This document shows, piece by piece, positions 1-64,000 of a stretch of 64,000 nucleotides of DNA (position 1 is its first letter; each line of letters opens with the position of its first letter). The position numbers were made by a program, and so were the translations under genes. The notes under the pieces were generated by a model that searched no databases, was not told where the DNA came from, and was given only the letters and a program-made list of their open reading frames with translations. Source of the DNA: Thermoanaerobaculia bacterium (GTDB taxonomy: Bacteria; Acidobacteriota; Thermoanaerobaculia; Multivoradales; JAIOJS01). The stretch is taken from contig JAUIDB010000015.1 of NCBI GenBank assembly GCA_030429235.1, positions 1-64,000 of the forward strand, in the 5' to 3' direction.

Positions 1-11
1 ACATGGGTCAT
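1..11 (-). CDS. Possible gene start running off the left edge
   Basis: Read on the minus strand, an ATG at positions 11-9 is preceded by a strong Shine-Dalgarno sequence (AAGGAG) seven bases upstream. Only three codons (Met-Thr-His) lie inside the window, so nothing can be said about the product. A small inverted repeat (CCGGC...GCCGG, about 28-43) lies just upstream of the ribosome site. The call rests only on the ribosome site and its spacing. Confidence 0.3.
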
Positions 12-330
12 GGTCGGTCTCCTTCCCGGCTTCGATGCCGGAGTTGGTGATTAGGTACCCCTACCTTGGCACAGGGCCACGGAGGGGGACCGACCTACTC
101 ATCCCATCTGACACCTACGTAGATATCTGAGGGTTCGACCCCGTACTCACGCCGGCCTCTGACACGCAACGACCCGCGGTACAGGCGTAAAGCCCTAACA
201 CCTGTCGCTACTGTCGTGACCGGAAGTTTGTCCTGAACCTACTCCGGGTTCCGGGAATCTTTCATGGCACCGACTGAGGGCGAGACCAAATAGGTGTTGA
301 TAGTGCCCTCCTGCGTTCCCTCGATCGCGC
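12..330. other. Stretch without a convincing gene
   Basis: About 320 bases downstream (in the minus sense) of the RHS-associated small gene. The only open frame is a short Arg/His/Ser-rich one (minus strand, 195-398) that overlaps the small secreted gene and shows no family signature or ribosome site. A T-arm-like GGGTTCGACCCC near 131-142 does not fold into a tRNA. The stretch could hold remnants of an older RHS or immunity cassette, but I see no direct sign of that. Confidence 0.4.
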
Positions 331-834
331 CTAGATGTCGCTGGGTGACGTTGCACCAGGACTCCTTCGGAAGGTACTTGTCTCCGACTGAGTGGCACCG
401 GAGGCCGGGGTCAGCCTTCCGCCATCAGGAAACCTGTCTAGACAACCAGCATCACACACCAAGTAGATGACTTCGTCATCCCTAGTCCTGCAGTTCCCAA
501 CACCTGACGGCCCGAAAACACACCGGAAGCCTTCATCAACGCTGACGAACACTTCAACCCAGCACGGGTCCCATGGGTATTCCCGTTCAGCCAGGTAACC
601 GTCGACTTCTACTGCGTTCAAGAAGAAAAAGCGCGCAAGGTCCTCGGTAGGTTGAAACCTCGAGCAGACGCCGTCGTCTGGAACTCCGTGGAGTTGGCCA
701 AGCCTCAACTCATAGTCTTCAGGCAACCTATCCCTGAATCTGACCACTGGATCGTCCGCGCCGCCGAGACCAAGAGCGACGAACAAGGAAGAGGAGACAA
801 CGAACCACCAGGCAGTCTTAGTATCAGTCCTCAA
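331..834 (-). CDS. Secreted Cys-rich small protein, candidate immunity protein
   Basis: I do not recognise a family. The 167-residue product has a clean Sec signal peptide (MRTDTKTAWWFVVSSSLFVALGLGGA) and about six cysteines in the mature part (CSRF, PCWV, RCVF, NCRT, VCDAGC), so it is probably exported and disulphide-bonded. The TTG start is chosen because GGGAGGT lies six bases upstream and the TTG overlaps the TGA stop of the RHS-amidase gene (TTGA at 834-831), implying translational coupling. Its place directly behind a peptidoglycan-amidase RHS tip, plus export to the compartment where such a toxin acts, suggests a cognate periplasmic immunity protein. Toxin-immunity pairs of this layout are well known; the specific assignment here is inference. 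A longer TTG start at 849 would put the ribosome site inside the gene. Confidence 0.7.
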   Translation of the reverse strand: MRTDTKTAWWFVVSSSLFVALGLGGADDPVVRFRDRLPEDYELRLGQLHGVPDDGVCSRFQPTEDLARFFFLNAVEVDGYLAEREYPWDPCWVEVFVSVDEGFRCVFGPSGVGNCRTRDDEVIYLVCDAGCLDRFPDGGRLTPASGATQSETSTFRRSPGATSPSDI

Positions 835-2708
835 GGTGTGACCTCCCAATCGGCTGTCTGTGCTTCGGTCGGATTCTTGTAGGAGACTTCAGGATGTCGG
901 AACACGTTTCCTTCGCCAACAGACTGGGTACGCTGCAATTGACGAACGAGCCAACTGAGTGCCTCATTCTGAGCATCCGTGGCATCATCATAGACCGCAT
1001 CAGGTCCCCAGTACGGTCCGCGCCCATTGGACGGGTCGGTAGCCACACCCACGAGTTCTATTCCAATCGAATCATCATTGGAGGGGTATCGAAGCGGGTA
1101 CTCCTTACTTGACTCGTGCCTGTGTAGTGCCGTTCGACTGGTGGCCTCCTGCGATTGAGCAGCAGCAGCAGCAGCTTCCCTGAGACGGTTCTCGGCCCCC
1201 ACAGCGAGGTCGACTGGCAATGGAGACATGGACGTGGCGTTGGTGCAAGCAGTTGCGTCCGCCAGACAGCGCGACTTTAGCTTTCCCACATGGGCCGCGG
1301 ACTGATCCAACCGTGCAGTTTGAAAGATCTGGCCTGAACGATCGATTAGAAAGTGTGCTCCCACATCGGAGGTCTGGTAGTGGTTCAAGGTCGACTGAGC
1401 GGTTGGAGCACCGGTCTGATGAACGATAAGGCCATTCACTTGGTCCATGGGCCCCTGATGCAGGTTGGTTGAAATCCGGTTCTCGATACGGGGACTAGTG
1501 GCCACCCCGTTTTGTATCACAACGGCGTTCCTTCGAGCCGCCAGAAACCTCTCTCGGACCTCCCCCTCCGCCGGCGAGGGCGAGTCGCCCTCTTCAACGA
1601 GATCCACGGCCGCAGCGTTGAGCCAACGACAAAGTCGACTCGCCTTCAGCGTCCTACCAACACACATACCGAGAGGGTCTCCGGCGTTCATGGGGCTGTT
1701 CAACCCATACTGGTAGAGGCTGGGCCCATCGACATACCCCATGGGATCAGCGGTGACAAACCTCCCCATCTCCGGGTCGTAATACCGATTCCGCGCGTAG
1801 TAGAACCCCGTCTCCTCATCCCGCCCCAAACCGTGGAAACCAAAGTGATTCCCGATGGTCGACGCCGCCACGAATCGGTCGGACGGCCGTTCGAAGACCG
1901 AGAGGCCGCTTCCGGTGGAGGTCGCGAAGGAGTGGGTAACCGCCTCTGGCAAGCCCTTGTTGTCGAGATCAACCACCGCCGTGCCGAGCTGTAGGGTGTG
2001 GCTGCCCGGCCCCAAGGGTTCGGCGGACCGAACGGTGTACGAGTCCGCGTCCAACTGCCATTCGACGGGCTGCGAGTCGAGGGTGGCCTGCGCCAGGAGC
2101 GAAGGCAACGAGGGCGGCTCTGAGAAGATGATCTCGAGCGTGCCATCGGCAGCGACGCACACTCGATCCACCCTGGGGTTGGCTGTATCCAGCACCACGA
2201 CATCGGGCCCCCATGGGATCACTTGCGAGAGGCCGGTGGCTGCTTGATGCTGGAAGGTGTCGAACAGAGTGTGAGCAGGCAGCGCGAAACTCAGGTTCGC
2301 ACCGGCCTCGGGCAGGTCTGCTGGATCGTCGATGTCGATGCGGAACACCAACCGCTTGCCAGCCTCTGGCCCACTGACCACCGGTTGCGTGACCAGCAGC
2401 GGTAACGGCTGACCCTGATGCTGCAACGAGATCGCTCCCGACTCGACGGCTCGACTGACCGGTTCGAGAAGCACCTCCTCCGACAACTCGACCCAAACCT
2501 CACCGTCGACCAGACGAAGCTGCTGAACCTCTGGCGGGGTCGAATCGACCTCGAGCGAGTGGCCACTCGAGTTCGACCAATCAGACCCTCCCTTGACGCT
2601 CCCCCACCCTCCATGCCACCATTCCTGGTAATGACCGATCGCTTCGCTTTCCCCACCTTCGCTTTTACTGCCGACAGCGGGAGCCCGATCGACGTCTAGA
2701 CCCCTCAT
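831..2708 (-). CDS. RHS core protein with C-terminal peptidoglycan amidase, probably 5'-truncated
   Basis: The N-terminal half looks like bacterial Ig-like repeats (for example VDSTPPEVQQLRLVDGEVWV). A classic RHS-associated core follows at about residues 290-345 (TGFYYARNRYYDPEMGRF, YQYGLNSPMNAGDPLG). A PGRP/Amidase_2 domain occupies about 420-620: IVHQT (His430), AHVGK, SIGIELVG and RHPEV (His605) match zinc-site and core motifs of N-acetylmuramoyl-L-alanine amidases. The product would cut stem peptides from peptidoglycan. At 625 residues it is far shorter than full RHS proteins and lacks YD-repeat shell and secretion regions. The frame stays open upstream into pheA antisense, and its first ATG (2708) has no ribosome site and lies antisense to the pheA leader. 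I infer a truncated or orphan RHS tip. GC is visibly lower than in neighbours (48-57% in three lines counted near 421 and 1021-1140). Confidence 0.75.
   Translation of the reverse strand: MRGLDVDRAPAVGSKSEGGESEAIGHYQEWWHGGWGSVKGGSDWSNSSGHSLEVDSTPPEVQQLRLVDGEVWVELSEEVLLEPVSRAVESGAISLQHQGQPLPLLVTQPVVSGPEAGKRLVFRIDIDDPADLPEAGANLSFALPAHTLFDTFQHQAATGLSQVIPWGPDVVVLDTANPRVDRVCVAADGTLEIIFSEPPSLPSLLAQATLDSQPVEWQLDADSYTVRSAEPLGPGSHTLQLGTAVVDLDNKGLPEAVTHSFATSTGSGLSVFERPSDRFVAASTIGNHFGFHGLGRDEETGFYYARNRYYDPEMGRFVTADPMGYVDGPSLYQYGLNSPMNAGDPLGMCVGRTLKASRLCRWLNAAAVDLVEEGDSPSPAEGEVRERFLAARRNAVVIQNGVATSPRIENRISTNLHQGPMDQVNGLIVHQTGAPTAQSTLNHYQTSDVGAHFLIDRSGQIFQTARLDQSAAHVGKLKSRCLADATACTNATSMSPLPVDLAVGAENRLREAAAAAAQSQEATSRTALHRHESSKEYPLRYPSNDDSIGIELVGVATDPSNGRGPYWGPDAVYDDATDAQNEALSWLVRQLQRTQSVGEGNVFRHPEVSYKNPTEAQTADWEVTP
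2631..2699 (+). CDS. pheL: pheA leader peptide (attenuator)
   Basis: A 22-codon open frame ending in TAG, with four Phe codons in eight positions: it begins MTDRFAFPTFAFT. The enterobacterial PheL leader is similarly Phe-rich. An in-frame ATG at 2613 would add MPPFLV and a fifth Phe. The ribosome site is weak at both starts. The frame ends 25 bases before a perfect terminator hairpin and 87 bases before the pheA ATG. The Phe codons lie at 2643-2666, just ahead of the presumed antiterminator arm at 2675-2681. The role, sensing charged tRNA-Phe by ribosome stalling, is inferred from this architecture. Confidence 0.7.
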   Translation: MTDRFAFPTFAFTADSGSPIDV

Positions 2709-2723
2709 CTGACCGAACTCGAA

Positions 2724-2754
2724 ACGCCCGCTGAGTCCATCAGCGGGCGTTTTT
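2724..2754 (+). terminator. Rho-independent terminator upstream of pheA
   Basis: Perfect 11-bp GC-rich stem (2724-2734 with 2740-2750), five-base loop GTCCA, then a run of five T (2750-2754). The T-run is on the plus strand only. The only plus-strand unit it can end is the pheL leader transcript, so it is read as the attenuator terminator. Confidence 0.85.
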
Positions 2755-2785
2755 GCGTTTGGGCGAACCCATCAGGAGCGTTTCC

Positions 2786-3985
2786 ATGTCCCAACCCGAA
2801 CCCACCGCCCCCGAGGCCGCCAGCGCGGCGGCCAACCCGGGAGACCTCTCTGGCCTGCGCCGTCGGCTCGACGCCGTCGATCAGGACCTGGTCGCAACAC
2901 TGGCTCAGCGCATGCGATTGATCCGGCAGACGGCGCAGCTAAAGGCCATGACTACGCACCAGGTGCGTGACTCATTGCGTGAGGAAGAGATGTTAGAGCG
3001 CCTGGGCCAACAGGCGCGGGAGGCCGGGTTGCCGCCCTACTTCGTTACCGCGATCTATCGCGAGATCCTGGACTACTCGGTGCGCTGCCAGGGGGACCAT
3101 CTGGTGGGCGAGATCGGCGCCGAGGCAGCTTCCACTCCGCCGCGCACGCTGCGCATCGGCTACCAGGGAGTCGAGGGAGCCTACAGCCGGCAAGCGGCGG
3201 CACACCACTTCGAGGCCGAGGAGCGGCCGGTCGAATACCGGGGCTTCGCCAGCTTCCGGGCGCTGCTAGAGGCGGTGGACCAGGGGCGGATCGATCGAGC
3301 CCTGCTCCCGGTGGAGAACACGACGGCGGGTTCGATCAACGAGGCGTACGACCTGCTCGCCAGTCTTCCCCTCTCGGTGGTCGGCGAGGAGGTCCTCGAG
3401 GTCGACCACTGCCTGGTGGTACTAGACGCCACGGTCTCCATGGAGGAGATCCGGCGCGTCACCTCGCACCCCCAGGCGCTGGCCCAGTGCACCGACTTCC
3501 TGGCGTCCCATCCGGCGATCATCGTCGAGCCGGGAACTGACACCGCGCTCGCCGTCGAGCAGATGATGACCGGCGGCGACCGAAGCCTGGCGGCGATCGC
3601 CAGCCGGCAAGCCGCGCGGCACCACGGAGGCCACGTCCTCCGGCGTGGCCTCGCCAACCAGCGGCGGAACTACACCCGATTCCTGGTGGTGTCGAAGAGC
3701 CCGGTGCGGGTCGATCTGAGGGTTCCGGCCAAGACCTCGATCCTGTTCCAGGTGACGCACCAGCCGGGAGCCCTCCTGCGGTCGCTCTCCGTTCTGGAGA
3801 GCCACGGCATCAACCTGACCAAGCTCGAGTCGCGTCCGATTCTCGACTCGCCCTGGACCTATCGCTTCTACGCCGATCTCGAGGCCAACCTCGACGAATC
3901 CCGGGTACAGACCGCGCTGGAGGAACTGTCGGCAGCGACGGTCAACCTGCGGGTCCTCGGTTGTTACGCCCGGCGCCAGATCTGA
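2786..3985 (+). CDS. pheA: Bifunctional chorismate mutase / prephenate dehydratase (P-protein)
   Basis: Converts chorismate to prephenate and then to phenylpyruvate in phenylalanine synthesis. The 399-residue protein has an AroQ chorismate mutase domain (about 20-105, LSGLRRRLDAVDQDLV), a prephenate dehydratase domain (about 122-305, GYQGVEGAYS, NTTAGSINEAYDLL and the TRF catalytic motif in NYTRF near 296), and a C-terminal ACT domain with GALLRSL and ESRP motifs that bind Phe for feedback inhibition. The ATG at 2786 has AGGAG eight bases upstream; an upstream TTG at 2753 sits in the terminator T-run and is rejected. Expression is probably set by the attenuator just upstream, so both enzyme and transcript would respond to Phe. 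Confidence 0.95.
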   Translation: MSQPEPTAPEAASAAANPGDLSGLRRRLDAVDQDLVATLAQRMRLIRQTAQLKAMTTHQVRDSLREEEMLERLGQQAREAGLPPYFVTAIYREILDYSVRCQGDHLVGEIGAEAASTPPRTLRIGYQGVEGAYSRQAAAHHFEAEERPVEYRGFASFRALLEAVDQGRIDRALLPVENTTAGSINEAYDLLASLPLSVVGEEVLEVDHCLVVLDATVSMEEIRRVTSHPQALAQCTDFLASHPAIIVEPGTDTALAVEQMMTGGDRSLAAIASRQAARHHGGHVLRRGLANQRRNYTRFLVVSKSPVRVDLRVPAKTSILFQVTHQPGALLRSLSVLESHGINLTKLESRPILDSPWTYRFYADLEANLDESRVQTALEELSAATVNLRVLGCYARRQI

Positions 3986-3991
3986 AGCGCA

Positions 3992-4702
3992 CTACTGCAA
4001 GAGCTCGAAGATCTTCCGAACGTAGTTCTGGGTCTCGCGGTACGGCGGGATGCCGCCGTAGCGATCGACCGATCCCTCGCCGGCGTTGTAGGCCGCCAGG
4101 ACCCGCGGCGGATCTTCGCCGAACCGTTCGAGCAGCCAGCGCAGGTAGCGAGTTCCCGCTTCGAGGTTGCGCTCGGGGTCGGCGAGTTCGTCGACCGAGA
4201 CTCCGAAGCGCTCGGCGGTGGCGGGCATGAGCTGCATCAGCCCGCGAGCCCCCTTGGGTGAAGTAGCGTCGGCTCGGAAGGCGCTTTCGACCCGCACCAT
4301 CGCCGCCACCAGATCCGGGTTCAGGCCGCGGCGCTGCGCCGCCGCGAAGATTAGCTCGCCGTAGGGCGTCTCGGGTGCCTTCTGCCCTCGTACGAAGAGG
4401 AGCTGCACCTCGGGCTCGGGCGTCGGCTCCACGGCGACTTCGGGAACGATCTCGTCGTCGAGGATCCGCACGAGATTGAGCACGGGGATCGTCAGGACGC
4501 CGCCGTTGGTCAAGGTGAGGCGTGCCTCCTCCTCGCCGACGGTGTAGGCACTCACCTTCAAGATGTGCCCCCCCTTGAGGACTGCGATCTCGGCCGAAGC
4601 CAGGGTCGCTCCCAGAAATGTCAGGGCGAACAGGGTCGTCAGGACCCGGAGGCGAAGTTGGATGCGAGCCTGCGAAACCCGTGTACGTCGGAAACCTTCC
4701 AT
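3992..4702 (-). CDS. Lytic transglycosylase (SLT domain)
   Basis: Cleaves the MurNAc-GlcNAc bond of peptidoglycan with anhydro-product formation. The 236-residue protein has an N-terminal signal sequence ending near ASA, a short beta-rich segment (IAVLKGGHILKV, VLTIPVLNLVRIL), and an SLT domain from about 115 to 225. The catalytic Glu is in MVRVESAF (about 139), followed by GLMQLMPATAERFGV and AYNAGEGSVDRYGGIPPYRETQNYV, all typical of family 1 enzymes. The ATG at 4702 is preferred over an upstream ATG at 4768 because the signal peptide follows directly. It converges on pheA and is divergent from, and close to, the ClpX-like gene. Confidence 0.9.
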   Translation of the reverse strand: MEGFRRTRVSQARIQLRLRVLTTLFALTFLGATLASAEIAVLKGGHILKVSAYTVGEEEARLTLTNGGVLTIPVLNLVRILDDEIVPEVAVEPTPEPEVQLLFVRGQKAPETPYGELIFAAAQRRGLNPDLVAAMVRVESAFRADATSPKGARGLMQLMPATAERFGVSVDELADPERNLEAGTRYLRWLLERFGEDPPRVLAAYNAGEGSVDRYGGIPPYRETQNYVRKIFELLQ

Positions 4703-4806
4703 CCCGCCGATTGTACGGGCTTCGAACCGCCTCCGTTGGGCCAGCACTGGACAGATTCCGCGCCGCACCCGTACCTTGTGAAGGCGCTGTCGAGTGGGCG
4801 GCCGCC

Positions 4807-6015
4807 ATGGTAGGTTTCACCCGTCAGACGGAGAGGACGAGTTCCTTGGAGATGATCGAGACAGAAACGCGACCGGAGGAGAATGTGACCCCGAGCGACA
4901 AGACCGCGGAACTGCGCCCGCTGACCGAGATCCGCCCTCCGGTGATCTTCGAAGAGCTACGTCAAGGCGTATTGGGCCAGGATAAGGCTCTGCGCTTCGT
5001 CTCGGTGGCGGTCTACAAGCACACCACGGGTCGGGTCGCCGCCAATCTGTTGCTGATCGGCTCCTCCGGTACCGGGAAAACGACGATCATGAACAACCTC
5101 CAACGGTTGTACCACGACATCCCAGAGTACCGACCGTTTCGCGCCGTCACCATCATCAACGCCAACCTACTGGTCGACAGCGACCGTATGGAGTTCCGGC
5201 CCGATCGGTTGCTCACCGCGGTCGAACAACGAGCGCGCGCGATTCTCGGCCGCAAACCCACCCCCGAGGATCTCAAGCAGGCGATCGAGCGCGCCACGAT
5301 CTGCGTCGACGAAATCGACAAGATGTCCGCGGTGGTCGCGGGCAAGCCGAACGCCATCGGCGTCGTCCTGCAGCAGGGTCTGCTGACCCTGATGGAGGGT
5401 GAGGAGGTCAGCCACCGGACCCATGCCTGGGTCGATGGGGTCGAAAAGGAGATCACCCTCGATATCGACACCGCACACATGATGTTCATCTGCGGCGGAG
5501 CGTTCGAGGGGATTTACGACCAGGTCTACAACCGGGTGACGAAACCGGGGAGCGGAGAGCGCATTCGCTCCCGCACCGTGCACACCGCCGAGGGCCAGGT
5601 GCGGATCGAGATGCGCTTCTCGCTGGCCGATTTCCTGCAGGGCCAGGACCTCTTCGAGTTCGGCATGGTGCCCCAGTTCTGCGGACGTTTCGACCAGACG
5701 GTCCTGCTCAACGATCTCGACGCCAAGGTACTCAAGGAGATCCTGCTCCACTCCTACGATTCGCCCTTCGTGCGCTCGCGCCGGTTCTTCCGAGTGATGG
5801 GGATCGACCTGGAGATCGAGGATCTGGCTGCGGCGTTGATCGCCGAACGGGCTGGCCGCGAGACCCGAACCGGCGCCCGTTCCCTGCGACCGATCTTCGC
5901 CGACATCGTCAACCCCTTCGAGTTCGATCCCGAGGGGCAGGACGTGCTCACCGAAGACCGACGGCTGGTGGTCACCGCCGACATGGTCCGGGCGCGGTTC
6001 CAGCGCGCCAACTAG
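4807..6015 (+). CDS. ClpX-like AAA+ ATPase, unusual
   Basis: A 402-residue AAA+ ATPase of the ClpX/HslU type. Walker A is GSSGTGKTT (Lys91), Walker B is CVDEIDKM (about 168), and GVVLQQGLLTLMEGEE resembles the ClpX segment after Walker B. The C-terminal part carries a ClpX-like small domain with GARSLRPIF as sensor-2-like Arg region. It differs from ClpX by lacking the zinc-binding N-domain and an obvious GYVG pore loop, and by the sequence VYKHTTGRVAANLLLIG before Walker A. No clpP lies nearby. Start is uncertain: ATG 4807, ATG 4852 or GTG 4885 (which has GGAGGA four bases upstream). Substrate and partner are unknown; unfolding or remodelling is inferred from the fold. Confidence 0.75.
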   Translation: MVGFTRQTERTSSLEMIETETRPEENVTPSDKTAELRPLTEIRPPVIFEELRQGVLGQDKALRFVSVAVYKHTTGRVAANLLLIGSSGTGKTTIMNNLQRLYHDIPEYRPFRAVTIINANLLVDSDRMEFRPDRLLTAVEQRARAILGRKPTPEDLKQAIERATICVDEIDKMSAVVAGKPNAIGVVLQQGLLTLMEGEEVSHRTHAWVDGVEKEITLDIDTAHMMFICGGAFEGIYDQVYNRVTKPGSGERIRSRTVHTAEGQVRIEMRFSLADFLQGQDLFEFGMVPQFCGRFDQTVLLNDLDAKVLKEILLHSYDSPFVRSRRFFRVMGIDLEIEDLAAALIAERAGRETRTGARSLRPIFADIVNPFEFDPEGQDVLTEDRRLVVTADMVRARFQRAN

Positions 6016-6043
6016 ACGCGGACCAACTCGAGGTCCGGTCGGG

Positions 6044-6505
6044 CTACGCGGTAGCGCCCTGGGCCGGCGCGGCGCGTTCGTGCCGACGGACTAGACCGTC
6101 GAGGATCATCAGGAACGCCTCCTGCTGGCGCTCCTCTCCCTTCTCGATGACCGCCAGGCAACCCTCGCAATCGAACTCCTCGTGGAGCTCGAGCGCCGGG
6201 TGGCTGGAACTCACGATGATCCGCTTGGCGTCGACCCCCAGTTCGAGGGCTCGGGCGACGACGGAGTGGCCATCCATCTCGGGCATCTGCCAATCGACGA
6301 GCAGGAGTCCGACGTGCGGTCCCAGGGTCTCGGAGCCTCGCACCGGATCCGTGAACACGGTCACCTCGACGCGATCCGCGAAGCGGCGCTCGAGAGTCAT
6401 CCGCAGCATGGCTCCTTGCAATGGGGAGTCGTCGATGACGACGACCTGGAAGGGCTTGCGGGCGGCCGGGGCCGCGGAGTCGGGGGCGGTCTCCGAAGTC
6501 TCCAC
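6044..6505 (-). CDS. Single-domain response regulator
   Basis: A receiver domain with no output domain, 153 residues. The acidic pocket is in VVIDDS (24-26), the phosphoacceptor Asp71 in LLLVDWQMPEMDG, the Ser in IIVSSSH, and the conserved Lys is in VIEKGEE. It has a 17-residue polar N-terminal extension and an Arg/Ala-rich tail. It converges with the ClpX-like gene 28 bases away and is divergent from lhr. No kinase is adjacent; the hybrid kinase 5 kb away is a possible partner but nothing in the sequence links them. Confidence 0.88.
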   Translation of the reverse strand: METSETAPDSAAPAARKPFQVVVIDDSPLQGAMLRMTLERRFADRVEVTVFTDPVRGSETLGPHVGLLLVDWQMPEMDGHSVVARALELGVDAKRIIVSSSHPALELHEEFDCEGCLAVIEKGEERQQEAFLMILDGLVRRHERAAPAQGATA

Positions 6506-6617
6506 GTCTAGATGCTACCGCCGATCGGCCGGCGCTGCCACTTTCGGCCGCCCCGTTCTGCGGTGATAGCCTTCGGATCGATCGCGACCAGAGCCTACCG
6601 CCCGGCCGCGCCGATCC

Positions 6618-9600
6618 ATGACGCCCCCTGATTCTCTCCAGCTCTTCCACCCCGTCGTGCGCACCTGGTTCGGGTTGCGCTACGGTCGACCGACCCCGGT
6701 CCAGCAGGGGGCCTGGCCGATCATCGCGGCCGGTAGCCATCTGTTGGCCACGGCCCCCACGGGCTCGGGCAAGACGCTGGCGGCGTTTCTCTGGGCGCTG
6801 GACCGTTTGATGACCGGAGCCTGGGAGTCAGGCCGAGTCCGCGTCCTGTACATCTCGCCTCTGAAGGCCCTGAACAACGACATCCAGCGCAATCTCCTGG
6901 AGCCGCTGGGCGAGTTGGAGCAGGCCTTCGAGGAAGCCGGGGTGCCGTATCGAGTTCCCCGCGTGGCGACCCGCAGCGGCGACACGCCCTCCTCGGAACG
7001 CCAGCGGATGGTGCGGCGACCACCCGAGATCCTGATCACCACGCCGGAGAGCCTCAACATCCTCCTCACCTCACAGGGGGGCCGCAGCATGCTCGAAGGG
7101 CTGGAGACGGTCATCCTCGACGAAGTCCACGCCGTCGTCTCGGGCAAGCGGGGCACCCACCTGGTCACGGCGGTGGACCGGCTGGTCCTGCTGTCCGGTG
7201 AGTTCCAGCGACTCGCCCTGTCGGCCACGGTGCGACCGATCGAGCCGATCGCGCGATTCGTCGCCGGGTGGCGGCTCGACCGGCGGGGCGACACGCTGGC
7301 CTACGAGCCGCGACCGATCGAGCTGCTCGAGGGAACCAGCGACAAACGCTACGAGGTCCAGGTCGATTTTCCCAACGTGCCACCGCAGGGAGCGGGACGA
7401 GCCACGGGCGGGGTCGAACGCCCGACGATTCCGATTCCCAGGGCTCGCCGGGCGGACCCCGAGAGCCAACCTCCGGCCACCGAGATGGACCCGGATCTAC
7501 TCTGGGCCCAACTGACCCGGCGCCTGAAGGCGATCGTCAAGCGCAATCGCTCGACGCTGATCTTCGCCAACAGTCGTCGGCTGGCCGAACGGGTGGCCCA
7601 CTTGATCAACGAGGGCGAGCCCACCGACCTGGTCTACTCACACCACGGTTCGTTGTCTCGCGAGATCCGCACCACGGTGGAAGAGCACTTCAAGGCGGGC
7701 AAGTTGGCGGGCATCGTGGCGACCAATTCGCTGGAGATGGGGATCGACATCGGCGACCTCGACGAGGTGGTGCTGCTGCAGACACCCTTCTCCATCGCGT
7801 CGGCCATCCAGCGGATCGGGCGCGCCGGTCATGCCGTGGGCGAGGTCAGTCGGGGCACCTTCCACCCCCTGTTCGGCCGCGACCTGATCGCGGCCACCGT
7901 GATGTCGCGCGCGGTGGCCGACCATGACCTCGAACCGATCCGTCCGGTCCGAGGGGCGCTCGACGTCCTGGCCCAGGTCATCCTTTCGATGACCAGCGCC
8001 GAAGAGTGGCCGGTCGACGCACTCTACGAACAGATCCGGACCAGCGAGCCCTACCATCGACTGTCGCGGCGCCACTTCGATCTCGTGCTCGAGATGCTGG
8101 CGGGACGGTATGCCGCCACTCGCCTGCGCGAGCTCACCCCGCGATTGCACTGGAACCGACTGGAGGGCACGGTGCGGGCCCGCCGCGGGGCGACGCACCT
8201 GCTCTACACCTCGGGCGGCACCATCCCCGACCGGGGCTACTACCAGCTCCGACTCCAGGGTTCGCTCGACCGCATCGGGGAGCTGGACGAAGAGTTCGTC
8301 TGGGAGCGCAAGATCAACGACCGTTTCGCCCTCGGCACCCAGACCTGGCGCGTCGTCCAGATCACCCACCAGGACGTCATCGTGACCCCCGCCGGCGGAC
8401 CGGCCGGCCTCGCCCCATTCTGGCGCGGCGAGGTGCAGGCGCGCGACGCCCATCTCGCCGACCGACTGGGCAGCTTCCTGGAGTGGGCCGAAGGGCGCCT
8501 GTCCGAGCGGGGGCGCGAGGCCGGCTCGCTGCGTCGGGCGCTGCTCTCGGAGTACCCGCTCGCCGAGAACGCAGCCGACACCCTGCTGCAGCTCCTCGAG
8601 GCGCAACGAGCCGCCACCGGCAGCGCCCTACCCCATCGCCGCCACCTGTTGGTGGAACGGGTTCGGGATCCGCAGAAGGCGACGGCCGCCGCGACGATCA
8701 TCCTCCACACCGGCTGGGGGGGCCGGGTCAACCGTCCTTTCGCCCTCGCCTTGGCCGCCGCCTGGGAGGAGCGCTTCGGCACCATCGTCGACGTCACTCA
8801 GGACGATGATGGCGTGATGATCAACGCCCCCCACGAGGTCGCGAGTGCGGAACTGCTCGACCTCGTGCCCGGGGAGCGCATCGAGGTTCTGCTGCGCGCA
8901 CGCCTCGAGACCAGCGGTTTCTTCGGGGCCCGCTTCCGCGAGAACGCCGGGCGCTCCCTGCTCCTACCTCGGGCTGGTTTCGCTCGCCGCGTTCCTCTCT
9001 GGCTCAATCGTCAGCGGGCCAAGAAACTCCTCGAGAACGTCGCCGCGTCTCAGGACTTCCCGGTCGTGCTCGAAACCTGGCGTACTTGCCTCCAGGACGA
9101 GTTCGATCTCGAGGCGCTGCGGGCTCGGCTGGAGGAACTGGCCCACGGTCAGGTCGAGGTCACCGATTGTGTGACCACGGCCCCGTCGCCCTTTGCGGCC
9201 GGGCTCTCCTGGAACCTCACCAGCCAGTTGATGTACGAAGACGATCGGCCGGAAGGCGGTGCCGGAAGCGCCCTGGGGATGAACCTCCTGCGGGACCTGA
9301 TCGATGCCAGCGACCTGTCGGCCCGAGTCCAGGCCGAGGCCGGGGAGGAGTTGCGGGCGAAACTGCAGCGGATCGCTCCGGACTACGCTCCCCGACCGGG
9401 GGTCGAACTGGTCGAATGGGTGAAGGAACGTCTGCTGCTGTCGGCGCTGGAGTGGGACGAACTCGTCGACGCAGTGGCCCGCGACGCCGGGTGTTCTCGG
9501 GCCGACATCCTGGCTCATCCCGAGGTCGGCGAGCGCCTGGTGGCTCTGGTGGCCGAGGAAGGTAGCGATACCGACGAGCCGCAGTGGATCCTGGCTCTGG

Positions 9601-11336
9601 AGTCGCTCCGGGCCTGGTGGCAGGCGCTGGCCCCCTCCCTGAGCGAAGCGGACCTCGTCGGCCGCATCCGACCGATTTCGAGTGCAGTCGAGAGTGCTCA
9701 CGAAACTCTCGACCTGACGAGGCTACCACCGTCCGAGGCGTCGTCTACCGACGTTCTCTCCCACTGGTTGTCGTTTTATCCCCCCCTGCCGAGCGAGGAA
9801 CTGGCCCGGCGACTGGGGAGTGAGATCGGAACGGTGCGAGCCGCACTCGAGCCGCTGACCGAAGACGGCTCGGTCGTCGAGGGACCGCTGGTGGCGGGCC
9901 ACGACGAACCCCACCTCTGCGACGCCGAGAATCTCGAGCGACTGCTGCGGCTAGCTCGACGCTCGCGCCAACCAAGCCTGGAGCCGATCCCCGTCGATCA
10001 GCTGCCCCACTTCCTCGCCGTCCACCAGGGTATCGCCCCCCAGGCGAGCGATGTCGATGGGCTCCAGGCCGCGCTCGAGACGCTGTTCGGCTACTCCGCT
10101 CCGGCCGCGACCTGGGAATCGGACCTGCTACCGGCCCGACTCGATCCCTACCGCTCGAGCTGGCTCGACAGCTTGATGCAGGAAGGCGAGCTGGTCTGGC
10201 ATGGCACTGGCGAGCGCAAACTGACCTTCCTCCTGCACTCGGACCTCGATCTGTTGGCGGTCTGGCAATCACCGGACGACTCGGAAGGTACGGAGGACGA
10301 GTCGGACGATCCCCACCTTGACCCCGAAGCAACCTCCGAGGGCCACCCTAACCCGCCCGCTGACTCACCTTCTCGCGCGTCCGACCCCACCCTCGATCCG
10401 GCGGCCATCGAGCGGTCTCTGATCGAGGCGCTGGGCCGCGGCGCCGCCCTGACGGTGGGCGAACTCGCTCGGGCGACGGCGCTCCGACCGAGTGACGTTG
10501 AGACCGGTCTCTGGCGCCTGGCCTGGCAGGGTCGCAGTAGCAACGACAGCTTCTCGGCGGTGCGGCGTGGCGTGAGTCGCAAGTTCCAGGCGACGTCACC
10601 CACTCCGCGCCCAACCTCGGGACGCGGGCGAACCCGTCGCACGCGGTGGCGCGGCACTCCGCCCCATGTCGGCCGCTGGATGCTCCTACCGGGTGGCGCC
10701 AGCGCCAAAGACAACGGTGAGGCGCCAGGACTGCTAGAGAACCAGGCGGCGGCGAGAGAACGAGCCCGTATCGTGCTTCACCGCTACGGGATCGTCTTTC
10801 GTTCGCTGTTGTCACGCGAGGCGCCCGGCTTTCGCTGGAGCGATCTATTCCCCTCGTTGCGCCTGATGGAGCTGTCGGGCGAGATCCTCTCGGGACACTT
10901 CTTCTCGGGGATCTCGGGCCCTCAGTTCGCGACCCGCCGCGCCGTCCGTACTCTGCGACGAGGCCTCCCCGAGGATCTGATCTACTGGATGTCGGCCCTC
11001 GACCCCGCTGCGCCCTGCGGTCTGGGGCTGACCTGGACGACCCCTCCACCCCGTCGACTGGCCGGCAATCACCTGGTCTACCAGGGATCGCGGCTGGCCC
11101 TGGTCTCGGAACGTCGGGGTCAGCGACTCACCTTCCACGTTCCGCCCGATCATCCCCACCTGGCCGACTACCTCGAGCCGCTCCGCCGACTCCTCGAGGC
11201 TCCGGGCCAGGCCTCGGTCGAAGTGGAAGAGATCAACGGCGAACCGGCCCGAGAGAGTCCTTACCGTTCGGGGTTGGCCGCCCACTTCCACCTTACGGCT
11301 GGGGCCCGGACCCTGCGTCTCTGGCGTCGCTATTGA
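6618..11336 (+). CDS. lhr: Lhr-type ATP-dependent helicase
   Basis: Large superfamily 2 DNA helicase of 1572 residues, close to the E. coli Lhr length (about 1540). Motif I is APTGSGKT (Lys52), motif II is ILDEVHAV (DEVH near 168), motif III is LSATVRP, and motifs V-VI are seen as ATNSLEMGIDIG and QRIGRAGHAVG. These are followed by the winged-helix and beta-barrel Lhr core and the long C-terminal extension. Lhr proteins translocate 3'-5' on DNA and are linked to repair. The segment about 1215-1265 is acidic and Pro/Ser-rich, probably a linker. The start ATG lies just after CGATCC with no clear ribosome site. The 3' end overlaps the convergent kinase gene by 44 bases. Confidence 0.92.
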   Translation: MTPPDSLQLFHPVVRTWFGLRYGRPTPVQQGAWPIIAAGSHLLATAPTGSGKTLAAFLWALDRLMTGAWESGRVRVLYISPLKALNNDIQRNLLEPLGELEQAFEEAGVPYRVPRVATRSGDTPSSERQRMVRRPPEILITTPESLNILLTSQGGRSMLEGLETVILDEVHAVVSGKRGTHLVTAVDRLVLLSGEFQRLALSATVRPIEPIARFVAGWRLDRRGDTLAYEPRPIELLEGTSDKRYEVQVDFPNVPPQGAGRATGGVERPTIPIPRARRADPESQPPATEMDPDLLWAQLTRRLKAIVKRNRSTLIFANSRRLAERVAHLINEGEPTDLVYSHHGSLSREIRTTVEEHFKAGKLAGIVATNSLEMGIDIGDLDEVVLLQTPFSIASAIQRIGRAGHAVGEVSRGTFHPLFGRDLIAATVMSRAVADHDLEPIRPVRGALDVLAQVILSMTSAEEWPVDALYEQIRTSEPYHRLSRRHFDLVLEMLAGRYAATRLRELTPRLHWNRLEGTVRARRGATHLLYTSGGTIPDRGYYQLRLQGSLDRIGELDEEFVWERKINDRFALGTQTWRVVQITHQDVIVTPAGGPAGLAPFWRGEVQARDAHLADRLGSFLEWAEGRLSERGREAGSLRRALLSEYPLAENAADTLLQLLEAQRAATGSALPHRRHLLVERVRDPQKATAAATIILHTGWGGRVNRPFALALAAAWEERFGTIVDVTQDDDGVMINAPHEVASAELLDLVPGERIEVLLRARLETSGFFGARFRENAGRSLLLPRAGFARRVPLWLNRQRAKKLLENVAASQDFPVVLETWRTCLQDEFDLEALRARLEELAHGQVEVTDCVTTAPSPFAAGLSWNLTSQLMYEDDRPEGGAGSALGMNLLRDLIDASDLSARVQAEAGEELRAKLQRIAPDYAPRPGVELVEWVKERLLLSALEWDELVDAVARDAGCSRADILAHPEVGERLVALVAEEGSDTDEPQWILALESLRAWWQALAPSLSEADLVGRIRPISSAVESAHETLDLTRLPPSEASSTDVLSHWLSFYPPLPSEELARRLGSEIGTVRAALEPLTEDGSVVEGPLVAGHDEPHLCDAENLERLLRLARRSRQPSLEPIPVDQLPHFLAVHQGIAPQASDVDGLQAALETLFGYSAPAATWESDLLPARLDPYRSSWLDSLMQEGELVWHGTGERKLTFLLHSDLDLLAVWQSPDDSEGTEDESDDPHLDPEATSEGHPNPPADSPSRASDPTLDPAAIERSLIEALGRGAALTVGELARATALRPSDVETGLWRLAWQGRSSNDSFSAVRRGVSRKFQATSPTPRPTSGRGRTRRTRWRGTPPHVGRWMLLPGGASAKDNGEAPGLLENQAAARERARIVLHRYGIVFRSLLSREAPGFRWSDLFPSLRLMELSGEILSGHFFSGISGPQFATRRAVRTLRRGLPEDLIYWMSALDPAAPCGLGLTWTTPPPRRLAGNHLVYQGSRLALVSERRGQRLTFHVPPDHPHLADYLEPLRRLLEAPGQASVEVEEINGEPARESPYRSGLAAHFHLTAGARTLRLWRRY

Positions 11337-13542
11337 GCACCGGGAGGCCGGTGGTCGTACGACGCAGTAGGCGTTCGACGGTGGCTCGCAGCACCTCTCG
11401 GGTCGGGGCCGAGCGGCGGTCGGTAGCGATCGAACGGAGGAGCTCGCGGCGCCGCTCATCCTCTCCGCCGTGGCCGGCAATGACGATCAGGGGGATGCCC
11501 TCGGCCTCCCCGGGTCCACCGACTTTGACCGCCAGGTCGAGCCCCCGCATATCGCCGATGAAGAGGTCGACCACCACCAGGGCTGGGGGCGGTCCGTCCA
11601 AGTGCTCTCGGGCCTCCTTGGCGCTCCAGGCGTGCACTACGTCGTGGCCACGATTGACCAGTTCCTTGCCCAGCACTTCGTGCGCTGCCGCGTCGTCGTC
11701 GACCACCAGAATCGTCCCGCCCTCGGGAGCGAAAGCCAGGACCTCCTCGACGCGGCGCTGAAGGCGCTCGAAGTCCAGCGGTTCGGTGAAGAACGAGTCC
11801 GCGGCCACACAGATCGCCGAGGTGTCGGCCGGTCCCAGACAACAGATGACGACCGGGATCTCCTTCGTCCGCTCGTCCCGTTCGAGCGCCTCGAGCACCT
11901 CCCACCCGTCCAACTCGCCTTCGGCCCGCACCATGACCACCACCAGGGCCGGGTTGCGGTTCCTGGCGAGCCCGAGCACGGCTTCGAGCGTCCGAGCCGG
12001 CAGTGGATCGCAGCGCGACTCGCGCAGCGCATCGACCCAGGCTTCCGCCGCCGCCGGATCACCGTCCGCCAAGACCACCGTCGGTCCCGACTCCTGCTGT
12101 CCCTCGGTGACTACCGAGCGATACCGGGTGGGCAGGATGACGTAAAAGGTGCTGCCCTCGCCCAGGCTGCTCTCGACCCAGACCCGACCATCGTGCATCT
12201 CCACGAAGGCGCGCACCAGGGTGAGTCCCAGTCCAGTGCCTTCGAAGCGGCGTCCGACCGACTCGTCGACCTGAACGAACTCCCCGAAGATCCGCTCCTG
12301 ATCCGCGGGCGAGATCCCGATCCCCTGGTCCTCGACCGACACCAGCACCGAGGGTTCGCCCAGGGGAGATTCCGCTAGCCCCAGGCGGCGGGCTCGCACC
12401 AGGACCTCGGCGTTGTCGGGCGAGAACTTCACCGCGTTCGACAGCAGGTTGTAGAAAACCTGCTTGGTCTTGATCGGGTCGACACAGATCACCGGGAGAT
12501 CCGAAGCGAACGCAAAGTCGACCTCGATGCCACGCCGCCCGGCGACGCCTCGCATCACGGCCCCTACGCCCTCGAGCAAAGCTTCGAGGCCGATCGGTTC
12601 CGGATGGATCTCGACCCGACCGGCCTCCACCTTGGAGAGGTCGAGAATCTCGTTGATCAGGGCCAGGAGATGTTGGCCCGAACTGTGGATGTGCTCGAGA
12701 AACCGGGCCTGCTTGTCGTCGAGGCCCTCGGTGTGGCTGCGCAAGACCTCCGAGAAGCCGATGATCGAGTTGAGCGGCGTGCGCAGTTCGTGGCTCATGT
12801 TGGCCAGGAAACGACTCTTCTCCTGCGTCCTCAGCTCGGCCTGGTCGCGCTCCTGTTCCCGCGCCTGCACCCGCGCCAGCATCTCGTTGAAGCCAGTGTA
12901 GAGGGTGCCGATCTCGTCGCGGTGCGCGTGCTGAAGCCGCAGCGAGTAGTCGCCCGTGAGACTGACTCGGCGCATGGTCGAGGCCAACTCCAGAATCGGC
13001 TCCGAGATCGGGCGCTGCAGCAGGTAGCCCGCTCCGATCGCGACCCCGAGCACGATCACGAGGGTCAGGAAGAGGATGCCGAGGTGGCGCCGGATCCGTC
13101 GACGCAGTGGTTCGGACGAGACCCGTACCACGATCGTTCCCAGGCGCTCCCCCTGGTGGAGAACGGGTTCGACGACCGTAATCCCGCCGCGGTCCACTTC
13201 GACTCCGGTCGCCAGGGTCATCGGCATCGCCGTCCCCTCTCCCCAGGACGCGAACAACACGCCGTCGAGATCGAAGAGGAACGCCGCCTCGACGTTGGGA
13301 ACGACCTCCATCTTCTGCAGGGTCTCGGTGGCCGAGACCGAGTCGAGGAAGACCAGTTCGGGCACCGCGTACTGGGCCACGACGCGAGCGAACAGCGTCG
13401 TGCTCTCGATCGCCTCGCGACGGAACCCACGGACGTCGCGGACCACGGTCGTGGCAAAGGCTGCGACCAGGGCCACGATGGTGATCAACGCGATGATCCC
13501 GACCAGCTTCTGCCGAATGGAGAGGTTGTGGAAGAAACTCAC
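11293..13542 (-). CDS. Hybrid sensor histidine kinase (CHASE8-like, HAMP, HisKA, two receivers)
   Basis: Membrane kinase of 749 residues. A first membrane helix at about 13-30, a periplasmic CHASE8-like sensor (about 31-150), a second membrane helix, HAMP (about 180-235), HisKA with His251 in NMSHELRTPLNSIIGF, and HATPase_c with N, G1 and G2 boxes (FYNLLSNAVKFSP, VEDQGIGI, GTGLGLTLV). Two receiver domains follow. The first (about 490-600) has lost its phosphoacceptor (VVVMVRAEG has Met at the Asp position). The second keeps the acidic pocket (VVDDD) and Asp659 (VVVDLFIGDM). Its start overlaps the yfiR-like stop by four bases, so the two are co-translated, and both sit beside a divergent TonB receptor, a recurrent three-gene sensing layout. 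Confidence 0.92.
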   Translation of the reverse strand: MSFFHNLSIRQKLVGIIALITIVALVAAFATTVVRDVRGFRREAIESTTLFARVVAQYAVPELVFLDSVSATETLQKMEVVPNVEAAFLFDLDGVLFASWGEGTAMPMTLATGVEVDRGGITVVEPVLHQGERLGTIVVRVSSEPLRRRIRRHLGILFLTLVIVLGVAIGAGYLLQRPISEPILELASTMRRVSLTGDYSLRLQHAHRDEIGTLYTGFNEMLARVQAREQERDQAELRTQEKSRFLANMSHELRTPLNSIIGFSEVLRSHTEGLDDKQARFLEHIHSSGQHLLALINEILDLSKVEAGRVEIHPEPIGLEALLEGVGAVMRGVAGRRGIEVDFAFASDLPVICVDPIKTKQVFYNLLSNAVKFSPDNAEVLVRARRLGLAESPLGEPSVLVSVEDQGIGISPADQERIFGEFVQVDESVGRRFEGTGLGLTLVRAFVEMHDGRVWVESSLGEGSTFYVILPTRYRSVVTEGQQESGPTVVLADGDPAAAEAWVDALRESRCDPLPARTLEAVLGLARNRNPALVVVMVRAEGELDGWEVLEALERDERTKEIPVVICCLGPADTSAICVAADSFFTEPLDFERLQRRVEEVLAFAPEGGTILVVDDDAAAHEVLGKELVNRGHDVVHAWSAKEAREHLDGPPPALVVVDLFIGDMRGLDLAVKVGGPGEAEGIPLIVIAGHGGEDERRRELLRSIATDRRSAPTREVLRATVERLLRRTTTGLPVLNSDARDAGSGPQP

Positions 13543-14126
13543 TGCGTCGAGCCCTCCACCAACCGCGCCAGCCGTAGAAGGCGTGAACTCAACTCGAGTC
13601 CGGCCTCGACTGCGGCAGACTCGTTCACCTCGAAGCCGATGCGGTCGTCGGCTACGAAGAGGTTGATCATCACACCCGCCTCAGCCCGTCCCGGGCGATC
13701 GGCGACGGTCAGGATCGGCCGTCCCTGCGCCTGGTCGAGAGCCAGGCTGAATTCCTCGTCGCTCAGAGCCCCGAGGAAGAGGAGTTCACAGTCGTCGAAG
13801 GCCGGAGTCTCCTCCGCCGCTGGTGGGGCCAACGGCTGCAGCCGGATCGGGCGATCCTCGATCTCGCGGCCCGACAGTGCCGCCTCGAGACTCGTCTCGA
13901 TGGGCGACTCGCCGTAGAGGCAAAGCAGGAACGGCGCCGGTTCCTCCGTCGAGGTCTCGGTAGGCCAGCGCACGAAACCGGCAAACCGCTCAATGAACTG
14001 GGCCTTGAGTTCGTACTCCGAGACCTGGACCCCCGACTCGGCGGCTCGCACGACGCCAGGCAACAGAATACCCAGGATCAGTGCCCAGGCCACCCAGTGG
14101 GGTCCTCGATATCTCCAGGCCATCAT
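13539..14126 (-). CDS. YfiR family periplasmic protein (DUF4154)
   Basis: A 195-residue exported protein with an N-terminal signal (WALILGILLPGVVRAAE). The body matches the YfiR/DUF4154 pattern: YELKAQFIERFAGFVRWP near the N-terminus, FLLCLYGESP, CELLFLGALSDEE, ILTVADRPGRAEAGVMINLFVADDRIGFEVN, and a helical tail ELSSRLLRLARLV. In Pseudomonas YfiR is a periplasmic repressor of the YfiN cyclase. In gene clusters like this one, a YfiR protein sits between a TonB receptor and a CHASE8 kinase, and a signal-relay role is a reasonable inference. It overlaps the kinase start by four bases. Confidence 0.88.
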   Translation of the reverse strand: MMAWRYRGPHWVAWALILGILLPGVVRAAESGVQVSEYELKAQFIERFAGFVRWPTETSTEEPAPFLLCLYGESPIETSLEAALSGREIEDRPIRLQPLAPPAAEETPAFDDCELLFLGALSDEEFSLALDQAQGRPILTVADRPGRAEAGVMINLFVADDRIGFEVNESAAVEAGLELSSRLLRLARLVEGSTQ

Positions 14127-14164
14127 CAGTAACTCTTTCAGGCTAACAGCTCACCGGTCGGCGG

Positions 14165-14201
14165 TAGACTCATCATAGCGCGCGGAGCAATGCTAGACTC
14201 A
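14165..14201. repeat. Direct repeat TAGACTCA in the divergent promoter region
   Basis: TAGACTCA occurs at 14165-14172 and again at 14194-14201, a spacing of 29 bases, in the 97-base gap between the divergently transcribed yfiR-like gene and the TonB receptor. The second copy is within TGCTAGACT, which resembles an extended -10 element for the receptor. The repeat could be an operator for a regulator of the triad, or chance. Confidence 0.3.
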
Positions 14202-14223
14202 AGGGGCAACCAGGGGAGGCAGG

Positions 14224-16449
14224 GTGGCGGGACGCAACCTACGAGCGACGACTGGAGCCGGCCGCGACACGCGAGCCAAGTCGTCCTTCGGCCTCACCAC
14301 CCTCTCGCTGCTGCTCCTCCTGGCCACGGTCAGCTGGGCCGACGGCGGCGATCGGCCGCTCGACGAGCTGACCCTGGAGGAACTGATGCAGGTCTCCGTC
14401 GCTTCGGCCTCGCGGATTGCCGTGCAACTCGACGAAGCCCCGGCGACCGTGATCGTCGTCGACCGGGCGCAGATCGCCGAGCAAGGGTACCGGGATCTAT
14501 CGGAGCTTCTGGCCGATCTCCCCGGCATGGACATCGTCCGTCCCTACGGCGCGACCTACCTGAAGAATTACTGGCGGGGTTTTCGCAGCTCGATCGGCTC
14601 ACCCTACCTCCTGATGCTCGACGGTACGGTGCTCAACCACCTCTACTTCAACACCACTGACGTCATGGTGGCCCTGCCGCTGACGAGCATCGAGCGGGTC
14701 GAGGTAGTCTACGGACCGGCCTCCTCGGTCTACGGGGCCAACGCTTTCATGGGTGTGGTCCACGTCATCAGCCGGCGGGATACCGACTACGCCACCGCCC
14801 GAGTCGAGGTAGCCGACGAGGAAAGCACCACCGTGGATGGAGCGGCCGCCTGGTCAGCGGGAGACTGGCGATTCCGCGCCGCCCTGCGCTTCTCCGAAGC
14901 CGAACTGGACCCGAGCCAGGCCGGGCGCTCGACCTATTCGGAGCCCGAACTGCTGCGCGAGCCTCGGCTGTGGGGGGGCTTTCTCGACGATCCGGACCTG
15001 GCCGGGCGCTTCTCCTCCCCGGAGCGTTTCGTCGGAGTCGATCTGCGGGCCATTCGCGGCGGCCTGGAACTGGCGCTGCAGACCTTCCAGACCCGCACCG
15101 GCTACGGGCTCGAGTACGCCTTCGATCAAGCCCAGCCCCACGCGACCTGGGATCGCTACGACCACTCCCTCTACGGAAGGTACTGCCACGATCTCGGCCC
15201 TCGGATCATGTCGACGACCTTCCTGCGCTACCGCGAGAGCGGCGTCGGTGATGCCTCGACCTTCGTCGAGGGGTTCGTGGGAGAGCGCGGTGGCGTTCCG
15301 ACCCGTCTGATCGACTTCTCCCGCTGGCACGCGGACAACTCCTCCCTCACGCTGTCGCAGGACTTTGACATCGAGTGGAGTGAGAAAACCGCCCTCAGCA
15401 CTGGGATTCGATTCGAACAGAAGGACCTCCAGAAGGCCTACGAGGTGATCTACGGGCCGAGCCTGCCGCCGGCCGAGGTCTTGCTATCCAACTACCCCTT
15501 CCCCGCTCGCCGCGACGTGGTGGGGCCACCCAACAATCGCATCGATACCGAAGAGCTGGGTCTCTACGTCCAGGCCCGCCACCAGTTGGCGCCGCGCCAC
15601 GCCGCCCATCTCGGCCTGCGATGGGACGATACGACTGCCTACGGGAGCGCCGCAACGGTCCGCCTGGGCTACGTGGGTACCTTCGGCCCCTGGATCTTCA
15701 AGGCGCTCTTCGGCGAGGGCTACCAAGAGCCGAACCCACGCGTGCTCTACGGCGGGTGGCGCGGTTCGGGTAGTGACCCGGAGCTGGATCCAGAGTCCTC
15801 GCAGACGACCGAAGTCTCGCTGAGCCATACCCGTCCCCGTCTGCGCCACGTACTCTCTCTGTACGAGGTCGAGAACCGGGACACGATCCTCAACCTGGCC
15901 GGTGGAGCCGACAACCTCGGTCGACGCCAGGTGAGCGGAGTCGACTACCACTTCGAGGCCTTGCCGATCTCCACCGCCGAACGACGCCTTCGCCTCTGGC
16001 TCTACTACACCCACCTGTTCGATGCCGACGAGGAGGAGTTCGACCCGCAACGCACCCTGCTTGGCGAGGTTCCGATCGGAGACGTGGCCCGCGATCAGCT
16101 CCACATCGGCGCCAGCACCCGCGTCGCGCCCTGGTCGGCCAGCCTGCAGGGACACTGGGTCGATGCCCGTGACACCGTCGCCAGCAACCCCATCGAGGAG
16201 ATCGACTCGTTCGCCACGTTCGATCTCGTCGTGCGCTACGAGCTCCCCGCCGAGTTCGAAGTCGGGGTTCGGGTAGCGAACCTGTTCGACGAGGCCTACT
16301 CGCACCCAGGAGTGCGGGGCGCCGCCGCGGGGGAGTCACCGGGCTTCTTCGACGCCCAGGGACTGTGGCAGGGCGCCGGCGGCTTCTTCAGTTCCTCGCT
16401 TCCCCAGCCCGGTCGACAGGTTGGGCTCCACCTGCGCTGGCGTCAGTAG
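14224..16449 (+). CDS. TonB-dependent outer-membrane receptor
   Basis: A 741-residue outer-membrane receptor. After the signal peptide (LLLLLATVSWADG) comes LDELTLEELMQVSVASASR, the N-terminal signature common in receptors paired with YfiR/kinase genes. The plug domain (about 60-165, with ATVIVVDRAQIAEQGYRDLSELLADLPGMDI and IERVEVVYGPASSVYGANAFMGVVHVISR) and a beta-barrel follow, ending in VRVANLFDEAYSHPG and the terminal strand GLHLRWRQ. The GTG start has GGGGAGG upstream. The ligand cannot be read from sequence. Divergent from yfiR and the hybrid kinase, it may report ligand to them or be controlled by them. Its 3' end overlaps the convergent creatininase gene by seven bases. Confidence 0.9.
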   Translation: MAGRNLRATTGAGRDTRAKSSFGLTTLSLLLLLATVSWADGGDRPLDELTLEELMQVSVASASRIAVQLDEAPATVIVVDRAQIAEQGYRDLSELLADLPGMDIVRPYGATYLKNYWRGFRSSIGSPYLLMLDGTVLNHLYFNTTDVMVALPLTSIERVEVVYGPASSVYGANAFMGVVHVISRRDTDYATARVEVADEESTTVDGAAAWSAGDWRFRAALRFSEAELDPSQAGRSTYSEPELLREPRLWGGFLDDPDLAGRFSSPERFVGVDLRAIRGGLELALQTFQTRTGYGLEYAFDQAQPHATWDRYDHSLYGRYCHDLGPRIMSTTFLRYRESGVGDASTFVEGFVGERGGVPTRLIDFSRWHADNSSLTLSQDFDIEWSEKTALSTGIRFEQKDLQKAYEVIYGPSLPPAEVLLSNYPFPARRDVVGPPNNRIDTEELGLYVQARHQLAPRHAAHLGLRWDDTTAYGSAATVRLGYVGTFGPWIFKALFGEGYQEPNPRVLYGGWRGSGSDPELDPESSQTTEVSLSHTRPRLRHVLSLYEVENRDTILNLAGGADNLGRRQVSGVDYHFEALPISTAERRLRLWLYYTHLFDADEEEFDPQRTLLGEVPIGDVARDQLHIGASTRVAPWSASLQGHWVDARDTVASNPIEEIDSFATFDLVVRYELPAEFEVGVRVANLFDEAYSHPGVRGAAAGESPGFFDAQGLWQGAGGFFSSSLPQPGRQVGLHLRWRQ

Positions 16450-17213
16450 TCGGCCGTGTCGGCCAGGAGGGTCTCGACCAGGAGTTTTCCCAGAATCCCG
16501 AGGGTGGTCCGTCCCTCTTCGGCCGTCGCCTCGGCCGGCGCCCCCACGTAGGCCAGGTCTCCGCCGAGCTCCTCGAAGGAGGTCGCCCCGCTGCGAATCG
16601 CCTCGGAGAGTGACACCGGTACTTCCGGTAGCTCCCGGCGCACGGCGTCTCGAACCAACTCGGGCCGCAGGGCCATCACCATGGAACCTTCGTAGCAGCC
16701 GGCGTGGCACGCCCCGCTCTGGAACTCTGGAGTCAGCCGACGGGCGTGCCGACGCCGCGTGACGTCGGGGAAGAGCACCGTCCCCGCCCCGACCTCGGCG
16801 GCGTGGGTCTCGAGTTGTTCGATCGCGGCGTAGATCGATCCGAGGTGGCTGGGGTCGAAGTGGGCATTGGCCAAGACCACGCGGCTGAATCCCTGTTTCC
16901 AGAGCGACGACACCACATCTACCACCAGGGCAGTCACGGTCTCCGGTCGCACGGAGATCGTGCCCGCGAAGCCGGCGGCAAAGGGTGCTGCGCTGTAGGT
17001 GATCGGCGGCAAGATCAGCACGGTCCAGCCCCGGTTCGAAAGCTCGCGGGCGGCGGACTCCGCCATCCCGTTGGCGAGCAGGACGTCGGTACTCAGAGGC
17101 AGATGGGGACCGTGCGCCTCGACCGCTCCCAGCGGCAGGATGGCGACGGTTCGCGGTCCAGGCAGCTCCGCGATCTCGGGCCACGGGTGGTCTTCGAAAC
17201 GGCAGATGGGCAC
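16443..17213 (-). CDS. Creatininase family amidohydrolase
   Basis: A 256-residue metal-dependent hydrolase of the creatininase/MftE fold. ILPLGAVEAHGPHLPLSTD carries the metal-binding Glu, His and Asp; VVLANAHFDPSHL replaces the usual NGHGGN; and ACHAGCYEGSMVMAL holds the His-Ala-Gly-x-x-Glu-Ser motif. Family members hydrolyse cyclic or peptide-like amides (creatinine, F420 precursors, mycofactocin leader). No mycofactocin or creatine genes are near, so the substrate is unknown. The changed NGHGGN motif sets it apart from classical creatininases. Confidence 0.82.
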   Translation of the reverse strand: MPICRFEDHPWPEIAELPGPRTVAILPLGAVEAHGPHLPLSTDVLLANGMAESAARELSNRGWTVLILPPITYSAAPFAAGFAGTISVRPETVTALVVDVVSSLWKQGFSRVVLANAHFDPSHLGSIYAAIEQLETHAAEVGAGTVLFPDVTRRRHARRLTPEFQSGACHAGCYEGSMVMALRPELVRDAVRRELPEVPVSLSEAIRSGATSFEELGGDLAYVGAPAEATAEEGRTTLGILGKLLVETLLADTADY

Positions 17214-17312
17214 CTGCGGACCCTATCAGAGAGCGACGGACGACTGGCCCGACACGACCGGGCGGAGGACCCGTCGATCCTCCGCCCGCCCCGGCGGTTC
17301 AGTGCTTTGCGA

Positions 17313-17825
17313 TCAGCCTTCTGGATGGGGGGTGCGACCCCGGCGGCCTTCGCGCCGTTCCTTTCGCTCGTGACGCCGGCTCTGGTGCATCTCCTCGAGC
17401 AGGGCCAACTTTTCGAGCTGCTCCGGCGTCAGGAGGGTCTTGACCTCTTCCCAACTCGCTTCGCGGGCGGAGCGGATCTCCTCGCGCAGTGCCTTGCCCT
17501 CGAGCATCAGGCTCCCCAGCTGCTCGGCATCGGGTGCGTCCTGCTCGGTGAGGGTCTTGATCTCCTCACGGATCATCCGACCCTCTTCGTGCAGGGGTTC
17601 GATCATCTCGCGGTGGGTTTCGAGGAGGGCCTTGATCTCCTCGCGCTGCGCTTCGGTCAGATCCAGCGTTCCCAAGGCCTGCATGGGACCGCGTGCATGG
17701 TGGCCGCGCTCGGCCCTCGGGCCGCGCGGACCGCGGTGCCCCTCCTCAGCAGGAAGAGCACCGGTAGTAGCCAGCAGTGCGGCCGAGGCCGCCAGGAAGG
17801 TCAGGGTCAGGTTGCGTCGTTTCAT
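17313..17825 (-). CDS. Spy/CpxP-like periplasmic protein with LTxxQ motifs
   Basis: A 170-residue exported protein: signal peptide MKRRNLTLTFLAASAALLATTGALPA, a His/Arg/Gly-rich stretch (about 30-45), then long amphipathic helices with two LTxxQ motifs (LTEAQREEIKALL and LTPEQLEKLALL) and a very basic tail. This matches the Spy/CpxP/ZraP group: periplasmic chaperone-like or metal-responsive proteins. The His-rich segment might bind metal (inference). The gene stands alone. Confidence 0.75.
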   Translation of the reverse strand: MKRRNLTLTFLAASAALLATTGALPAEEGHRGPRGPRAERGHHARGPMQALGTLDLTEAQREEIKALLETHREMIEPLHEEGRMIREEIKTLTEQDAPDAEQLGSLMLEGKALREEIRSAREASWEEVKTLLTPEQLEKLALLEEMHQSRRHERKERREGRRGRTPHPEG

Positions 17826-17912
17826 CGAGGTCTCCTTGGTTGGTATCTGGCGGCCCTTCCAGGCCGCCGTCTACCTATGGAACCCTCGACCCTACGATTT
17901 CCTACGCCGGCG

Positions 17913-20027
17913 TCAGGGATTGCCCCAAGCGGTGGTGTCTCCCGATTCGAAGCCGTCGGCAAAGAGCTCCCCGTTGAAGTCTTCGCAGACCATCTCGCCA
18001 CCGAGAACGGTCACGTCGTCCACCGCCCACCACCAGTCGTAGTTGACATCGTAGTAGTGGAAACGGACCTGCAGATCGTTGGCCGCGTACGCGTCCACCG
18101 GCAGCGTCACGGTGCCACTGGCATCGGTCCCGGAGTAGTTGGCCACGTTCGTCCAGACCCCTCCTGTGGCCGAGGAGCGGACGTCGACGTCGGCCTGCTC
18201 GTTTCCACCACCATTGAAGTAGCGGAAGTTGTGGGCGAACCGCAGCTCCAGGGTTTCGAAGGGGGCCGACGCATCGACGACCGGCGAGATCAGCTCCTCG
18301 TCCATCAGCAGGCCGGTACCGTGCTCGTCCGAATCGGCGATGGCGTACGGCGCGGCCAGGAGGTTCCGAGCCCCCGGATCCGCGGTGGTCCAGGTCTGCG
18401 CCGGCCCGGTACCGGTGCCGTTGTCGACCACGGTCCAGCTCGCCAGACCACCCGCGAAGTCCTCGGACCACACCGTGGTGTAGATCGTGCCACCGACCGA
18501 TCCCTCGAGGTAGTTGGTCCCGTCGGCGAACGGTCCTGCGCTGCTGGTGGTGGACAGGTTGACTAGATCGAGAATCACCGTGCCGCCGCAGCTCGAGGGC
18601 CCGACGATGAACTGGACCGGGGCGGAAGCCGCCGCCGATTGGCCGGCGGCGATCGTACCGAACTCCACCATACCGTCGATCACCGTCACCGCCGCCGAGG
18701 AGCCGTTGGCCTGGACCTCGGCTTCGACCATCAAAGCCTCTCCCGCGCAGGCGGTGTTGCGGACCATGGGGGTGAACTCCCAGGTCTCGTTCGGTTCCAT
18801 GATGCCGTTGCCGTTGCCGAGGACTTCGACCGCCGGGGCCGCAGCGGCCACCTGCAGATCCAAGTCATTGGTGCAGAGGTAGTCCTGGATGTGGGGATAG
18901 ATGTCGCTCATCAGCATCCCCCGGTTGCCGGTACCCGGCGTCGCGCAACCACCGCAATGGTGGAGCCCCACCAGTTTGTCGTCGCTTTCGCGGTAGATGG
19001 GCGAACCCGAGCTTCCGCCCTCGGTGTCGAGCGTGTCGTAGTAGCGCAGGGTGGTGCCGTCGACGTCGACATTGGCCCCGCTGCCGTGGGCGATCTCGTG
19101 TGGGCGGCCGTCCGGATGCTGCACGATGTAGATCGCCTCTCCATCGGTCAGCGGAGTGGGATCGGGGTTGACGTAGCCAAACTGCGAAGTGGGGTCGCCG
19201 ATGACGCTCGACAGGGCAAAGTCCAGATTGTCGAGGTTCGGATCGCAGAAACCGTTGTAGGGCGAGATCGCTACGATCTGGTCACAGCGGAAACCGACCC
19301 AATCCGGAGTCGTCGGCGAACCGTCGTTGCAGCCGGTGCGGTAGTACTTGAACACGAACTCGGCGTTGTCACACTGGCTCTGGTTCTCGATGCAGTGTTG
19401 GTTGGTGAGGAGGTAGTTGTTGGGCGAGACGTTGGATCCGGAGCACCAGAGCGAAGGACCGGTACCACCCGCCGTCATTACACCGACCGAGGCGTAGACG
19501 TTGGCCCACTTGGCGGCGTCTCCCTGGTAGCAGAACACGTCCTCGAAGTCGGCCGGAGCGCAGATGCTCTCGGGCTGGTTCCACGGATCCGGCGTCTCCA
19601 GCATGGCGGGATCGCCGACGATCAGCCGGTCGACGTGAAACGGCGGCTGCGCATAGTCGTGTCGGGTGACCAGATCCAGGATCAGCGACTCGCCGAAGGC
19701 GGAGAGGCTCCAGAAGTTGCCCAAACCCTTCGGCCCTTGCCCGGTCAGGGTCTCGACCAAACGCCCGCTGCCCGAGAAGATCCGCAGTTCGTCGCCGGGA
19801 TGGAGGTTGAAGTCGCTGAAGTGCACCTTGAGAAACGCCGCCTCGCGCTCGTGGAGCGTATGGCTCCAACCGACCTGACCGTCGGCTCGGGCGACGGGGA
19901 CGGGAGTGATCGAGATCTCCTCCGGATGACCGACGATCTGTAGCTCTGGAGGCGGGAACGTCTCCTTCTCCGCCAGCGTGGGGAGCGAGATCAGGGCGAG
20001 GGCACAAAGGGTGGCAAGGTACTTCAA
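17913..20027 (-). CDS. Secreted trypsin-like serine protease, lysyl-endopeptidase type
   Basis: A 704-residue exported protease. Signal peptide MKYLATLCALALISLPTLA; N-terminal pro-region (about 20-165); trypsin-fold domain with catalytic His211 (LLTNQHC), Asp269 (NLDFALS) and Ser340 (GGSSGSP), resembling Achromobacter protease I-type enzymes; then Ig-like/adhesion modules and a MAM/jelly-roll-like segment (WSEDFAGGLASWTVVDNG). It ends in LFADGFESGDTTAWGNP. This DGFESGD-type tail resembles short C-terminal tails I associate with secreted proteins of several Gram-negative groups and may be a sorting or anchoring signal (inference). Many Cys pairs suggest disulphides. Confidence 0.88.
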   Translation of the reverse strand: MKYLATLCALALISLPTLAEKETFPPPELQIVGHPEEISITPVPVARADGQVGWSHTLHEREAAFLKVHFSDFNLHPGDELRIFSGSGRLVETLTGQGPKGLGNFWSLSAFGESLILDLVTRHDYAQPPFHVDRLIVGDPAMLETPDPWNQPESICAPADFEDVFCYQGDAAKWANVYASVGVMTAGGTGPSLWCSGSNVSPNNYLLTNQHCIENQSQCDNAEFVFKYYRTGCNDGSPTTPDWVGFRCDQIVAISPYNGFCDPNLDNLDFALSSVIGDPTSQFGYVNPDPTPLTDGEAIYIVQHPDGRPHEIAHGSGANVDVDGTTLRYYDTLDTEGGSSGSPIYRESDDKLVGLHHCGGCATPGTGNRGMLMSDIYPHIQDYLCTNDLDLQVAAAAPAVEVLGNGNGIMEPNETWEFTPMVRNTACAGEALMVEAEVQANGSSAAVTVIDGMVEFGTIAAGQSAAASAPVQFIVGPSSCGGTVILDLVNLSTTSSAGPFADGTNYLEGSVGGTIYTTVWSEDFAGGLASWTVVDNGTGTGPAQTWTTADPGARNLLAAPYAIADSDEHGTGLLMDEELISPVVDASAPFETLELRFAHNFRYFNGGGNEQADVDVRSSATGGVWTNVANYSGTDASGTVTLPVDAYAANDLQVRFHYYDVNYDWWWAVDDVTVLGGEMVCEDFNGELFADGFESGDTTAWGNP

Positions 20028-20160
20028 AGGTCGACTCCTCTCCTCGAGATTCTTCCTGTGGCTCGATGGTGGTCGCCACAGTCTTGGTGCCGGAACTGCG
20101 CGACCCTATCAAATTGGGAACCGCTTGACACCAACCCGGCCCCTCCGTAGGGTCGCGAAC

Positions 20161-20940
20161 GTGGACCTCGATGGAAAAACCGCCCTGATCACCGGCGGGG
20201 GCCGTGGCATCGGAGCCGCCGTCGCCCACCGCCTGGCCGCCGCCGGAGCGGCGGTCGTAGTCTCCGCGAGGTCCGAGGATCAAATCGAGGCGGTGGCCGC
20301 CGAGATCCGGGCCGACGGTGGGCACGCCACCGCGGTACCCTGCGACGTTACGGATGCCGGCGCGGTGCGATCACTCCACCGCGCGGCGCAGGAGTGGAGT
20401 CGCACTCCGGTGGCGATTCTGGTCAACAACGCGGGGATCGCCGACTCGCGACCACTGGCCAGGGTGGACGTCGACGCCTGGGATCGCCTCTTCGCGGTCA
20501 ACGTCCGTGGCGTCATGCTCTGCACCCAGGCGTTCCTGCCCGAGATGGTGGCAACCGGCTGGGGACGGGTCGTCAACGTCGCCTCGATCGCCGGCAAGAT
20601 GGGAGCCCCGTACATCACCGCCTACAGCGCGAGCAAACACGCGGTCATCGGCTTCACCCGCAGTGCCGCCGCGGAGGTGGCGGAGTCGGGCGTGACGGTC
20701 AACGCGGTCTGTCCCGGTTTCGTCGACACCGAGATGACCGAGACGTCGATCGAGAGAATCCAGCGGAAGACGGGGCTGTCCCGGGAGGATGCACTGCGCC
20801 ACCTGGAGGATGCCAGCCCCCAGAAGCGGCTGTATCGCCCTGATGAGGTGGCCTACGCGGTGGTGGCGCTCTGCCACGAGCTCGCCGGAGGCATCACCGG
20901 CCAGTCGATCGTCATCGACGGTGGAAGGGTTCAGGCATGA
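20161..20940 (+). CDS. SDR family NAD(P)-dependent dehydrogenase (hydroxyacyl-CoA type)
   Basis: A 259-residue classical short-chain dehydrogenase. Cofactor motif TGGGRGIGAAVA, NNAG, and active site SIAGKMG with AYSASKHAV (YxxxK). It opens the plus-strand aromatic-CoA set and overlaps the next gene (Rid family) by ATGA at 20937-20940. In a hybrid aerobic aminobenzoate route it would suit oxidation of a ring hydroxyl or a 3-hydroxyacyl-CoA intermediate; the exact substrate is inferred from context. The GTG start at 20161 fits the SDR N-terminus (VDLDGKTALITGG); an ATG further upstream adds unrelated residues. Confidence 0.85.
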   Translation: MDLDGKTALITGGGRGIGAAVAHRLAAAGAAVVVSARSEDQIEAVAAEIRADGGHATAVPCDVTDAGAVRSLHRAAQEWSRTPVAILVNNAGIADSRPLARVDVDAWDRLFAVNVRGVMLCTQAFLPEMVATGWGRVVNVASIAGKMGAPYITAYSASKHAVIGFTRSAAAEVAESGVTVNAVCPGFVDTEMTETSIERIQRKTGLSREDALRHLEDASPQKRLYRPDEVAYAVVALCHELAGGITGQSIVIDGGRVQA

Positions 20941-21353
20941 GCGACGAGCCGCGGCCCGAGACGGTCGAACCGGCGGGCTGGAAGACTCCGCGCGGCTACT
21001 CCAACGGGATCCTGGTACCGGCGGGAGCCCAACTCCTCTTCGTCGCCGGGCAGATCGGTTGGGACGCCGAGCAACGACTCGTCAGCGGAGATCTCGTCGG
21101 ACAGTTCGAACAGGCGCTCGCCAACGTCATTCAGGTCGTCCACGCCGCCGGAGGTTGGCCAGATCAGATCGCTCGCCTCACGATCTACGTCGTCGACCGG
21201 CAGGCCTACCTGCAGTCGACCCGGGCTCTCGGCGAGGTCTACCGGCGCCTGATGGGCAACCACTACCCGGCGATGAGCCTGGTCGAGGTCAGCGCGCTCC
21301 TGGAGGAGGGAGCGCTGGTCGAGATCGAGGCCACGGCCGCTATCCCGAGTTAG
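20937..21353 (+). CDS. Rid (YjgF/YER057c/UK114) family protein
   Basis: A 138-residue Rid-fold protein: GILVPAGAQLLFVAGQIGWD, GQFEQALANVIQVVHAAGG, LTIYVVDRQAYLQ, HYPAMSLVEVSALLEEGALVEIEATA. Archetypal RidA enzymes hydrolyse enamines and imines to ketones plus ammonia using an Arg within a PARS-type motif. Here that position reads PAMS, so the key Arg is missing, as in several other Rid subgroups. In this operon a plausible job is deamination of the amino-substituted, dearomatised CoA intermediate, but the missing Arg makes catalysis uncertain. It overlaps the SDR stop (ATGA) and ends eight bases before the crotonase start. Confidence 0.85.
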   Translation: MSDEPRPETVEPAGWKTPRGYSNGILVPAGAQLLFVAGQIGWDAEQRLVSGDLVGQFEQALANVIQVVHAAGGWPDQIARLTIYVVDRQAYLQSTRALGEVYRRLMGNHYPAMSLVEVSALLEEGALVEIEATAAIPS

Positions 21354-21361
21354 GAACCGAC

Positions 21362-22162
21362 ATGCCCCTCGCTCCCCGCTCGTTCCGCTACCACCTGGCC
21401 CCCGATACCGGCGTCGCCACCATCACCCTCGATCGCCCCGATCGACTCAACGCTTTGACCTTCGAGGTCTATCGCGAACTGCGGGAGACGTTCCAGGCCC
21501 TCGACACCGAGCCGGGGGTCCGGTCTATTCTCCTCATGGGCGCGGGACCCGCCTTCTGCTCGGGTGGCGACGTCGAGGACATCATCGGCGCCCTCTTCGA
21601 GCACGACTACCAGGGGCTGCTGGAATTCACCCGCACCACGGGCGACCTGATCTTGGCGATCATCGAGTGCCGCCGACCCGTGGTCGGCGCGCTGAACGGC
21701 ACGGTCGCCGGCGCCGGAGCCGTGATCGCGGCGGCCTGCGACGTCCGCATCGCCTCCGAGAACGCAAAGATCGCCTACCTGTTCACCAAGGTGGGGCTAT
21801 CGGGAGCCGACATGGGGGCGTCGTGGCTGCTACCCCGCATCGTCGGATTCGGCCGAGCCATGGAGATCCTCATGACAGGGGATTTCCTCAGCCCCGAGGA
21901 GGCGTTTCGTATCGGCCTCTACAATCGGGTCGTGCCGCCGGCCGAGCACCTGGCCGAGGCCCAACGCTGGGCCGAGAAGCTAGCCCGTGGTCCGTCCTTT
22001 GCGCTCGAGGTGACGAAGAAGATGCTGTACCGGGAGGCGGCCCAGGACCTCCGCAGCGCGATGGCGGGCGAGGTCGAGATTCAGGCCGCTTGTATGCAGG
22101 ACCCGAACTTCCGGGAGGCCTACGAGGCCTTCGTCGAGAAGCGGCGCCCCGAGTTCACCTGA
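21362..22162 (+). CDS. Enoyl-CoA hydratase/isomerase (crotonase) family protein
   Basis: A 266-residue crotonase-fold enzyme: ITLDRPDRLNALT, oxyanion-hole segments FCSGGDVED and LNGTVAGAGAVIAAACD, and FTKVGLSGADMGASWLLPRIVG. The position of one catalytic Glu of true hydratases is not conserved, and an Asp (GADMG) is placed as in PaaG-type isomerases. It may therefore isomerise, hydrate or hydrolytically open the ring CoA ester instead of acting as a plain enoyl-CoA hydratase. It lies between the Rid gene and the acyl-CoA dehydrogenase in one tight plus-strand run. Confidence 0.88.
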   Translation: MPLAPRSFRYHLAPDTGVATITLDRPDRLNALTFEVYRELRETFQALDTEPGVRSILLMGAGPAFCSGGDVEDIIGALFEHDYQGLLEFTRTTGDLILAIIECRRPVVGALNGTVAGAGAVIAAACDVRIASENAKIAYLFTKVGLSGADMGASWLLPRIVGFGRAMEILMTGDFLSPEEAFRIGLYNRVVPPAEHLAEAQRWAEKLARGPSFALEVTKKMLYREAAQDLRSAMAGEVEIQAACMQDPNFREAYEAFVEKRRPEFT

Positions 22163-22173
22163 GGCCGCCGACC

Positions 22174-23331
22174 GTGCCCGATCCCGCGACCATCCGAGCC
22201 TTCCTCGACGACCACCACCTCACCCTCCTGGAGTCCCTGGAACGGTTCGCTCGCAAGGAACTGGCAACTCGACCTCTGCCGCACTCCGATCCCGAAGCCC
22301 GACAGGATGCCACCGAACTACTGCGGGCCATGGGGCGAGCGGAGCTCATCCGCTACGTCGTCCCCGAGGCCTGGGGAGGTCACCCGGATGCGCCGGACTT
22401 CCGCGCCGCGTGCCTGATCCGCGAGACTCTCGCCGCCTGGTCTCCCCTGGCCGACGCCGTGTTCGCCCTGCAGGCTCTCGGCTCACAGCCGCTCGTCCGG
22501 GCCGGGTCCCAAACACAACGTGAGGCCTGGCTGCCGCGCGTCGCTCGGGGCGAGGCGATGGCCGCCTTCGCCATGACCGAAAGGGAAGCGGGGAGCGACG
22601 TACAAGGGATGCAGACCCGAGCCGAGCGTACGGCCGACGGCTACCGGCTCCACGGTAACAAGACGCTGATCTCCAACGCTGGTCTGGCCGACTACTACTG
22701 CGTGTTCGCCCTCACGGATCCGGCCGCCACTCGGCGGAGGATCTCCTGTTTCTTGGTTCCCGCCGAGACCGAGGGGCTCCGCTTCGTGCGTCCCCAGGTG
22801 ATGAGCGCTCCGCACCCGTTGGGAGAGATCGCCTTCGACGACTGTCAACTGCCGCTGGACGCCTGCCTCGGCGAGCCGGGGACCGGGCTGGCCACCGGAC
22901 TGGCCACGCTGGATCGACTGCGACCAACCGTGGCCGCGGCCGCCTGCGGCATGGCCCAACGTGCCCTGGACCTGGCTCTGGAGCACGCCCGGCAGCGGCG
23001 CCAGTTCGGTGCTCCCCTGATCGAGCTACCGATCATCCAGGATCAACTCGCCCGCATGGCGATCGATCTCGCGACCTCTCGCCTCTTGACCTACCGAGCG
23101 GCCTGGGAGGCCGACCGCGGACAGCAACGCATCACGCACGAGGCGGCACTCGCCAAGGCCCACGCCACCGAGGCCGCGCAGCGCGTCGTCGACCGGGCCA
23201 TTCAGATCACAGGGGGGCGAGCGGTCCTCGCCGACCACCCACTCGACCACCTCTACCGCTCGGTGCGAGCGCTGCGAATCTACGAGGGCTCGACCGAGGT
23301 CCAGCACCTGGTCATCGCCCGCGGCCTCTAG
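22174..23331 (+). CDS. Acyl-CoA dehydrogenase family protein
   Basis: A 385-residue flavin-dependent acyl-CoA dehydrogenase: MAAFAMTEREAGSDVQGM, HGNKTLISNAGLADYY, QRRQFGAPLIELPIIQDQLA, AIQITGGRAVLADHPLDHLYRSVRALRIYEGSTEVQHLVIARGL. The Glu in YEGSTEV is the usual catalytic base. It uses GTG, 11 bases after the crotonase stop. In this cluster it would oxidise a saturated or cyclic CoA intermediate. It converges with the GH25 gene eight bases downstream. Confidence 0.9.
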   Translation: MPDPATIRAFLDDHHLTLLESLERFARKELATRPLPHSDPEARQDATELLRAMGRAELIRYVVPEAWGGHPDAPDFRAACLIRETLAAWSPLADAVFALQALGSQPLVRAGSQTQREAWLPRVARGEAMAAFAMTEREAGSDVQGMQTRAERTADGYRLHGNKTLISNAGLADYYCVFALTDPAATRRRISCFLVPAETEGLRFVRPQVMSAPHPLGEIAFDDCQLPLDACLGEPGTGLATGLATLDRLRPTVAAAACGMAQRALDLALEHARQRRQFGAPLIELPIIQDQLARMAIDLATSRLLTYRAAWEADRGQQRITHEAALAKAHATEAAQRVVDRAIQITGGRAVLADHPLDHLYRSVRALRIYEGSTEVQHLVIARGL

Positions 23332-23339
23332 GTCGGGGG

Positions 23340-24071
23340 TCAGTACTCGGACCCAGCGGGCTCGCTGCGATCGAGATCCGGGATCTGCAGGCTGGTCAGG
23401 CTCGAAAGCGTGGGCCCCAACCGACTGACGTCCGCCCCCTTCTCCACCCCTTCGACGGGGTGGTTCTCGGCCCACTGCCAGAGCACCCAGCTCGACCAGC
23501 CCTCGGGAAGGGTCGGCGTCTCGACGTCATACTCCGCGAGCCACAGCGGATAGTTGGCGAAGTGGTCGCCGAGTTCGGCGTTGGCGAAGTTCACCGAGGT
23601 GTAGAGCACGGGCCGTACGCCGATTTCGTTCTCGACCGCCTGCAGGAACTTCAACAGGCGCTCGACCAGCCCCGGTTGCGTGCCGTGGCCCAGTACTTCG
23701 ATATCCACCACCGGAATCAAGTCACCCGCCTCGAAGTGCACGGTATTCAGAAAGAAGCTGGCCTGGGTCAACGGATCGTCTTCGGTGACGTAGAAGTGGT
23801 AGGCGCCCCGGTGGAGGCCCGCCTCCTTCATCCCCCGCCAGTGGTCCTCGAAGCGCGGATCGAGCAAGTCGACCCCCTCGGTCGCCTTGGCGTAGGCGAA
23901 GCGGTGGCCAGCGGCCTTGACCAACGACCAATCCACCGCTCCGCTGTGGTGTGACACGTCGATTCCGGTGGCCGCGGGTTCGCTCGCGCCGACCGCCGAG
24001 ACCGAAAGCAGAACCCACCATGCCAGGGAGTGCCCGTTCCGTAACCAACCTCTCGGATTCCAGCTGCGCAT
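23340..24071 (-). CDS. GH25-family lysozyme-like hydrolase
   Basis: A 243-residue exported GH25 muramidase-type protein: signal peptide region LAWWVLLSVSAVGASEPA, then TGIDVSHHSGAVDW, FAYAKATEGVDLLDPRF, GAYHFY, VVDIEV (catalytic acidic pair) and PVLYTS. The ATG at 24071 has GGAAGGAG upstream; longer frames add no signal peptide. The family cleaves the beta-1,4 bond of peptidoglycan. It lies antisense between two members of the aromatic-CoA gene set, which is an odd position with no obvious functional link. Confidence 0.88.
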   Translation of the reverse strand: MRSWNPRGWLRNGHSLAWWVLLSVSAVGASEPAATGIDVSHHSGAVDWSLVKAAGHRFAYAKATEGVDLLDPRFEDHWRGMKEAGLHRGAYHFYVTEDDPLTQASFFLNTVHFEAGDLIPVVDIEVLGHGTQPGLVERLLKFLQAVENEIGVRPVLYTSVNFANAELGDHFANYPLWLAEYDVETPTLPEGWSSWVLWQWAENHPVEGVEKGADVSRLGPTLSSLTSLQIPDLDRSEPAGSEY

Positions 24072-24135
24072 CCCACGCTCCTTCCGCTCGTTTCGTGTCC
24101 TCGACGCCCCGCTAGGGACTGACATAATCGCCGCC

Positions 24136-26460
24136 ATGCGAGTTGCCATTCTAGGCGGAGGTCCGGCCGGTTTGTACACCAGCATCCTCCTCCGCAAAGC
24201 GATACCCGAGTCGTCGGTGCAGGTCTTCGAGCGCAACCGAGCCGACGATACGTTCGGTTGGGGCGTGGTCTTCTCGGACGAGACGCTGTCAGCCTTCGAA
24301 GAGGCCGACCGCGAGACCTACCGCGAGATCACCGACCGCTTTCGATACTGGCAGGAGATCGAGACTTACTACCGCGGAAGCTGCACCGTGTCGACCGGGC
24401 ACGGTTTCGCGGCCCTGGAGCGCAAGCAACTCCTCCTGATCTTGCAACGCCGGGCTCGGGCTCTCGGCGTCGAACTGACCTTCGAGCACGAGATCGAGGA
24501 CCCGGCCAGGTTCCTACCGGAGTTCGACCTGGTAGTGGGGGCAGACGGCGTCAACAGCCTGGTCCGCCGGCGCTTCGCAGCCTCCTTCCGCCCTCGATTG
24601 GACTGGCGTCGTTGCAAGTTCACCTGGCTCGGCACCACCAAGCCGCTGACAGCGTTCACCTTCCTCTTCCTGCCGACGGAACACGGACTCTTCCAGGTCC
24701 ACGCGTATCCGTTCAGCGACCAGCTGTCGACCTGGATCGTCGAGTGCCGCGAGGAGGTCTGGGAACGAGCCGGTCTGGCCAACGCCTCCGAGGCGGACAC
24801 GGTGGCGTTCTGCGAGGCGCTGTGCGCCGACCATCTCGACGGCCACCCCCTGCTCTCGAACCGGTCGCTCTGGCGTAGCTTTCCCACCATCCAGTGCGAG
24901 ACCTGGCACCACGAAAACCTGATCTTGATCGGGGACGCCGCCCACACGGCCCACTTCTCCGTCGGTTCGGGGACCAAGCTCGCCATGGAGGACGCCATCG
25001 AACTGGTGGCGGCGTTGCAGCGGGCGGCGGGCGGCGAGATCGAGAGCGCCCTGGCCGACTACGAAAACAGCCGATGGGTCGACGTGGTCAAGGTCCAGAA
25101 GGCAGCGCAGACCAGTTTGGAGTGGTTCGAGAATTCGGACCGCTACCAGGAGCAGTCGCCGACGCGATTCGCCTTCAACCTGATGACCCGGTCGAAGCGC
25201 ATCACCTACGACAACCTGCGCGAGCGCGACCCCGAACTGGTGCAGCAGGTGGATACCGCCTTCCAGACCGAAGAGGCCACGGCAGCCCGCGGCGGCCCCA
25301 CACCACCGATGTTCACTCCCTTCGAGTTGCGCGACCTGACCCTACGCAATCGCATCGTCGTCAGTCCCATGTGCCAGTACTCCGCCACGGACGGCGTGCC
25401 CGACGACTGGCACCTCGTGCACCTCGGAGGCCGGGCGCAGGGCGGAGCCGGTCTGGTGCTCACCGAGATGACCGACGTTTCCCCCGAGGGTCGGATCACC
25501 TCTGGCTGTACCGGGCTCTGGAACGACGCGCAGATGCGAGCCTGGAAGCGGATCGTCGACTACGTGCATCGCCACACCCCGGCGGCCATCGGCATTCAGC
25601 TGGCGCACGCCGGCCGCAAGGGATCGGCCTACCACCCCTGGGACGGCGAAGATCGGCCCCTGACACCCGAGGAAGGCGCTTGGACCACGCTGGCTCCCTC
25701 GCCCCTGCCCCTGGCCAGCGGCTGGCCGGCTCCCCGAGAAATGAGCCGTAGCGACATGGAGGAGACGATCGCGGCTTTCGTAGCCGCCACCCGGCGCGCC
25801 GAGGCCGCGGGTTTCGACCTCGTCGAGGTGCACATGGCCCACGGCTACCTCCTGTCCAGCTTTCTGTCGCCGCTGTGCAATCGACGAGACGACGAGTACG
25901 GCGGCGAGCTCGAGAACCGGCAGCGGTTTCCCCTCGAAGTGTTCGCGGCGATGCGAGCGGTCTGGCCGGACGCCAAGCCGATGTCGGTGCGGCTCACTGC
26001 TTCCGACTGGATGCCGGACGACAGCGGCACGACGCCCGCCGAAACGGTGTCGACCGCCCGAGCCTTGCGCGCTCTGGGTTGTGACGTCATCGACGTGTCG
26101 TCGGGCGGGAACTCACCCGATTCGGAGATCGCCTGGGGTCGCATGTACCAGGTTCCGTTCGCCGAGCGGGTGCGGCACGAGGCCGGAATCCCGGTGATGA
26201 CGGTGGGCGCGATCCTCGGCGCCGATCATGCCAATACGGTGCTGGCGGCGGGAAGAGCCGACCTGGTAGCGATGGCGCGCCCCCATCTCGCCGACCCCTA
26301 CCTCACCAAACACGCCGCCGAACGGTACGAGGTGTGGGACGAAACCTGGCCTGGACAGTACTTGCCGGCCAAACCGCGAGCCCCTCGCACCAGCGGGCGG
26401 CGCCCGGTCGAGCGTCTCTCGACGCCGGGGATGCGGGGTCGCGAGACGCGCGAGGACTGA
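24136..26460 (+). CDS. 2-Aminobenzoyl-CoA (or salicylyl-CoA) monooxygenase/reductase fusion
   Basis: A 774-residue two-domain flavoenzyme. Residues 1-385 are an FAD aromatic hydroxylase (AILGGGPAGLYTSILL at 4-19, FDLVVGADGVNS, LILIGDAAHTAHFSVGSG). Residues about 392-740 are an old-yellow-enzyme domain (MFTPFELRDLTLRNRIVVSPMCQYSA, IQLAHAGRKGS, VEVHMAHGYLLSSFLSPLCN, AGRADLVAMARPHLADPY). This fusion is the layout of Azoarcus evansii 2-aminobenzoyl-CoA monooxygenase/reductase, which hydroxylates and then reduces the ring to a non-aromatic CoA ester, and of salicylyl-CoA 5-hydroxylases. A neighbouring aryl-CoA ligase and beta-oxidation-type enzymes support the pathway; the Rid gene favours an amino substrate. 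Which acid is used cannot be settled from sequence. Confidence 0.87.
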   Translation: MRVAILGGGPAGLYTSILLRKAIPESSVQVFERNRADDTFGWGVVFSDETLSAFEEADRETYREITDRFRYWQEIETYYRGSCTVSTGHGFAALERKQLLLILQRRARALGVELTFEHEIEDPARFLPEFDLVVGADGVNSLVRRRFAASFRPRLDWRRCKFTWLGTTKPLTAFTFLFLPTEHGLFQVHAYPFSDQLSTWIVECREEVWERAGLANASEADTVAFCEALCADHLDGHPLLSNRSLWRSFPTIQCETWHHENLILIGDAAHTAHFSVGSGTKLAMEDAIELVAALQRAAGGEIESALADYENSRWVDVVKVQKAAQTSLEWFENSDRYQEQSPTRFAFNLMTRSKRITYDNLRERDPELVQQVDTAFQTEEATAARGGPTPPMFTPFELRDLTLRNRIVVSPMCQYSATDGVPDDWHLVHLGGRAQGGAGLVLTEMTDVSPEGRITSGCTGLWNDAQMRAWKRIVDYVHRHTPAAIGIQLAHAGRKGSAYHPWDGEDRPLTPEEGAWTTLAPSPLPLASGWPAPREMSRSDMEETIAAFVAATRRAEAAGFDLVEVHMAHGYLLSSFLSPLCNRRDDEYGGELENRQRFPLEVFAAMRAVWPDAKPMSVRLTASDWMPDDSGTTPAETVSTARALRALGCDVIDVSSGGNSPDSEIAWGRMYQVPFAERVRHEAGIPVMTVGAILGADHANTVLAAGRADLVAMARPHLADPYLTKHAAERYEVWDETWPGQYLPAKPRAPRTSGRRPVERLSTPGMRGRETRED

Positions 26461-26477
26461 CCCCACCCGCCGCAGCG

Positions 26478-27605
26478 TCAGCCGCGGCCGAAGGCAAACG
26501 CCGGGTAGGCGAGTTCGGCGGTGTTGAACCAGCGGTAGCTCGCCGCGCGGAAGCGGCGCCAGTGGTCATAGACCCGCCGAAACGCCTCGTCCCCCGAGGC
26601 CAACTCCTCGATGTAGGCCAGCGACTCGCGGCGGGCGGCCTCCAGGATCTCCTCCGAGAAGGGGCGCAACTGCACACCCTCCGCCACCAGGCGATCGAGG
26701 GCGGCAGGGTTCTTGGCGTCGTAGCGGGTCTGCATGGTTCGAGCCGCCGACCTCGCGGCCGTGCGCAGGACCTCTCGATAGTGGCTCGGCAGCTCGTCCC
26801 AGGCCGATCGCTGCACGTAGAACGAAAGCGAAGGGCCCGGCTCCCACCAGCCGGGGTAGTAGTAGTGCTTCGCCACTTTGTGGAAGCCCAGCTTCTCGTC
26901 GTCGTAGGGACCTACCCACTCCGTCGCGTCGATCGCCCCACGCTCCAGTGCCGGATAGATGTCGCCCCCGGCCAACACCTGGACGGTGACTCCCAGTCGG
27001 CTCATCACCTGGCCGCCGAGTCCCGGGATCCGCATCTTCAGACCCTCCAGGTCGGCACTGGTTTCGACCGGGTGCTTGAACCAACCCCCCATCTGGGTGC
27101 CGGTGTTGCCGGCCGGCAGGGTGACGATGGAAAAGTCGGCGAACAGCTCATCGACCAGCTCCCGTCCTCCTCCCTCGTCGAGCCAGGCGTTCTGCTGGCG
27201 GGCCGTCAAACCGAAGGGAAAGCAGGTGTCGAAAGCGAGCGCAGGGTTCTTGCCGGTGAAGTAGTAGCTCGCGGTCTGTCCCATCTGGACGGTACCCTGC
27301 TGCACAGCGTCCATCACCTGAAGTCCGGGCACGATCTCGCCGGCCGGGTAAACCCGGATGGTGAACGCTCCATCGGTCATCGCCGCCACCTCCTCGGCCA
27401 GGACCTCGGAGACTCCGAAGATCGTATCCAGGGAGCGGGGGAAGCTCGAGACCAATCGCCAACGCAGCTTCTTGCCGGTATGGACGGCGGCAGCACCGCC
27501 CGACCCGGCCTCGGAGCCCGAGCCACCGCACGAACCCAATACCGCCGCCCCGGCCGCGCCCAGAACACCCTTCTTGACGAAGTCCCGCCGATCGATCTTG
27601 CTCAT
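26478..27605 (-). CDS. dctP: TRAP transporter substrate-binding protein, TakP/DctP type, Tat lipoprotein
   Basis: A 375-residue periplasmic binding protein. The N-terminus has a twin-arginine motif (RRDFVKKG) and a lipobox (LGSC), so it is probably a Tat-exported lipoprotein. The body matches the TakP/mannitol-chloroaromatic branch of TRAP binding proteins: MGQTASYYFTGKNPALAFDTCFPFG, GNTGTQMGGWF, LKMRIPGLGGQVMSRLG, EWVGPYDDEKLGFHKVAKHYYYPGWWEPG. TakP-type proteins bind 2-oxo acids; others are annotated for aromatic acids. It is divergent from the aryl-CoA ligase with only 64 bases between them, so the two may share control. The permease genes are 1.7 kb away on the same strand, with the ligase between. 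Confidence 0.9.
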   Translation of the reverse strand: MSKIDRRDFVKKGVLGAAGAAVLGSCGGSGSEAGSGGAAAVHTGKKLRWRLVSSFPRSLDTIFGVSEVLAEEVAAMTDGAFTIRVYPAGEIVPGLQVMDAVQQGTVQMGQTASYYFTGKNPALAFDTCFPFGLTARQQNAWLDEGGGRELVDELFADFSIVTLPAGNTGTQMGGWFKHPVETSADLEGLKMRIPGLGGQVMSRLGVTVQVLAGGDIYPALERGAIDATEWVGPYDDEKLGFHKVAKHYYYPGWWEPGPSLSFYVQRSAWDELPSHYREVLRTAARSAARTMQTRYDAKNPAALDRLVAEGVQLRPFSEEILEAARRESLAYIEELASGDEAFRRVYDHWRRFRAASYRWFNTAELAYPAFAFGRG

Positions 27606-27669
27606 GGGTGCTACCTTAGCTGAGCCGATAGAATCCTGTCCTCACACTCACCAACGACGAGGAAGATGG

Positions 27670-29241
27670 ATGTCCGTAGATCTCCCGGAACAACTCAATA
27701 TGGCCGAGTACTTCCTCGACCGTCGCATCTCCGAGGGACGGGGAGATCGGGTGGCTCTCCGACTGCCGGAGGGGGATCTCACCTATCGCGAAGTCCAGCA
27801 GCTGGCGCATCGGTTCGGCAACGCCCTGCGCCAACTGGGCGTCCGGGCCGAGGAGCGGGTTCTGATCGCCTTGCCGGACGGGGCCGAGTTCGTCGGGGCC
27901 TTCTTCGGAATCCTGGAGATCGGAGCCGCGGTGGTGATGCTGAACCCCGGGTTCAGCGCCGAGTCGATCGCCGAGCTGCTCGACTACACCGGTGCCTCGC
28001 TGGCGGTGGTCTCGGCCGATCTGCGGCCCCAGTACGAAGCGGCCCGGGAGCTGCGGCCCCAGGCGCGACTCCGAGGTCTGCTGGTCGTCGGCAGCGACTC
28101 CGGCTCCCACGCCAGTTGGAACGACCTCGGCCCCCAAGCTGAGGATTCCCTCACTCCCGCCCCGACGCACCGCGACGACCCCGCCGTATGGCTCTTCTCG
28201 GGCGGAACGACCGGTCGCCCGAAGGCGGTAGTGCAGACCCACGGTTCGTTCGTCAACACCACCGTCCTCTACGCTCAGAAGACCCTTCACTACGGAGAGA
28301 ACGACCGAACCCTCTCGGTCCCCAAGCTCTACTTCGGATACGCCACCGGATCCAACCTGCTCTTCCCCTTCTCGGTTGGCGCCTCGGCCATCCTCTTCCC
28401 CGAGCCGACCACCGCCGATCGCCTCTTCGAGCTCATCGCCCGACATCGGGCGACGATTCTGATCAACGTACCCACCATGGTCCAGAAGATGGTCTCCCAC
28501 CCCGAGGCGGACGGCATGGACCTCTCCTCGTTGCGGCTAGCGACCTCGGCCGGCGAAGCCCTCCCGCCGCCGCTCCACGAGCGCTGGAACCACCAGTTCG
28601 AGGTCGATCTGCTCGATGGCCTGGGAACGGCGGAGATGTGGCACATCTTCGTGACCAACCGTCCGGGCGACGTCCGCCCCGGAACCCTGGGCCGAGTCGT
28701 CGAGGGTTTCGAGATCGCGGTGCGGGGCCCCGAGGGTGAACCGAGACCGGTGGGCGAGGTCGGGCGCCTCTGGGTCCGAGGACGATCGCGAGCCCTGGGC
28801 TACTGGCGCAATCTGGACCGAACCAGCACGGCCTTTGTCGGCGAGTGGTTCGTCGGCGGGGATCTGGTTTCGATCGACGCCGCCGGCTACGTGACCTACT
28901 GTGGACGCGGCGACGACGCCCTCAAGGTCGGCGGCAAGTGGTGCGTCCCCGCCGAGGTCGAAGGAGTCCTCATGGCCCACCCGGCGGTCGAGGAGTGTGC
29001 GGTGGTCGGCGTCACCAATTCGCAGGGGCTGACCAAGCCGATCGCCTGTGTCCGCCGCACGGTCGGCGCCGAAGCCGACGATCAGACCCTCGGTGAAGCG
29101 CTCAAGCAGTTCGTGCTCGAGCGGCTCCAGCCTTACAAGCATCCCCGCCAGGTCGTCTTCTTCGATGAGTTCCCGCGCACCCACCTCGGCAAGGTCGACC
29201 GCGGCCAGCTCAAGCGGGTGGTGCAGGACGCCGCGGAGTAG
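27670..29241 (+). CDS. Benzoate/2-aminobenzoate-CoA ligase family protein
   Basis: A 523-residue ANL-superfamily acyl-CoA synthetase of the aryl-CoA ligase branch. AMP-binding P-loop LFSGGTTGRPKAVVQTHG (about 175-192), VPKLYFGYATGSNLLFPFSVGA, TSAGEALPP, DGLGTAEMWHIFV, hinge GRGDDALKVGGKW, and catalytic Lys in HLGKVDR (about 508). It forms an aromatic acyl-CoA from acid, ATP and CoA. Together with the fused monooxygenase/reductase it supplies the first step of a CoA-type aerobic pathway. The ATG at 27670 follows GAGGAAG; it lies 64 bases from the divergent dctP. Confidence 0.9.
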   Translation: MSVDLPEQLNMAEYFLDRRISEGRGDRVALRLPEGDLTYREVQQLAHRFGNALRQLGVRAEERVLIALPDGAEFVGAFFGILEIGAAVVMLNPGFSAESIAELLDYTGASLAVVSADLRPQYEAARELRPQARLRGLLVVGSDSGSHASWNDLGPQAEDSLTPAPTHRDDPAVWLFSGGTTGRPKAVVQTHGSFVNTTVLYAQKTLHYGENDRTLSVPKLYFGYATGSNLLFPFSVGASAILFPEPTTADRLFELIARHRATILINVPTMVQKMVSHPEADGMDLSSLRLATSAGEALPPPLHERWNHQFEVDLLDGLGTAEMWHIFVTNRPGDVRPGTLGRVVEGFEIAVRGPEGEPRPVGEVGRLWVRGRSRALGYWRNLDRTSTAFVGEWFVGGDLVSIDAAGYVTYCGRGDDALKVGGKWCVPAEVEGVLMAHPAVEECAVVGVTNSQGLTKPIACVRRTVGAEADDQTLGEALKQFVLERLQPYKHPRQVVFFDEFPRTHLGKVDRGQLKRVVQDAAE

Positions 29242-29285
29242 CGACGCCGACCAGCCGACCGGCGCTCGATGCGGCGAGGCGGACT

Positions 29286-30604
<1,319 letters not shown>

Positions 30605-30608
<4 letters not shown>

Positions 30609-31162
30609 GCCGAGGACTCCTCGGGAAAGGACGGATCGCCTCCCGGATCCGGCCGAAAGCGTTGCCAACTCTTGATGGTCTCAGAGATCCCCTGCAGCGC
30701 GAGTAGGCCGAAGGCCACCAGCACCAGCGTCTTGACCGGATAGCGGGCCAGACCCCCGGGATCCGGCGAACCCTCGCGGATCCTCCACGATTCGAACACC
30801 CAACCCCAGGAGATCCAGAGTACGAAACCGCAGAACGGCAGCAGAAACAGCACACCGCCGAGCAGATCGATCAGGGCTCGCGACCGTTCCGGCAGCCGCG
30901 AGTACAGTACGTCGACCCGCACGTGTCTCCCTTCGGCCAGAGCATGTGCCGCGGCCAGCAGGAACAGTGCGCTGAACAGGTACCACTGGGCTTCGAGGTA
31001 GAGGTTCGAGCTGAGATTCCACCCCAGTCCTCTCCCCAGATAGCGAGCCACCGCGTTGAACGCTCCGATCAGCACCATGACGAGCGCCAACCAGGCCGCG
31101 GCGCGCGAGACCCTCGCCGTCAGGCGGTCGATGCCTCGACTCAACCGGAGCCAGTGCGTCAA
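30605..31162 (-). CDS. dctQ: TRAP transporter small permease (DctQ)
   Basis: A 185-residue membrane protein with four helices ([75 protein letters not shown]) and [14 protein letters not shown] between helices two and three, typical of the small TRAP subunit. The open frame extends far upstream through the MFS gene; the real start is inferred to be TTG at 31162 overlapping the MFS stop (TTGA). It is thus coupled to genes on both sides. Confidence 0.85.
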
Positions 31163-32406
31163 GTAGCCGCTCCCTCGCGGCCTCGAGCCCCGGTTCCGGC
31201 GAGCGGAATCAGGAGACCGAGGAACAGCACCGACAGTACGGTGGCTGCACCGAAGACGAAGGGGTACGAAGTGGCCTGCGCCAGTACGCCGGAGGCCCAC
31301 GCCGCCAACAGCTTGCCCCACACTTCGACCGAGGCGAGCAGGGTGTAGTGGGTGGCCCCGATCCGACGGTCGACCCGACTCATCATGTAGGCGAAGAGGG
31401 CCGTGGTCAGAGCTCCTCCGAACAGGTGCTCGGCACAGGTAATGGCGATGATCGCCGCCTCGCTCGGATCCACCAACGTAAGCCACCACTCCCCCGCCAC
31501 CGGGACCACTCGCAGCGCCGCCGCCACGCCGACCACGCGCAGCATCGGCCAGCGCGAGGCCGCCAATCCTCCCGCAAAGGACCCTGCGATCGAGAAGAGC
31601 ATGCCCCAGGTTCCGACCCACAGTCCGATCTGCTCGGCCGCGTAGCCGGCGTCCACGAGGAAGGGTTTGAAGAGGGTGTCCGCCAGTGTCTCGCCCAGCT
31701 TGTAGGTACCTACGAAGAGGAGAAGCCAGAGAGCATCGCGCTTCGCGAGTTGCATCCGCAACAAGCGCAGCACCGCGCCCACACTGGGATTCCGGAGCTC
31801 GTCGGGAACCTCGGAGCCGAGGATCCGCTCCCGGAAGAGCAGGGTCACCGCCATCACCGCCACCGTCAGGCCCGCCATGCCGTAGAACAACCCGTCCCAA
31901 CCGATTTCGGCGGTGGCCCAGACCAGCAGGCCACCCCCGGTGAGCATCCCGACCTTGTAGCCCACGACCTGGGCGATGTTGCCGTGGCCGAGTTCGGTCG
32001 GAGCCAGGAGATCGACCGCCAGACCGTCCACCGCGATATCCATCGTCGCCGCCGCCAGGTTCATGACGAAGACCACGATCAGGAGCAGCGTCAGCCCCTC
32101 GCTCTGTACCGCGATGGCCCCGGCCCCACAGGCCAGGGCCAATCCGATCTGCAACGGCAGAATCCAGGAGCGGCGACGCCCCCAGCGCCGAGAACCGTAA
32201 CGATCGACCAGGGGAGCCCAGAACACCTTGAGCATCCAGGGAAGGGAGAGAGCGCTGGCGAAACCGATGCCCGCCAGCGACACGCCCGCCTCGCGCAGGA
32301 ACACCGGCAACGCGGTCGCCTGGAAGCCGAAGGGCATCCCCTGCACGAAGTAGAGCGACCACAAGACGCACAGGCGACGAGCGAATCCCGGTTGCGACAT
32401 CGGCAC
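31159..32406 (-). CDS. AmpG-like MFS transporter
   Basis: A 415-residue 12-helix MFS protein. [33 protein letters not shown] and [29 protein letters not shown] match the AmpG/acetyl-CoA-transporter branch, which carries muropeptides (AmpG) or other bulky substrates. It is the first gene of a three-gene minus-strand unit (MFS, dctQ, dctM) joined by TTGA overlaps. A muropeptide role would fit the nearby lysozyme but not the TRAP/aromatic genes; an aromatic or CoA-pathway product role would fit the operon. Substrate unknown. Confidence 0.85.
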
Positions 32407-32464
32407 ATTCTACGGGGCAGAGGGGACGCCGACCAGAAACCGTCGAAGCCGCTAGACTGCCCCC

Positions 32465-32941
32465 ATGACGATCGAACCCGCAGCGTCCACCGAGCTCAGC
32501 CTGCTCCAGGAGTTTCTCACCGCCCACGCCCTTCCGGCCGAAGACCTCGAAGCCCGCCACCTCGAGGAGTTTCTAGTCTGCCGCGAGGGCGACCAGTTGG
32601 TCGGTTGCGTCGCGCTGGAGCCCTACCCTCCCGACGGGTTGTTGCGCTCCCTCGCCGTACGCGAGGATCAGCGAGGTCGTGGCCTGGCCCGTCGCCTCGT
32701 CGATCAGCTGGTCGAACGAGCCCGCCAGCGAGGGTTCACCACGCTCTACCTTCTGACCACCACCGCCGAGGCGTTGTTCCTCCACCTCGGCTGGCTGCCC
32801 ACCGACCGCGCCGAGGTACCCGACGCGGTCCGCCAGTCGAGTGAGTTCGCCGCGCTCTGCCCAGCCAGTGCCGCGTGCTTGCGGTTGCCCCTCAGTCCTC
32901 GCTCGCCGGGGGAGCGAGATACTCGTTCACCGCCTCGTTGA
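32465..32941 (+). CDS. GNAT family N-acetyltransferase, ArsN2-like
   Basis: A 158-residue GNAT protein. LVGCVALEPYPPDGLLRSLAVREDQRGRGLARRLVDQL carries the acetyl-CoA R/Q-x-x-G-x-G/A loop (QRGRGLA), and LYLLTTTAEALFLHLGW with EFAALCPASAACLRLPL resembles the ArsN2 subgroup. ArsN2 proteins are proposed to acetylate organoarsenicals, but no ars gene is near, so only the fold and acetyl-CoA use are supported. Its 3' end overlaps the convergent gene by 50 bases. Confidence 0.82.
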   Translation: MTIEPAASTELSLLQEFLTAHALPAEDLEARHLEEFLVCREGDQLVGCVALEPYPPDGLLRSLAVREDQRGRGLARRLVDQLVERARQRGFTTLYLLTTTAEALFLHLGWLPTDRAEVPDAVRQSSEFAALCPASAACLRLPLSPRSPGERDTRSPPR

Positions 32942-33686
32942 GAGCTCGTTCGAGCGCTTGTCCCACCGCTCGGTAGTACCACAGCCCGGCCGAGCTCTCG
33001 ACGAACTCCACGTGCTTCTGGAGGTCGCTCAGGGGAACCGACCGGTGGGTGAAGAGGACCCGCCACAGGGCTCGCTGCCGCAGCTCCGGGCGGAGTTCTT
33101 CGAGCGCGCTCTCTAGTTCGGGCTCCATCTCGCCGGGGGCGTACCGCTCGCTGGCGGGCCGCGCGCGATCCAACGTCTCGAGACTCAGCCGAATCGCGGT
33201 TCGGTAGACCAGCTCCAGCCGCTCGACGTCACGACGAGCGGCGAGGATTCGCTGGGCCAGGGCGGCGCGCTCGTCCTGAGCATCGAGTTGCGAGTAGGTC
33301 GCGACGTAGGCTCCCATCAGCCGTTGCGCTTCGGCCCCCGCCAGGGCCCGTTCGGCGTTGCGAAGGGTCCTTCCCAGATCGGACCGGAACCAGGCCTCGA
33401 CCTTCTCTCCCTCCTCGATACGCCAACTGGTACCGAGCCGTTCGAGCATGCGCACCCGCAACCGATTGGCCGAGAAGCGTCCCATCAACCGGGCTGCGTC
33501 GTAGGCTTCGTCGGCCTCGGCGCCGAACTGCGCCCGCAGTGTGCCCTCGAGGGTCGGCGCGATCTCCTGTAGGAACTCCTCGGTGCCATCCCGGTCGAAG
33601 AGCTCCGAGATCGGATCGGCGAGCAAGGGGACCGGCAGCAGGCTCACCACCAGCAGCAGTCCGAGACGACGGAACGCCCAGCTCAG
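32892..33686 (-). CDS. Secreted alpha-helical protein of unknown function
   Basis: A 264-residue product with an apparent signal peptide (SWAFRRLGLLLVVSLLPVPLLADP) and then helical segments rich in Glu/Arg/Ala. EKVEAWFRSDLGRTLRNAERAL is weakly reminiscent of DUF2059 proteins. No ATG, GTG or TTG precedes the signal peptide in frame; the only codon that makes sense is CTG at 33686, overlapping the tatC stop as CTGA. GTG at 33650 or 33647 would cut the signal peptide in half. It is the last gene of the minus-strand housekeeping run and is coupled to tatC, but an export-related function is not shown. Confidence 0.65.
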   Translation of the reverse strand: MSWAFRRLGLLLVVSLLPVPLLADPISELFDRDGTEEFLQEIAPTLEGTLRAQFGAEADEAYDAARLMGRFSANRLRVRMLERLGTSWRIEEGEKVEAWFRSDLGRTLRNAERALAGAEAQRLMGAYVATYSQLDAQDERAALAQRILAARRDVERLELVYRTAIRLSLETLDRARPASERYAPGEMEPELESALEELRPELRQRALWRVLFTHRSVPLSDLQKHVEFVESSAGLWYYRAVGQALERALNEAVNEYLAPPASED

Positions 33687-34522
33687 GACGATGCCTCGAG
33701 GTCGGAGGCCGGTTTCGGCTTGCGCCCGAAGAGCCAGGCGACAAACACCCCCAGCAGGTAGAGCCCCATGGTCGGCAGCGCGAAAAGGCACATGTTGAAC
33801 ACATCGGGAGTCGGCGTGATCAGGGCCGCCGCGATGAAGATGAAGAGCACCGCCCACCGGAAGTGGCGCAGCAGAAACCCGGGGGTCACGACCCCGATCT
33901 GGGCCAGGAAGAAGATCACCACGGGCAGTTCGAACATCAAGGCCAGCCCGAGGATCACCGTCATCAGGAAGCTGAGATAGCTGGGGCCCGTGATGGCAGC
34001 CGTGAAGTTGCTCCCGACCCCGAGGAGAAACTCGACCGCGAAGGGAAACGCCACGTAGTAGGCAAACGCTCCCCCGGCGAGGAAGAGTACCGAGCCGAAG
34101 AAGATGAACCCCAGCGCGTAGCGGCGCTCGCGGCGGTAGAGCCCTGGTGCCACGAAACGCCACAGATGGTAGAGCACGATCGGCGTCGAGACGAAGATCG
34201 CAGCCAGCAGAGCCACCTTGATGTAGAGCATGAAGGCGTCGGTGACGCCGAGGATCACCAGCTGCTGCCCCTCCGGCAGGTAGCGGTAGATCGGACGCGC
34301 CAGGAAGGTGAAGATGGTGTCGGCAAAGGCCCAGCAGCCGAGGAACGCCACGAAGATGGTCCCCATCATCCAGAACAGCCGCTTGCGCAGCTCCTCGAGG
34401 TGCGACAGCAGACTCATGCTCGCCAGTTCCTCGGGCGGCTTGGGAGGGGGTGGTGGCGGCGCGCTCCGCTGCACGCTACCGGTAGCCGGCCGTACGAAGA
34501 CCGGCGAACTCTCTTCGCTCAC
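33683..34522 (-). CDS. tatC: Twin-arginine translocase subunit TatC
   Basis: A 279-residue six-helix membrane protein, the twin-arginine signal receptor of the Tat pathway. SLLSHLEELRKRLFW, the FTFLARPIYRYLPEGQQLVIL stretch, DAFMLYIKVALLAAIFVSTPIVLYHLWRFVAPGLYRRERRYA, and FELPVVIFFLAQIGVVTP are standard TatC motifs. The Pro-rich N-terminal extension (APPPPPPKPPEE) is longer than usual. It overlaps tatA by four bases. The twin-arginine lipoprotein DctP in this window is a likely client. Confidence 0.96.
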   Translation of the reverse strand: MSEESSPVFVRPATGSVQRSAPPPPPPKPPEELASMSLLSHLEELRKRLFWMMGTIFVAFLGCWAFADTIFTFLARPIYRYLPEGQQLVILGVTDAFMLYIKVALLAAIFVSTPIVLYHLWRFVAPGLYRRERRYALGFIFFGSVLFLAGGAFAYYVAFPFAVEFLLGVGSNFTAAITGPSYLSFLMTVILGLALMFELPVVIFFLAQIGVVTPGFLLRHFRWAVLFIFIAAALITPTPDVFNMCLFALPTMGLYLLGVFVAWLFGRKPKPASDLEASS

Positions 34523-34803
34523 TCCTTCTCCGCGGCCGCGGCGTCGTCCGCTGTCGCGACCTCCGGCCCTTCGGGTTCAGATTCTGCCGGCGCCGGCGGG
34601 GTGGCCGTCACCGCGGGTTTGGGCCGGGGCTTCGGCTCCTCCAGGTCGAGGTTGATCCCCCGCTGAAGTTCGGTCGACGCTTTGCGAAACTCGGCCATAC
34701 CGCGACCGAGGGTCCGCCCGATCTGGGGGAGCCGCTTGGGCCCAAAGACCAGGAGCGCCAGGACCATGATGAAGAGGAGTTCAGGGACACCGAGACCGAA
34801 CAT
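34519..34803 (-). CDS. tatA: Tat translocase TatA/TatB-type subunit
   Basis: A 94-residue protein with one N-terminal membrane helix (FGLGVPELLFIMVLALLVFGPKRLPQIGRTLG), an amphipathic helix and an acidic, Pro/Ala-rich tail. FGPKRLPQ is the standard TatA/B signature. With only one such gene beside tatC, it may serve as a combined TatA/TatB subunit, though another copy elsewhere cannot be excluded. It overlaps tatC by ATGA. Confidence 0.92.
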   Translation of the reverse strand: MFGLGVPELLFIMVLALLVFGPKRLPQIGRTLGRGMAEFRKASTELQRGINLDLEEPKPRPKPAVTATPPAPAESEPEGPEVATADDAAAAEKE

Positions 34804-34881
34804 CGCCCGATCATCCAGCCCCGCGCGGTGGGTGTCAAGCCGGGAGTCGCCCCGATCCGGTTCCCCCGGGTCCAGGACCGC

Positions 34882-35616
34882 TCAGCCGCTGCGCTGACGA
34901 ACCGCTTCGTAGAGCAGGGCTGCCGTCGCCGTCGCGACGTTGAGGGACTCCACACGACCCCGCATGGGCAGGCCCACCAGGCCGTCACAGAGCGAGCGGG
35001 TTCGAGACCGCAGCCCCTTCTCCTCTCCCCCCAGGCAGAGCACGACCTTGCCCGAAAGATCCAGTTCCCAGGGAGGGACTCCCTCCATGTCTGCCCCGTA
35101 GACCCAGTAGCCCTCTTTCTTCAGCCGCTCGATCTCACGAGCACTGTTGGTCACGCGCTCGATCTCGACCCACTCGGCTGCCCCGGCAGAGGTGTGTACC
35201 GCGGCCGAGGTCAGCGGAGCGCTACCGCGATCGCGGATCAAGACCCGACCAACGCCCGCTCCCTCGCAGACCCGCAGGATCGCCCCCAGGTTCCGCGGGT
35301 CCTGGACGTCTTCCAACAGGATGACGAGGTCGGGATCGGCCCCCGTCTGGCTCGTCGTGCTGGCCGCAGGCAGCCGACCGTCCGTCTCCGCGGTGACCTC
35401 CGCCGCAAAGCCGTTGTGAGACTCGATGCCGAGGCCGAGCAGAGCCCGTTCGCTGAGCACCTCGATCGGTACCGAGTGCTCGGTACAAAGCTCTTCGATC
35501 TCCCGTCGCCGTGCCCCACCCCGAGTCTTCACGATGAGCACCTTGGTCACCTGTGTGGGTCGGTGGCGCAGCGCTTCCCGTACCGAGTGAAAGCCGACGC
35601 GATGGTCGCTCCTCAA
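34882..35616 (-). CDS. rlmB: 23S rRNA (guanosine-2'-O-)-methyltransferase RlmB-like (SpoU family)
   Basis: A 244-residue SpoU-family RNA methyltransferase. The substrate-binding N-domain (GFHSVREALRH) is followed by the SPOUT knot motifs: VILLEDVQDPRNLGAILRVCEGAGVGRVLI, VVLCLGGEEKGLR and VGLPMRGRVESLNVATATAALLYEA. RlmB methylates a conserved guanosine in 23S rRNA; some SpoU relatives modify tRNA. The start is TTG at 35616, overlapping the ispF TGA (TTGA) and needed to include the conserved N-terminal motif. Confidence 0.9.
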   Translation of the reverse strand: MRSDHRVGFHSVREALRHRPTQVTKVLIVKTRGGARRREIEELCTEHSVPIEVLSERALLGLGIESHNGFAAEVTAETDGRLPAASTTSQTGADPDLVILLEDVQDPRNLGAILRVCEGAGVGRVLIRDRGSAPLTSAAVHTSAGAAEWVEIERVTNSAREIERLKKEGYWVYGADMEGVPPWELDLSGKVVLCLGGEEKGLRSRTRSLCDGLVGLPMRGRVESLNVATATAALLYEAVRQRSG

Positions 35617-36098
35617 GTCTCGTCGCCCCGGAGTAGGGCGGTGGCGAGCGCGGCCATCCCTTCGCCGCGCCCGATCCAACCCATCTGCTCGTTGGTCGTC
35701 GCCTTGAGGCCCACCGCCGCGACCTCGACTCCGAGGACCTTGGCGATGCGATAGCGAATCCGCTCACGATGGGGCGCGAGTCGCGGCGCTTCGGCGATCA
35801 GCGTCACGTCGCAGTTTTCGACCCGCCATCCGGCATCGCGAACCAACTGGACGATCCGATGCAGCAGGTCGACGCTGTCGGCGTCGCGCCAGCGCTCGTC
35901 ACTGGGAGGAAAGTGCGTTCCGAGATCGCCGAGACCTGCCGCACCGAGCAGGGCATCGCCTAAGGCATGGAGCACCACGTCGGCATCGCTGTGCCCGTCG
36001 AGTCCGCGGTCAAAGGGGATCGTCTCGCCCCCGAGGACGAGCGGGCGACCGAATACCAGACGGTGCGCGTCGTAGCCCTGACCGATCCTGATTCTCAT
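35613..36098 (-). CDS. ispF: 2-C-methyl-D-erythritol 2,4-cyclodiphosphate synthase
   Basis: A 161-residue IspF of the non-mevalonate isoprenoid pathway. IGQGYDAHRLV holds the metal-binding Asp and His, GHSDADVVLHALGDALLGAAGLGDLGTHFPP is the family signature, and VGLKATTNEQMGWIGRGEGMAA is the C-terminal signature. It overlaps ispD at ATGA (36095-36098) and rlmB at TTGA, so three genes are translationally chained. Confidence 0.97.
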   Translation of the reverse strand: MRIRIGQGYDAHRLVFGRPLVLGGETIPFDRGLDGHSDADVVLHALGDALLGAAGLGDLGTHFPPSDERWRDADSVDLLHRIVQLVRDAGWRVENCDVTLIAEAPRLAPHRERIRYRIAKVLGVEVAAVGLKATTNEQMGWIGRGEGMAALATALLRGDET

Positions 36099-36805
36099 GC
36101 CGGCTGAATCCCGCTGTCCGAGTCCGCCACCAGTGGTTCGAAAAGCAACTGCTCGATCTGGGACCAATCGGACCGGTACGTGAGCTTGGGATTGGGGTAC
36201 TCAGCCTCCACCGCGTGGACCCGCCAGCCGGCTCGACGCTCTACCAGACTCGATTCGTCGGTGCCCACGAAGTCGTCGAGAAGCGCCTGTTCGCTGGCTG
36301 CCTCGAGCACACGACGACGAAAGACCTGAGGAGTCTCGGCTCGAAAGAGCTCGCGCCGGTCGACCGTGCCCACGATACGATTGCCGTCCAATCGTTTCAC
36401 GGTATCGACGACCCGGCGCCCCAACACGGCACCATCGGCGGTGGTGACCGCCTCGATCACCCGACGTACATCGAGGGGTGACACCGCTGGGCGAGCGGCG
36501 TCGTGCACCACGACCAGAGTCTCAGCGCCACCATCGACGGCCTGCAGGCAGTTGCGGACCGACTCCTGACGCGTCGCTCCGCCCCCCACGACCGTGACCC
36601 CCGGAAGCTCGCCTCGGACGGTCTCGAGGTGGTCCTCCGCCACCGCGACCACGACCTCCTCGACCCCGCCGGCCCGCAGGCGCTCAACCGCGTGCTGCAA
36701 GACCGTGCGGTCTCCCAGCCTACGCAATACCTTGGGTTCTCCACCGAAACGGCGACCGAGACCGGCTGCCGGAATCAGGCCTACCACCGGCGGCGCCTCG
36801 CTCAT
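36095..36805 (-). CDS. ispD: 2-C-methyl-D-erythritol 4-phosphate cytidylyltransferase
   Basis: A 236-residue IspD, transferring CMP from CTP to methylerythritol phosphate. Nucleotide-binding motif LIPAAGLGRRFGGEPKVLRRL, GATRQESVRNCLQ, VVVHDAARPAVSP and TDESSLVERRAG match the family. It lies directly upstream of ispF with a four-base overlap, the common order. It is 30 bases downstream of frr on the same strand. Confidence 0.96.
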   Translation of the reverse strand: MSEAPPVVGLIPAAGLGRRFGGEPKVLRRLGDRTVLQHAVERLRAGGVEEVVVAVAEDHLETVRGELPGVTVVGGGATRQESVRNCLQAVDGGAETLVVVHDAARPAVSPLDVRRVIEAVTTADGAVLGRRVVDTVKRLDGNRIVGTVDRRELFRAETPQVFRRRVLEAASEQALLDDFVGTDESSLVERRAGWRVHAVEAEYPNPKLTYRSDWSQIEQLLFEPLVADSDSGIQPA

Positions 36806-36835
36806 GTTCGATCCTCGGTCGAGACTCGGCGGACC

Positions 36836-37390
36836 TCACACCGTGAGGATGTCTTGTTCCTTGTGCTCCAACGCCTCGGCGATCTGGCCGATGTAGTGGT
36901 CGTGGAGCTTCTGGACCTCGTCGTGCCCGCGTCGCTCGTCGTCCTCGGAGATCTCCTTCTCCTTCTCGAGCTTCTTGAGTCCCTCGTTGCCATCGCGGCG
37001 AGCCTGGCGCACCGAGTTGCGAGCCCCCTCGGCGTAGTCGTGCGCCCGGCGGACCATCTCCTTTCGACGATCCTCGGTAAGAGGCGGAATGGGGATTCGG
37101 ACCAGTTTGCCGTCGTTGGAGGGGTTGAGACCGAGATTCGACTTGGTGATCGCCCGCTCGATCGCCGCAATCTGACTGGAGTCCCAAGGCTGGGCCACGA
37201 TGAGATTGGCATCGGCCACGGAGAGGTTAGCCACCTGATTCAGCGGTGTTTCGGTGCCGTAGTAGTCGACGGTGACCCCGTCGAGAAGAGCCAGCGAGGC
37301 GCGCCCCGTGCGGAGCTTCTTCAGCTCTCCGTGCAGGTGCTCCACCGCGTGCTTCATCTTGATCTCGGTCTCCCGGAACAGCTCGTTCAT
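36836..37390 (-). CDS. frr: Ribosome recycling factor
   Basis: A 184-residue RRF that, with EF-G, splits post-termination ribosomes. Typical segments: ELKKLRTGRASLALLDGVTVDYYGTETPLNQVANLSV, IAAIERAIKSNLG-type helix (AAIERAITKSNLGLNPSNDGKLVRIPIPPLTEDRRKEMV). Full length for the family. It follows pyrH on the minus strand after 107 bases, as in many bacteria. Confidence 0.97.
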   Translation of the reverse strand: MNELFRETEIKMKHAVEHLHGELKKLRTGRASLALLDGVTVDYYGTETPLNQVANLSVADANLIVAQPWDSSQIAAIERAITKSNLGLNPSNDGKLVRIPIPPLTEDRRKEMVRRAHDYAEGARNSVRQARRDGNEGLKKLEKEKEISEDDERRGHDEVQKLHDHYIGQIAEALEHKEQDILTV

Positions 37391-37497
37391 CTCCGTCTCC
37401 TTATCGCATCGATCCTCAGTTTCGCGGTACTAAACATAGCACGAGAGGCGCGGCAAACCGCTCCTCTCGACGTCGTCGCCGCGCAAACTAGGAGGGC

Positions 37498-38241
37498 CTA
37501 CTGCGTGCCGCGCCCCTGGCCCAGTTCGTTACTGACCAGCGACCCGATCGGCTCTCCGCAGACGACCCGCTGCACGTTGCCCTCGGCCAGTAGGTCGAAG
37601 ACCACGATCGGGATGTCGTTCTCGCGGCACAAGCTGATCGCCGCTGCATCCATCACCTTGAGGTTCTTCTCCAAGACCTTCTGGTAGGTCACTTCGGGCA
37701 GCAGTTCGGCCTGGGGATTGGTGCGCGGATCGGAATCGTAGACTCCGTCGACGTTCGTCCCCTTGAGCAGAACGTCGGCGTGAATCTCGTTGGCTCGCAG
37801 AGCGGCCGCACTGTCGGTGGTGAAGAACGGATTGCCCGTCCCCGCGGCGAAGATGACCAGACGCCCCTTCTCGAGGTGACGGATCGCCCGCCGACGGATG
37901 AAGGGCTCGGCGACCTCTCGGATGTCGATCGCGGTCTGCACCCGCGTATTGACGCCGCGCTTCTCGAGCGCGTCCTGGAGCGCCAGGGCGTTGATCACCG
38001 TCGCCAACATGCCCATGTAGTCACCGGTGACGCGCTCGATGCCGCGGTGGCTCGCGGCCAGACCACGGATGATGTTGCCGCCGCCGATCACGACCGCGAT
38101 CTGAACCCCGAGTTCGTAGACGCCGCGCACCGCGTCCGCGATGCGGGCGACTACGGGTTCGTCGATCCCGAAGCTCTGCGAGCCCATGAGGGCCTCGCCG
38201 GAGAGCTTGAGAAGGACCCGACGGTAGACCGGCTCAGCCAC
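37498..38241 (-). CDS. pyrH: UMP kinase
   Basis: A 247-residue amino-acid-kinase-fold UMP kinase. [64 protein letters not shown] and [12 protein letters not shown] are family motifs. Makes UDP for nucleic acid and envelope synthesis. Four bases separate it from the tsf stop, so translation is probably coupled. Confidence 0.97.
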
Positions 38242-38245
38242 TGGC

Positions 38246-38902
<657 letters not shown>

Positions 38903-39039
38903 CGTCTCTCTCCAAGCCCCTATCAGGGCGGGTCCTTCCGGCCGGTCGGGTCCCGAGGGGTTCGCCCGGACGGCTGGTTTTCGGTGGTCGTAAGGTGCCC
39001 CGGCAAGAACCGCGGGGCGAGGCTGATTGTGCTGAATGT

Positions 39040-39078
39040 AGAAAAGGGTCAATCGACCCGCTCGGCTCGACTGACCCT
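39040..39078 (-). terminator. Terminator-like hairpin between rpsB and tsf
   Basis: On the minus strand AGGGTCA (39078-39072) pairs with TGACCCT (39051-39045), with a further GTCGA/TCGAY pairing possible inside, followed by TTTTC. This could end or attenuate transcription after rpsB and lower tsf/pyrH/frr expression, as a partial terminator is known in the E. coli rpsB-tsf gap. Stem of seven perfect pairs with a long interior, so strength is uncertain. Confidence 0.5.
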
Positions 39079-39129
39079 ATCCACTCCCCGGTCCCTGCGA
39101 AGAGAACGGGTCGTGCCGAGAAGCTGACG

Positions 39130-39879
39130 CTACTGAACGGTAGCGACCGCCTCCGCGGTAGCCGCCCGCGGCGCCCGCTTGCGCGGAGCCGACTTCTCCC
39201 GCTCGGCCTGGCCGGCGAGATAGGCATCGGCGATGCTCGAGGCGAAAAGGCGAATCGAACGGATGGCATCGTCGTTGCCGGGAATCACGTAGTCGATCTT
39301 CTCGGGGTCACAGTTGGTATCGACCAGCGCGATCACCGGAATGCCGAGCTTGTTGGCCTCGGCCACGGCGATATCCTCCCGCTTCGGGTCGACCACGAAC
39401 AGGGCGTCGGGAAGCTGCTGCATCCGACGGATCCCCTGCAGGTTGCGGCGCATCTTCTGCCGCTCGCGGTCGAGGCGGACGCGCTCCTTCTTGGTGAGCG
39501 GAGCCTCCGGATCGTCGAGCCGCCGCTCGGCGTCGTCGAGGCGCTCGATCGACCCCCGCAGCGTCACGAAGTTGGTCAAGGTTCCCCCCAACCAGCGGTG
39601 CGTCACGTAGAACTGGCCGCAGCGCATCGATTCTTCCTCGATGGCGTCCTGCGCCTGACGCTTGGTTCCGACGAAGAGCAGGCGACGGCCGGTCGCGCCC
39701 AGCCAGTGAGCAAAGTCGGCAGCCTCCTTGAACATCTTCTCGGTGCGCTGCAGGTCGACGATGTAGATGCCGTTCCGCTTGCCGAAAATGAACGGCTTCA
39801 TCTTGGGGTTCCAACGCCGAGTCTGGTGTCCGAAGTGAACACCGGCCTCGAGCATCTGTTTCATGCTGACTTGAACCAC
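39130..39879 (-). CDS. rpsB: 30S ribosomal protein S2
   Basis: A 249-residue S2: [108 protein letters not shown] basic, Ala/Arg-rich tail follows. It is 11 bases downstream of rpsI and starts the rpsB-tsf part of the operon. Confidence 0.98.
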
Positions 39880-39890
39880 GAATCGTCTCC

Positions 39891-40286
39891 CTAACGCTTA
39901 CTGAACTGGAACCGCTTACGGGCGCCAGGCTGGCCGTACTTCTTCCGCTCTTTCTTCCGTGCGTCCCGGGTCAGGAACCCAGCGGACTTGAGACGGTCCC
40001 GGAGCTCGGTGTTGTACTCCAGGAGAGCCCTCGAAATCCCGTGACGGATGGCGCCGGCTTGACCGGTGGGGCCTCCTCCGGCCACGGAGATCATGATGTC
40101 GAACTTGTCGGTGGTCTCGGTCAGCTGCAGTGGCTGCTTGACGACCATCTTCAGGGTCTCTCGGGTGAAGTACTCCTCGATGTCCTTCTTGTTGACCTCG
40201 ATCTTGCCTTCACCCGGCCGCAGGAAGACCCGCGCTGCCGCGGTCTTGCGCCGCCCGGTTCCGTAGTACTGAATCGTCTCGCTCAA
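39891..40286 (-). CDS. rpsI: 30S ribosomal protein S9
   Basis: A 131-residue S9: [48 protein letters not shown] and the C-terminal [18 protein letters not shown] whose last Arg reaches the P-site tRNA. It is 15 bases downstream of rplM, the almost universal pairing. Confidence 0.98.
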
Positions 40287-40301
40287 AGTCCTCTCCTACC
40301 C

Positions 40302-40742
40302 TCAGACAACGCCGAGGTCCAACGCGACCGGCTGCTGCGCGGCGTGGGGGTGTTCCCCGCCCGCGTACACCTTGAGTTTCGTGAATTGCTGACGGCCGAG
40401 TCGGTTCTTGGGGAGCATTCCCTTGACCGCTCGCTCGACCAGCAGCTCGGGCTTGCGCTGCAGAAGCTCGTCCGCCGTCTCCGTGCGGAGGCTTCCGGGC
40501 CGTCCCGTGTGACTGTAGTACGTCTTCTGTCCCTGCTTGCGGCCCGTCAGCACTACCTTGTCGGCGTTCAGTACGACCACGAAGTCACCAGAGTCCATGT
40601 GGGTGGCGTACTGCGGCTTGTGCTTTCCGATGAGCACCCGGGCGATCTGAGTCGACAGCCGGCCCAGGGGCACGCCCGACGCATCGACGACAAACCACTT
40701 GCGCTCCACCTCGCCCTTCTTTGGGCTATACGTCTTGCTCAT
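40302..40742 (-). CDS. rplM: 50S ribosomal protein L13
   Basis: A 146-residue L13: [82 protein letters not shown]. The ATG at 40742 is chosen because the conserved N-terminus starts there; the open frame continues upstream without family similarity. First gene of the long minus-strand run. Confidence 0.98.
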
Positions 40743-41065
40743 GTTCGCTTCTCTCGTCCTTGGTTTCGGCGTCCGCCGTTCGATCAGGGGTTGATCACGA
40801 CGTAACGGTACCGCCCTTTGCGGCGCAAAGGGTCCCCGACTATACGGAGGCTCCCGCCTGATGTCAAGACATTGAAGCCGGCTTGGATCGCCTCCGCGAC
40901 CTCTCGACCGAAGGCTCGAACGAGAGCTGTCGCGCCTCGTCTCTCCCTCGACGAGGTCCGCGTTCGGGATTTGCCGGCAGCTCGGTCGACCGACCTCGCG
41001 AACCACCTCGAAATGGGGTGAAACCAGCCGCCATCTCCGCCGTAGTCCTGTCGAAGGAGACAACC
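40743..41065. other. Divergent intergenic region; rplM leader hairpin
   Basis: A 323-base region between rplM (minus) and the DUF4097 gene (plus), with no convincing gene. It holds a perfect 8-bp hairpin, CCCTTTGC-GGC-GCAAAGGG at 40814-40832, about 70 bases upstream of rplM on its strand and not followed by a T-run. That position would suit an L13 autoregulatory leader structure (autogenous control by L13 is known in E. coli). AAGGAGA just before 41066 is the ribosome site of the plus-strand gene. Confidence 0.5.
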
Positions 41066-42028
41066 ATGATTCTACGATCCCCCCGCGTCCTAACCACTGG
41101 CGTCGCCCTCGGCTTCGTCCTCCTCGGCAGCGCTCTGAGTGCCGACACCATCCACCGAAGCTTCGACGTCGCTCCGGGAGGAACCCTGGAGATCGACACC
41201 GATCGCGGCGCCATCGAAGTCCGCACCAGCCGCTCCGATCGGGTCGAGATCGAGGTCGTACGCGAAGGAAACGACGCCCAAAAGCTCGAGCTCGACTTCT
41301 CACAGCGTGGCCAGACCATCGTCGTCGAAGGCGACTACCCCGAGACCAAGAACTGGTCCTTCTTCAACTGGTTCTCTAGCCAGAAGATTCTCTTCCGGGT
41401 CACGGTTCCAGAACGCTTCGATGTCGACCTCCAGACCTCCGGAGGATCGATCGAGGTCGACGACCTAGAGGGCTCGGTGCGCGCCGCCACCTCGGGCGGC
41501 AGCCTCTCCTTCGGCAATATCGACGGCCCGGTCTGGGGGCGCACTTCGGGTGGCAGCATCAGCCTCCGCGGTGGTGGCGGCGATGCCGACATCAGAACTT
41601 CCGGAGGGTCGATCACGGTCGGTGACGTCGACGGTACCGTGCACGCCGAGACATCCGGCGGTTCGATTCACATCGACCGCGCTCGTGGCAGTGTGCACGC
41701 CGAAACCTCGGGCGGAGGCATCGAGGTCAACGAGGTCATGGGTCAGATCACCGCCTCGACCTCGGGCGGCAGCGTCCACGCCGCGATCACCACCCAGCCC
41801 ACCGGTGACTGTCGCCTGACCACCTCTGGCGGCGGCGTCTACGTCGACATCGCTCCTGGAATCGGGCTCGACGTGGACGCCAAGTCGAGCGGCGGCCGCG
41901 TCACCAGCGAAGTCGAGGTCGACGACGCCTCCCGCAGTCGGACCTCGCTGCGCGGCACTATCGGAGGCGGGGGCCCGAGCCTCTATCTGCGCACCTCGGG
42001 CGGAGGGGTTCGCATCGATCGTGGGTAG
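41066..42028 (+). CDS. DUF4097 family exported repeat protein
   Basis: A 320-residue exported protein: signal peptide ([15 protein letters not shown]), then beta-strand repeats typical of DUF4097/adhesin-like putative beta-helix proteins. The motif TSGGS or TSGGG recurs about every 18-20 residues ([81 protein letters not shown]). Proteins of this kind are common in envelope contexts but their function is unknown. AAGGAGA precedes the ATG by five bases. Confidence 0.85.
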
Positions 42029-42131
42029 GCCACGCCTGAAGGCGGCAAGGAGCCTGGCGCCAGCACGTGGCGCCCGGCTTTCGGGGTTCGGCGATCGCAA
42101 GTCGCCAGCCCGGCAATCCGCGCGGCTTCGG

Positions 42132-43448
42132 CTACTCGATCGAGAAGGACAGCAGTTCCACGGGGGTGCCGGTCGAGTCGAACTCGAAGGCCCCCAGGTC
42201 ACAGCTGCTCCCTCCTGACCCCGCCCCCTGAGCTCTCGGCGCGCGCCGCTGATCGAAGTCGACCAGGGCGCCCGAGTTGCTTTGGCACCCATTGCTCGCG
42301 TGGGTCTCGCCGGCGTCGACGGCCGCGCTCGCCCCGAGGATCGCGTGGGTGAGAGTACCGGGACCGCCGTTGTCGGCGAGCGCCTGCAATCCCGGGTCAC
42401 CGGTGAGATTGTTGGCACCGCTGATCGTGCAGTTGGAGGTGTCCTCGATCAGGGTGTAGTTGGCGGTGATTCCCGTGCCTTCACAGTCCGACCCCGAGGG
42501 ATCATCCGAGGTGTTGTCCGCCACGATGGTGTTGTGCAGGATGAAGGGAATCACGCTTCCCCGATCGAATCCGCCGCCACCATCGGCCGCATGGTTTCCG
42601 GCGATCGTGCAGTTGTTGCAAACGAAACTGTTGAAACTGCCCGTGATCTCGAGACCACCTCCGTCATCACCGGCCGAGTTGCCGCTGATCGTCGAGTTGG
42701 TGATCGTCACCGCGTTTCCGTTGTTCGAGATCGCTCCCCCCCGGTCAGCAGCGGTGTTGCCGACGAGCGTGCTGTCCACGATCGTCACACTGCAGTCCAG
42801 ACAATCTGGAGAGCCGATGCGCTTGGAGGCGATCGCCCCTCCATCGTCAGAGCCACCTTGAGTCGAGCTGTTGGAGATGATGCAGTCGGTCATGTGCAAG
42901 GTGGCGTTCTGCAGCGACGCTCCGATGTCGCCCATCAGAATGGCTCCTCCATGTTCCCCGGAAGGGGCCCGACCTCGGGTGATCGTCAGGGAGTCGAGAA
43001 CCAGATCCGCGTTGGTCGCGGCTACATGCAAGACCCGATCGATCTGATTCGCATCGATGGTGACCGCCGTCACGCTGGATCCCAGGAGGGTGATGTCGCT
43101 CGTGATGTCGAGATCACCGGTCGAGTTGCCGTTTTCCGAAGCCCCGGCGCGGCTCAGGGTGTAGGTACCGGCGGGAATCTCGATCACGTCCGCGCCGTTG
43201 CCCGAGGCGCAACTGTCGACCGGCGCGTCGCTGTTCGCCGCCGTGATCGCTTCTCGCAACGAGCACGAGCCGTTGGCAACCGTCGGATCGTCATCCAGGG
43301 TTTCGGTCACGTGGATGGTGTCGGCGACAAGCGGCGACGCCAAGAGGCAGGCCATCACCAAGGCCATCCTGACCAGCACCCAAGACCGCGTCGCCCCCCC
43401 ACGATTCGACTCCTCTCCGCCTACACCCGGCACACCCATCTCGCTCAT
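42132..43448 (-). CDS. Secreted right-handed beta-helix protein, choice-of-anchor Q type
   Basis: A 438-residue exported protein. The signal segment VRMALVMACLLASPLVAD is followed by the CSLREAITAAN motif that marks CSLREA/choice-of-anchor Q domain proteins, then pectate-lyase-like beta-helix coils (GGAISNNGNAVTITNSTISGNSAGDDGGGLEI and similar) and the tail CDLGAFEFDSTGTPVELLSFSIE. Many paired Cys. Probably a surface adhesin-like or polysaccharide-binding protein; no catalytic site is visible. Confidence 0.85.
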   Translation of the reverse strand: MSEMGVPGVGGEESNRGGATRSWVLVRMALVMACLLASPLVADTIHVTETLDDDPTVANGSCSLREAITAANSDAPVDSCASGNGADVIEIPAGTYTLSRAGASENGNSTGDLDITSDITLLGSSVTAVTIDANQIDRVLHVAATNADLVLDSLTITRGRAPSGEHGGAILMGDIGASLQNATLHMTDCIISNSSTQGGSDDGGAIASKRIGSPDCLDCSVTIVDSTLVGNTAADRGGAISNNGNAVTITNSTISGNSAGDDGGGLEITGSFNSFVCNNCTIAGNHAADGGGGFDRGSVIPFILHNTIVADNTSDDPSGSDCEGTGITANYTLIEDTSNCTISGANNLTGDPGLQALADNGGPGTLTHAILGASAAVDAGETHASNGCQSNSGALVDFDQRRAPRAQGAGSGGSSCDLGAFEFDSTGTPVELLSFSIE

Positions 43449-43504
43449 CGCTTCTCTCCTGCTCTCGACTCGGCCCGCTCGACAAACCCCTGCGCGCGCA
43501 TGTT

Positions 43505-43560
43505 CTTTTCAAAGGTATGGATACTTACTATCCACAGATAAACTAATCCTAGCGCAAATG
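43505..43560. promoter_or_regulatory. AT-rich promoter-like stretch
   Basis: An unusually AT-rich run (TATGGATACTTACTATCC, AGATAAACTAATCCT) in an otherwise GC-rich sequence, lying in the 258-base gap between the beta-helix gene (minus) and the alpha-2-macroglobulin gene (plus). On the minus strand TTGCGC, 17 bases and TGGATA give a weak -35/-10 candidate for the beta-helix gene. Promoter function is inferred from composition and place only. Confidence 0.35.
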
Positions 43561-43706
43561 TGCTCGAACTGCTACTCGCTCCTCCACCTCTCCAGGCGGC
43601 CCCTCCCTGGCTTCAGGATCGCCATGGCGACGCCGAAGAGCTCGGCCGACAGGTCGACGGTGGAACGGCTGGTTACGAAATCGCTCCCCCCAGGGTCTAA
43701 ACTGGC

Positions 43707-46700
43707 ATGATGCAGAAACACCTCGTGCTCGGCCCCTGTTCCACCCCTCGCTCGCGACGCCTACGAGCGGGCGCTGTCGCCACGGTTGGAGCGCTCCTTC
43801 TCGGGGGCGTCGCTATCTCCAACGCCCTGCACGAACCGGATCCCGCGCCGCCGGCGAACGACGGGACGGAAGTCAGCAAAGGCCTATCGATGAAAGAGAA
43901 GTGGCAGGAGGTCGACCAGCAAATCGACGAGCAGAAGTTCGAGGCGGCCCACGAATCGGTCTTGCAGATCCTCGACCAGGCACGAGACGAGGAGAACGCC
44001 GAAGAGTGGGCCCGAGCCCTGATCCGTGCCGTGCAGCTGCGGACCGGTCTGCACGGCTACGAGACGTCGGTTCGCTTCCTGGCCGAGGAGAGCTGGCCCG
44101 AGGATCCCGTCCAGCGCACCGCCCTCGACCTCTTTCTCGCCGGCTCGCTGCGCACCTACTTCCAGGCCTACTCCTGGGAGATCCAACAGCGGGAGCAGGT
44201 GGTCTCAAGCGACGAGATCGACCTCAAGAAGTGGGACCGGGAACAGATCTATCAAGCGGCCATGGCGGCCTTTGGTCGGGCCTGGGAGCGGCGCGAGGCC
44301 TGGGGAACGGCCGATCTCGGGCCTCTGGCGGAGTTCGTCGTGCCGAACAGCTATCCCCAGGAGGTCCGGGGCACCCTGCGCGACACCGTGACCTACCTCT
44401 GGGTCGAGTTCCTGGCCGACAGCGCCTGGTGGAGTCCCGCCGAATCCAACGATCTCTTCCGCCTGGACCGAGACCTGCTCCTGGAGGCCGAGACTTCCGA
44501 ACTGGCAGATTCGGAGGCCAATACCCCCGACAGCCATCCCCTCTTGCGCGTCGCCGCCCTACTGGCGGACCTCGAAGCCTGGCACGAGCAAGGGCAGAGA
44601 CCCGAGGCCGCGTTCGAGGCTCGTCGTGTCCGTCTGGAGCGAATGCACGGCTCGCTGACCAGCGAGCGCGATCGGAGCCGGATTCGCGGGACCCTCGAAG
44701 CGGGACTCGAACGCCTCTCCGACGACTACCCGTGGTGGTCCACCGGCATGGCTACCCTGGCCGAGATGGTCCGGCAGCAAGACGCCCCCGAAGCCCTGGT
44801 CGAGGCCCGCTCCATCGCCCAGGCGGGAGCCGAGGCCCACCCCGGCACGATCGGCGCTCAGCGCTGCGAGCACCTGGTCGCCTCGATCGAAGCGCCGAGC
44901 TACCAGCTCCATGCGATGCAACTGGACGGCCGGGACCGGCGATCGATTCAGATCCTCCACCAGAACCTCGAGGCGCTCTACTTCCGCGCCTACCCGGTAG
45001 CCATCGAGTCCCGCCTGCGCCGAGCCAAGGACTACAACCTCCTGCCACGGCATCGCGAGATCGCCGAGATGGTCGAAAAGGCCCAACCGGTGGCCGAGTG
45101 GTCGGTCTCTCTCCCGGCGACTCCCGACTATCGCCAACACACGACCTACGTCGTTCCCGAGCTCTCCGAGCCGGGTCTCTACACTGTCATCGCCTCCGCC
45201 CGCGCCAGCTTCGAGCCGGAGAGGAATCAGATGAACGCGGTCAACCTACTCATCAGCGACCTCGTCCTGGTGAGCCGCACCCAGGACAACACTCTCGAGG
45301 TCACTGCGCGCTCCGGCCGGACCGGGTTCCCGGTCGCCGAAGCCGAGATCTCTCTCTATCGATTCGACTGGCAGAAGGGGCACCGGGTGGTGGCCCGGGG
45401 GCGTTCCGACCACCAGGGTCGGCTGGACCTGGAGCTCCCCACTGGCCATCAGCACTTTCTGTACGCACGGTGGCACGACCAGGAAAGCCTCGACCCAAAC
45501 TACTTGTATCCGAGCCCGATCCCGCGCGCCGGCACCACCAGCGGGGCCCTGCTGTTCACCGATCGCAGCGTCTACCGCCCACACCAGAAGGTGCGCTGGA
45601 AGGTCGTGCCCTACCGCGGCGGCGGAGAGCACAGCCGCTTCGAGACGCTCTCGCGGCATACGCTGACCGTCAGCCTGCTCGACGCCAACCAGGAAGAGGT
45701 CAGCCGTCGCGAGGTGAGGACCAACGAGTACGGCACCGCCGCCGGCGAGTTCGAGATCCCGAGCGGTCGTCTGCTCGGAGGCTGGACGCTGCGTAGCTCC
45801 GTCCCGGGCCAGACCCACATCCGAGTCGAAGAGTACAAGCGGCCGACCTTCGAGGTAGCGCTGAAGGACCCCGAAGAGTCCCTGCGCCTGAACCACCCTG
45901 CTCAACTCACCGGCGAAGCGAAGTACTACTTCGGCCTGCCGGTCACCGGAGGCGAGGTCCGCTGGCAGGTCACACGCGAGCCGCTCTACCCCTGGTGGTG
46001 GTACTGGCGGCCTCGCGCCGGGAGCCAGACCCTCGCCGTCGGAAGCAGCCAGCTCGGCGCCGAAGGCGAATTCACGGTTCGGTTCACCCCGGAGGCAGAG
46101 GACCTCGGCGAGGAATCGCGGGATGTGACCTACCGCTACCGTCTCTCGGCCGAAGTCACCGACGAGGGCGGCGAAACGCGCAGTGCCGAGCGGAGTTTCC
46201 GACTCGGCTTCGTCGGGGTCGAAGCCCACGTGGTCCCCCACCAACCGTTCATCCTCGAAGGCGAGACTGGCCTCGTCGACGTTCGACGACGCGATCTCGA
46301 TGGTCACCCGCGAGCTGGCCTCGGACACTGGCAGCTGTTCCGCCTGGAACAGCCAACCCAGCCTCGCCTCCCCGGCGACCTACCGATCTCGCACGACGGC
46401 GATCGATACAAGACCGAAGGAGACCAACTCAGTCCTCGCTGGTTGGGAGACCGAGACCTGACAGCTCGCCTGGCCAGTTGGCCCACCGAGGGCGAAGCCA
46501 TCGCCGGCGGACGTCTCGACCACGACGAGGACGGGGGCGCCGAACTGGAGATCGGCCGTGGTTTGACCGCTGGGGCGTACCGCCTGGAGTACCGCACGGA
46601 GGACCAGGCGGGGCAGTCGGCGACGACACGGCACGACCTCCTGGTGCTGCGTGAGGGGATGACCGACCTCGCCCTCCCCGCTCTGCTGCTGCTCGAACAG

Positions 46701-49700
46701 ACCTCGGTCGAACCCGGCGGCACCGCCCGCCTCGTGGTCTACTCCGGACTCGCGCGGCAGGAACTGGTACTCGATTCCTTCCGGCGGCATCGTCGGGTCC
46801 GCCGCCGGCTGCTCGACTCGGGGCAGGGACTGCAGATTCTCGAGATCCCGATCGACCAGAAGGATCGAGGCGGTTACGGCTTCACCCTCAGTCTGCTCCG
46901 GGACCATCAACTGCTCAACCAGTCGCAGTCTCTGTTCGTGCCTTGGACCGACCGAGAATTGTCCCTCGAATTCGGCACATTCCGCGATCGCCTCCGCCCC
47001 GGTGACGAGGAGACTTGGAGCATCACCGTCAAGGGCCACGACGAAGAGCTGCTCGGACGCGGTGCAGCCGAAGTCCTGGCCTACATGTACGACCGCAGCC
47101 TCGACCTCTTCGCGCCGCACAGTCCGACGTCACCGCTCGTCCTCTACCCTCACCTCAACGGCACGATGTTCCCGCGGGTCAACCTCGCGTACAGCGGTAC
47201 CGTTTGGTGGTGGGGACACGGCCTGGCCGAGGTGCCCGGATACCCGGCGCTGCAGGAGAACGTGCTGCAGTTCTACAGCTCCTACGGTATCGGCGGCATG
47301 GGACGCCGCAACCGGATGATGCGGCAACAGCTGCGGGCCGTGGGTTACGTCGGCGGAGAGATGGATGCCATGGCGGCCCCGGCTTCGGCCAGCCTCGAGA
47401 TGGAAGAGGTCCTGATGGACGCTCCCGCCGAAGGGCGTATGGAACGGGCTGCGCCCGCGGCCAAGGCCAAGAGGGATGCTGCCTCCGGGGCAGACGCACC
47501 CGCGACCGAAGTACGCACGAACTTTGCCGAGACCGCTTTCTGGGAGCCACAGCTGCTCACGGACGAGGACGGAGCCGTCCGCTTCCAGTTCACCGTTCCC
47601 GACTCGGTGACCGAGTGGAACGTCTGGGTTCACGCGCTGACCAAGGACCTGCGCGGCGGAGCGACCCAGGTGAAGACCCGCACCGTCAAGGAACTGTTGG
47701 TTCGACCCTACGTTCCGCGGTTCCTCCGTGAGGGCGACCGGGCCACCCTGCGCGTCCAGGTCGACAACGCCGGCGACGAGCCGTTGCAGGGAGTTCTCGA
47801 TCTCGAGATCTTCGACCCGGCATCGACCGACGGCGAGAGCGACCGAGGGGTCGATCTCCTCGCGGCGTTCAGTCTCAGCCCCGAAGAGGTCCAACAAGTC
47901 CCCTTCGAGGTCGCTCCGGGAGAGAGCGCGACGTTGACCTTCCCCCTGGCCGTGCCCACGCGGGTCGGACCGGTTGCCTTCCGGACCGTCGGTCGCGCCG
48001 GAGCCTTCTCCGACGGGGAGCTCCGCAGCCTGCCCGTCCTGCCGAGCCGCATGCACCTGATCCAGTCGCGTTTCGCGACCCTCCACGACGAGGAAACGGA
48101 AACGCTGCACTTCGCGGACCTGGCGGCCGGTGACGACCCCTCACTGATCAGCGACCAGCTGGTCGTCACCATCGACGCGCAACTCTTCTACCAGGTGCTC
48201 GACGCCCTCCCCTACCTGATCGACTATCCCTACGAATGCACCGAGCAAACGCTCAACCGCTTCCTGTCGAGCGGCATCGTGAGTTCGGTCTTCGACCAAT
48301 ACCCCGCCGTGGCCCGCATGGCGCGACAGATGGCCGAGAGGGACACTCCACTCCAGGCCTGGAACGAAGAGGACCCCAACCGCCAGATGGCGCTGGTGGA
48401 GACGCCCTGGCTCCGCACCGCGCGCGGCGGTGAGAGCGATCACGATCTGATCAAGATCCTCGACCCCCGCATCGCCGAAGCGACCCGACGGGATGCCCTG
48501 GGCAAACTGCAAAAGGCCCAGACCTCCCTCGGGGCCTTCCCCTGGTGGCCGGGAGGACCGCCTTCGCCCTACATGACGCTCTACCTGCTGCACGGCTTCT
48601 CGCGAGCCCTGGAGTTCGACGTCGAAGTGCCGCAGCCGATGGTCCGGCAAGCCTGGAGCTACATGCACCGTCACTACATCGACGAACTGGTCGAGCACAT
48701 GATGGACCACGACTGTTGCTGGGAGTTCATCACCTTCCTCAACTACGTCCTGTCGAGTTATCCCGACGAGTCCTGGACCGGCGGCGTCTTCACGGCCGAG
48801 GAGCGCAGCCAGATGCTCGACTTCTCGTTCCGGCACTGGAAGGACCACTCGCCACTCCTCAAGGGCATGCTCACCCTCACCCTGGAGCGTTCGGACCGCC
48901 ACGCCGACGCCGTCCTGGTGTTCGACAGCGTGATGGACTCGGCCAAGACCACCGACGAGGACGGTACCTACTGGGCCCCGGAGGACCGTGCCTGGCTCTG
49001 GTACAACGACACCATCGAGAGTCATTCCTTCGCCCTGAGAGTTCTCGGCGAGTTGGACCCCGACGACTCCCGACGTCACGGCCTGGTGCAATGGCTCCTC
49101 ATCAACAAGAAGCTAGGGCATTGGAAGTCGACTCGTGCCACCGCCGAGACGATCTACTCGCTGGTCCACTACCTCGACCAGGAGCAGGCGCTCGGCCAGC
49201 GTGAGGCCGTCTCGGTGCTGGTGGCCGACCGCCAGCGGGACTTCGTCTTCGAGCCCGACGAGTACACCGGCCGCAACAACCAGTGGGTGATTCCGGGTGA
49301 GGAGGTCACCCCCCAGATGGCGACGATCGAGGTCTCGAAGGAGACGCCCGGGTTCCTCTTCGCTTCGGCCACCTGGCACTTCTCGACCGAGAAACTGCCC
49401 GAGGCCGCGAGCGGCGACCTCTTCGAGGTACGGCGCTCGTACTTCCAGCGCGTCCCGTCGGGAGACGGTTTCCGTCTGATTCCGATCGACGAGGCCGGTC
49501 CCCTGGCTCCGGGGGATCAGGTCGAAGTCCACCTCTCGGTCCGCAGTCGCCACGCCGCCGAGTACGTCCATCTTCGCGACCCCCGGGGTGCGGGTTTCGA
49601 GCCCGAAAGCCTGACTTCGGGCTACAAGTGGGAACTCGGTCTGGGGCGCTACGAAGAGACCCGCGACAGCGGCACCAACTTCTTCTTCGAGTGGCTGCCG

Positions 49701-49853
49701 GCGGGGGAGTACACCCTCAAGTACCGGCTCCGAGCCAACATGGAAGGGACCTTCCGGGTCGGGCCGGCCACGATGCAGTCGATGTATGCTCCCGAATTCG
49801 CAGCGTATTCATCGGGCAAGGTCCTGGAGGTGGGATCCGACCAACCTCGCTAA
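43707..49853 (+). CDS. Bacterial alpha-2-macroglobulin family protein with thioester motif
   Basis: A 2048-residue envelope protein. An N-terminal signal anchor (AGAVATVGALLLGGVAIS) precedes a helical region (about 55-350), then MG beta-sandwich domains (TDRSVYRPHQKVRWKVVPYRG and others). A low-complexity Ala/Met/Lys-rich stretch at about 1195-1270 sits where the protease bait region lies, just before FWEPQLLTDEDGAVRFQFTVPDSVTEWNVWVHALTKD. The thioester segment reads YPYECTEQTLNRF (Cys1511, Gln1514), with the usual Gly before Cys replaced by Glu. A C-terminal receptor-type domain follows. The family traps proteases covalently in the periplasm. The usual partner PBP1C is absent here. Confidence 0.92.
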   Translation: MMQKHLVLGPCSTPRSRRLRAGAVATVGALLLGGVAISNALHEPDPAPPANDGTEVSKGLSMKEKWQEVDQQIDEQKFEAAHESVLQILDQARDEENAEEWARALIRAVQLRTGLHGYETSVRFLAEESWPEDPVQRTALDLFLAGSLRTYFQAYSWEIQQREQVVSSDEIDLKKWDREQIYQAAMAAFGRAWERREAWGTADLGPLAEFVVPNSYPQEVRGTLRDTVTYLWVEFLADSAWWSPAESNDLFRLDRDLLLEAETSELADSEANTPDSHPLLRVAALLADLEAWHEQGQRPEAAFEARRVRLERMHGSLTSERDRSRIRGTLEAGLERLSDDYPWWSTGMATLAEMVRQQDAPEALVEARSIAQAGAEAHPGTIGAQRCEHLVASIEAPSYQLHAMQLDGRDRRSIQILHQNLEALYFRAYPVAIESRLRRAKDYNLLPRHREIAEMVEKAQPVAEWSVSLPATPDYRQHTTYVVPELSEPGLYTVIASARASFEPERNQMNAVNLLISDLVLVSRTQDNTLEVTARSGRTGFPVAEAEISLYRFDWQKGHRVVARGRSDHQGRLDLELPTGHQHFLYARWHDQESLDPNYLYPSPIPRAGTTSGALLFTDRSVYRPHQKVRWKVVPYRGGGEHSRFETLSRHTLTVSLLDANQEEVSRREVRTNEYGTAAGEFEIPSGRLLGGWTLRSSVPGQTHIRVEEYKRPTFEVALKDPEESLRLNHPAQLTGEAKYYFGLPVTGGEVRWQVTREPLYPWWWYWRPRAGSQTLAVGSSQLGAEGEFTVRFTPEAEDLGEESRDVTYRYRLSAEVTDEGGETRSAERSFRLGFVGVEAHVVPHQPFILEGETGLVDVRRRDLDGHPRAGLGHWQLFRLEQPTQPRLPGDLPISHDGDRYKTEGDQLSPRWLGDRDLTARLASWPTEGEAIAGGRLDHDEDGGAELEIGRGLTAGAYRLEYRTEDQAGQSATTRHDLLVLREGMTDLALPALLLLEQTSVEPGGTARLVVYSGLARQELVLDSFRRHRRVRRRLLDSGQGLQILEIPIDQKDRGGYGFTLSLLRDHQLLNQSQSLFVPWTDRELSLEFGTFRDRLRPGDEETWSITVKGHDEELLGRGAAEVLAYMYDRSLDLFAPHSPTSPLVLYPHLNGTMFPRVNLAYSGTVWWWGHGLAEVPGYPALQENVLQFYSSYGIGGMGRRNRMMRQQLRAVGYVGGEMDAMAAPASASLEMEEVLMDAPAEGRMERAAPAAKAKRDAASGADAPATEVRTNFAETAFWEPQLLTDEDGAVRFQFTVPDSVTEWNVWVHALTKDLRGGATQVKTRTVKELLVRPYVPRFLREGDRATLRVQVDNAGDEPLQGVLDLEIFDPASTDGESDRGVDLLAAFSLSPEEVQQVPFEVAPGESATLTFPLAVPTRVGPVAFRTVGRAGAFSDGELRSLPVLPSRMHLIQSRFATLHDEETETLHFADLAAGDDPSLISDQLVVTIDAQLFYQVLDALPYLIDYPYECTEQTLNRFLSSGIVSSVFDQYPAVARMARQMAERDTPLQAWNEEDPNRQMALVETPWLRTARGGESDHDLIKILDPRIAEATRRDALGKLQKAQTSLGAFPWWPGGPPSPYMTLYLLHGFSRALEFDVEVPQPMVRQAWSYMHRHYIDELVEHMMDHDCCWEFITFLNYVLSSYPDESWTGGVFTAEERSQMLDFSFRHWKDHSPLLKGMLTLTLERSDRHADAVLVFDSVMDSAKTTDEDGTYWAPEDRAWLWYNDTIESHSFALRVLGELDPDDSRRHGLVQWLLINKKLGHWKSTRATAETIYSLVHYLDQEQALGQREAVSVLVADRQRDFVFEPDEYTGRNNQWVIPGEEVTPQMATIEVSKETPGFLFASATWHFSTEKLPEAASGDLFEVRRSYFQRVPSGDGFRLIPIDEAGPLAPGDQVEVHLSVRSRHAAEYVHLRDPRGAGFEPESLTSGYKWELGLGRYEETRDSGTNFFFEWLPAGEYTLKYRLRANMEGTFRVGPATMQSMYAPEFAAYSSGKVLEVGSDQPR

Positions 49854-49924
49854 CGATCTACACGAGAATGCTGACGACTCTTCGAATGGCGGTCGGAAAG
49901 CCTCCCTAGAATCGCCCGTACATA

Positions 49925-49939
49925 CCTAGGAGACCTAGG
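49925..49939. other. CCTAGG-AGA-CCTAGG inverted repeat after the macroglobulin gene
   Basis: A 6-bp perfect inverted repeat with a 3-base loop, 72 bases after the macroglobulin stop and with no T-run. It may be a weak transcript-end structure or a protein-binding site; the rest of the 49854-50045 gap shows nothing I can support. Confidence 0.3.
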
Positions 49940-50045
49940 GTCGGCCTTCCATCTCGCGATCAACCTACGCACCGAAATCCGTTGCCTACTCGGCGGGGAC
50001 GCAGATCGAGGTAAGCAGTACCACTCTGCGATAGGGTTGGAGGTC

Positions 50046-50729
50046 ATGGAGTTCCTCTTCGGTCGATCCATAGCCACGAGCCGCGTTCCCCTGGGCCGAG
50101 CCCTCTCGCTCGGTCTCGTCTTGACGACCCTCGGTTGCAGCGCCGCCTACTACGGCGCCCTGGAGACACTGGGCATCGAGAAGCGTCAACTGCTGCGGGA
50201 TCGGGTCGAAGATAGCGAGAAAGCCCAGCGCCGAGCCAAACAGCAGTTCGAAGATGCCCTGGTGCAGTACCGCACGGTGGTTCGCTTCGAAGGCGGCGAC
50301 CTCGAGAGTTCCTACGAGGAACTCAAACGAGAGTACGAAACCAGCCGCGAGCGAGCCCAGGCAGTGCGCTCTCGCATCGACTACGTCGAGAGGGTGGCCG
50401 AAGATCTCTTCGCAGAGTGGGAGCGGGAACTGGGCGACTACGAAGACCCCCAGCTACGGCGGCAAAGCCAGCAGGCCCTCCAACGGACGCGCGATCGCTA
50501 CGACCGACTGCACCGCACGATGGTCGCAGCCGAGCGCTCGATGGATCCGGTACTCGAAGCGCTGGAGGATCAGGTTCTCTTCCTGAAACACAGCCTCAAC
50601 GCTCAGGCGATCGGTTCGCTAGCCGATACCAGCGTCGCCCTGTCGCGTGACGTCGAACTCCTGGTCCAACGGATGGAAGATGCCATCGCCGAGGCGCAGC
50701 GGTTTGCGCAGTCGCTGACTCCTCGTTAA
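50046..50729 (+). CDS. DUF2959 family lipoprotein
   Basis: A 227-residue lipoprotein: signal LGLVLTTLGC with lipobox Cys, then SAAYYGALETLGIEKRQLLRDRVEDSEKAQRRAKQQFEDAL and long coiled-coil helices, ending VLFLKHSLNAQAIGSLADTSVALSRDVELLVQRMEDAIAEAQRFAQSL. This matches the DUF2959 family, of unknown function. GGAGG is two bases before the ATG at 50046; an upstream TTG at 50037 is less likely. It follows the macroglobulin gene but is separated by 192 bases. Confidence 0.85.
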   Translation: MEFLFGRSIATSRVPLGRALSLGLVLTTLGCSAAYYGALETLGIEKRQLLRDRVEDSEKAQRRAKQQFEDALVQYRTVVRFEGGDLESSYEELKREYETSRERAQAVRSRIDYVERVAEDLFAEWERELGDYEDPQLRRQSQQALQRTRDRYDRLHRTMVAAERSMDPVLEALEDQVLFLKHSLNAQAIGSLADTSVALSRDVELLVQRMEDAIAEAQRFAQSLTPR

Positions 50730-50769
50730 TAAACCGACGCTCGAAGCCGCGGCGGAGAACCCTCGGCAT

Positions 50770-51600
50770 TCAGTGAGTTCTCAGATGCTCCAGCATCGCC
50801 TCGGTGACCCGGTCGGGTTGCTCGAGGGCGGACAGATGACCGGCCAGTGGTACCTCGACGTACCGACCGTTGGGCAACCCCTCAGCCAGGGTCAGCGAGC
50901 GCTCCGGCGGCAAGGAGCGGTCTTCGGCGCCGACCAACACCAGCGCCGGGGCGGAGATCTCGGGCAGCCGGGGAACGAGATCTCGACGCCGAATCAACGC
51001 TTCGAGAATCGCCAACGAGGAGGGAACGTCGATGGCAGCGAACCGAGAACGCCACTCCCGCACCAGGTCGGGCTGGTGGCGCAAGGTGCTGCGCCCAAAC
51101 ATCTTGCGGCAGACGCTCGGGAGCACCGGGCGCATTCCCAAGACCCGCACCACCGTCCCTAGGAGTCGGTACTCGAATCGGGCCGGCCGCCGTTCGGGTC
51201 CCGCGTCGGTGTCCAAGAGCAGCAGGCTGCGCACGCGTTCGGGGGCGGCGAGAGCCGCCCGCAGGGCGAGCATGCCACCGATCGAGAGACCGGCCCAGTG
51301 GGCCTGCTCGATTCCTTCGGCTTCGAGAACCGCGAACACGGGAACGAGCAACGCCTCGAGATCGACCGGCGCCTGGACGGCCGGCGAGGCACCGTGGCCT
51401 CCGAGATCTACGTTCAGCACGCGGTGCTCCCTCGCCAGGGCCTCGACCTGCTCCGACCACATGGCTCCGGAGCAGAGGAAGCTGTGCAGAAGGACGACGG
51501 CCGGACCCTCCCCCACCGCTTGGTAGTGGAGTCTGTCGGTCGCTCCGGGCGAGCGAGCGACTCGGGCTCCGTCTCTCGATCGACCGGTCATCACGGCCAT
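50770..51600 (-). CDS. Alpha/beta hydrolase
   Basis: A 276-residue alpha/beta-hydrolase. LLHSFLCSGAMW gives the oxyanion region, the nucleophile Ser is in GLSIGGM, the acid in VGAEDRSLP and the His in AGHLSALEQPD. The shape resembles 3-oxoadipate enol-lactonase and related small esterases, but the substrate is not evident. The ATG at 51600 is one base after the stop of the membrane protein gene; ATG at 51591 has a better-placed AGGA. The two genes are probably co-translated. Confidence 0.85.
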   Translation of the reverse strand: MAVMTGRSRDGARVARSPGATDRLHYQAVGEGPAVVLLHSFLCSGAMWSEQVEALAREHRVLNVDLGGHGASPAVQAPVDLEALLVPVFAVLEAEGIEQAHWAGLSIGGMLALRAALAAPERVRSLLLLDTDAGPERRPARFEYRLLGTVVRVLGMRPVLPSVCRKMFGRSTLRHQPDLVREWRSRFAAIDVPSSLAILEALIRRRDLVPRLPEISAPALVLVGAEDRSLPPERSLTLAEGLPNGRYVEVPLAGHLSALEQPDRVTEAMLEHLRTH

Positions 51601-51601
51601 C

Positions 51602-52120
51602 CTACAGTGGCACCTGCGACCCGCCGAGATTCGTAGCCACCGCGATCACAAAGGTCACCGCCGCCACCAGAATCATGAAGGCCACGAAGAGCACGACGGC
51701 GAGCACCAACGGTTGCAACCATCCCCGGCGCGGATACTCGCGACCGAAGTGTTGCTTCACGTACCGCACCTGACGCCGCCCGTTCATGAAGTACCAGGTG
51801 AGAAGGATCACCAGCCCGCTCACGCGCGACAGAGCCTCGAGCAGCACCGAAGGGAAGACCACCGCCGCGACGGAGATCCCGACGATGGCGAAGAACGAGA
51901 TCAGAATCCAGTTGCGCGATTCCCGCGCTTGCTCGGGCTCTCCCAGCGCCAGCCAGTTGGCCCGCTGCAGCCAGGCTCCAAACACTGGCGAAAACAGCAG
52001 GCTCCAGTTCGCTGCCGCGTTCGGGTTCCAGAGAGCGGGAACCGGCTGGGACCCGCCGCTGGGGGTGGGCTCGACGATCAGACTGTCGGGTGGCGAGTAC
52101 GGGTTCTGCTCGGCCTGCAT
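51602..52120 (-). CDS. Membrane protein of unknown function
   Basis: A 172-residue protein with a polar N-terminus containing NPYSPP, an amphipathic segment (WSLLFSPVFGAWLQRANWLALGEPEQA) and about three membrane helices (LISFFAIVGISVAAVVFPSVLL, VSGLVILLTWYFM, LVLAVVLFVAFMILVAAVTFVIAVA). The NPYxPP start occurs in many small bacterial membrane proteins with no known function. GGAGG lies a few bases upstream of the ATG. Coupled to the hydrolase behind it. The 293 bases upstream hold no gene I can support. Confidence 0.7.
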   Translation of the reverse strand: MQAEQNPYSPPDSLIVEPTPSGGSQPVPALWNPNAAANWSLLFSPVFGAWLQRANWLALGEPEQARESRNWILISFFAIVGISVAAVVFPSVLLEALSRVSGLVILLTWYFMNGRRQVRYVKQHFGREYPRRGWLQPLVLAVVLFVAFMILVAAVTFVIAVATNLGGSQVPL

Positions 52121-52413
52121 CACTTTCCTCCGGGATTCGATCTCAGAACAACGGGAGCTGATCCAACGGCTCGGACGGACCAGATCTTTCGAGTGTGCAG
52201 CAAGGCTACCAGATCTCGGCCGACCGGCTGGGAGTGCCCGACTCCTCCACACCGGCCAGGCGTGGAGTTCGGGTTTGAGCGGCAATCACTCTGAGCGAGA
52301 CGCACCATCTTGATCGGCGAGTGCGGCGGAGGTCTCGAACTGTGACGCTTCCCTGGGTTCGCACTCGAAGCGATCGATCCAGCGCATCCCAGGGTTGGGG
52401 CTAAGATCCCGGC

Positions 52414-53706
52414 ATGATCTACGGCTTGGATGACCGTCCGGCCCTGCGGCAGCGGATCCCGCTGGGTATCCAGCACCTGGTGGCGATGCTGTTGGGGAAC
52501 ATCACCCCGCCGCTTCTGATTGCCGGCGGACTCGGCCTGGCCGTGGGCGATACCACGTTTCTCCTCCAGATGGCCCTGCTCTTCGCCGGCGTCGCCACGC
52601 TGGTGCAGGCCTACCCCATCGGCCCGATCGGAGGACGCTTGCCGATCGTGATGGGAACCAGTATCGCGTTCGTCGGCGCGTCGCTGGCGGCGGCGCGCGA
52701 ATGGGGACTGGCCGCCCTGTTCGGCGCCTGTCTGGCAGCCGCGCTGGTGGAGGTCGTGCTCGGCTTCTCCATCCCCACCCTCAAACGAGCCTTTCCACCG
52801 CTGGTCAACGGCGTCGTGGTCATGCTGATCGGACTCACCCTGGTTCCGGTAGGCATCGACTATGCCGCGGGAGGGCCGGGCGCCGCCGACTACGGCGCTC
52901 CCGTGCACCTTGGAATCGCCGCCATCGTCTTCGTGGCCACGCTGGTTCTCAATCAGTGGGGACGGGACCTGGTGGCGGCCGGGAGCATGCTCTTCGGAGT
53001 CGTCATCGGCTACGGCGTCGCCGTCGCCCTGGGACTGGTCGATTTCGGCCCCGTCGCCGAGGCGGGTTGGTTCGCGCTGCCGAGCTTCCTTCCCTACGGG
53101 TTGGAGTTCCACCTCGGCCCCATCGTCCTGCTCGGGATGGTCTACGTGGTCAGCGCCATGGAAACGCTCGGCGACGTGGCGGGCACGGTCGCCGCCCTGG
53201 GACGAAGTGCCAGCGATCGAGAACTGCGCGGCAGCCTGGTCGCGGATGGCGTGATGAGCGGAGTCTCCTGCCTATTCGGAGCTCTACCCAACACGTCGTA
53301 CAGCCAGAACGTCGGGCTGATCAGCTTCTGCGGCGTGGCCAGCCGTCACGTCACCGGAATGACGGGAATCCTCCTCGTCCTGCTCGGCCTCGTCCCCAAG
53401 ATCGGCGCGCTGTTCGCCACCATTCCTCCCGCCGTCATCGGGGGTGGAGGCCTGGTCATGTTCGGCATGATCTTCTCCAGCGGGCTCGGCATCGTGCACC
53501 GCCAGGTCACGCTCGACCGACGCGCGATGGTCATCCTCGCCGTCGCCATCGGACTCGGGCTGGGGATCGAACTGCGGCCCGCCGTCCTCGACAACCTGTC
53601 GGAGAACCTGCGCACTCTGTTCGGCACGGGCCTGGTCACCGGCGGGCTCGCCGCCTTGTTGCTGAACCTGATCCTGCCCTCCTCTCGAGAGAGGGGTAGA
53701 AGATGA
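52414..53706 (+). CDS. NCS2 family nucleobase (uracil/xanthine) permease
   Basis: A 430-residue permease with 14 expected helices. IQHLVAMLLGNITPPLLIAGG, GGRLPIVMGTSIAFVGA, MVYVVSAMETLGDVAG and LFGALPNTSYSQNVGLISFCGVASRHVTGMTG are NCS2 signatures (the Gln and Asn of the last motif line the substrate site). Substrate would be a purine or pyrimidine base with a proton or sodium. Its stop overlaps the methyltransferase start at ATGA. Confidence 0.92.
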   Translation: MIYGLDDRPALRQRIPLGIQHLVAMLLGNITPPLLIAGGLGLAVGDTTFLLQMALLFAGVATLVQAYPIGPIGGRLPIVMGTSIAFVGASLAAAREWGLAALFGACLAAALVEVVLGFSIPTLKRAFPPLVNGVVVMLIGLTLVPVGIDYAAGGPGAADYGAPVHLGIAAIVFVATLVLNQWGRDLVAAGSMLFGVVIGYGVAVALGLVDFGPVAEAGWFALPSFLPYGLEFHLGPIVLLGMVYVVSAMETLGDVAGTVAALGRSASDRELRGSLVADGVMSGVSCLFGALPNTSYSQNVGLISFCGVASRHVTGMTGILLVLLGLVPKIGALFATIPPAVIGGGGLVMFGMIFSSGLGIVHRQVTLDRRAMVILAVAIGLGLGIELRPAVLDNLSENLRTLFGTGLVTGGLAALLLNLILPSSRERGRR

Positions 53707-54722
53707 CGATCAAGAGCAGGGTGCAGAGGTTTCTGGCTCGGTCGCCCATCGGCTACCGGGCGGCTCGGCGATCCTGGCGGACCCTCCGCCGGCTACTCCC
53801 GACGGACGCGGTGGCCTTCTGGGATCGCTCGGCGCGGCAAACGGACACCCCACCTCGGAGCTGGCTCGACTATCCCTTCGTCGAGGACGAGTACATCAGG
53901 CCTCTGGTCTCCGGGGACCGCGCCATCTACTTCGTCGAGCATTTTGTCCGAACCCACCTCAATGGAACTCCAGTCGAGCGGGGTTTGAGCCTCGGTTGTG
54001 GCAGCGGCGATCTGGAGAGGAGCCTGCTGGAACTCGACGCCGTGCGACATCTCGATGCCATCGACCACAGCCCACGATCGATCGCTCTGGCCCGCCGAGC
54101 CGCGCAAGAGGCGAACGTAGCGGATCGAATCCACTATCAGGTGGCGGACGTCGAGACACTGAACCTGTCCGACCGTCGGTACTCCTTCGTCGGCTGCAAA
54201 ATGTCGCTGCACCATTTTGAGAATCTCGAGCACATCTTGCCCCAGCTCGCCGAGACACTCCGGCCCGATGGGGTCCTGATGCTCAACGAGTTCGTCGGTC
54301 CCACCCGCCACCAGTGGACGGACGACCAGCTCGACAGGGCCAACCAGCTGCTCGATCAGCTACCTCGATCACTTCGCCGCCAGATCGCACCGGACGGCTT
54401 CGAACGCCATACCGAAGCCGAAATGATCGCGATGGACCCTTCGGAGTCGATTCGATCAGCCGAGATCATCCCGCTCCTCGAACGATGGTTCGAGATCATC
54501 GAACTGAAGCCCTACGGCGGTACCTTGCTCCAGTTCCTGGTCCCCGCGGTCCTGCCGCTTCTCGATCTCGAGGCGGCAGCGGATCGCAAACTGATCCGAA
54601 GCTGGTTCGAGGCCGAAAGGGAGGAGATCGAAAGCGGTCGGCTGGCCAGCGACTACGTCTATCTCGTGGCGCGGCCCTGGGCCGAGCCCAAGGGCGCGGC
54701 CACTCGATCTGCGCCTGGCTGA
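53703..54722 (+). CDS. Class I SAM-dependent methyltransferase
   Basis: A 339-residue Rossmann methyltransferase. LSLGCGSGDLERSLL is motif I, LDAIDHSPRSIALARR motif II, and MSLHHFENLEHILPQLAETLRPDGVLMLNEFVGP covers motifs III-IV. The C-terminal helical region has no family match I can name. The acceptor is unknown; co-translation with a nucleobase permease gives only a weak hint. TTTCGA-rich GC use is like its neighbours. Confidence 0.85.
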   Translation: MTIKSRVQRFLARSPIGYRAARRSWRTLRRLLPTDAVAFWDRSARQTDTPPRSWLDYPFVEDEYIRPLVSGDRAIYFVEHFVRTHLNGTPVERGLSLGCGSGDLERSLLELDAVRHLDAIDHSPRSIALARRAAQEANVADRIHYQVADVETLNLSDRRYSFVGCKMSLHHFENLEHILPQLAETLRPDGVLMLNEFVGPTRHQWTDDQLDRANQLLDQLPRSLRRQIAPDGFERHTEAEMIAMDPSESIRSAEIIPLLERWFEIIELKPYGGTLLQFLVPAVLPLLDLEAAADRKLIRSWFEAEREEIESGRLASDYVYLVARPWAEPKGAATRSAPG

Positions 54723-54753
54723 GCAGCGCCCTCGATAGTGCGACAATGAGGCA

Positions 54754-55443
54754 ATGTGCGGACGCTACATCGTCTCGACTCCAGGAGAGCTCTTGCAAGA
54801 GGCTTTCGAGCTCGAAGCCGCTCCCGATCTGGTGGCACGGTACAACGTCGCTCCCACCCAGGAGGCACCGGTCGTGCTGCAGTCATCGGAGGCAGCCCGA
54901 CCACGGCATCTCGCGATGCTGCGATGGGGTTTGGTTCCCGAGTTCGCTCGAGAACCCAGCGGTGGAGCCCGAGCGATCAACGCCCGGAGCGAGAGCGTAG
55001 CCAGCCGGCCCACCTTCAGAGAGAGCTTCCGACAGCGTCGGTGCCTGGTGCCCGCCAACGGCTTCTACGAGTGGCAGGCCCGGGGCAGGGGCAAGCAGCC
55101 CTATCTCGCCGCGCGGCGCGACGGCCTCCCCTTCGCCTTCGCCGGCCTCTGGTCCGAGTGGCGCGAGCGGCCTTCGGACACTCCGCTCAGGACCTTCGCC
55201 ATCCTGACCTGTCCGCCGAATCGGATTCTCGAGGAAATTCACGATCGCATGCCCGTGGTCCTCGACCCGGAGCGGTACGAAGCCTGGCTCGACCCAGACG
55301 CCACCGTGGACCAACTGAAGGAGCTACTTCGCCCTGCCCCCGAAGAGCCCTGGGAGGTTCGGCCGGTCAGCCAGCGAGTGAACTCGGTCCGCAACGACGA
55401 CGTCGGCTGTCTGGATCCCCCAGCTCAGAGCCTTCTTTTCTGA
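54754..55443 (+). CDS. SOS response-associated peptidase (YedK/HMCES family)
   Basis: A 229-residue SRAP protein. Cys2 in MCGRYIV is the residue that, after Met removal, forms a covalent crosslink to abasic sites in single-stranded DNA. RYNVAPTQEAPVVL, RWGLVPEFA, INARSESVASRPTFRESF, RRCLVPANGFYEW (catalytic Glu) and IHDRMPVVLDPE (active-site His) are all conserved. Protects abasic sites during replication. Confidence 0.95.
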   Translation: MCGRYIVSTPGELLQEAFELEAAPDLVARYNVAPTQEAPVVLQSSEAARPRHLAMLRWGLVPEFAREPSGGARAINARSESVASRPTFRESFRQRRCLVPANGFYEWQARGRGKQPYLAARRDGLPFAFAGLWSEWRERPSDTPLRTFAILTCPPNRILEEIHDRMPVVLDPERYEAWLDPDATVDQLKELLRPAPEEPWEVRPVSQRVNSVRNDDVGCLDPPAQSLLF

Positions 55444-55805
55444 GGCCAGTCTCGAGATCGGAACGGCAAATACTCCTGCACCTACTCGCTCCCATCGGAA
55501 GCGTTTAACGCCGCTCACTTTGCCAGCTGAGCAGCTGGCGCTCCCCTACGATTGAGGACCCTTCGAAACCGGTAGCGGAAGATCCAGCGGAACCGGCGGG
55601 TCCGCGGGGGTTCTCCCCAAGCGGCGGCAAGCCATTTCACCAGCAGAAAAGCTCACGGAGCGCCGCGGAGCACAGGCGGCGGCCTCCCTCACGGCAAGCA
55701 AGAAGCCGACGCCGGCCCCGAGGAGCGACGGCGCTCTCCGCCGCCCCGGCCCGGATGTCCGGAGGGTGTATGCTGAGGGTTCATCATCCAGTTTGGGAGG
55801 TCGCT
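55444..55805. other. Intergenic region with a small hairpin
   Basis: About 360 bases with no gene I can support. GCCAGCT-GAGC-AGCTGGC (55522-55539) is a 7-bp hairpin after the yedK stop, without a T-run. A GC-rich segment (55650-55760) has no family signature. GGGAGG at 55795-55800 is the ribosome site of the next gene. Confidence 0.4.
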
Positions 55806-57515
55806 TTGCACAAGAAACTCAGCCTGCTCCTCGCAGGACTCCTCGTCGTCTCGTTCGCCTGCCAGAAATCCGACCCCGAAGCCGAAGCCGCCGCTGCCGC
55901 CGAAAGGGCAGCGCAAGAGAAGGCTGCCCTGGTGGAGCGCGCCGGAGCTCCGCTCTTCGACGGCATGGGCGAGTTCCACCTACCGATCAGCAGCGAGGTC
56001 GCCGGTACCCAGGAGTACTTCGACCAGGGAATGATCCTCGCGTTCGGATTCAACCACGCCGAAGCGATCCGCAGCTTCCGCGCCGCCCAGACTCTCGACC
56101 CGAACTGTGCCATCTGCTTCTGGGGCGAAGCGCTGGCGACCGGCCCCAACATCAACGTGACCAGCAACGGCAAGGCGGTGATGTCCCCGGAGGAGCGCGA
56201 AGCCGCCTGGGCCGCGATCAGCCGAGCCATCGAACTCAAGGATGGCGCCTCTGAGTGGGAGCGCGACGTCATCACGGCCCAGGCCGCGCGCTACTCGGCA
56301 TCGATCGAGGACGAGCGAGACCCGCTCGACCTGGCCTACGTCGATGCCATGCGCTCGTTGGCCGCCAAGTACCCCGCCGACGACACGATCCAGGCGATCT
56401 TCGCCGAATCCCTCATGAATACCATGCCCTGGGACTACTGGCTGGAAGAGGACGAACCGAAACCGGGAACCGTCGAGGTGCTGCAAGCCCTCGACACCGT
56501 GCTGGAGCGCAACCCAGTCCACCCGCTGGCGCTCCACCTGTACATCCACGCCGTCGAGGCTTCGTCGACTCCGAGCCGCGCCGAACCCGCGGCTGACCAG
56601 CTCGCCAACCTGGTGCCGGGCTCGGGGCACCTGGTCCACATGCCGGCGCACATCTACTGGCGCGTTGGCCGCTACGAGGATGCCGCCGCCGCCAACGTCC
56701 GGGCCGCGGCCGTCGACGAGGAGTACATCGCTCAGTGCAACGCACAGGGGTTCTATCCGGCGCTCTACTACCCCCACAACATCCACTTCCTCTGGGCCGC
56801 GTCGAGCATGCAGGGCAACAGCCAACTGGCCATCGAGTCGGCCCGCAAGCTCTCCGACAAAATCCGCATCGAGCAGATCGAGGAGTTCCCGACCGTCGAG
56901 TTCTTCAAGACCATTCCGATCCTGACGCTGGTCCAGTTCGCACGCTGGGACGAAGTCCTGGCCGAGCCGCTGCCTCCCGCCGAGCACGACTACTCGCAGG
57001 CCATCTGGAGCTACGCTCGGGGAGTGGCCTTCGCCCGGCAAGGTGATCTCGATGCGGCGCGGTCCGAACGCGACACGCTGCGTCCCCTCCGCGATTCCGT
57101 CCAGGTGCACTTTCTCGACGGCGTGGACTATCCAGCGAGCCAGCTGTTGCTGATCGCCGAAGAGCTTCTGAGTGGCGAGATCGCCCAGGCCGCCGGAAAC
57201 ACCGATGAGGCCATCGGTAGCTTCGAAGCCGCGGTCACCGCCCAGGACGCCCTGCCCTACATGGAGCCGCCGTTCTGGTACTACCCGACGCGGCAATCGC
57301 TGGGCGCCGCACTGCTCGGTGCCGATCGGGCCACCGAGGCGGAAGCGGTCTACCGCAAGGATCTCGAGCAGTACCCGCACAACGGCTGGTCGATGGTGGG
57401 GCTGATCCAGAGTCTCGAGGCCCAGGACCGGGCCGACGAAGCGGCCGAGGTTCGCGAACACCTGGCCCCGGTCTGGGCGCAGGCGGACGTGCAACTGCAG
57501 ACCTCTCGGCTCTGA
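55806..57515 (+). CDS. TPR-repeat lipoprotein with conserved HMPAHIY and CxxC
   Basis: A 569-residue exported lipoprotein: TTG start with GGGAGG upstream, then MHKKLSLLLAGLLVVSFAC, where the Cys is the lipidation site. The body is helical TPR-like (DQGMILAFGFNHAEAIRSFRAAQTLDPNCAICFWGEALATGPNIN, GRYEDAAAANVRAA, TEAEAVYRKDLEQYPHNGWSMVGL). HLVHMPAHIYWRVGRY and the NCAIC pair look like conserved functional sites and could bind metal (inference). Related TPR proteins are widespread but uncharacterised. The upstream ATG at 55755 adds a stretch that is not signal-like. Confidence 0.8.
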   Translation: MHKKLSLLLAGLLVVSFACQKSDPEAEAAAAAERAAQEKAALVERAGAPLFDGMGEFHLPISSEVAGTQEYFDQGMILAFGFNHAEAIRSFRAAQTLDPNCAICFWGEALATGPNINVTSNGKAVMSPEEREAAWAAISRAIELKDGASEWERDVITAQAARYSASIEDERDPLDLAYVDAMRSLAAKYPADDTIQAIFAESLMNTMPWDYWLEEDEPKPGTVEVLQALDTVLERNPVHPLALHLYIHAVEASSTPSRAEPAADQLANLVPGSGHLVHMPAHIYWRVGRYEDAAAANVRAAAVDEEYIAQCNAQGFYPALYYPHNIHFLWAASSMQGNSQLAIESARKLSDKIRIEQIEEFPTVEFFKTIPILTLVQFARWDEVLAEPLPPAEHDYSQAIWSYARGVAFARQGDLDAARSERDTLRPLRDSVQVHFLDGVDYPASQLLLIAEELLSGEIAQAAGNTDEAIGSFEAAVTAQDALPYMEPPFWYYPTRQSLGAALLGADRATEAEAVYRKDLEQYPHNGWSMVGLIQSLEAQDRADEAAEVREHLAPVWAQADVQLQTSRL

Positions 57516-57536
57516 GGCGGACCGCCCCGGCCTTGG

Positions 57537-58811
57537 TCAGCTCAACAATCGATCGAGGTCATTCCAGAACCCGGGGTAGGACTTGCCTACCACCCCGGGT
57601 TCGGAAACCACCACTCCCGGCCGCCTGAGGCCGACCAGGGCCAGCGTCATGGCGATGCGGTGGTCGTCGTAGGTGTCGACCACCACCTCGTCCGACGGGG
57701 GCTCCCGGTCGTGCCAGACGCCCTCGATCTCCAATCCGGCCGCGTGCTCGACCACCGGGACCCCGAGCCGCTGCAACTGACTGGCCATGGCCGCCAACCG
57801 GTCGCACTCTTTGATCCGAAGGTGGGGCACGTTCCGGATCACCGTGGTGCCGCGAGCGAATGGAGCCAGGGCCGCCAGGGTAGGGACCTGGTCGGGCATG
57901 GCAGAGAGGTCGACATCGGGAGCGACCAGATCCTCCCCCGCGGCCACCACCAGTTCGGCCCCCTCCCAGACCACCGAGGCCCCCATCGTCGACAGCAGGT
58001 CCATGAACTCACGGTCACCCTGGGCCGAGTCGCGGAGCAATCCTTGCAGCCGAACCTGGCCTCCCGTGAGCACCGCCGCCCCCGCCGGATACGGTGCGGC
58101 CGAGTAGTCACCCTCGACCTCCACCTCGGCGGCGGGGGTGAGTCCCGGCTCGACCTCCCAGATCGCGCCAGCAGTGCTGACGCTACCGCCCCACTGCCCG
58201 ATCAGCCGCCGCGTGATCTCCACGTACGGCGGCGATGTGAGGGCGGTGACCTCGATGCGACTCGGCCGAGGAGCGACCAACGCCGCCATCAGGACTGCCG
58301 ACAGATATTGGCTCGACGCCCCGGCATCGAGTCGGGTCGACCCACCCTGCAGTGAACCTCCGGTGATGGCCAACGGCGGGTAGCCCGAGACGCCGACATA
58401 GTCGATGACGGCGCCGAGTCCACGCAGCCCCTCGACGAGGGGACCGATCGGCCGCTCTCGCATCCTCGCCGTTCCGTCGAGTACCCATCGTCCCGGAATC
58501 GTGGTCAAGGTGGCCGTCAGGAAGCGGAAGAGCGTCCCCGCATTGCCACAGTAGATCGTGCCTTCGGTCGACCGCTCGGCGGGAGGTTTCAGGTTGAGCG
58601 TGCCCTCGCCGGGCTCCACCCGGTAGCCCAACACCTCGAGCGCTCCCCGAAAGTGGACGATGTCCTCCGCCTCCAAAGGGTGTCGCACGCGGGTCCTCTG
58701 TCCACCGAGCAGGGCCAGATTGAGCTGGCGATGGCTGACACTCTTGGACGGCGGCACTCGCAGCGTGCCGCGAGCTACACCGCCGTCCGGTACCGCGCGT
58801 ACCTCAGACAT
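57537..58811 (-). CDS. aroA: 3-Phosphoshikimate 1-carboxyvinyltransferase (EPSP synthase)
   Basis: A 424-residue EPSP synthase of the shikimate pathway. LRVPPSKSVSHRQLNLALLGG, YCGNAGTLFRFLTATLTTIPG, GGSTRLDAGASSQYLSAVLMAA, EVEGDYSAAPYPAGAAVL and HLRIKECDRLAAMA are family motifs. Glycine in GNAGT and Pro further on decide glyphosate class, not assessed here. The ATG at 58811 overlaps the end of the MBL gene by eight bases (ATGTCTGA). Confidence 0.96.
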   Translation of the reverse strand: MSEVRAVPDGGVARGTLRVPPSKSVSHRQLNLALLGGQRTRVRHPLEAEDIVHFRGALEVLGYRVEPGEGTLNLKPPAERSTEGTIYCGNAGTLFRFLTATLTTIPGRWVLDGTARMRERPIGPLVEGLRGLGAVIDYVGVSGYPPLAITGGSLQGGSTRLDAGASSQYLSAVLMAALVAPRPSRIEVTALTSPPYVEITRRLIGQWGGSVSTAGAIWEVEPGLTPAAEVEVEGDYSAAPYPAGAAVLTGGQVRLQGLLRDSAQGDREFMDLLSTMGASVVWEGAELVVAAGEDLVAPDVDLSAMPDQVPTLAALAPFARGTTVIRNVPHLRIKECDRLAAMASQLQRLGVPVVEHAAGLEIEGVWHDREPPSDEVVVDTYDDHRIAMTLALVGLRRPGVVVSEPGVVGKSYPGFWNDLDRLLS

Positions 58812-59574
58812 CGATCTGCAGCCCGTCGTAGCCAAACGCAACGCCGTCGGGGAGTTCGACCTGCGGGTTGGCGTGGTCGACCTCGTGGGACATGTGGGTG
58901 AACCAGGTCCGTTCCGCCCCGATACGAGCCGCCGCCTCGATCGACTGCGCCACCGTGAAGTGGGTGCTGTGGGGTCGGTAGCGCAGGGCTCCCAAGATGA
59001 GGGTACGGACTCCAGAGAGCAGTTCCTGGGAAGCCGGTGGGATCTCGCTACAGTCGGTCAGGTAGGCAAAGTCCCCGATCCGGTAACCGTAGATCGGTAG
59101 CTGACCGTGAAGAATCGGCACCGGGCGGATCGCAACGCCCAGCACCTCGAAGTCCTCCTCCACCGGGTTCAGGGTGATCCGAGGCTTGCCTCCTCCGGTC
59201 TGCCCCGGTTCGAACACGTAGGCAAACGTGCGCCGGATCTGGTCGAGGGTCGCCGGTGCCCCGAAGCAGGGAATCTCGGACCGTTGCCGGTAGTTGAAGA
59301 TCCGCAGTTCGTCGAGACCGAACACGTGGTCGGCGTGCGCATGGGTGTAGAGCACCGCATCGACCCGCGGGAGCCCGAAGGTGAGGGCCTGCTGCCGGAG
59401 ATCGGTGGAGGTATCCACCAGCAGCGTTCCCTGGTCGAGGTCGAGCCGCAAACTGGGACGCAAGCGTCGATTGCGAGGGTCCTCCGAGGTGCAGACGGCG
59501 CACGTGCAGCCGATGGTCGGTACCCCGGTCGACGTACCGGATCCGAGCATGGTGACCCGGCGCAGGCGGTTCAC
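58804..59574 (-). CDS. MBL-fold metallohydrolase (PhnP-like)
   Basis: A 256-residue metallo-beta-lactamase-fold hydrolase. GSGTSTGVPTIGCTCAVCTS carries a Cys-x-Cys-x-x-Cys-like cluster as in PhnP, THAHADHVFGLDELR is the metal motif, and YLTDCSEIPP and THMSHEVDH supply further ligands. PhnP-type enzymes hydrolyse cyclic phosphodiesters. The GTG at 59574 overlaps the lpxH stop (GTGA), which decides the start. No phn genes nearby. Confidence 0.85.
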   Translation of the reverse strand: MNRLRRVTMLGSGTSTGVPTIGCTCAVCTSEDPRNRRLRPSLRLDLDQGTLLVDTSTDLRQQALTFGLPRVDAVLYTHAHADHVFGLDELRIFNYRQRSEIPCFGAPATLDQIRRTFAYVFEPGQTGGGKPRITLNPVEEDFEVLGVAIRPVPILHGQLPIYGYRIGDFAYLTDCSEIPPASQELLSGVRTLILGALRYRPHSTHFTVAQSIEAAARIGAERTWFTHMSHEVDHANPQVELPDGVAFGYDGLQIDV

Positions 59575-60260
59575 AGGCTTCCGCCCTCGGGAGTCTCGAC
59601 CCGCCGCGAGGTGAACCAGGCTTCGAGAATCCGTACGGTCCCCCCGGACACCGCCCAGCGTCGTTCCTCGTGGAAATGTCCGAGCAGCAGTTGGTCGTAC
59701 CCCTCGGCCAAGCGGCGTTCCCCGTATGCACATACCGCCTCCTGAGGGATTCGTTGCTTGTGCTTGAAGTTGGTGTCGGCCAGGCGTTTCTCGGTGGAGT
59801 GCACGAGACGTCGAGCCAGCGGTCCCGGCAGAGAGCGGACCAGAAAACGAACCGGCCCCGACTTCGACAGCGCGCGCCACCGTCGATACTGGCGGTCGTT
59901 GTCGTCGAGACCGTCGCCGTGAACACAGAGGTACCGCACCCCGTCCTGCTCGAAACTGGTCTCGAGGCCCACCGAATCGAACGCCTCCTCGTAGGGGCTG
60001 CCCTGGAGAAAAAAGTCCCGATTCCCCTCGACGTAGTCGATGCGCAATCCCCCCTGACGCAGCTCGACCAAGGCTGCCACCAGAGCGCGGATCTCCGGCG
60101 TCTCGAAGTGCCGGTAGCCGACCCAGGCCTGGAAGATGTCTCCCAACAGGACCAGATGATCGATCCCCTGCCCGGGCAGAGCCTGCAGCTGGTCGATCAG
60201 CGGACCGGGTGGTCCACCCGGGCCCGAGATGTGTGAGTCGGCGACGATCGCGACCGGCAT
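59571..60260 (-). CDS. lpxH: UDP-2,3-diacylglucosamine pyrophosphatase, LpxH-like
   Basis: A 229-residue calcineurin-type phosphoesterase. IVADSHISG (metal Asp and His), LVLLGDIFQAWVG, VEGNRDFFLQ, LCVHGDGLDDND and LLLGHFHEERRW match LpxH, which makes lipid X in lipid A synthesis. It supports an outer membrane with lipid A. Overlaps the mrp stop by one base and the MBL gene by four. Confidence 0.82.
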   Translation of the reverse strand: MPVAIVADSHISGPGGPPGPLIDQLQALPGQGIDHLVLLGDIFQAWVGYRHFETPEIRALVAALVELRQGGLRIDYVEGNRDFFLQGSPYEEAFDSVGLETSFEQDGVRYLCVHGDGLDDNDRQYRRWRALSKSGPVRFLVRSLPGPLARRLVHSTEKRLADTNFKHKQRIPQEAVCAYGERRLAEGYDQLLLGHFHEERRWAVSGGTVRILEAWFTSRRVETPEGGSL

Positions 60261-61345
60261 CAGACGATGGTCAGCGGCTGCCGGGCGGCTGCCTGCCGTT
60301 CCGCCGCCGCCACGACCGCCTCGGCCACTCGCCGGAAGGCCTCGGAGTGGCTGCCGTCGGGCTGGGCGACGACGATCGGCTCCCCGCTGTCGCCACCGAG
60401 CACGATCTCGGCGTCGAGCGGGATGCGACCCAGGAAGTCGGTCCGCAACTCGGTGGCGGTCCGTTCACCGCCCCCCTGCTTGAAGATGGCGGTCTCGGTG
60501 CCGCAACTCGGGCAGACGAAACTCGACATGTTCTCCACGATGCCGAGCACTGGAACGTTGACCTTGCGGAACATCGCCAGCCCCTTGCGAGCGTCGAGCA
60601 GCGCGACGTCCTGCGGCGTGGTCACGATCACCGCTCCGGCCATCGGAACGCGCTGTGACATCGTCAGCTGGGCGTCGCCGGTCCCCGGAGGGAAGTCGCA
60701 AATCAAGTAGTCGAGTTCACCCCACTCGACGTCGCCGAGCAACTGCTCCAGGGCCTTCATCACCATCGGCCCACGCCAGATCACCGGCGTGTCGGCATCT
60801 ACCACGAAGCCCAGCGACATGAGCTTGATACCGTACTTCTCGAACGGCTGCACCCGCTGCTGGGCGTCGACCCGGGGACGTTCGTCGATCCCGAACATGG
60901 TGGGGACCGAAGGGCCGTAGATGTCGGCGTCCAGCAGTCCGACCTTGTGCCCGAGTTGCGCCAGGCTGACCGCCAGATTGGCGGCCACGGTCGACTTGCC
61001 CACTCCGCCCTTGCCACTGGCCACCGCCACGACATTGCGGACGCCGGGGATCAGCTGTGGATTGCGGGCGGTCGCTTGCTGCGCCGCGGAGGTGGGCATC
61101 GTCAGTTGCAGCTCGACCCTGGCCTGGTCTACTCCCTCCAGGCCCTCGACCACGCGGCGCACCTCGTCCCGCAGCTGCTGGGCCTCCTGGGTCTTGTGGG
61201 TCGACAACACCAACTCGACGGTCGCCGTGCCATCGGCCCAGGCCACGCGATCGACGAAACCGAACGACACGATGTCGCGGCTCAGACCGGGAAACTTCAC
61301 AGACGACAGCGCCTGCCAGATTGCTTGCTCAACGGATTCGCTCAT
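60260..61345 (-). CDS. apbC: Mrp/ApbC P-loop ATPase, iron-sulphur carrier
   Basis: A 361-residue Mrp/NBP35-type protein. N-terminal MIP18-like domain (about 1-85), then the deviant Walker A VASGKGGVGKSTVAANLAVSLAQLG, LLDADIYGPSVP, LICDFPPGTGD and MSSFVCPSCGTETAIF, whose Cys pair binds the bridging 4Fe-4S cluster. Acts as an Fe-S scaffold/carrier. First gene of the minus-strand apbC-lpxH-MBL-aroA run. The 230 bases upstream (61346-61577) hold no gene I can support. Confidence 0.95.
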   Translation of the reverse strand: MSESVEQAIWQALSSVKFPGLSRDIVSFGFVDRVAWADGTATVELVLSTHKTQEAQQLRDEVRRVVEGLEGVDQARVELQLTMPTSAAQQATARNPQLIPGVRNVVAVASGKGGVGKSTVAANLAVSLAQLGHKVGLLDADIYGPSVPTMFGIDERPRVDAQQRVQPFEKYGIKLMSLGFVVDADTPVIWRGPMVMKALEQLLGDVEWGELDYLICDFPPGTGDAQLTMSQRVPMAGAVIVTTPQDVALLDARKGLAMFRKVNVPVLGIVENMSSFVCPSCGTETAIFKQGGGERTATELRTDFLGRIPLDAEIVLGGDSGEPIVVAQPDGSHSEAFRRVAEAVVAAAERQAAARQPLTIV

Positions 61346-61577
61346 CGAGGCCTCGTTATCTGATGCTAGAAAGTCCGAAGCAGGAACGCCGGGCGCAGGG
61401 AGCCTGGAGTTGCGCCTCCGCCCTCCCCCTCGGCGTAGTGCAGTGGCCCGCAACGATAGCAGGAGGCGAGACTCGGCGCATCCGCGCCGCGTGGATCAGG
61501 TGCCGGCGGGGGCTCGGCTATACTGCCGCGCGCTGACGGAGTCGGCGTAGACGCATCTTTTCTTGGGAGACGAGCAC

Positions 61578-62684
61578 TTGAGCGGAATGATCATCACCGG
61601 CGGAGCCGGGTTCATCGGTAGTAACTTCGTCCGCCTGGCTCTGGCGGAGACGGCCGATCGAGTCGTCGTCCTCGACAAGCTGACCTACGCCGGACACCTG
61701 GCGAGCCTCGAGGAGATCGCAGACCATCCACGCTACCGCTTCGTCGAGGGAGACATCGGGGACCGCGCACTCGTGCGCCAACTGCTGGCCGAGGAACGCC
61801 CCAACGCAATCCTCAACTTCGCGGCCGAGTCGCACGTCGATCGCTCGATCGATTCTCCGGGCGAGTTCGTCCAGACCAACGTGGTCGGAACCTTCGACCT
61901 CCTCGAGGAAGCCAGGATCTACCACGCGGAACTGCCCGCCGACGAGGCCGCTGCCTTTCGCTTCCTGCACGTGTCGACCGACGAGGTCTACGGCAGCCTC
62001 GGTCCGACCGGCCTCTTCTCCGAGACCACGCCCTACGCCCCGAATTCCCCCTACTCCGCCTCGAAAGCGGCCGCCGACCACTTCGTGCGGGCCTACTTTC
62101 ACACCTACGGTCTACCGGTGATCATCACGAACTGTTCCAACAACTACGGGCCTTTCCAGTTCCCCGAGAAGTTGATCCCCACCATGATCCTCAACGCGGT
62201 CGAGGGACGAGCCCTCCCGATCTACGGCACGGGCGAGAACGTGCGGGACTGGATCTACGTCGGGGACCACTGCCGCGGGATCCTGCTGGCCCTGCAGAAG
62301 GGCCGCCTGGGAGAGAAGTACAATCTCGGAGGCGAGAACGAACGGACCAACCTCCAGGTCGTGGATCGCATCTGCGAAGTGGTCGGCGAGTTGGTTCCGG
62401 GCACCGACAATGCGGCCCTGCAACAAGCTGGCAAAGGCGACTACTTCGAGCTCAAGACCTTCGTTCAGGATCGGCCGGGACACGACCTGCGCTACGCCAT
62501 CGACGCGACCAAGGCCAAGACTGAACTCGGTTGGCGAGCCGAGCACGACTTCGAGTCTGGGCTGCGAGAAACCGTGCGGTGGTACCTCGAGCGCCGCGAC
62601 TGGTGCCGCACGGTGCAAGGCGAGGACTTCGATCGTCAGCGGTTGGGCCTCGCCGAAGCCGACGAGACCGAGGAGTCGGCATGA
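61578..62684 (+). CDS. rfbB: dTDP-glucose 4,6-dehydratase
   Basis: A 368-residue extended [21 protein letters not shown] binds [33 protein letters not shown], the YxxxK site in [12 protein letters not shown] and [17 protein letters not shown] are RmlB motifs. Makes dTDP-4-keto-6-deoxyglucose for rhamnose. The TTG at 61578 has GGGAGA seven bases upstream; ATG at 61587 is the alternative. The stop overlaps rfbC at ATGA. Confidence 0.95.
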
Positions 62685-63235
62685 GCTTCACCCCGACCCA
62701 GATCCCGGAAGTCATCCTGGTCGAACCCAGGGTTTTTCGTGACGACCGCGGGTTTTTCCTCGAGACCTTCCACGTCGAGCGTTACCGCGAGGGGGGCATC
62801 GACCTGCCCTTCGTGCAGGACAACCATTCGAAGTCCGTGGCGCGCACCCTGCGCGGACTGCACGCCCAGGAAACGAAGCCGCAGGGCAAGCTCGTGCGAG
62901 CGGTCGAGGGCGAGATCTGGGACGTCGCCGTGGACATCCGGCGTGGTTCTCCGACCTTCAAGCAGTGGGTCGGAGTGACGCTGTCCGCCGACAACTTCCG
63001 CCAACTCTGGGTACCTCCGGGATTTGCGCACGGATTCTGCGTCCTCTCGGAGTCGGCGCAGGTCGAGTACAAGTGCACCGACCTCTACGACCGAGAGGAC
63101 GAGTTGGGGCTGCGATGGAACGATCCCGAGTTCGCCATCGCCTGGCCGATCGACGACCCGCTGCTGTCGGCCAAGGACGCAGACGCTCCCGATCTCGCCG
63201 ATCTTTCCGCACGGCTACCCCACTACGGTGGGTAA
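62681..63235 (+). CDS. rfbC: dTDP-4-dehydrorhamnose 3,5-epimerase
   Basis: A 184-residue RmlC cupin. [67 protein letters not shown] and [23 protein letters not shown] match the family, including the catalytic His and Tyr. It overlaps rfbB by four bases and the downstream gene by eight. rfbA and rfbD are not in the window. Confidence 0.95.
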
Positions 63236-64000
63236 CTTCGACGCTCGCGACCGAGCGCAACTCGCGGCGCACGGGATTCCGCTCGACGAGGCCCAACGCC
63301 AGCTCGAACTACTCCGAGAGCCACCCCGGCCTTTCCGGCTCGATCGCCCCTGCCGACTCGGCAACGGCGTACGGCGGCTGAGCCCCGAGGCCCAGGAGGC
63401 CGCGATCCGACGCTACGAGCTGGCCCAGTCGAAGGGGAGGGTCGGCAAGTTCGTCCCAGCCTCGGGAGCTGCGACCCGGATGTTCCGAGAGCTCGAGAGC
63501 CTGCGGGAGGAGTCGCCGTTCCCGAGCCTGGCCGAACTCGGGCGGCGAGCCGAGAACGGAGAGCCGGGTGCGGTGGCCTGGCAGCGCCTCGCGGAACGCT
63601 GGTACGACTTCCCTTGGGCCACGGCCTGGGACGGCCCCACCCCGGATCGGAACGAGCCCCGGACGGTTCTCGAAGCCCTGTTGGCGGGAGCGACGAGCCT
63701 GGCCCGCGCTCCGAAGGGCCTGGTGCCCTACCACCGCACCGAAACCGGGAACCGAAGTGCCTTCGCCGAGCACGTGTTCGAGGGGTTGACCTATCTCTAC
63801 AGTGCCGACCACCCAGCACGCTTTCACTTTACCGTGGCGCGGGAACACTCCGAGCGCTTTCACCAAGCGGCCGAGGCCCTTAGCGCCACCCTGCCGCATC
63901 CCAGACCCGAGATCACCTTCTCGTTCCAGGAACCGGCCACCGACACCCTGGCCATCGACGCACACGGTCACCCGACGCGGCACGAGGACGGTACGTTGCT
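63228..64000 (+). CDS. DUF4301 domain protein (partial, runs off right edge)
   Basis: A GTG at 63228, overlapping the rfbC stop, opens a frame with no stop before the window ends. The product starts [16 protein letters not shown] and contains [41 protein letters not shown] and [16 protein letters not shown]. The [10 protein letters not shown] motif marks DUF4301, of unknown function and nucleotidyltransferase-like in places. Its tie to the rhamnose genes suggests a role near nucleotide-sugar or envelope metabolism (inference). At least 257 codons are present. Confidence 0.8.

Follow-up and report, generated by a model that had tools for sequence, protein, structure and literature searches.

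Amidase effectors paired with periplasmic immunity proteins are a known kind of system. In the Tae1-Tae4/Tai1-Tai4 pairs, the effectors are enzymes with a cysteine peptidase fold. The proteins AmpDh3 (PA0807) and PA0808 of Pseudomonas aeruginosa are a T6SS amidase and its immunity protein (PMC10281587). A different type of organization has been described for the orphan rhs-CT/rhsI modules of Salmonella, which consist of a displaced rhs fragment without a start or an export signal and a linked immunity gene (PMC3967940). These orphan modules are reported to recombine with a complete rhs gene (PMC3967940).

A pair of genes combining features of these systems was examined at one end of the window (the whole stretch of DNA analysed, 64,000 nucleotides from a Thermoanaerobaculia bacterium). 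A sequence-only reading of this DNA had proposed a working RHS toxin with a peptidoglycan amidase tip and, overlapping its stop codon, the gene for a secreted immunity protein of a possibly new family. Our analyses indicate that the RHS gene is very likely a 5′-truncated fragment and, as part of the same judgement, that the pair is an orphan (displaced) rhs-CT/immunity module, with a wall-amidase tip, an exported antidote and a toxin that is probably silent. The features of the locus are listed in Table 1.

Table 1. Features of the toxin/immunity locus and flanking DNA, in window coordinates
Feature	Position	Strand	Basis or remark
Repeat, probably the left terminus of an IS110-like element with which the contig ends	1-120	−	93% identical to G000:C41:9365-9483, same genome
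Immunity gene for a 167-aa protein with signal peptide and six Cys; start codon TTG	331-834	−	Profile similarity to an amidase-linked secreted family
TTGA overlap of toxin stop (833-831) and immunity start (834)	831-834	−	Four bases shared
Toxin ORF	831-2708	−	625 aa, stop-free open frame
Toxin tip, residues 349-625, with AmpD-fold Amidase_2 domain (422-615; H430, E551, H605, E615)	831-1664	−	Domain match, alignment, predicted structure
C-terminal end of RHS core, residues 284-348, DPLG at 344-347	1665-1859	−	TIGR03696 match and homology
Two Big_5-like Ig domains, approximately residues 53-283	1860-2550	−	Homologous sequence precedes the core end in giant RHS proteins from the same order
5′ end of the open frame, probably untranslated	2551-2708	−	Homology ends; pheA leader on opposite strand
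Phe-rich leader peptide MTDRFAFPTFAFTADSGSPIDV of pheA	2631-2699	+	Context, outside the toxin

RHS scaffold end and amidase tip

The Rhs_assc_core model TIGR03696 matched residues 284 to 348 of the toxin ORF (1.6e-19, 70.2 bits), representing just the C-terminal ∼65 residues of an RHS core. The characteristic trait of RHS polymorphic toxins, a core with a DPxG motif (here DPLG at 344) ahead of a variable tip, is present. Residues 43 to 348 exhibited 37 to 45% identity to the pre-tip region of large RHS proteins from the same order. These relatives, which have the core end in common, extend upstream into YD repeats and have unrelated tips and downstream genes. One complete relative has 6,111 amino acids and a Sec-type signal peptide at the N-terminus, and hence such scaffolds are not obviously T6SS proteins. 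The fragment in the window begins 3′ of the YD repeats, and both the full RHS shell and the N-terminal export part are absent. Composition also breaks within the ORF: GC3 was 0.81 to 0.85 in neighbouring genes, 0.75 in the RHS part, 0.58 in the tip and 0.60 in the immunity gene. This drop after the RHS part places an exchange boundary just after the core.

A match of PF01510 (Amidase_2) to residues 422 to 607 (2.5e-16; 60.7 bits, with the cut-off at 26) agreed with the proposal of an RHS core followed by a PGRP/Amidase_2 domain, and the two histidine motifs named in that proposal were detected, with H430 located within VHQT and H605 within RHPEV. The predicted structure of the amidase (pLDDT 90) had AmpD as its best match (2y2b; Z 16.4, rmsd 2.4, 153 aligned residues, 27% identity). 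In a 37-sequence alignment of the family, window protein included, there were 31 invariant columns, all of which are kept in the window amidase. The zinc ligands of Amidase_2 enzymes are two His and an Asp or Cys. Both zinc-site histidines are retained. The third zinc ligand in AmpD is Asp164, ten residues past the second His; all 37 family members have a Glu at this position (E615 in the window protein), which may act as the ligand instead.

An initial scan of genome contigs using the window protein as the sole query yielded no match. A tblastn search detected plasmid genes of Erwinia rhapontici (2e-42) that carry the annotation "peptidoglycan recognition family protein"; one adjoins an annotated Hcp. 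Scanning of GTDB with a four-sequence amidase alignment detected 80 loci, present in Erwinia, Morganella, Serratia, Burkholderia, Variovorax, Cupriavidus, Massilia, Lysobacter, Acidovorax, Nitrospirillum, Microbulbifer and others. The family spans the Proteobacteria, and its members are mostly stand-alone proteins of ∼200 amino acids that are often next to Hcp (an Hcp-like gene was present in 40/80 loci). The amidase profile, which was built with the window protein included, matched the latter at 1.0e-71. One other member (in G241) was detected among 396 genomes of the phylum, and the window amidase was the only RHS-fused one recognised among the loci found. A 27,346-aa "open frame" in another genome (G230), which contains masked N runs, was discounted.

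The secreted partner and its linkage to the amidase

The gene overlap and ribosome site described in the sequence-only reading were both observed, with GGGAGG lying 7 nt upstream of the TTG start (about positions 842 to 847) in the sequence preceding the overlap, GGGAGGTCACACC. The encoded protein has, as also described, a hydrophobic N-terminal segment consistent with a signal peptide and six cysteines (residues 57, 91, 105, 115, 127 and 131). An open frame of this length within 520 nt was obtained in 0.65% of first-order Markov shuffles. When used as a single query against Pfam, NCBIfam, the 396 genomes of the phylum, plasmids and viral contigs, the 167-aa protein produced chance matches only, and a BLASTP comparison with the partner of the G241 amidase was not significant. 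A profile was then built from the products of genes immediately 3′ of related amidases, with the 167-aa protein left out. This profile scored the 167-aa protein at 34.3 bits, while 2,000 shuffles of the mature protein reached no more than 10.3 bits; among 2,496 ORFs from the window and other loci, the protein had an E value of 2e-9. This homology to an amidase-linked family indicates that positions 331 to 834 contain a real gene. The relationship is remote (10 to 23% identity), with C57, F60 and C91 of the family signature being kept together with its C-terminal Cys pair, but not the near-invariant Gly that follows the second Cys. Massilia and Microbulbifer subgroups, with four or six Cys, have the same C-terminal Cys pair, and the spacing of the first two Cys is 34 residues in both the window and Microbulbifer proteins. 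Fold comparison of a model of the immunity protein (pLDDT 79) detected nothing significant (best Z 4.1, 4r7r), a result that does not point to a new fold.

A small secreted ORF was located at the amidase stop in 79/80 amidase loci, mostly with a 7-base overlap. Four Paracidovorax/Acidovorax loci (L086, L091, L093 and L094) have a different-looking secreted protein there that lacks the conserved Cys pattern and may represent another immunity family against this toxin. Most of the other ORFs encode a signal peptide followed by the pattern C..F.PT....FF..A......Y.PC.. Linkage was then counted from the side of the immunity family in 28 genomes, comprising 25 chosen for holding the amidase and G000 (the window genome), G241 and G352. 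These contained 92 members, 81 of which were directly or in tandem behind an amidase: 64 were ≤150 bp behind an amidase match and 17 lay farther downstream, at distances up to 3.5 kb. Among the 17, two (the window gene included) are adjacent genes in which the profile match starts inside the gene, and the others are tandem copies. No amidase was nearby for the other 11 members. Conversely, 53/55 near-complete amidases had an immunity member within 300 bp, and chance adjacency was estimated at <0.01%. Samples independent of the amidase gave small numbers that agree, with two of three immunity matches amidase-linked in the 396 genomes of the phylum and six of eight in 150 genomes from the order of Burkholderia anthina. 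In G352, an immunity-like gene with a signal peptide (L110, 1327-1734, plus strand) adjoins argH and has no amidase nearby.

This conserved linkage of both families strongly supports the proposed pairing of an amidase tip with a secreted, putatively periplasmic immunity partner, and the 81/92 figure runs counter to the outcome by which that proposal could have failed, namely homologues occurring mostly without amidases. The suggestion of a new immunity family was borne out in part. No model for the family exists in Pfam or NCBIfam, and a sequence search of the PDB gave no significant match; however, the window protein belongs, as a distant member, to a widespread secreted family located behind the same amidase family in many Proteobacteria. 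Neither a description of the family pair nor a neutralisation test of any immunity family member was found in the open-access literature; subscription papers were largely outside this search, and hence the novelty of the family pair is provisional.

Tandem copies and copies beside decayed amidases are a habit of immunity genes in T6SS loci. Amidase fragments were observed beside complete immunity genes in G398, G405, G408 and G409 (loci L035, L056, L072 and L073), together with tandem arrays in which as many as four immunity genes follow one amidase. Persistence of family immunity genes in other genomes, alone or beside decayed amidases, and the presence of a separate ribosome site for the window gene would be consistent with a purely defensive module, in which the toxin fragment is relictual and the exported protein serves as an orphan immunity against amidases of rival T6SS bacteria. 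We consider this explanation unlikely, if worth retaining, as decay of the amidase domain would be expected if only immunity were under selection and this domain is undecayed. The displaced-module reading, in which tip and antidote are both intact, is preferred.

The 5′ end of the toxin frame and the contig end

RHS homology of the toxin ORF begins only at residue 43 to 55, and the first 43 residues are missing in homologues. The ATG at 2708 has no ribosome site and is located within the antisense of the pheA leader/attenuator region (2631 to 2750). This antisense location and the start of homology indicate that the first ∼45 residues are probably non-coding. A GC-rich hairpin and T run are present directly before pheA (2631 to 2786 on the plus strand with the leader; folding z −3.4), and the leader peptide and hairpin/T run are likely to form a transcription attenuator of phenylalanine synthesis with a textbook layout. 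No sigma-70-like promoter was found for the toxin frame, no signal peptide on the 625-aa frame and no T6SS sheath gene VipB (TssC) in the genome. The view of the RHS gene as a working toxin was not upheld, there being no delivery part and no convincing start. With the junction taken as assembled, start and export signals are absent while the tip and the immunity gene are intact, as in orphan rhs-CT/immunity modules.

No parent RHS copy was found elsewhere in the genome bin. A second RHS gene in this genome (G000:C43:2-7717) is a 2,572-codon open frame cut by the contig start, and the ORF overlapping its 3′ end resembles a SUKH (SMI1/KNR4) immunity protein.

Base 1 of the window is base 1 of a 124.7-kb contig, and the immunity gene is 330 bp from this contig start. 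The contig-end repeat stops just before ATG ACC CAT GT, while the C41 copy continues into HVGIDLHHAA. The repeat has a stable predicted fold (z −3.1), and an Rfam search produced sub-threshold matches only. This repeat probably marks the left boundary of an IS110-like element, and the contig breaks there. Given the fragmented bin and the presence of this probable element at the contig end 3′ of the pair, the apparent truncation next to pheA could be an artefact of joining during assembly.

An active short RHS toxin, translated from 2708 as a 625-aa protein, exported by an unspecified route and forming an active weapon with its partner, would explain why 625 codons are open without a stop and why the active-site residues are all kept, with no sign of decay. 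The lack of a signal peptide, RHS shell and detectable promoter, the position of the ATG opposite the pheA leader without a ribosome site, and the absence of the first 43 residues from homologues make this explanation improbable relative to a displaced module with a truncated RHS gene.

Proposed explanation and described systems

An amidase with a housekeeping or lytic role, next to an unrelated gene for a secreted protein and not part of a toxin pair, would fit a fold that is that of AmpD and endolysins but is highly implausible given the fusion to an RHS core end, the reciprocal linkage of both families across many genera, the tandem arrays of the small gene and the Hcp adjacency. For the displaced module, enzyme class, export and pairing follow from homology. 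The tip is predicted to be an AmpD-fold zinc amidase that would cut the N-acetylmuramoyl-L-alanine bond of peptidoglycan in a target cell's periplasm, and the overlapping gene most likely encodes an exported, disulfide-containing antidote that would bind the tip in the periplasm. The toxin/immunity pair was probably exchanged onto the C-terminus of a giant, Sec-exported RHS scaffold, of which only the end would later have been retained. Due to the absence of a start, an export signal and the RHS shell, the toxin is probably silent as it stands, unless recombined with a complete rhs gene. The immunity gene, which has a ribosome site of its own, is possibly expressed and may still shield the cell from the same amidase when other cells deliver it.

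These findings put a name to a widespread pair in which an AmpD-fold amidase, labelled "peptidoglycan recognition family protein" by annotation pipelines, is accompanied by a secreted Cys-bearing partner labelled "hypothetical protein", and the family profile detects the immunity partners, whether single or tandem. One toxin cassette is carried by Hcp-linked genes and, in a genome of another phylum with no detected T6SS, by a Sec-type RHS scaffold. We suggest tentatively, with doubt slightly outweighing belief, that this is an undescribed wall-amidase/secreted-immunity family exchanged across phyla between two kinds of carrier, the T6SS (as Hcp cargo) and giant RHS proteins outside the T6SS, with Glu as third zinc ligand where AmpD has Asp.

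The Hcp-linked pair WP_159338404/WP_159338403 on plasmid pERA54 of Erwinia rhapontici has an amidase of the same subfamily (about 38 to 48% identity), the same kind of gene overlap and a partner of the same secreted Cys-bearing family as the window pair. Erwinia-type amidases are, however, stand-alone, whereas the window amidase is fused to an RHS core end, and the window genome differs from the T6SS setting of the Hcp-linked pairs in having no detected sheath gene. AmpDh3 and the window tip have the Amidase_2 fold in common (4bxj, Z 11.7), although this match is weaker than that to AmpD; the AmpDh3/PA0808 and window pairs are likened by this fold and by the pairing of a wall toxin with an immunity protein. 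The Tae/Tai pairs have the same logic of amidase effector and periplasmic immunity, but the window tip, unlike Tae1-Tae4, is a predicted zinc amidase of AmpD fold. The anatomy of the window pair, a displaced rhs fragment and a linked immunity gene, is that of the Salmonella orphan modules, from which it differs in not being downstream of a main rhs gene, in having a wall amidase as the tip and in deriving from a Sec-type giant RHS scaffold.
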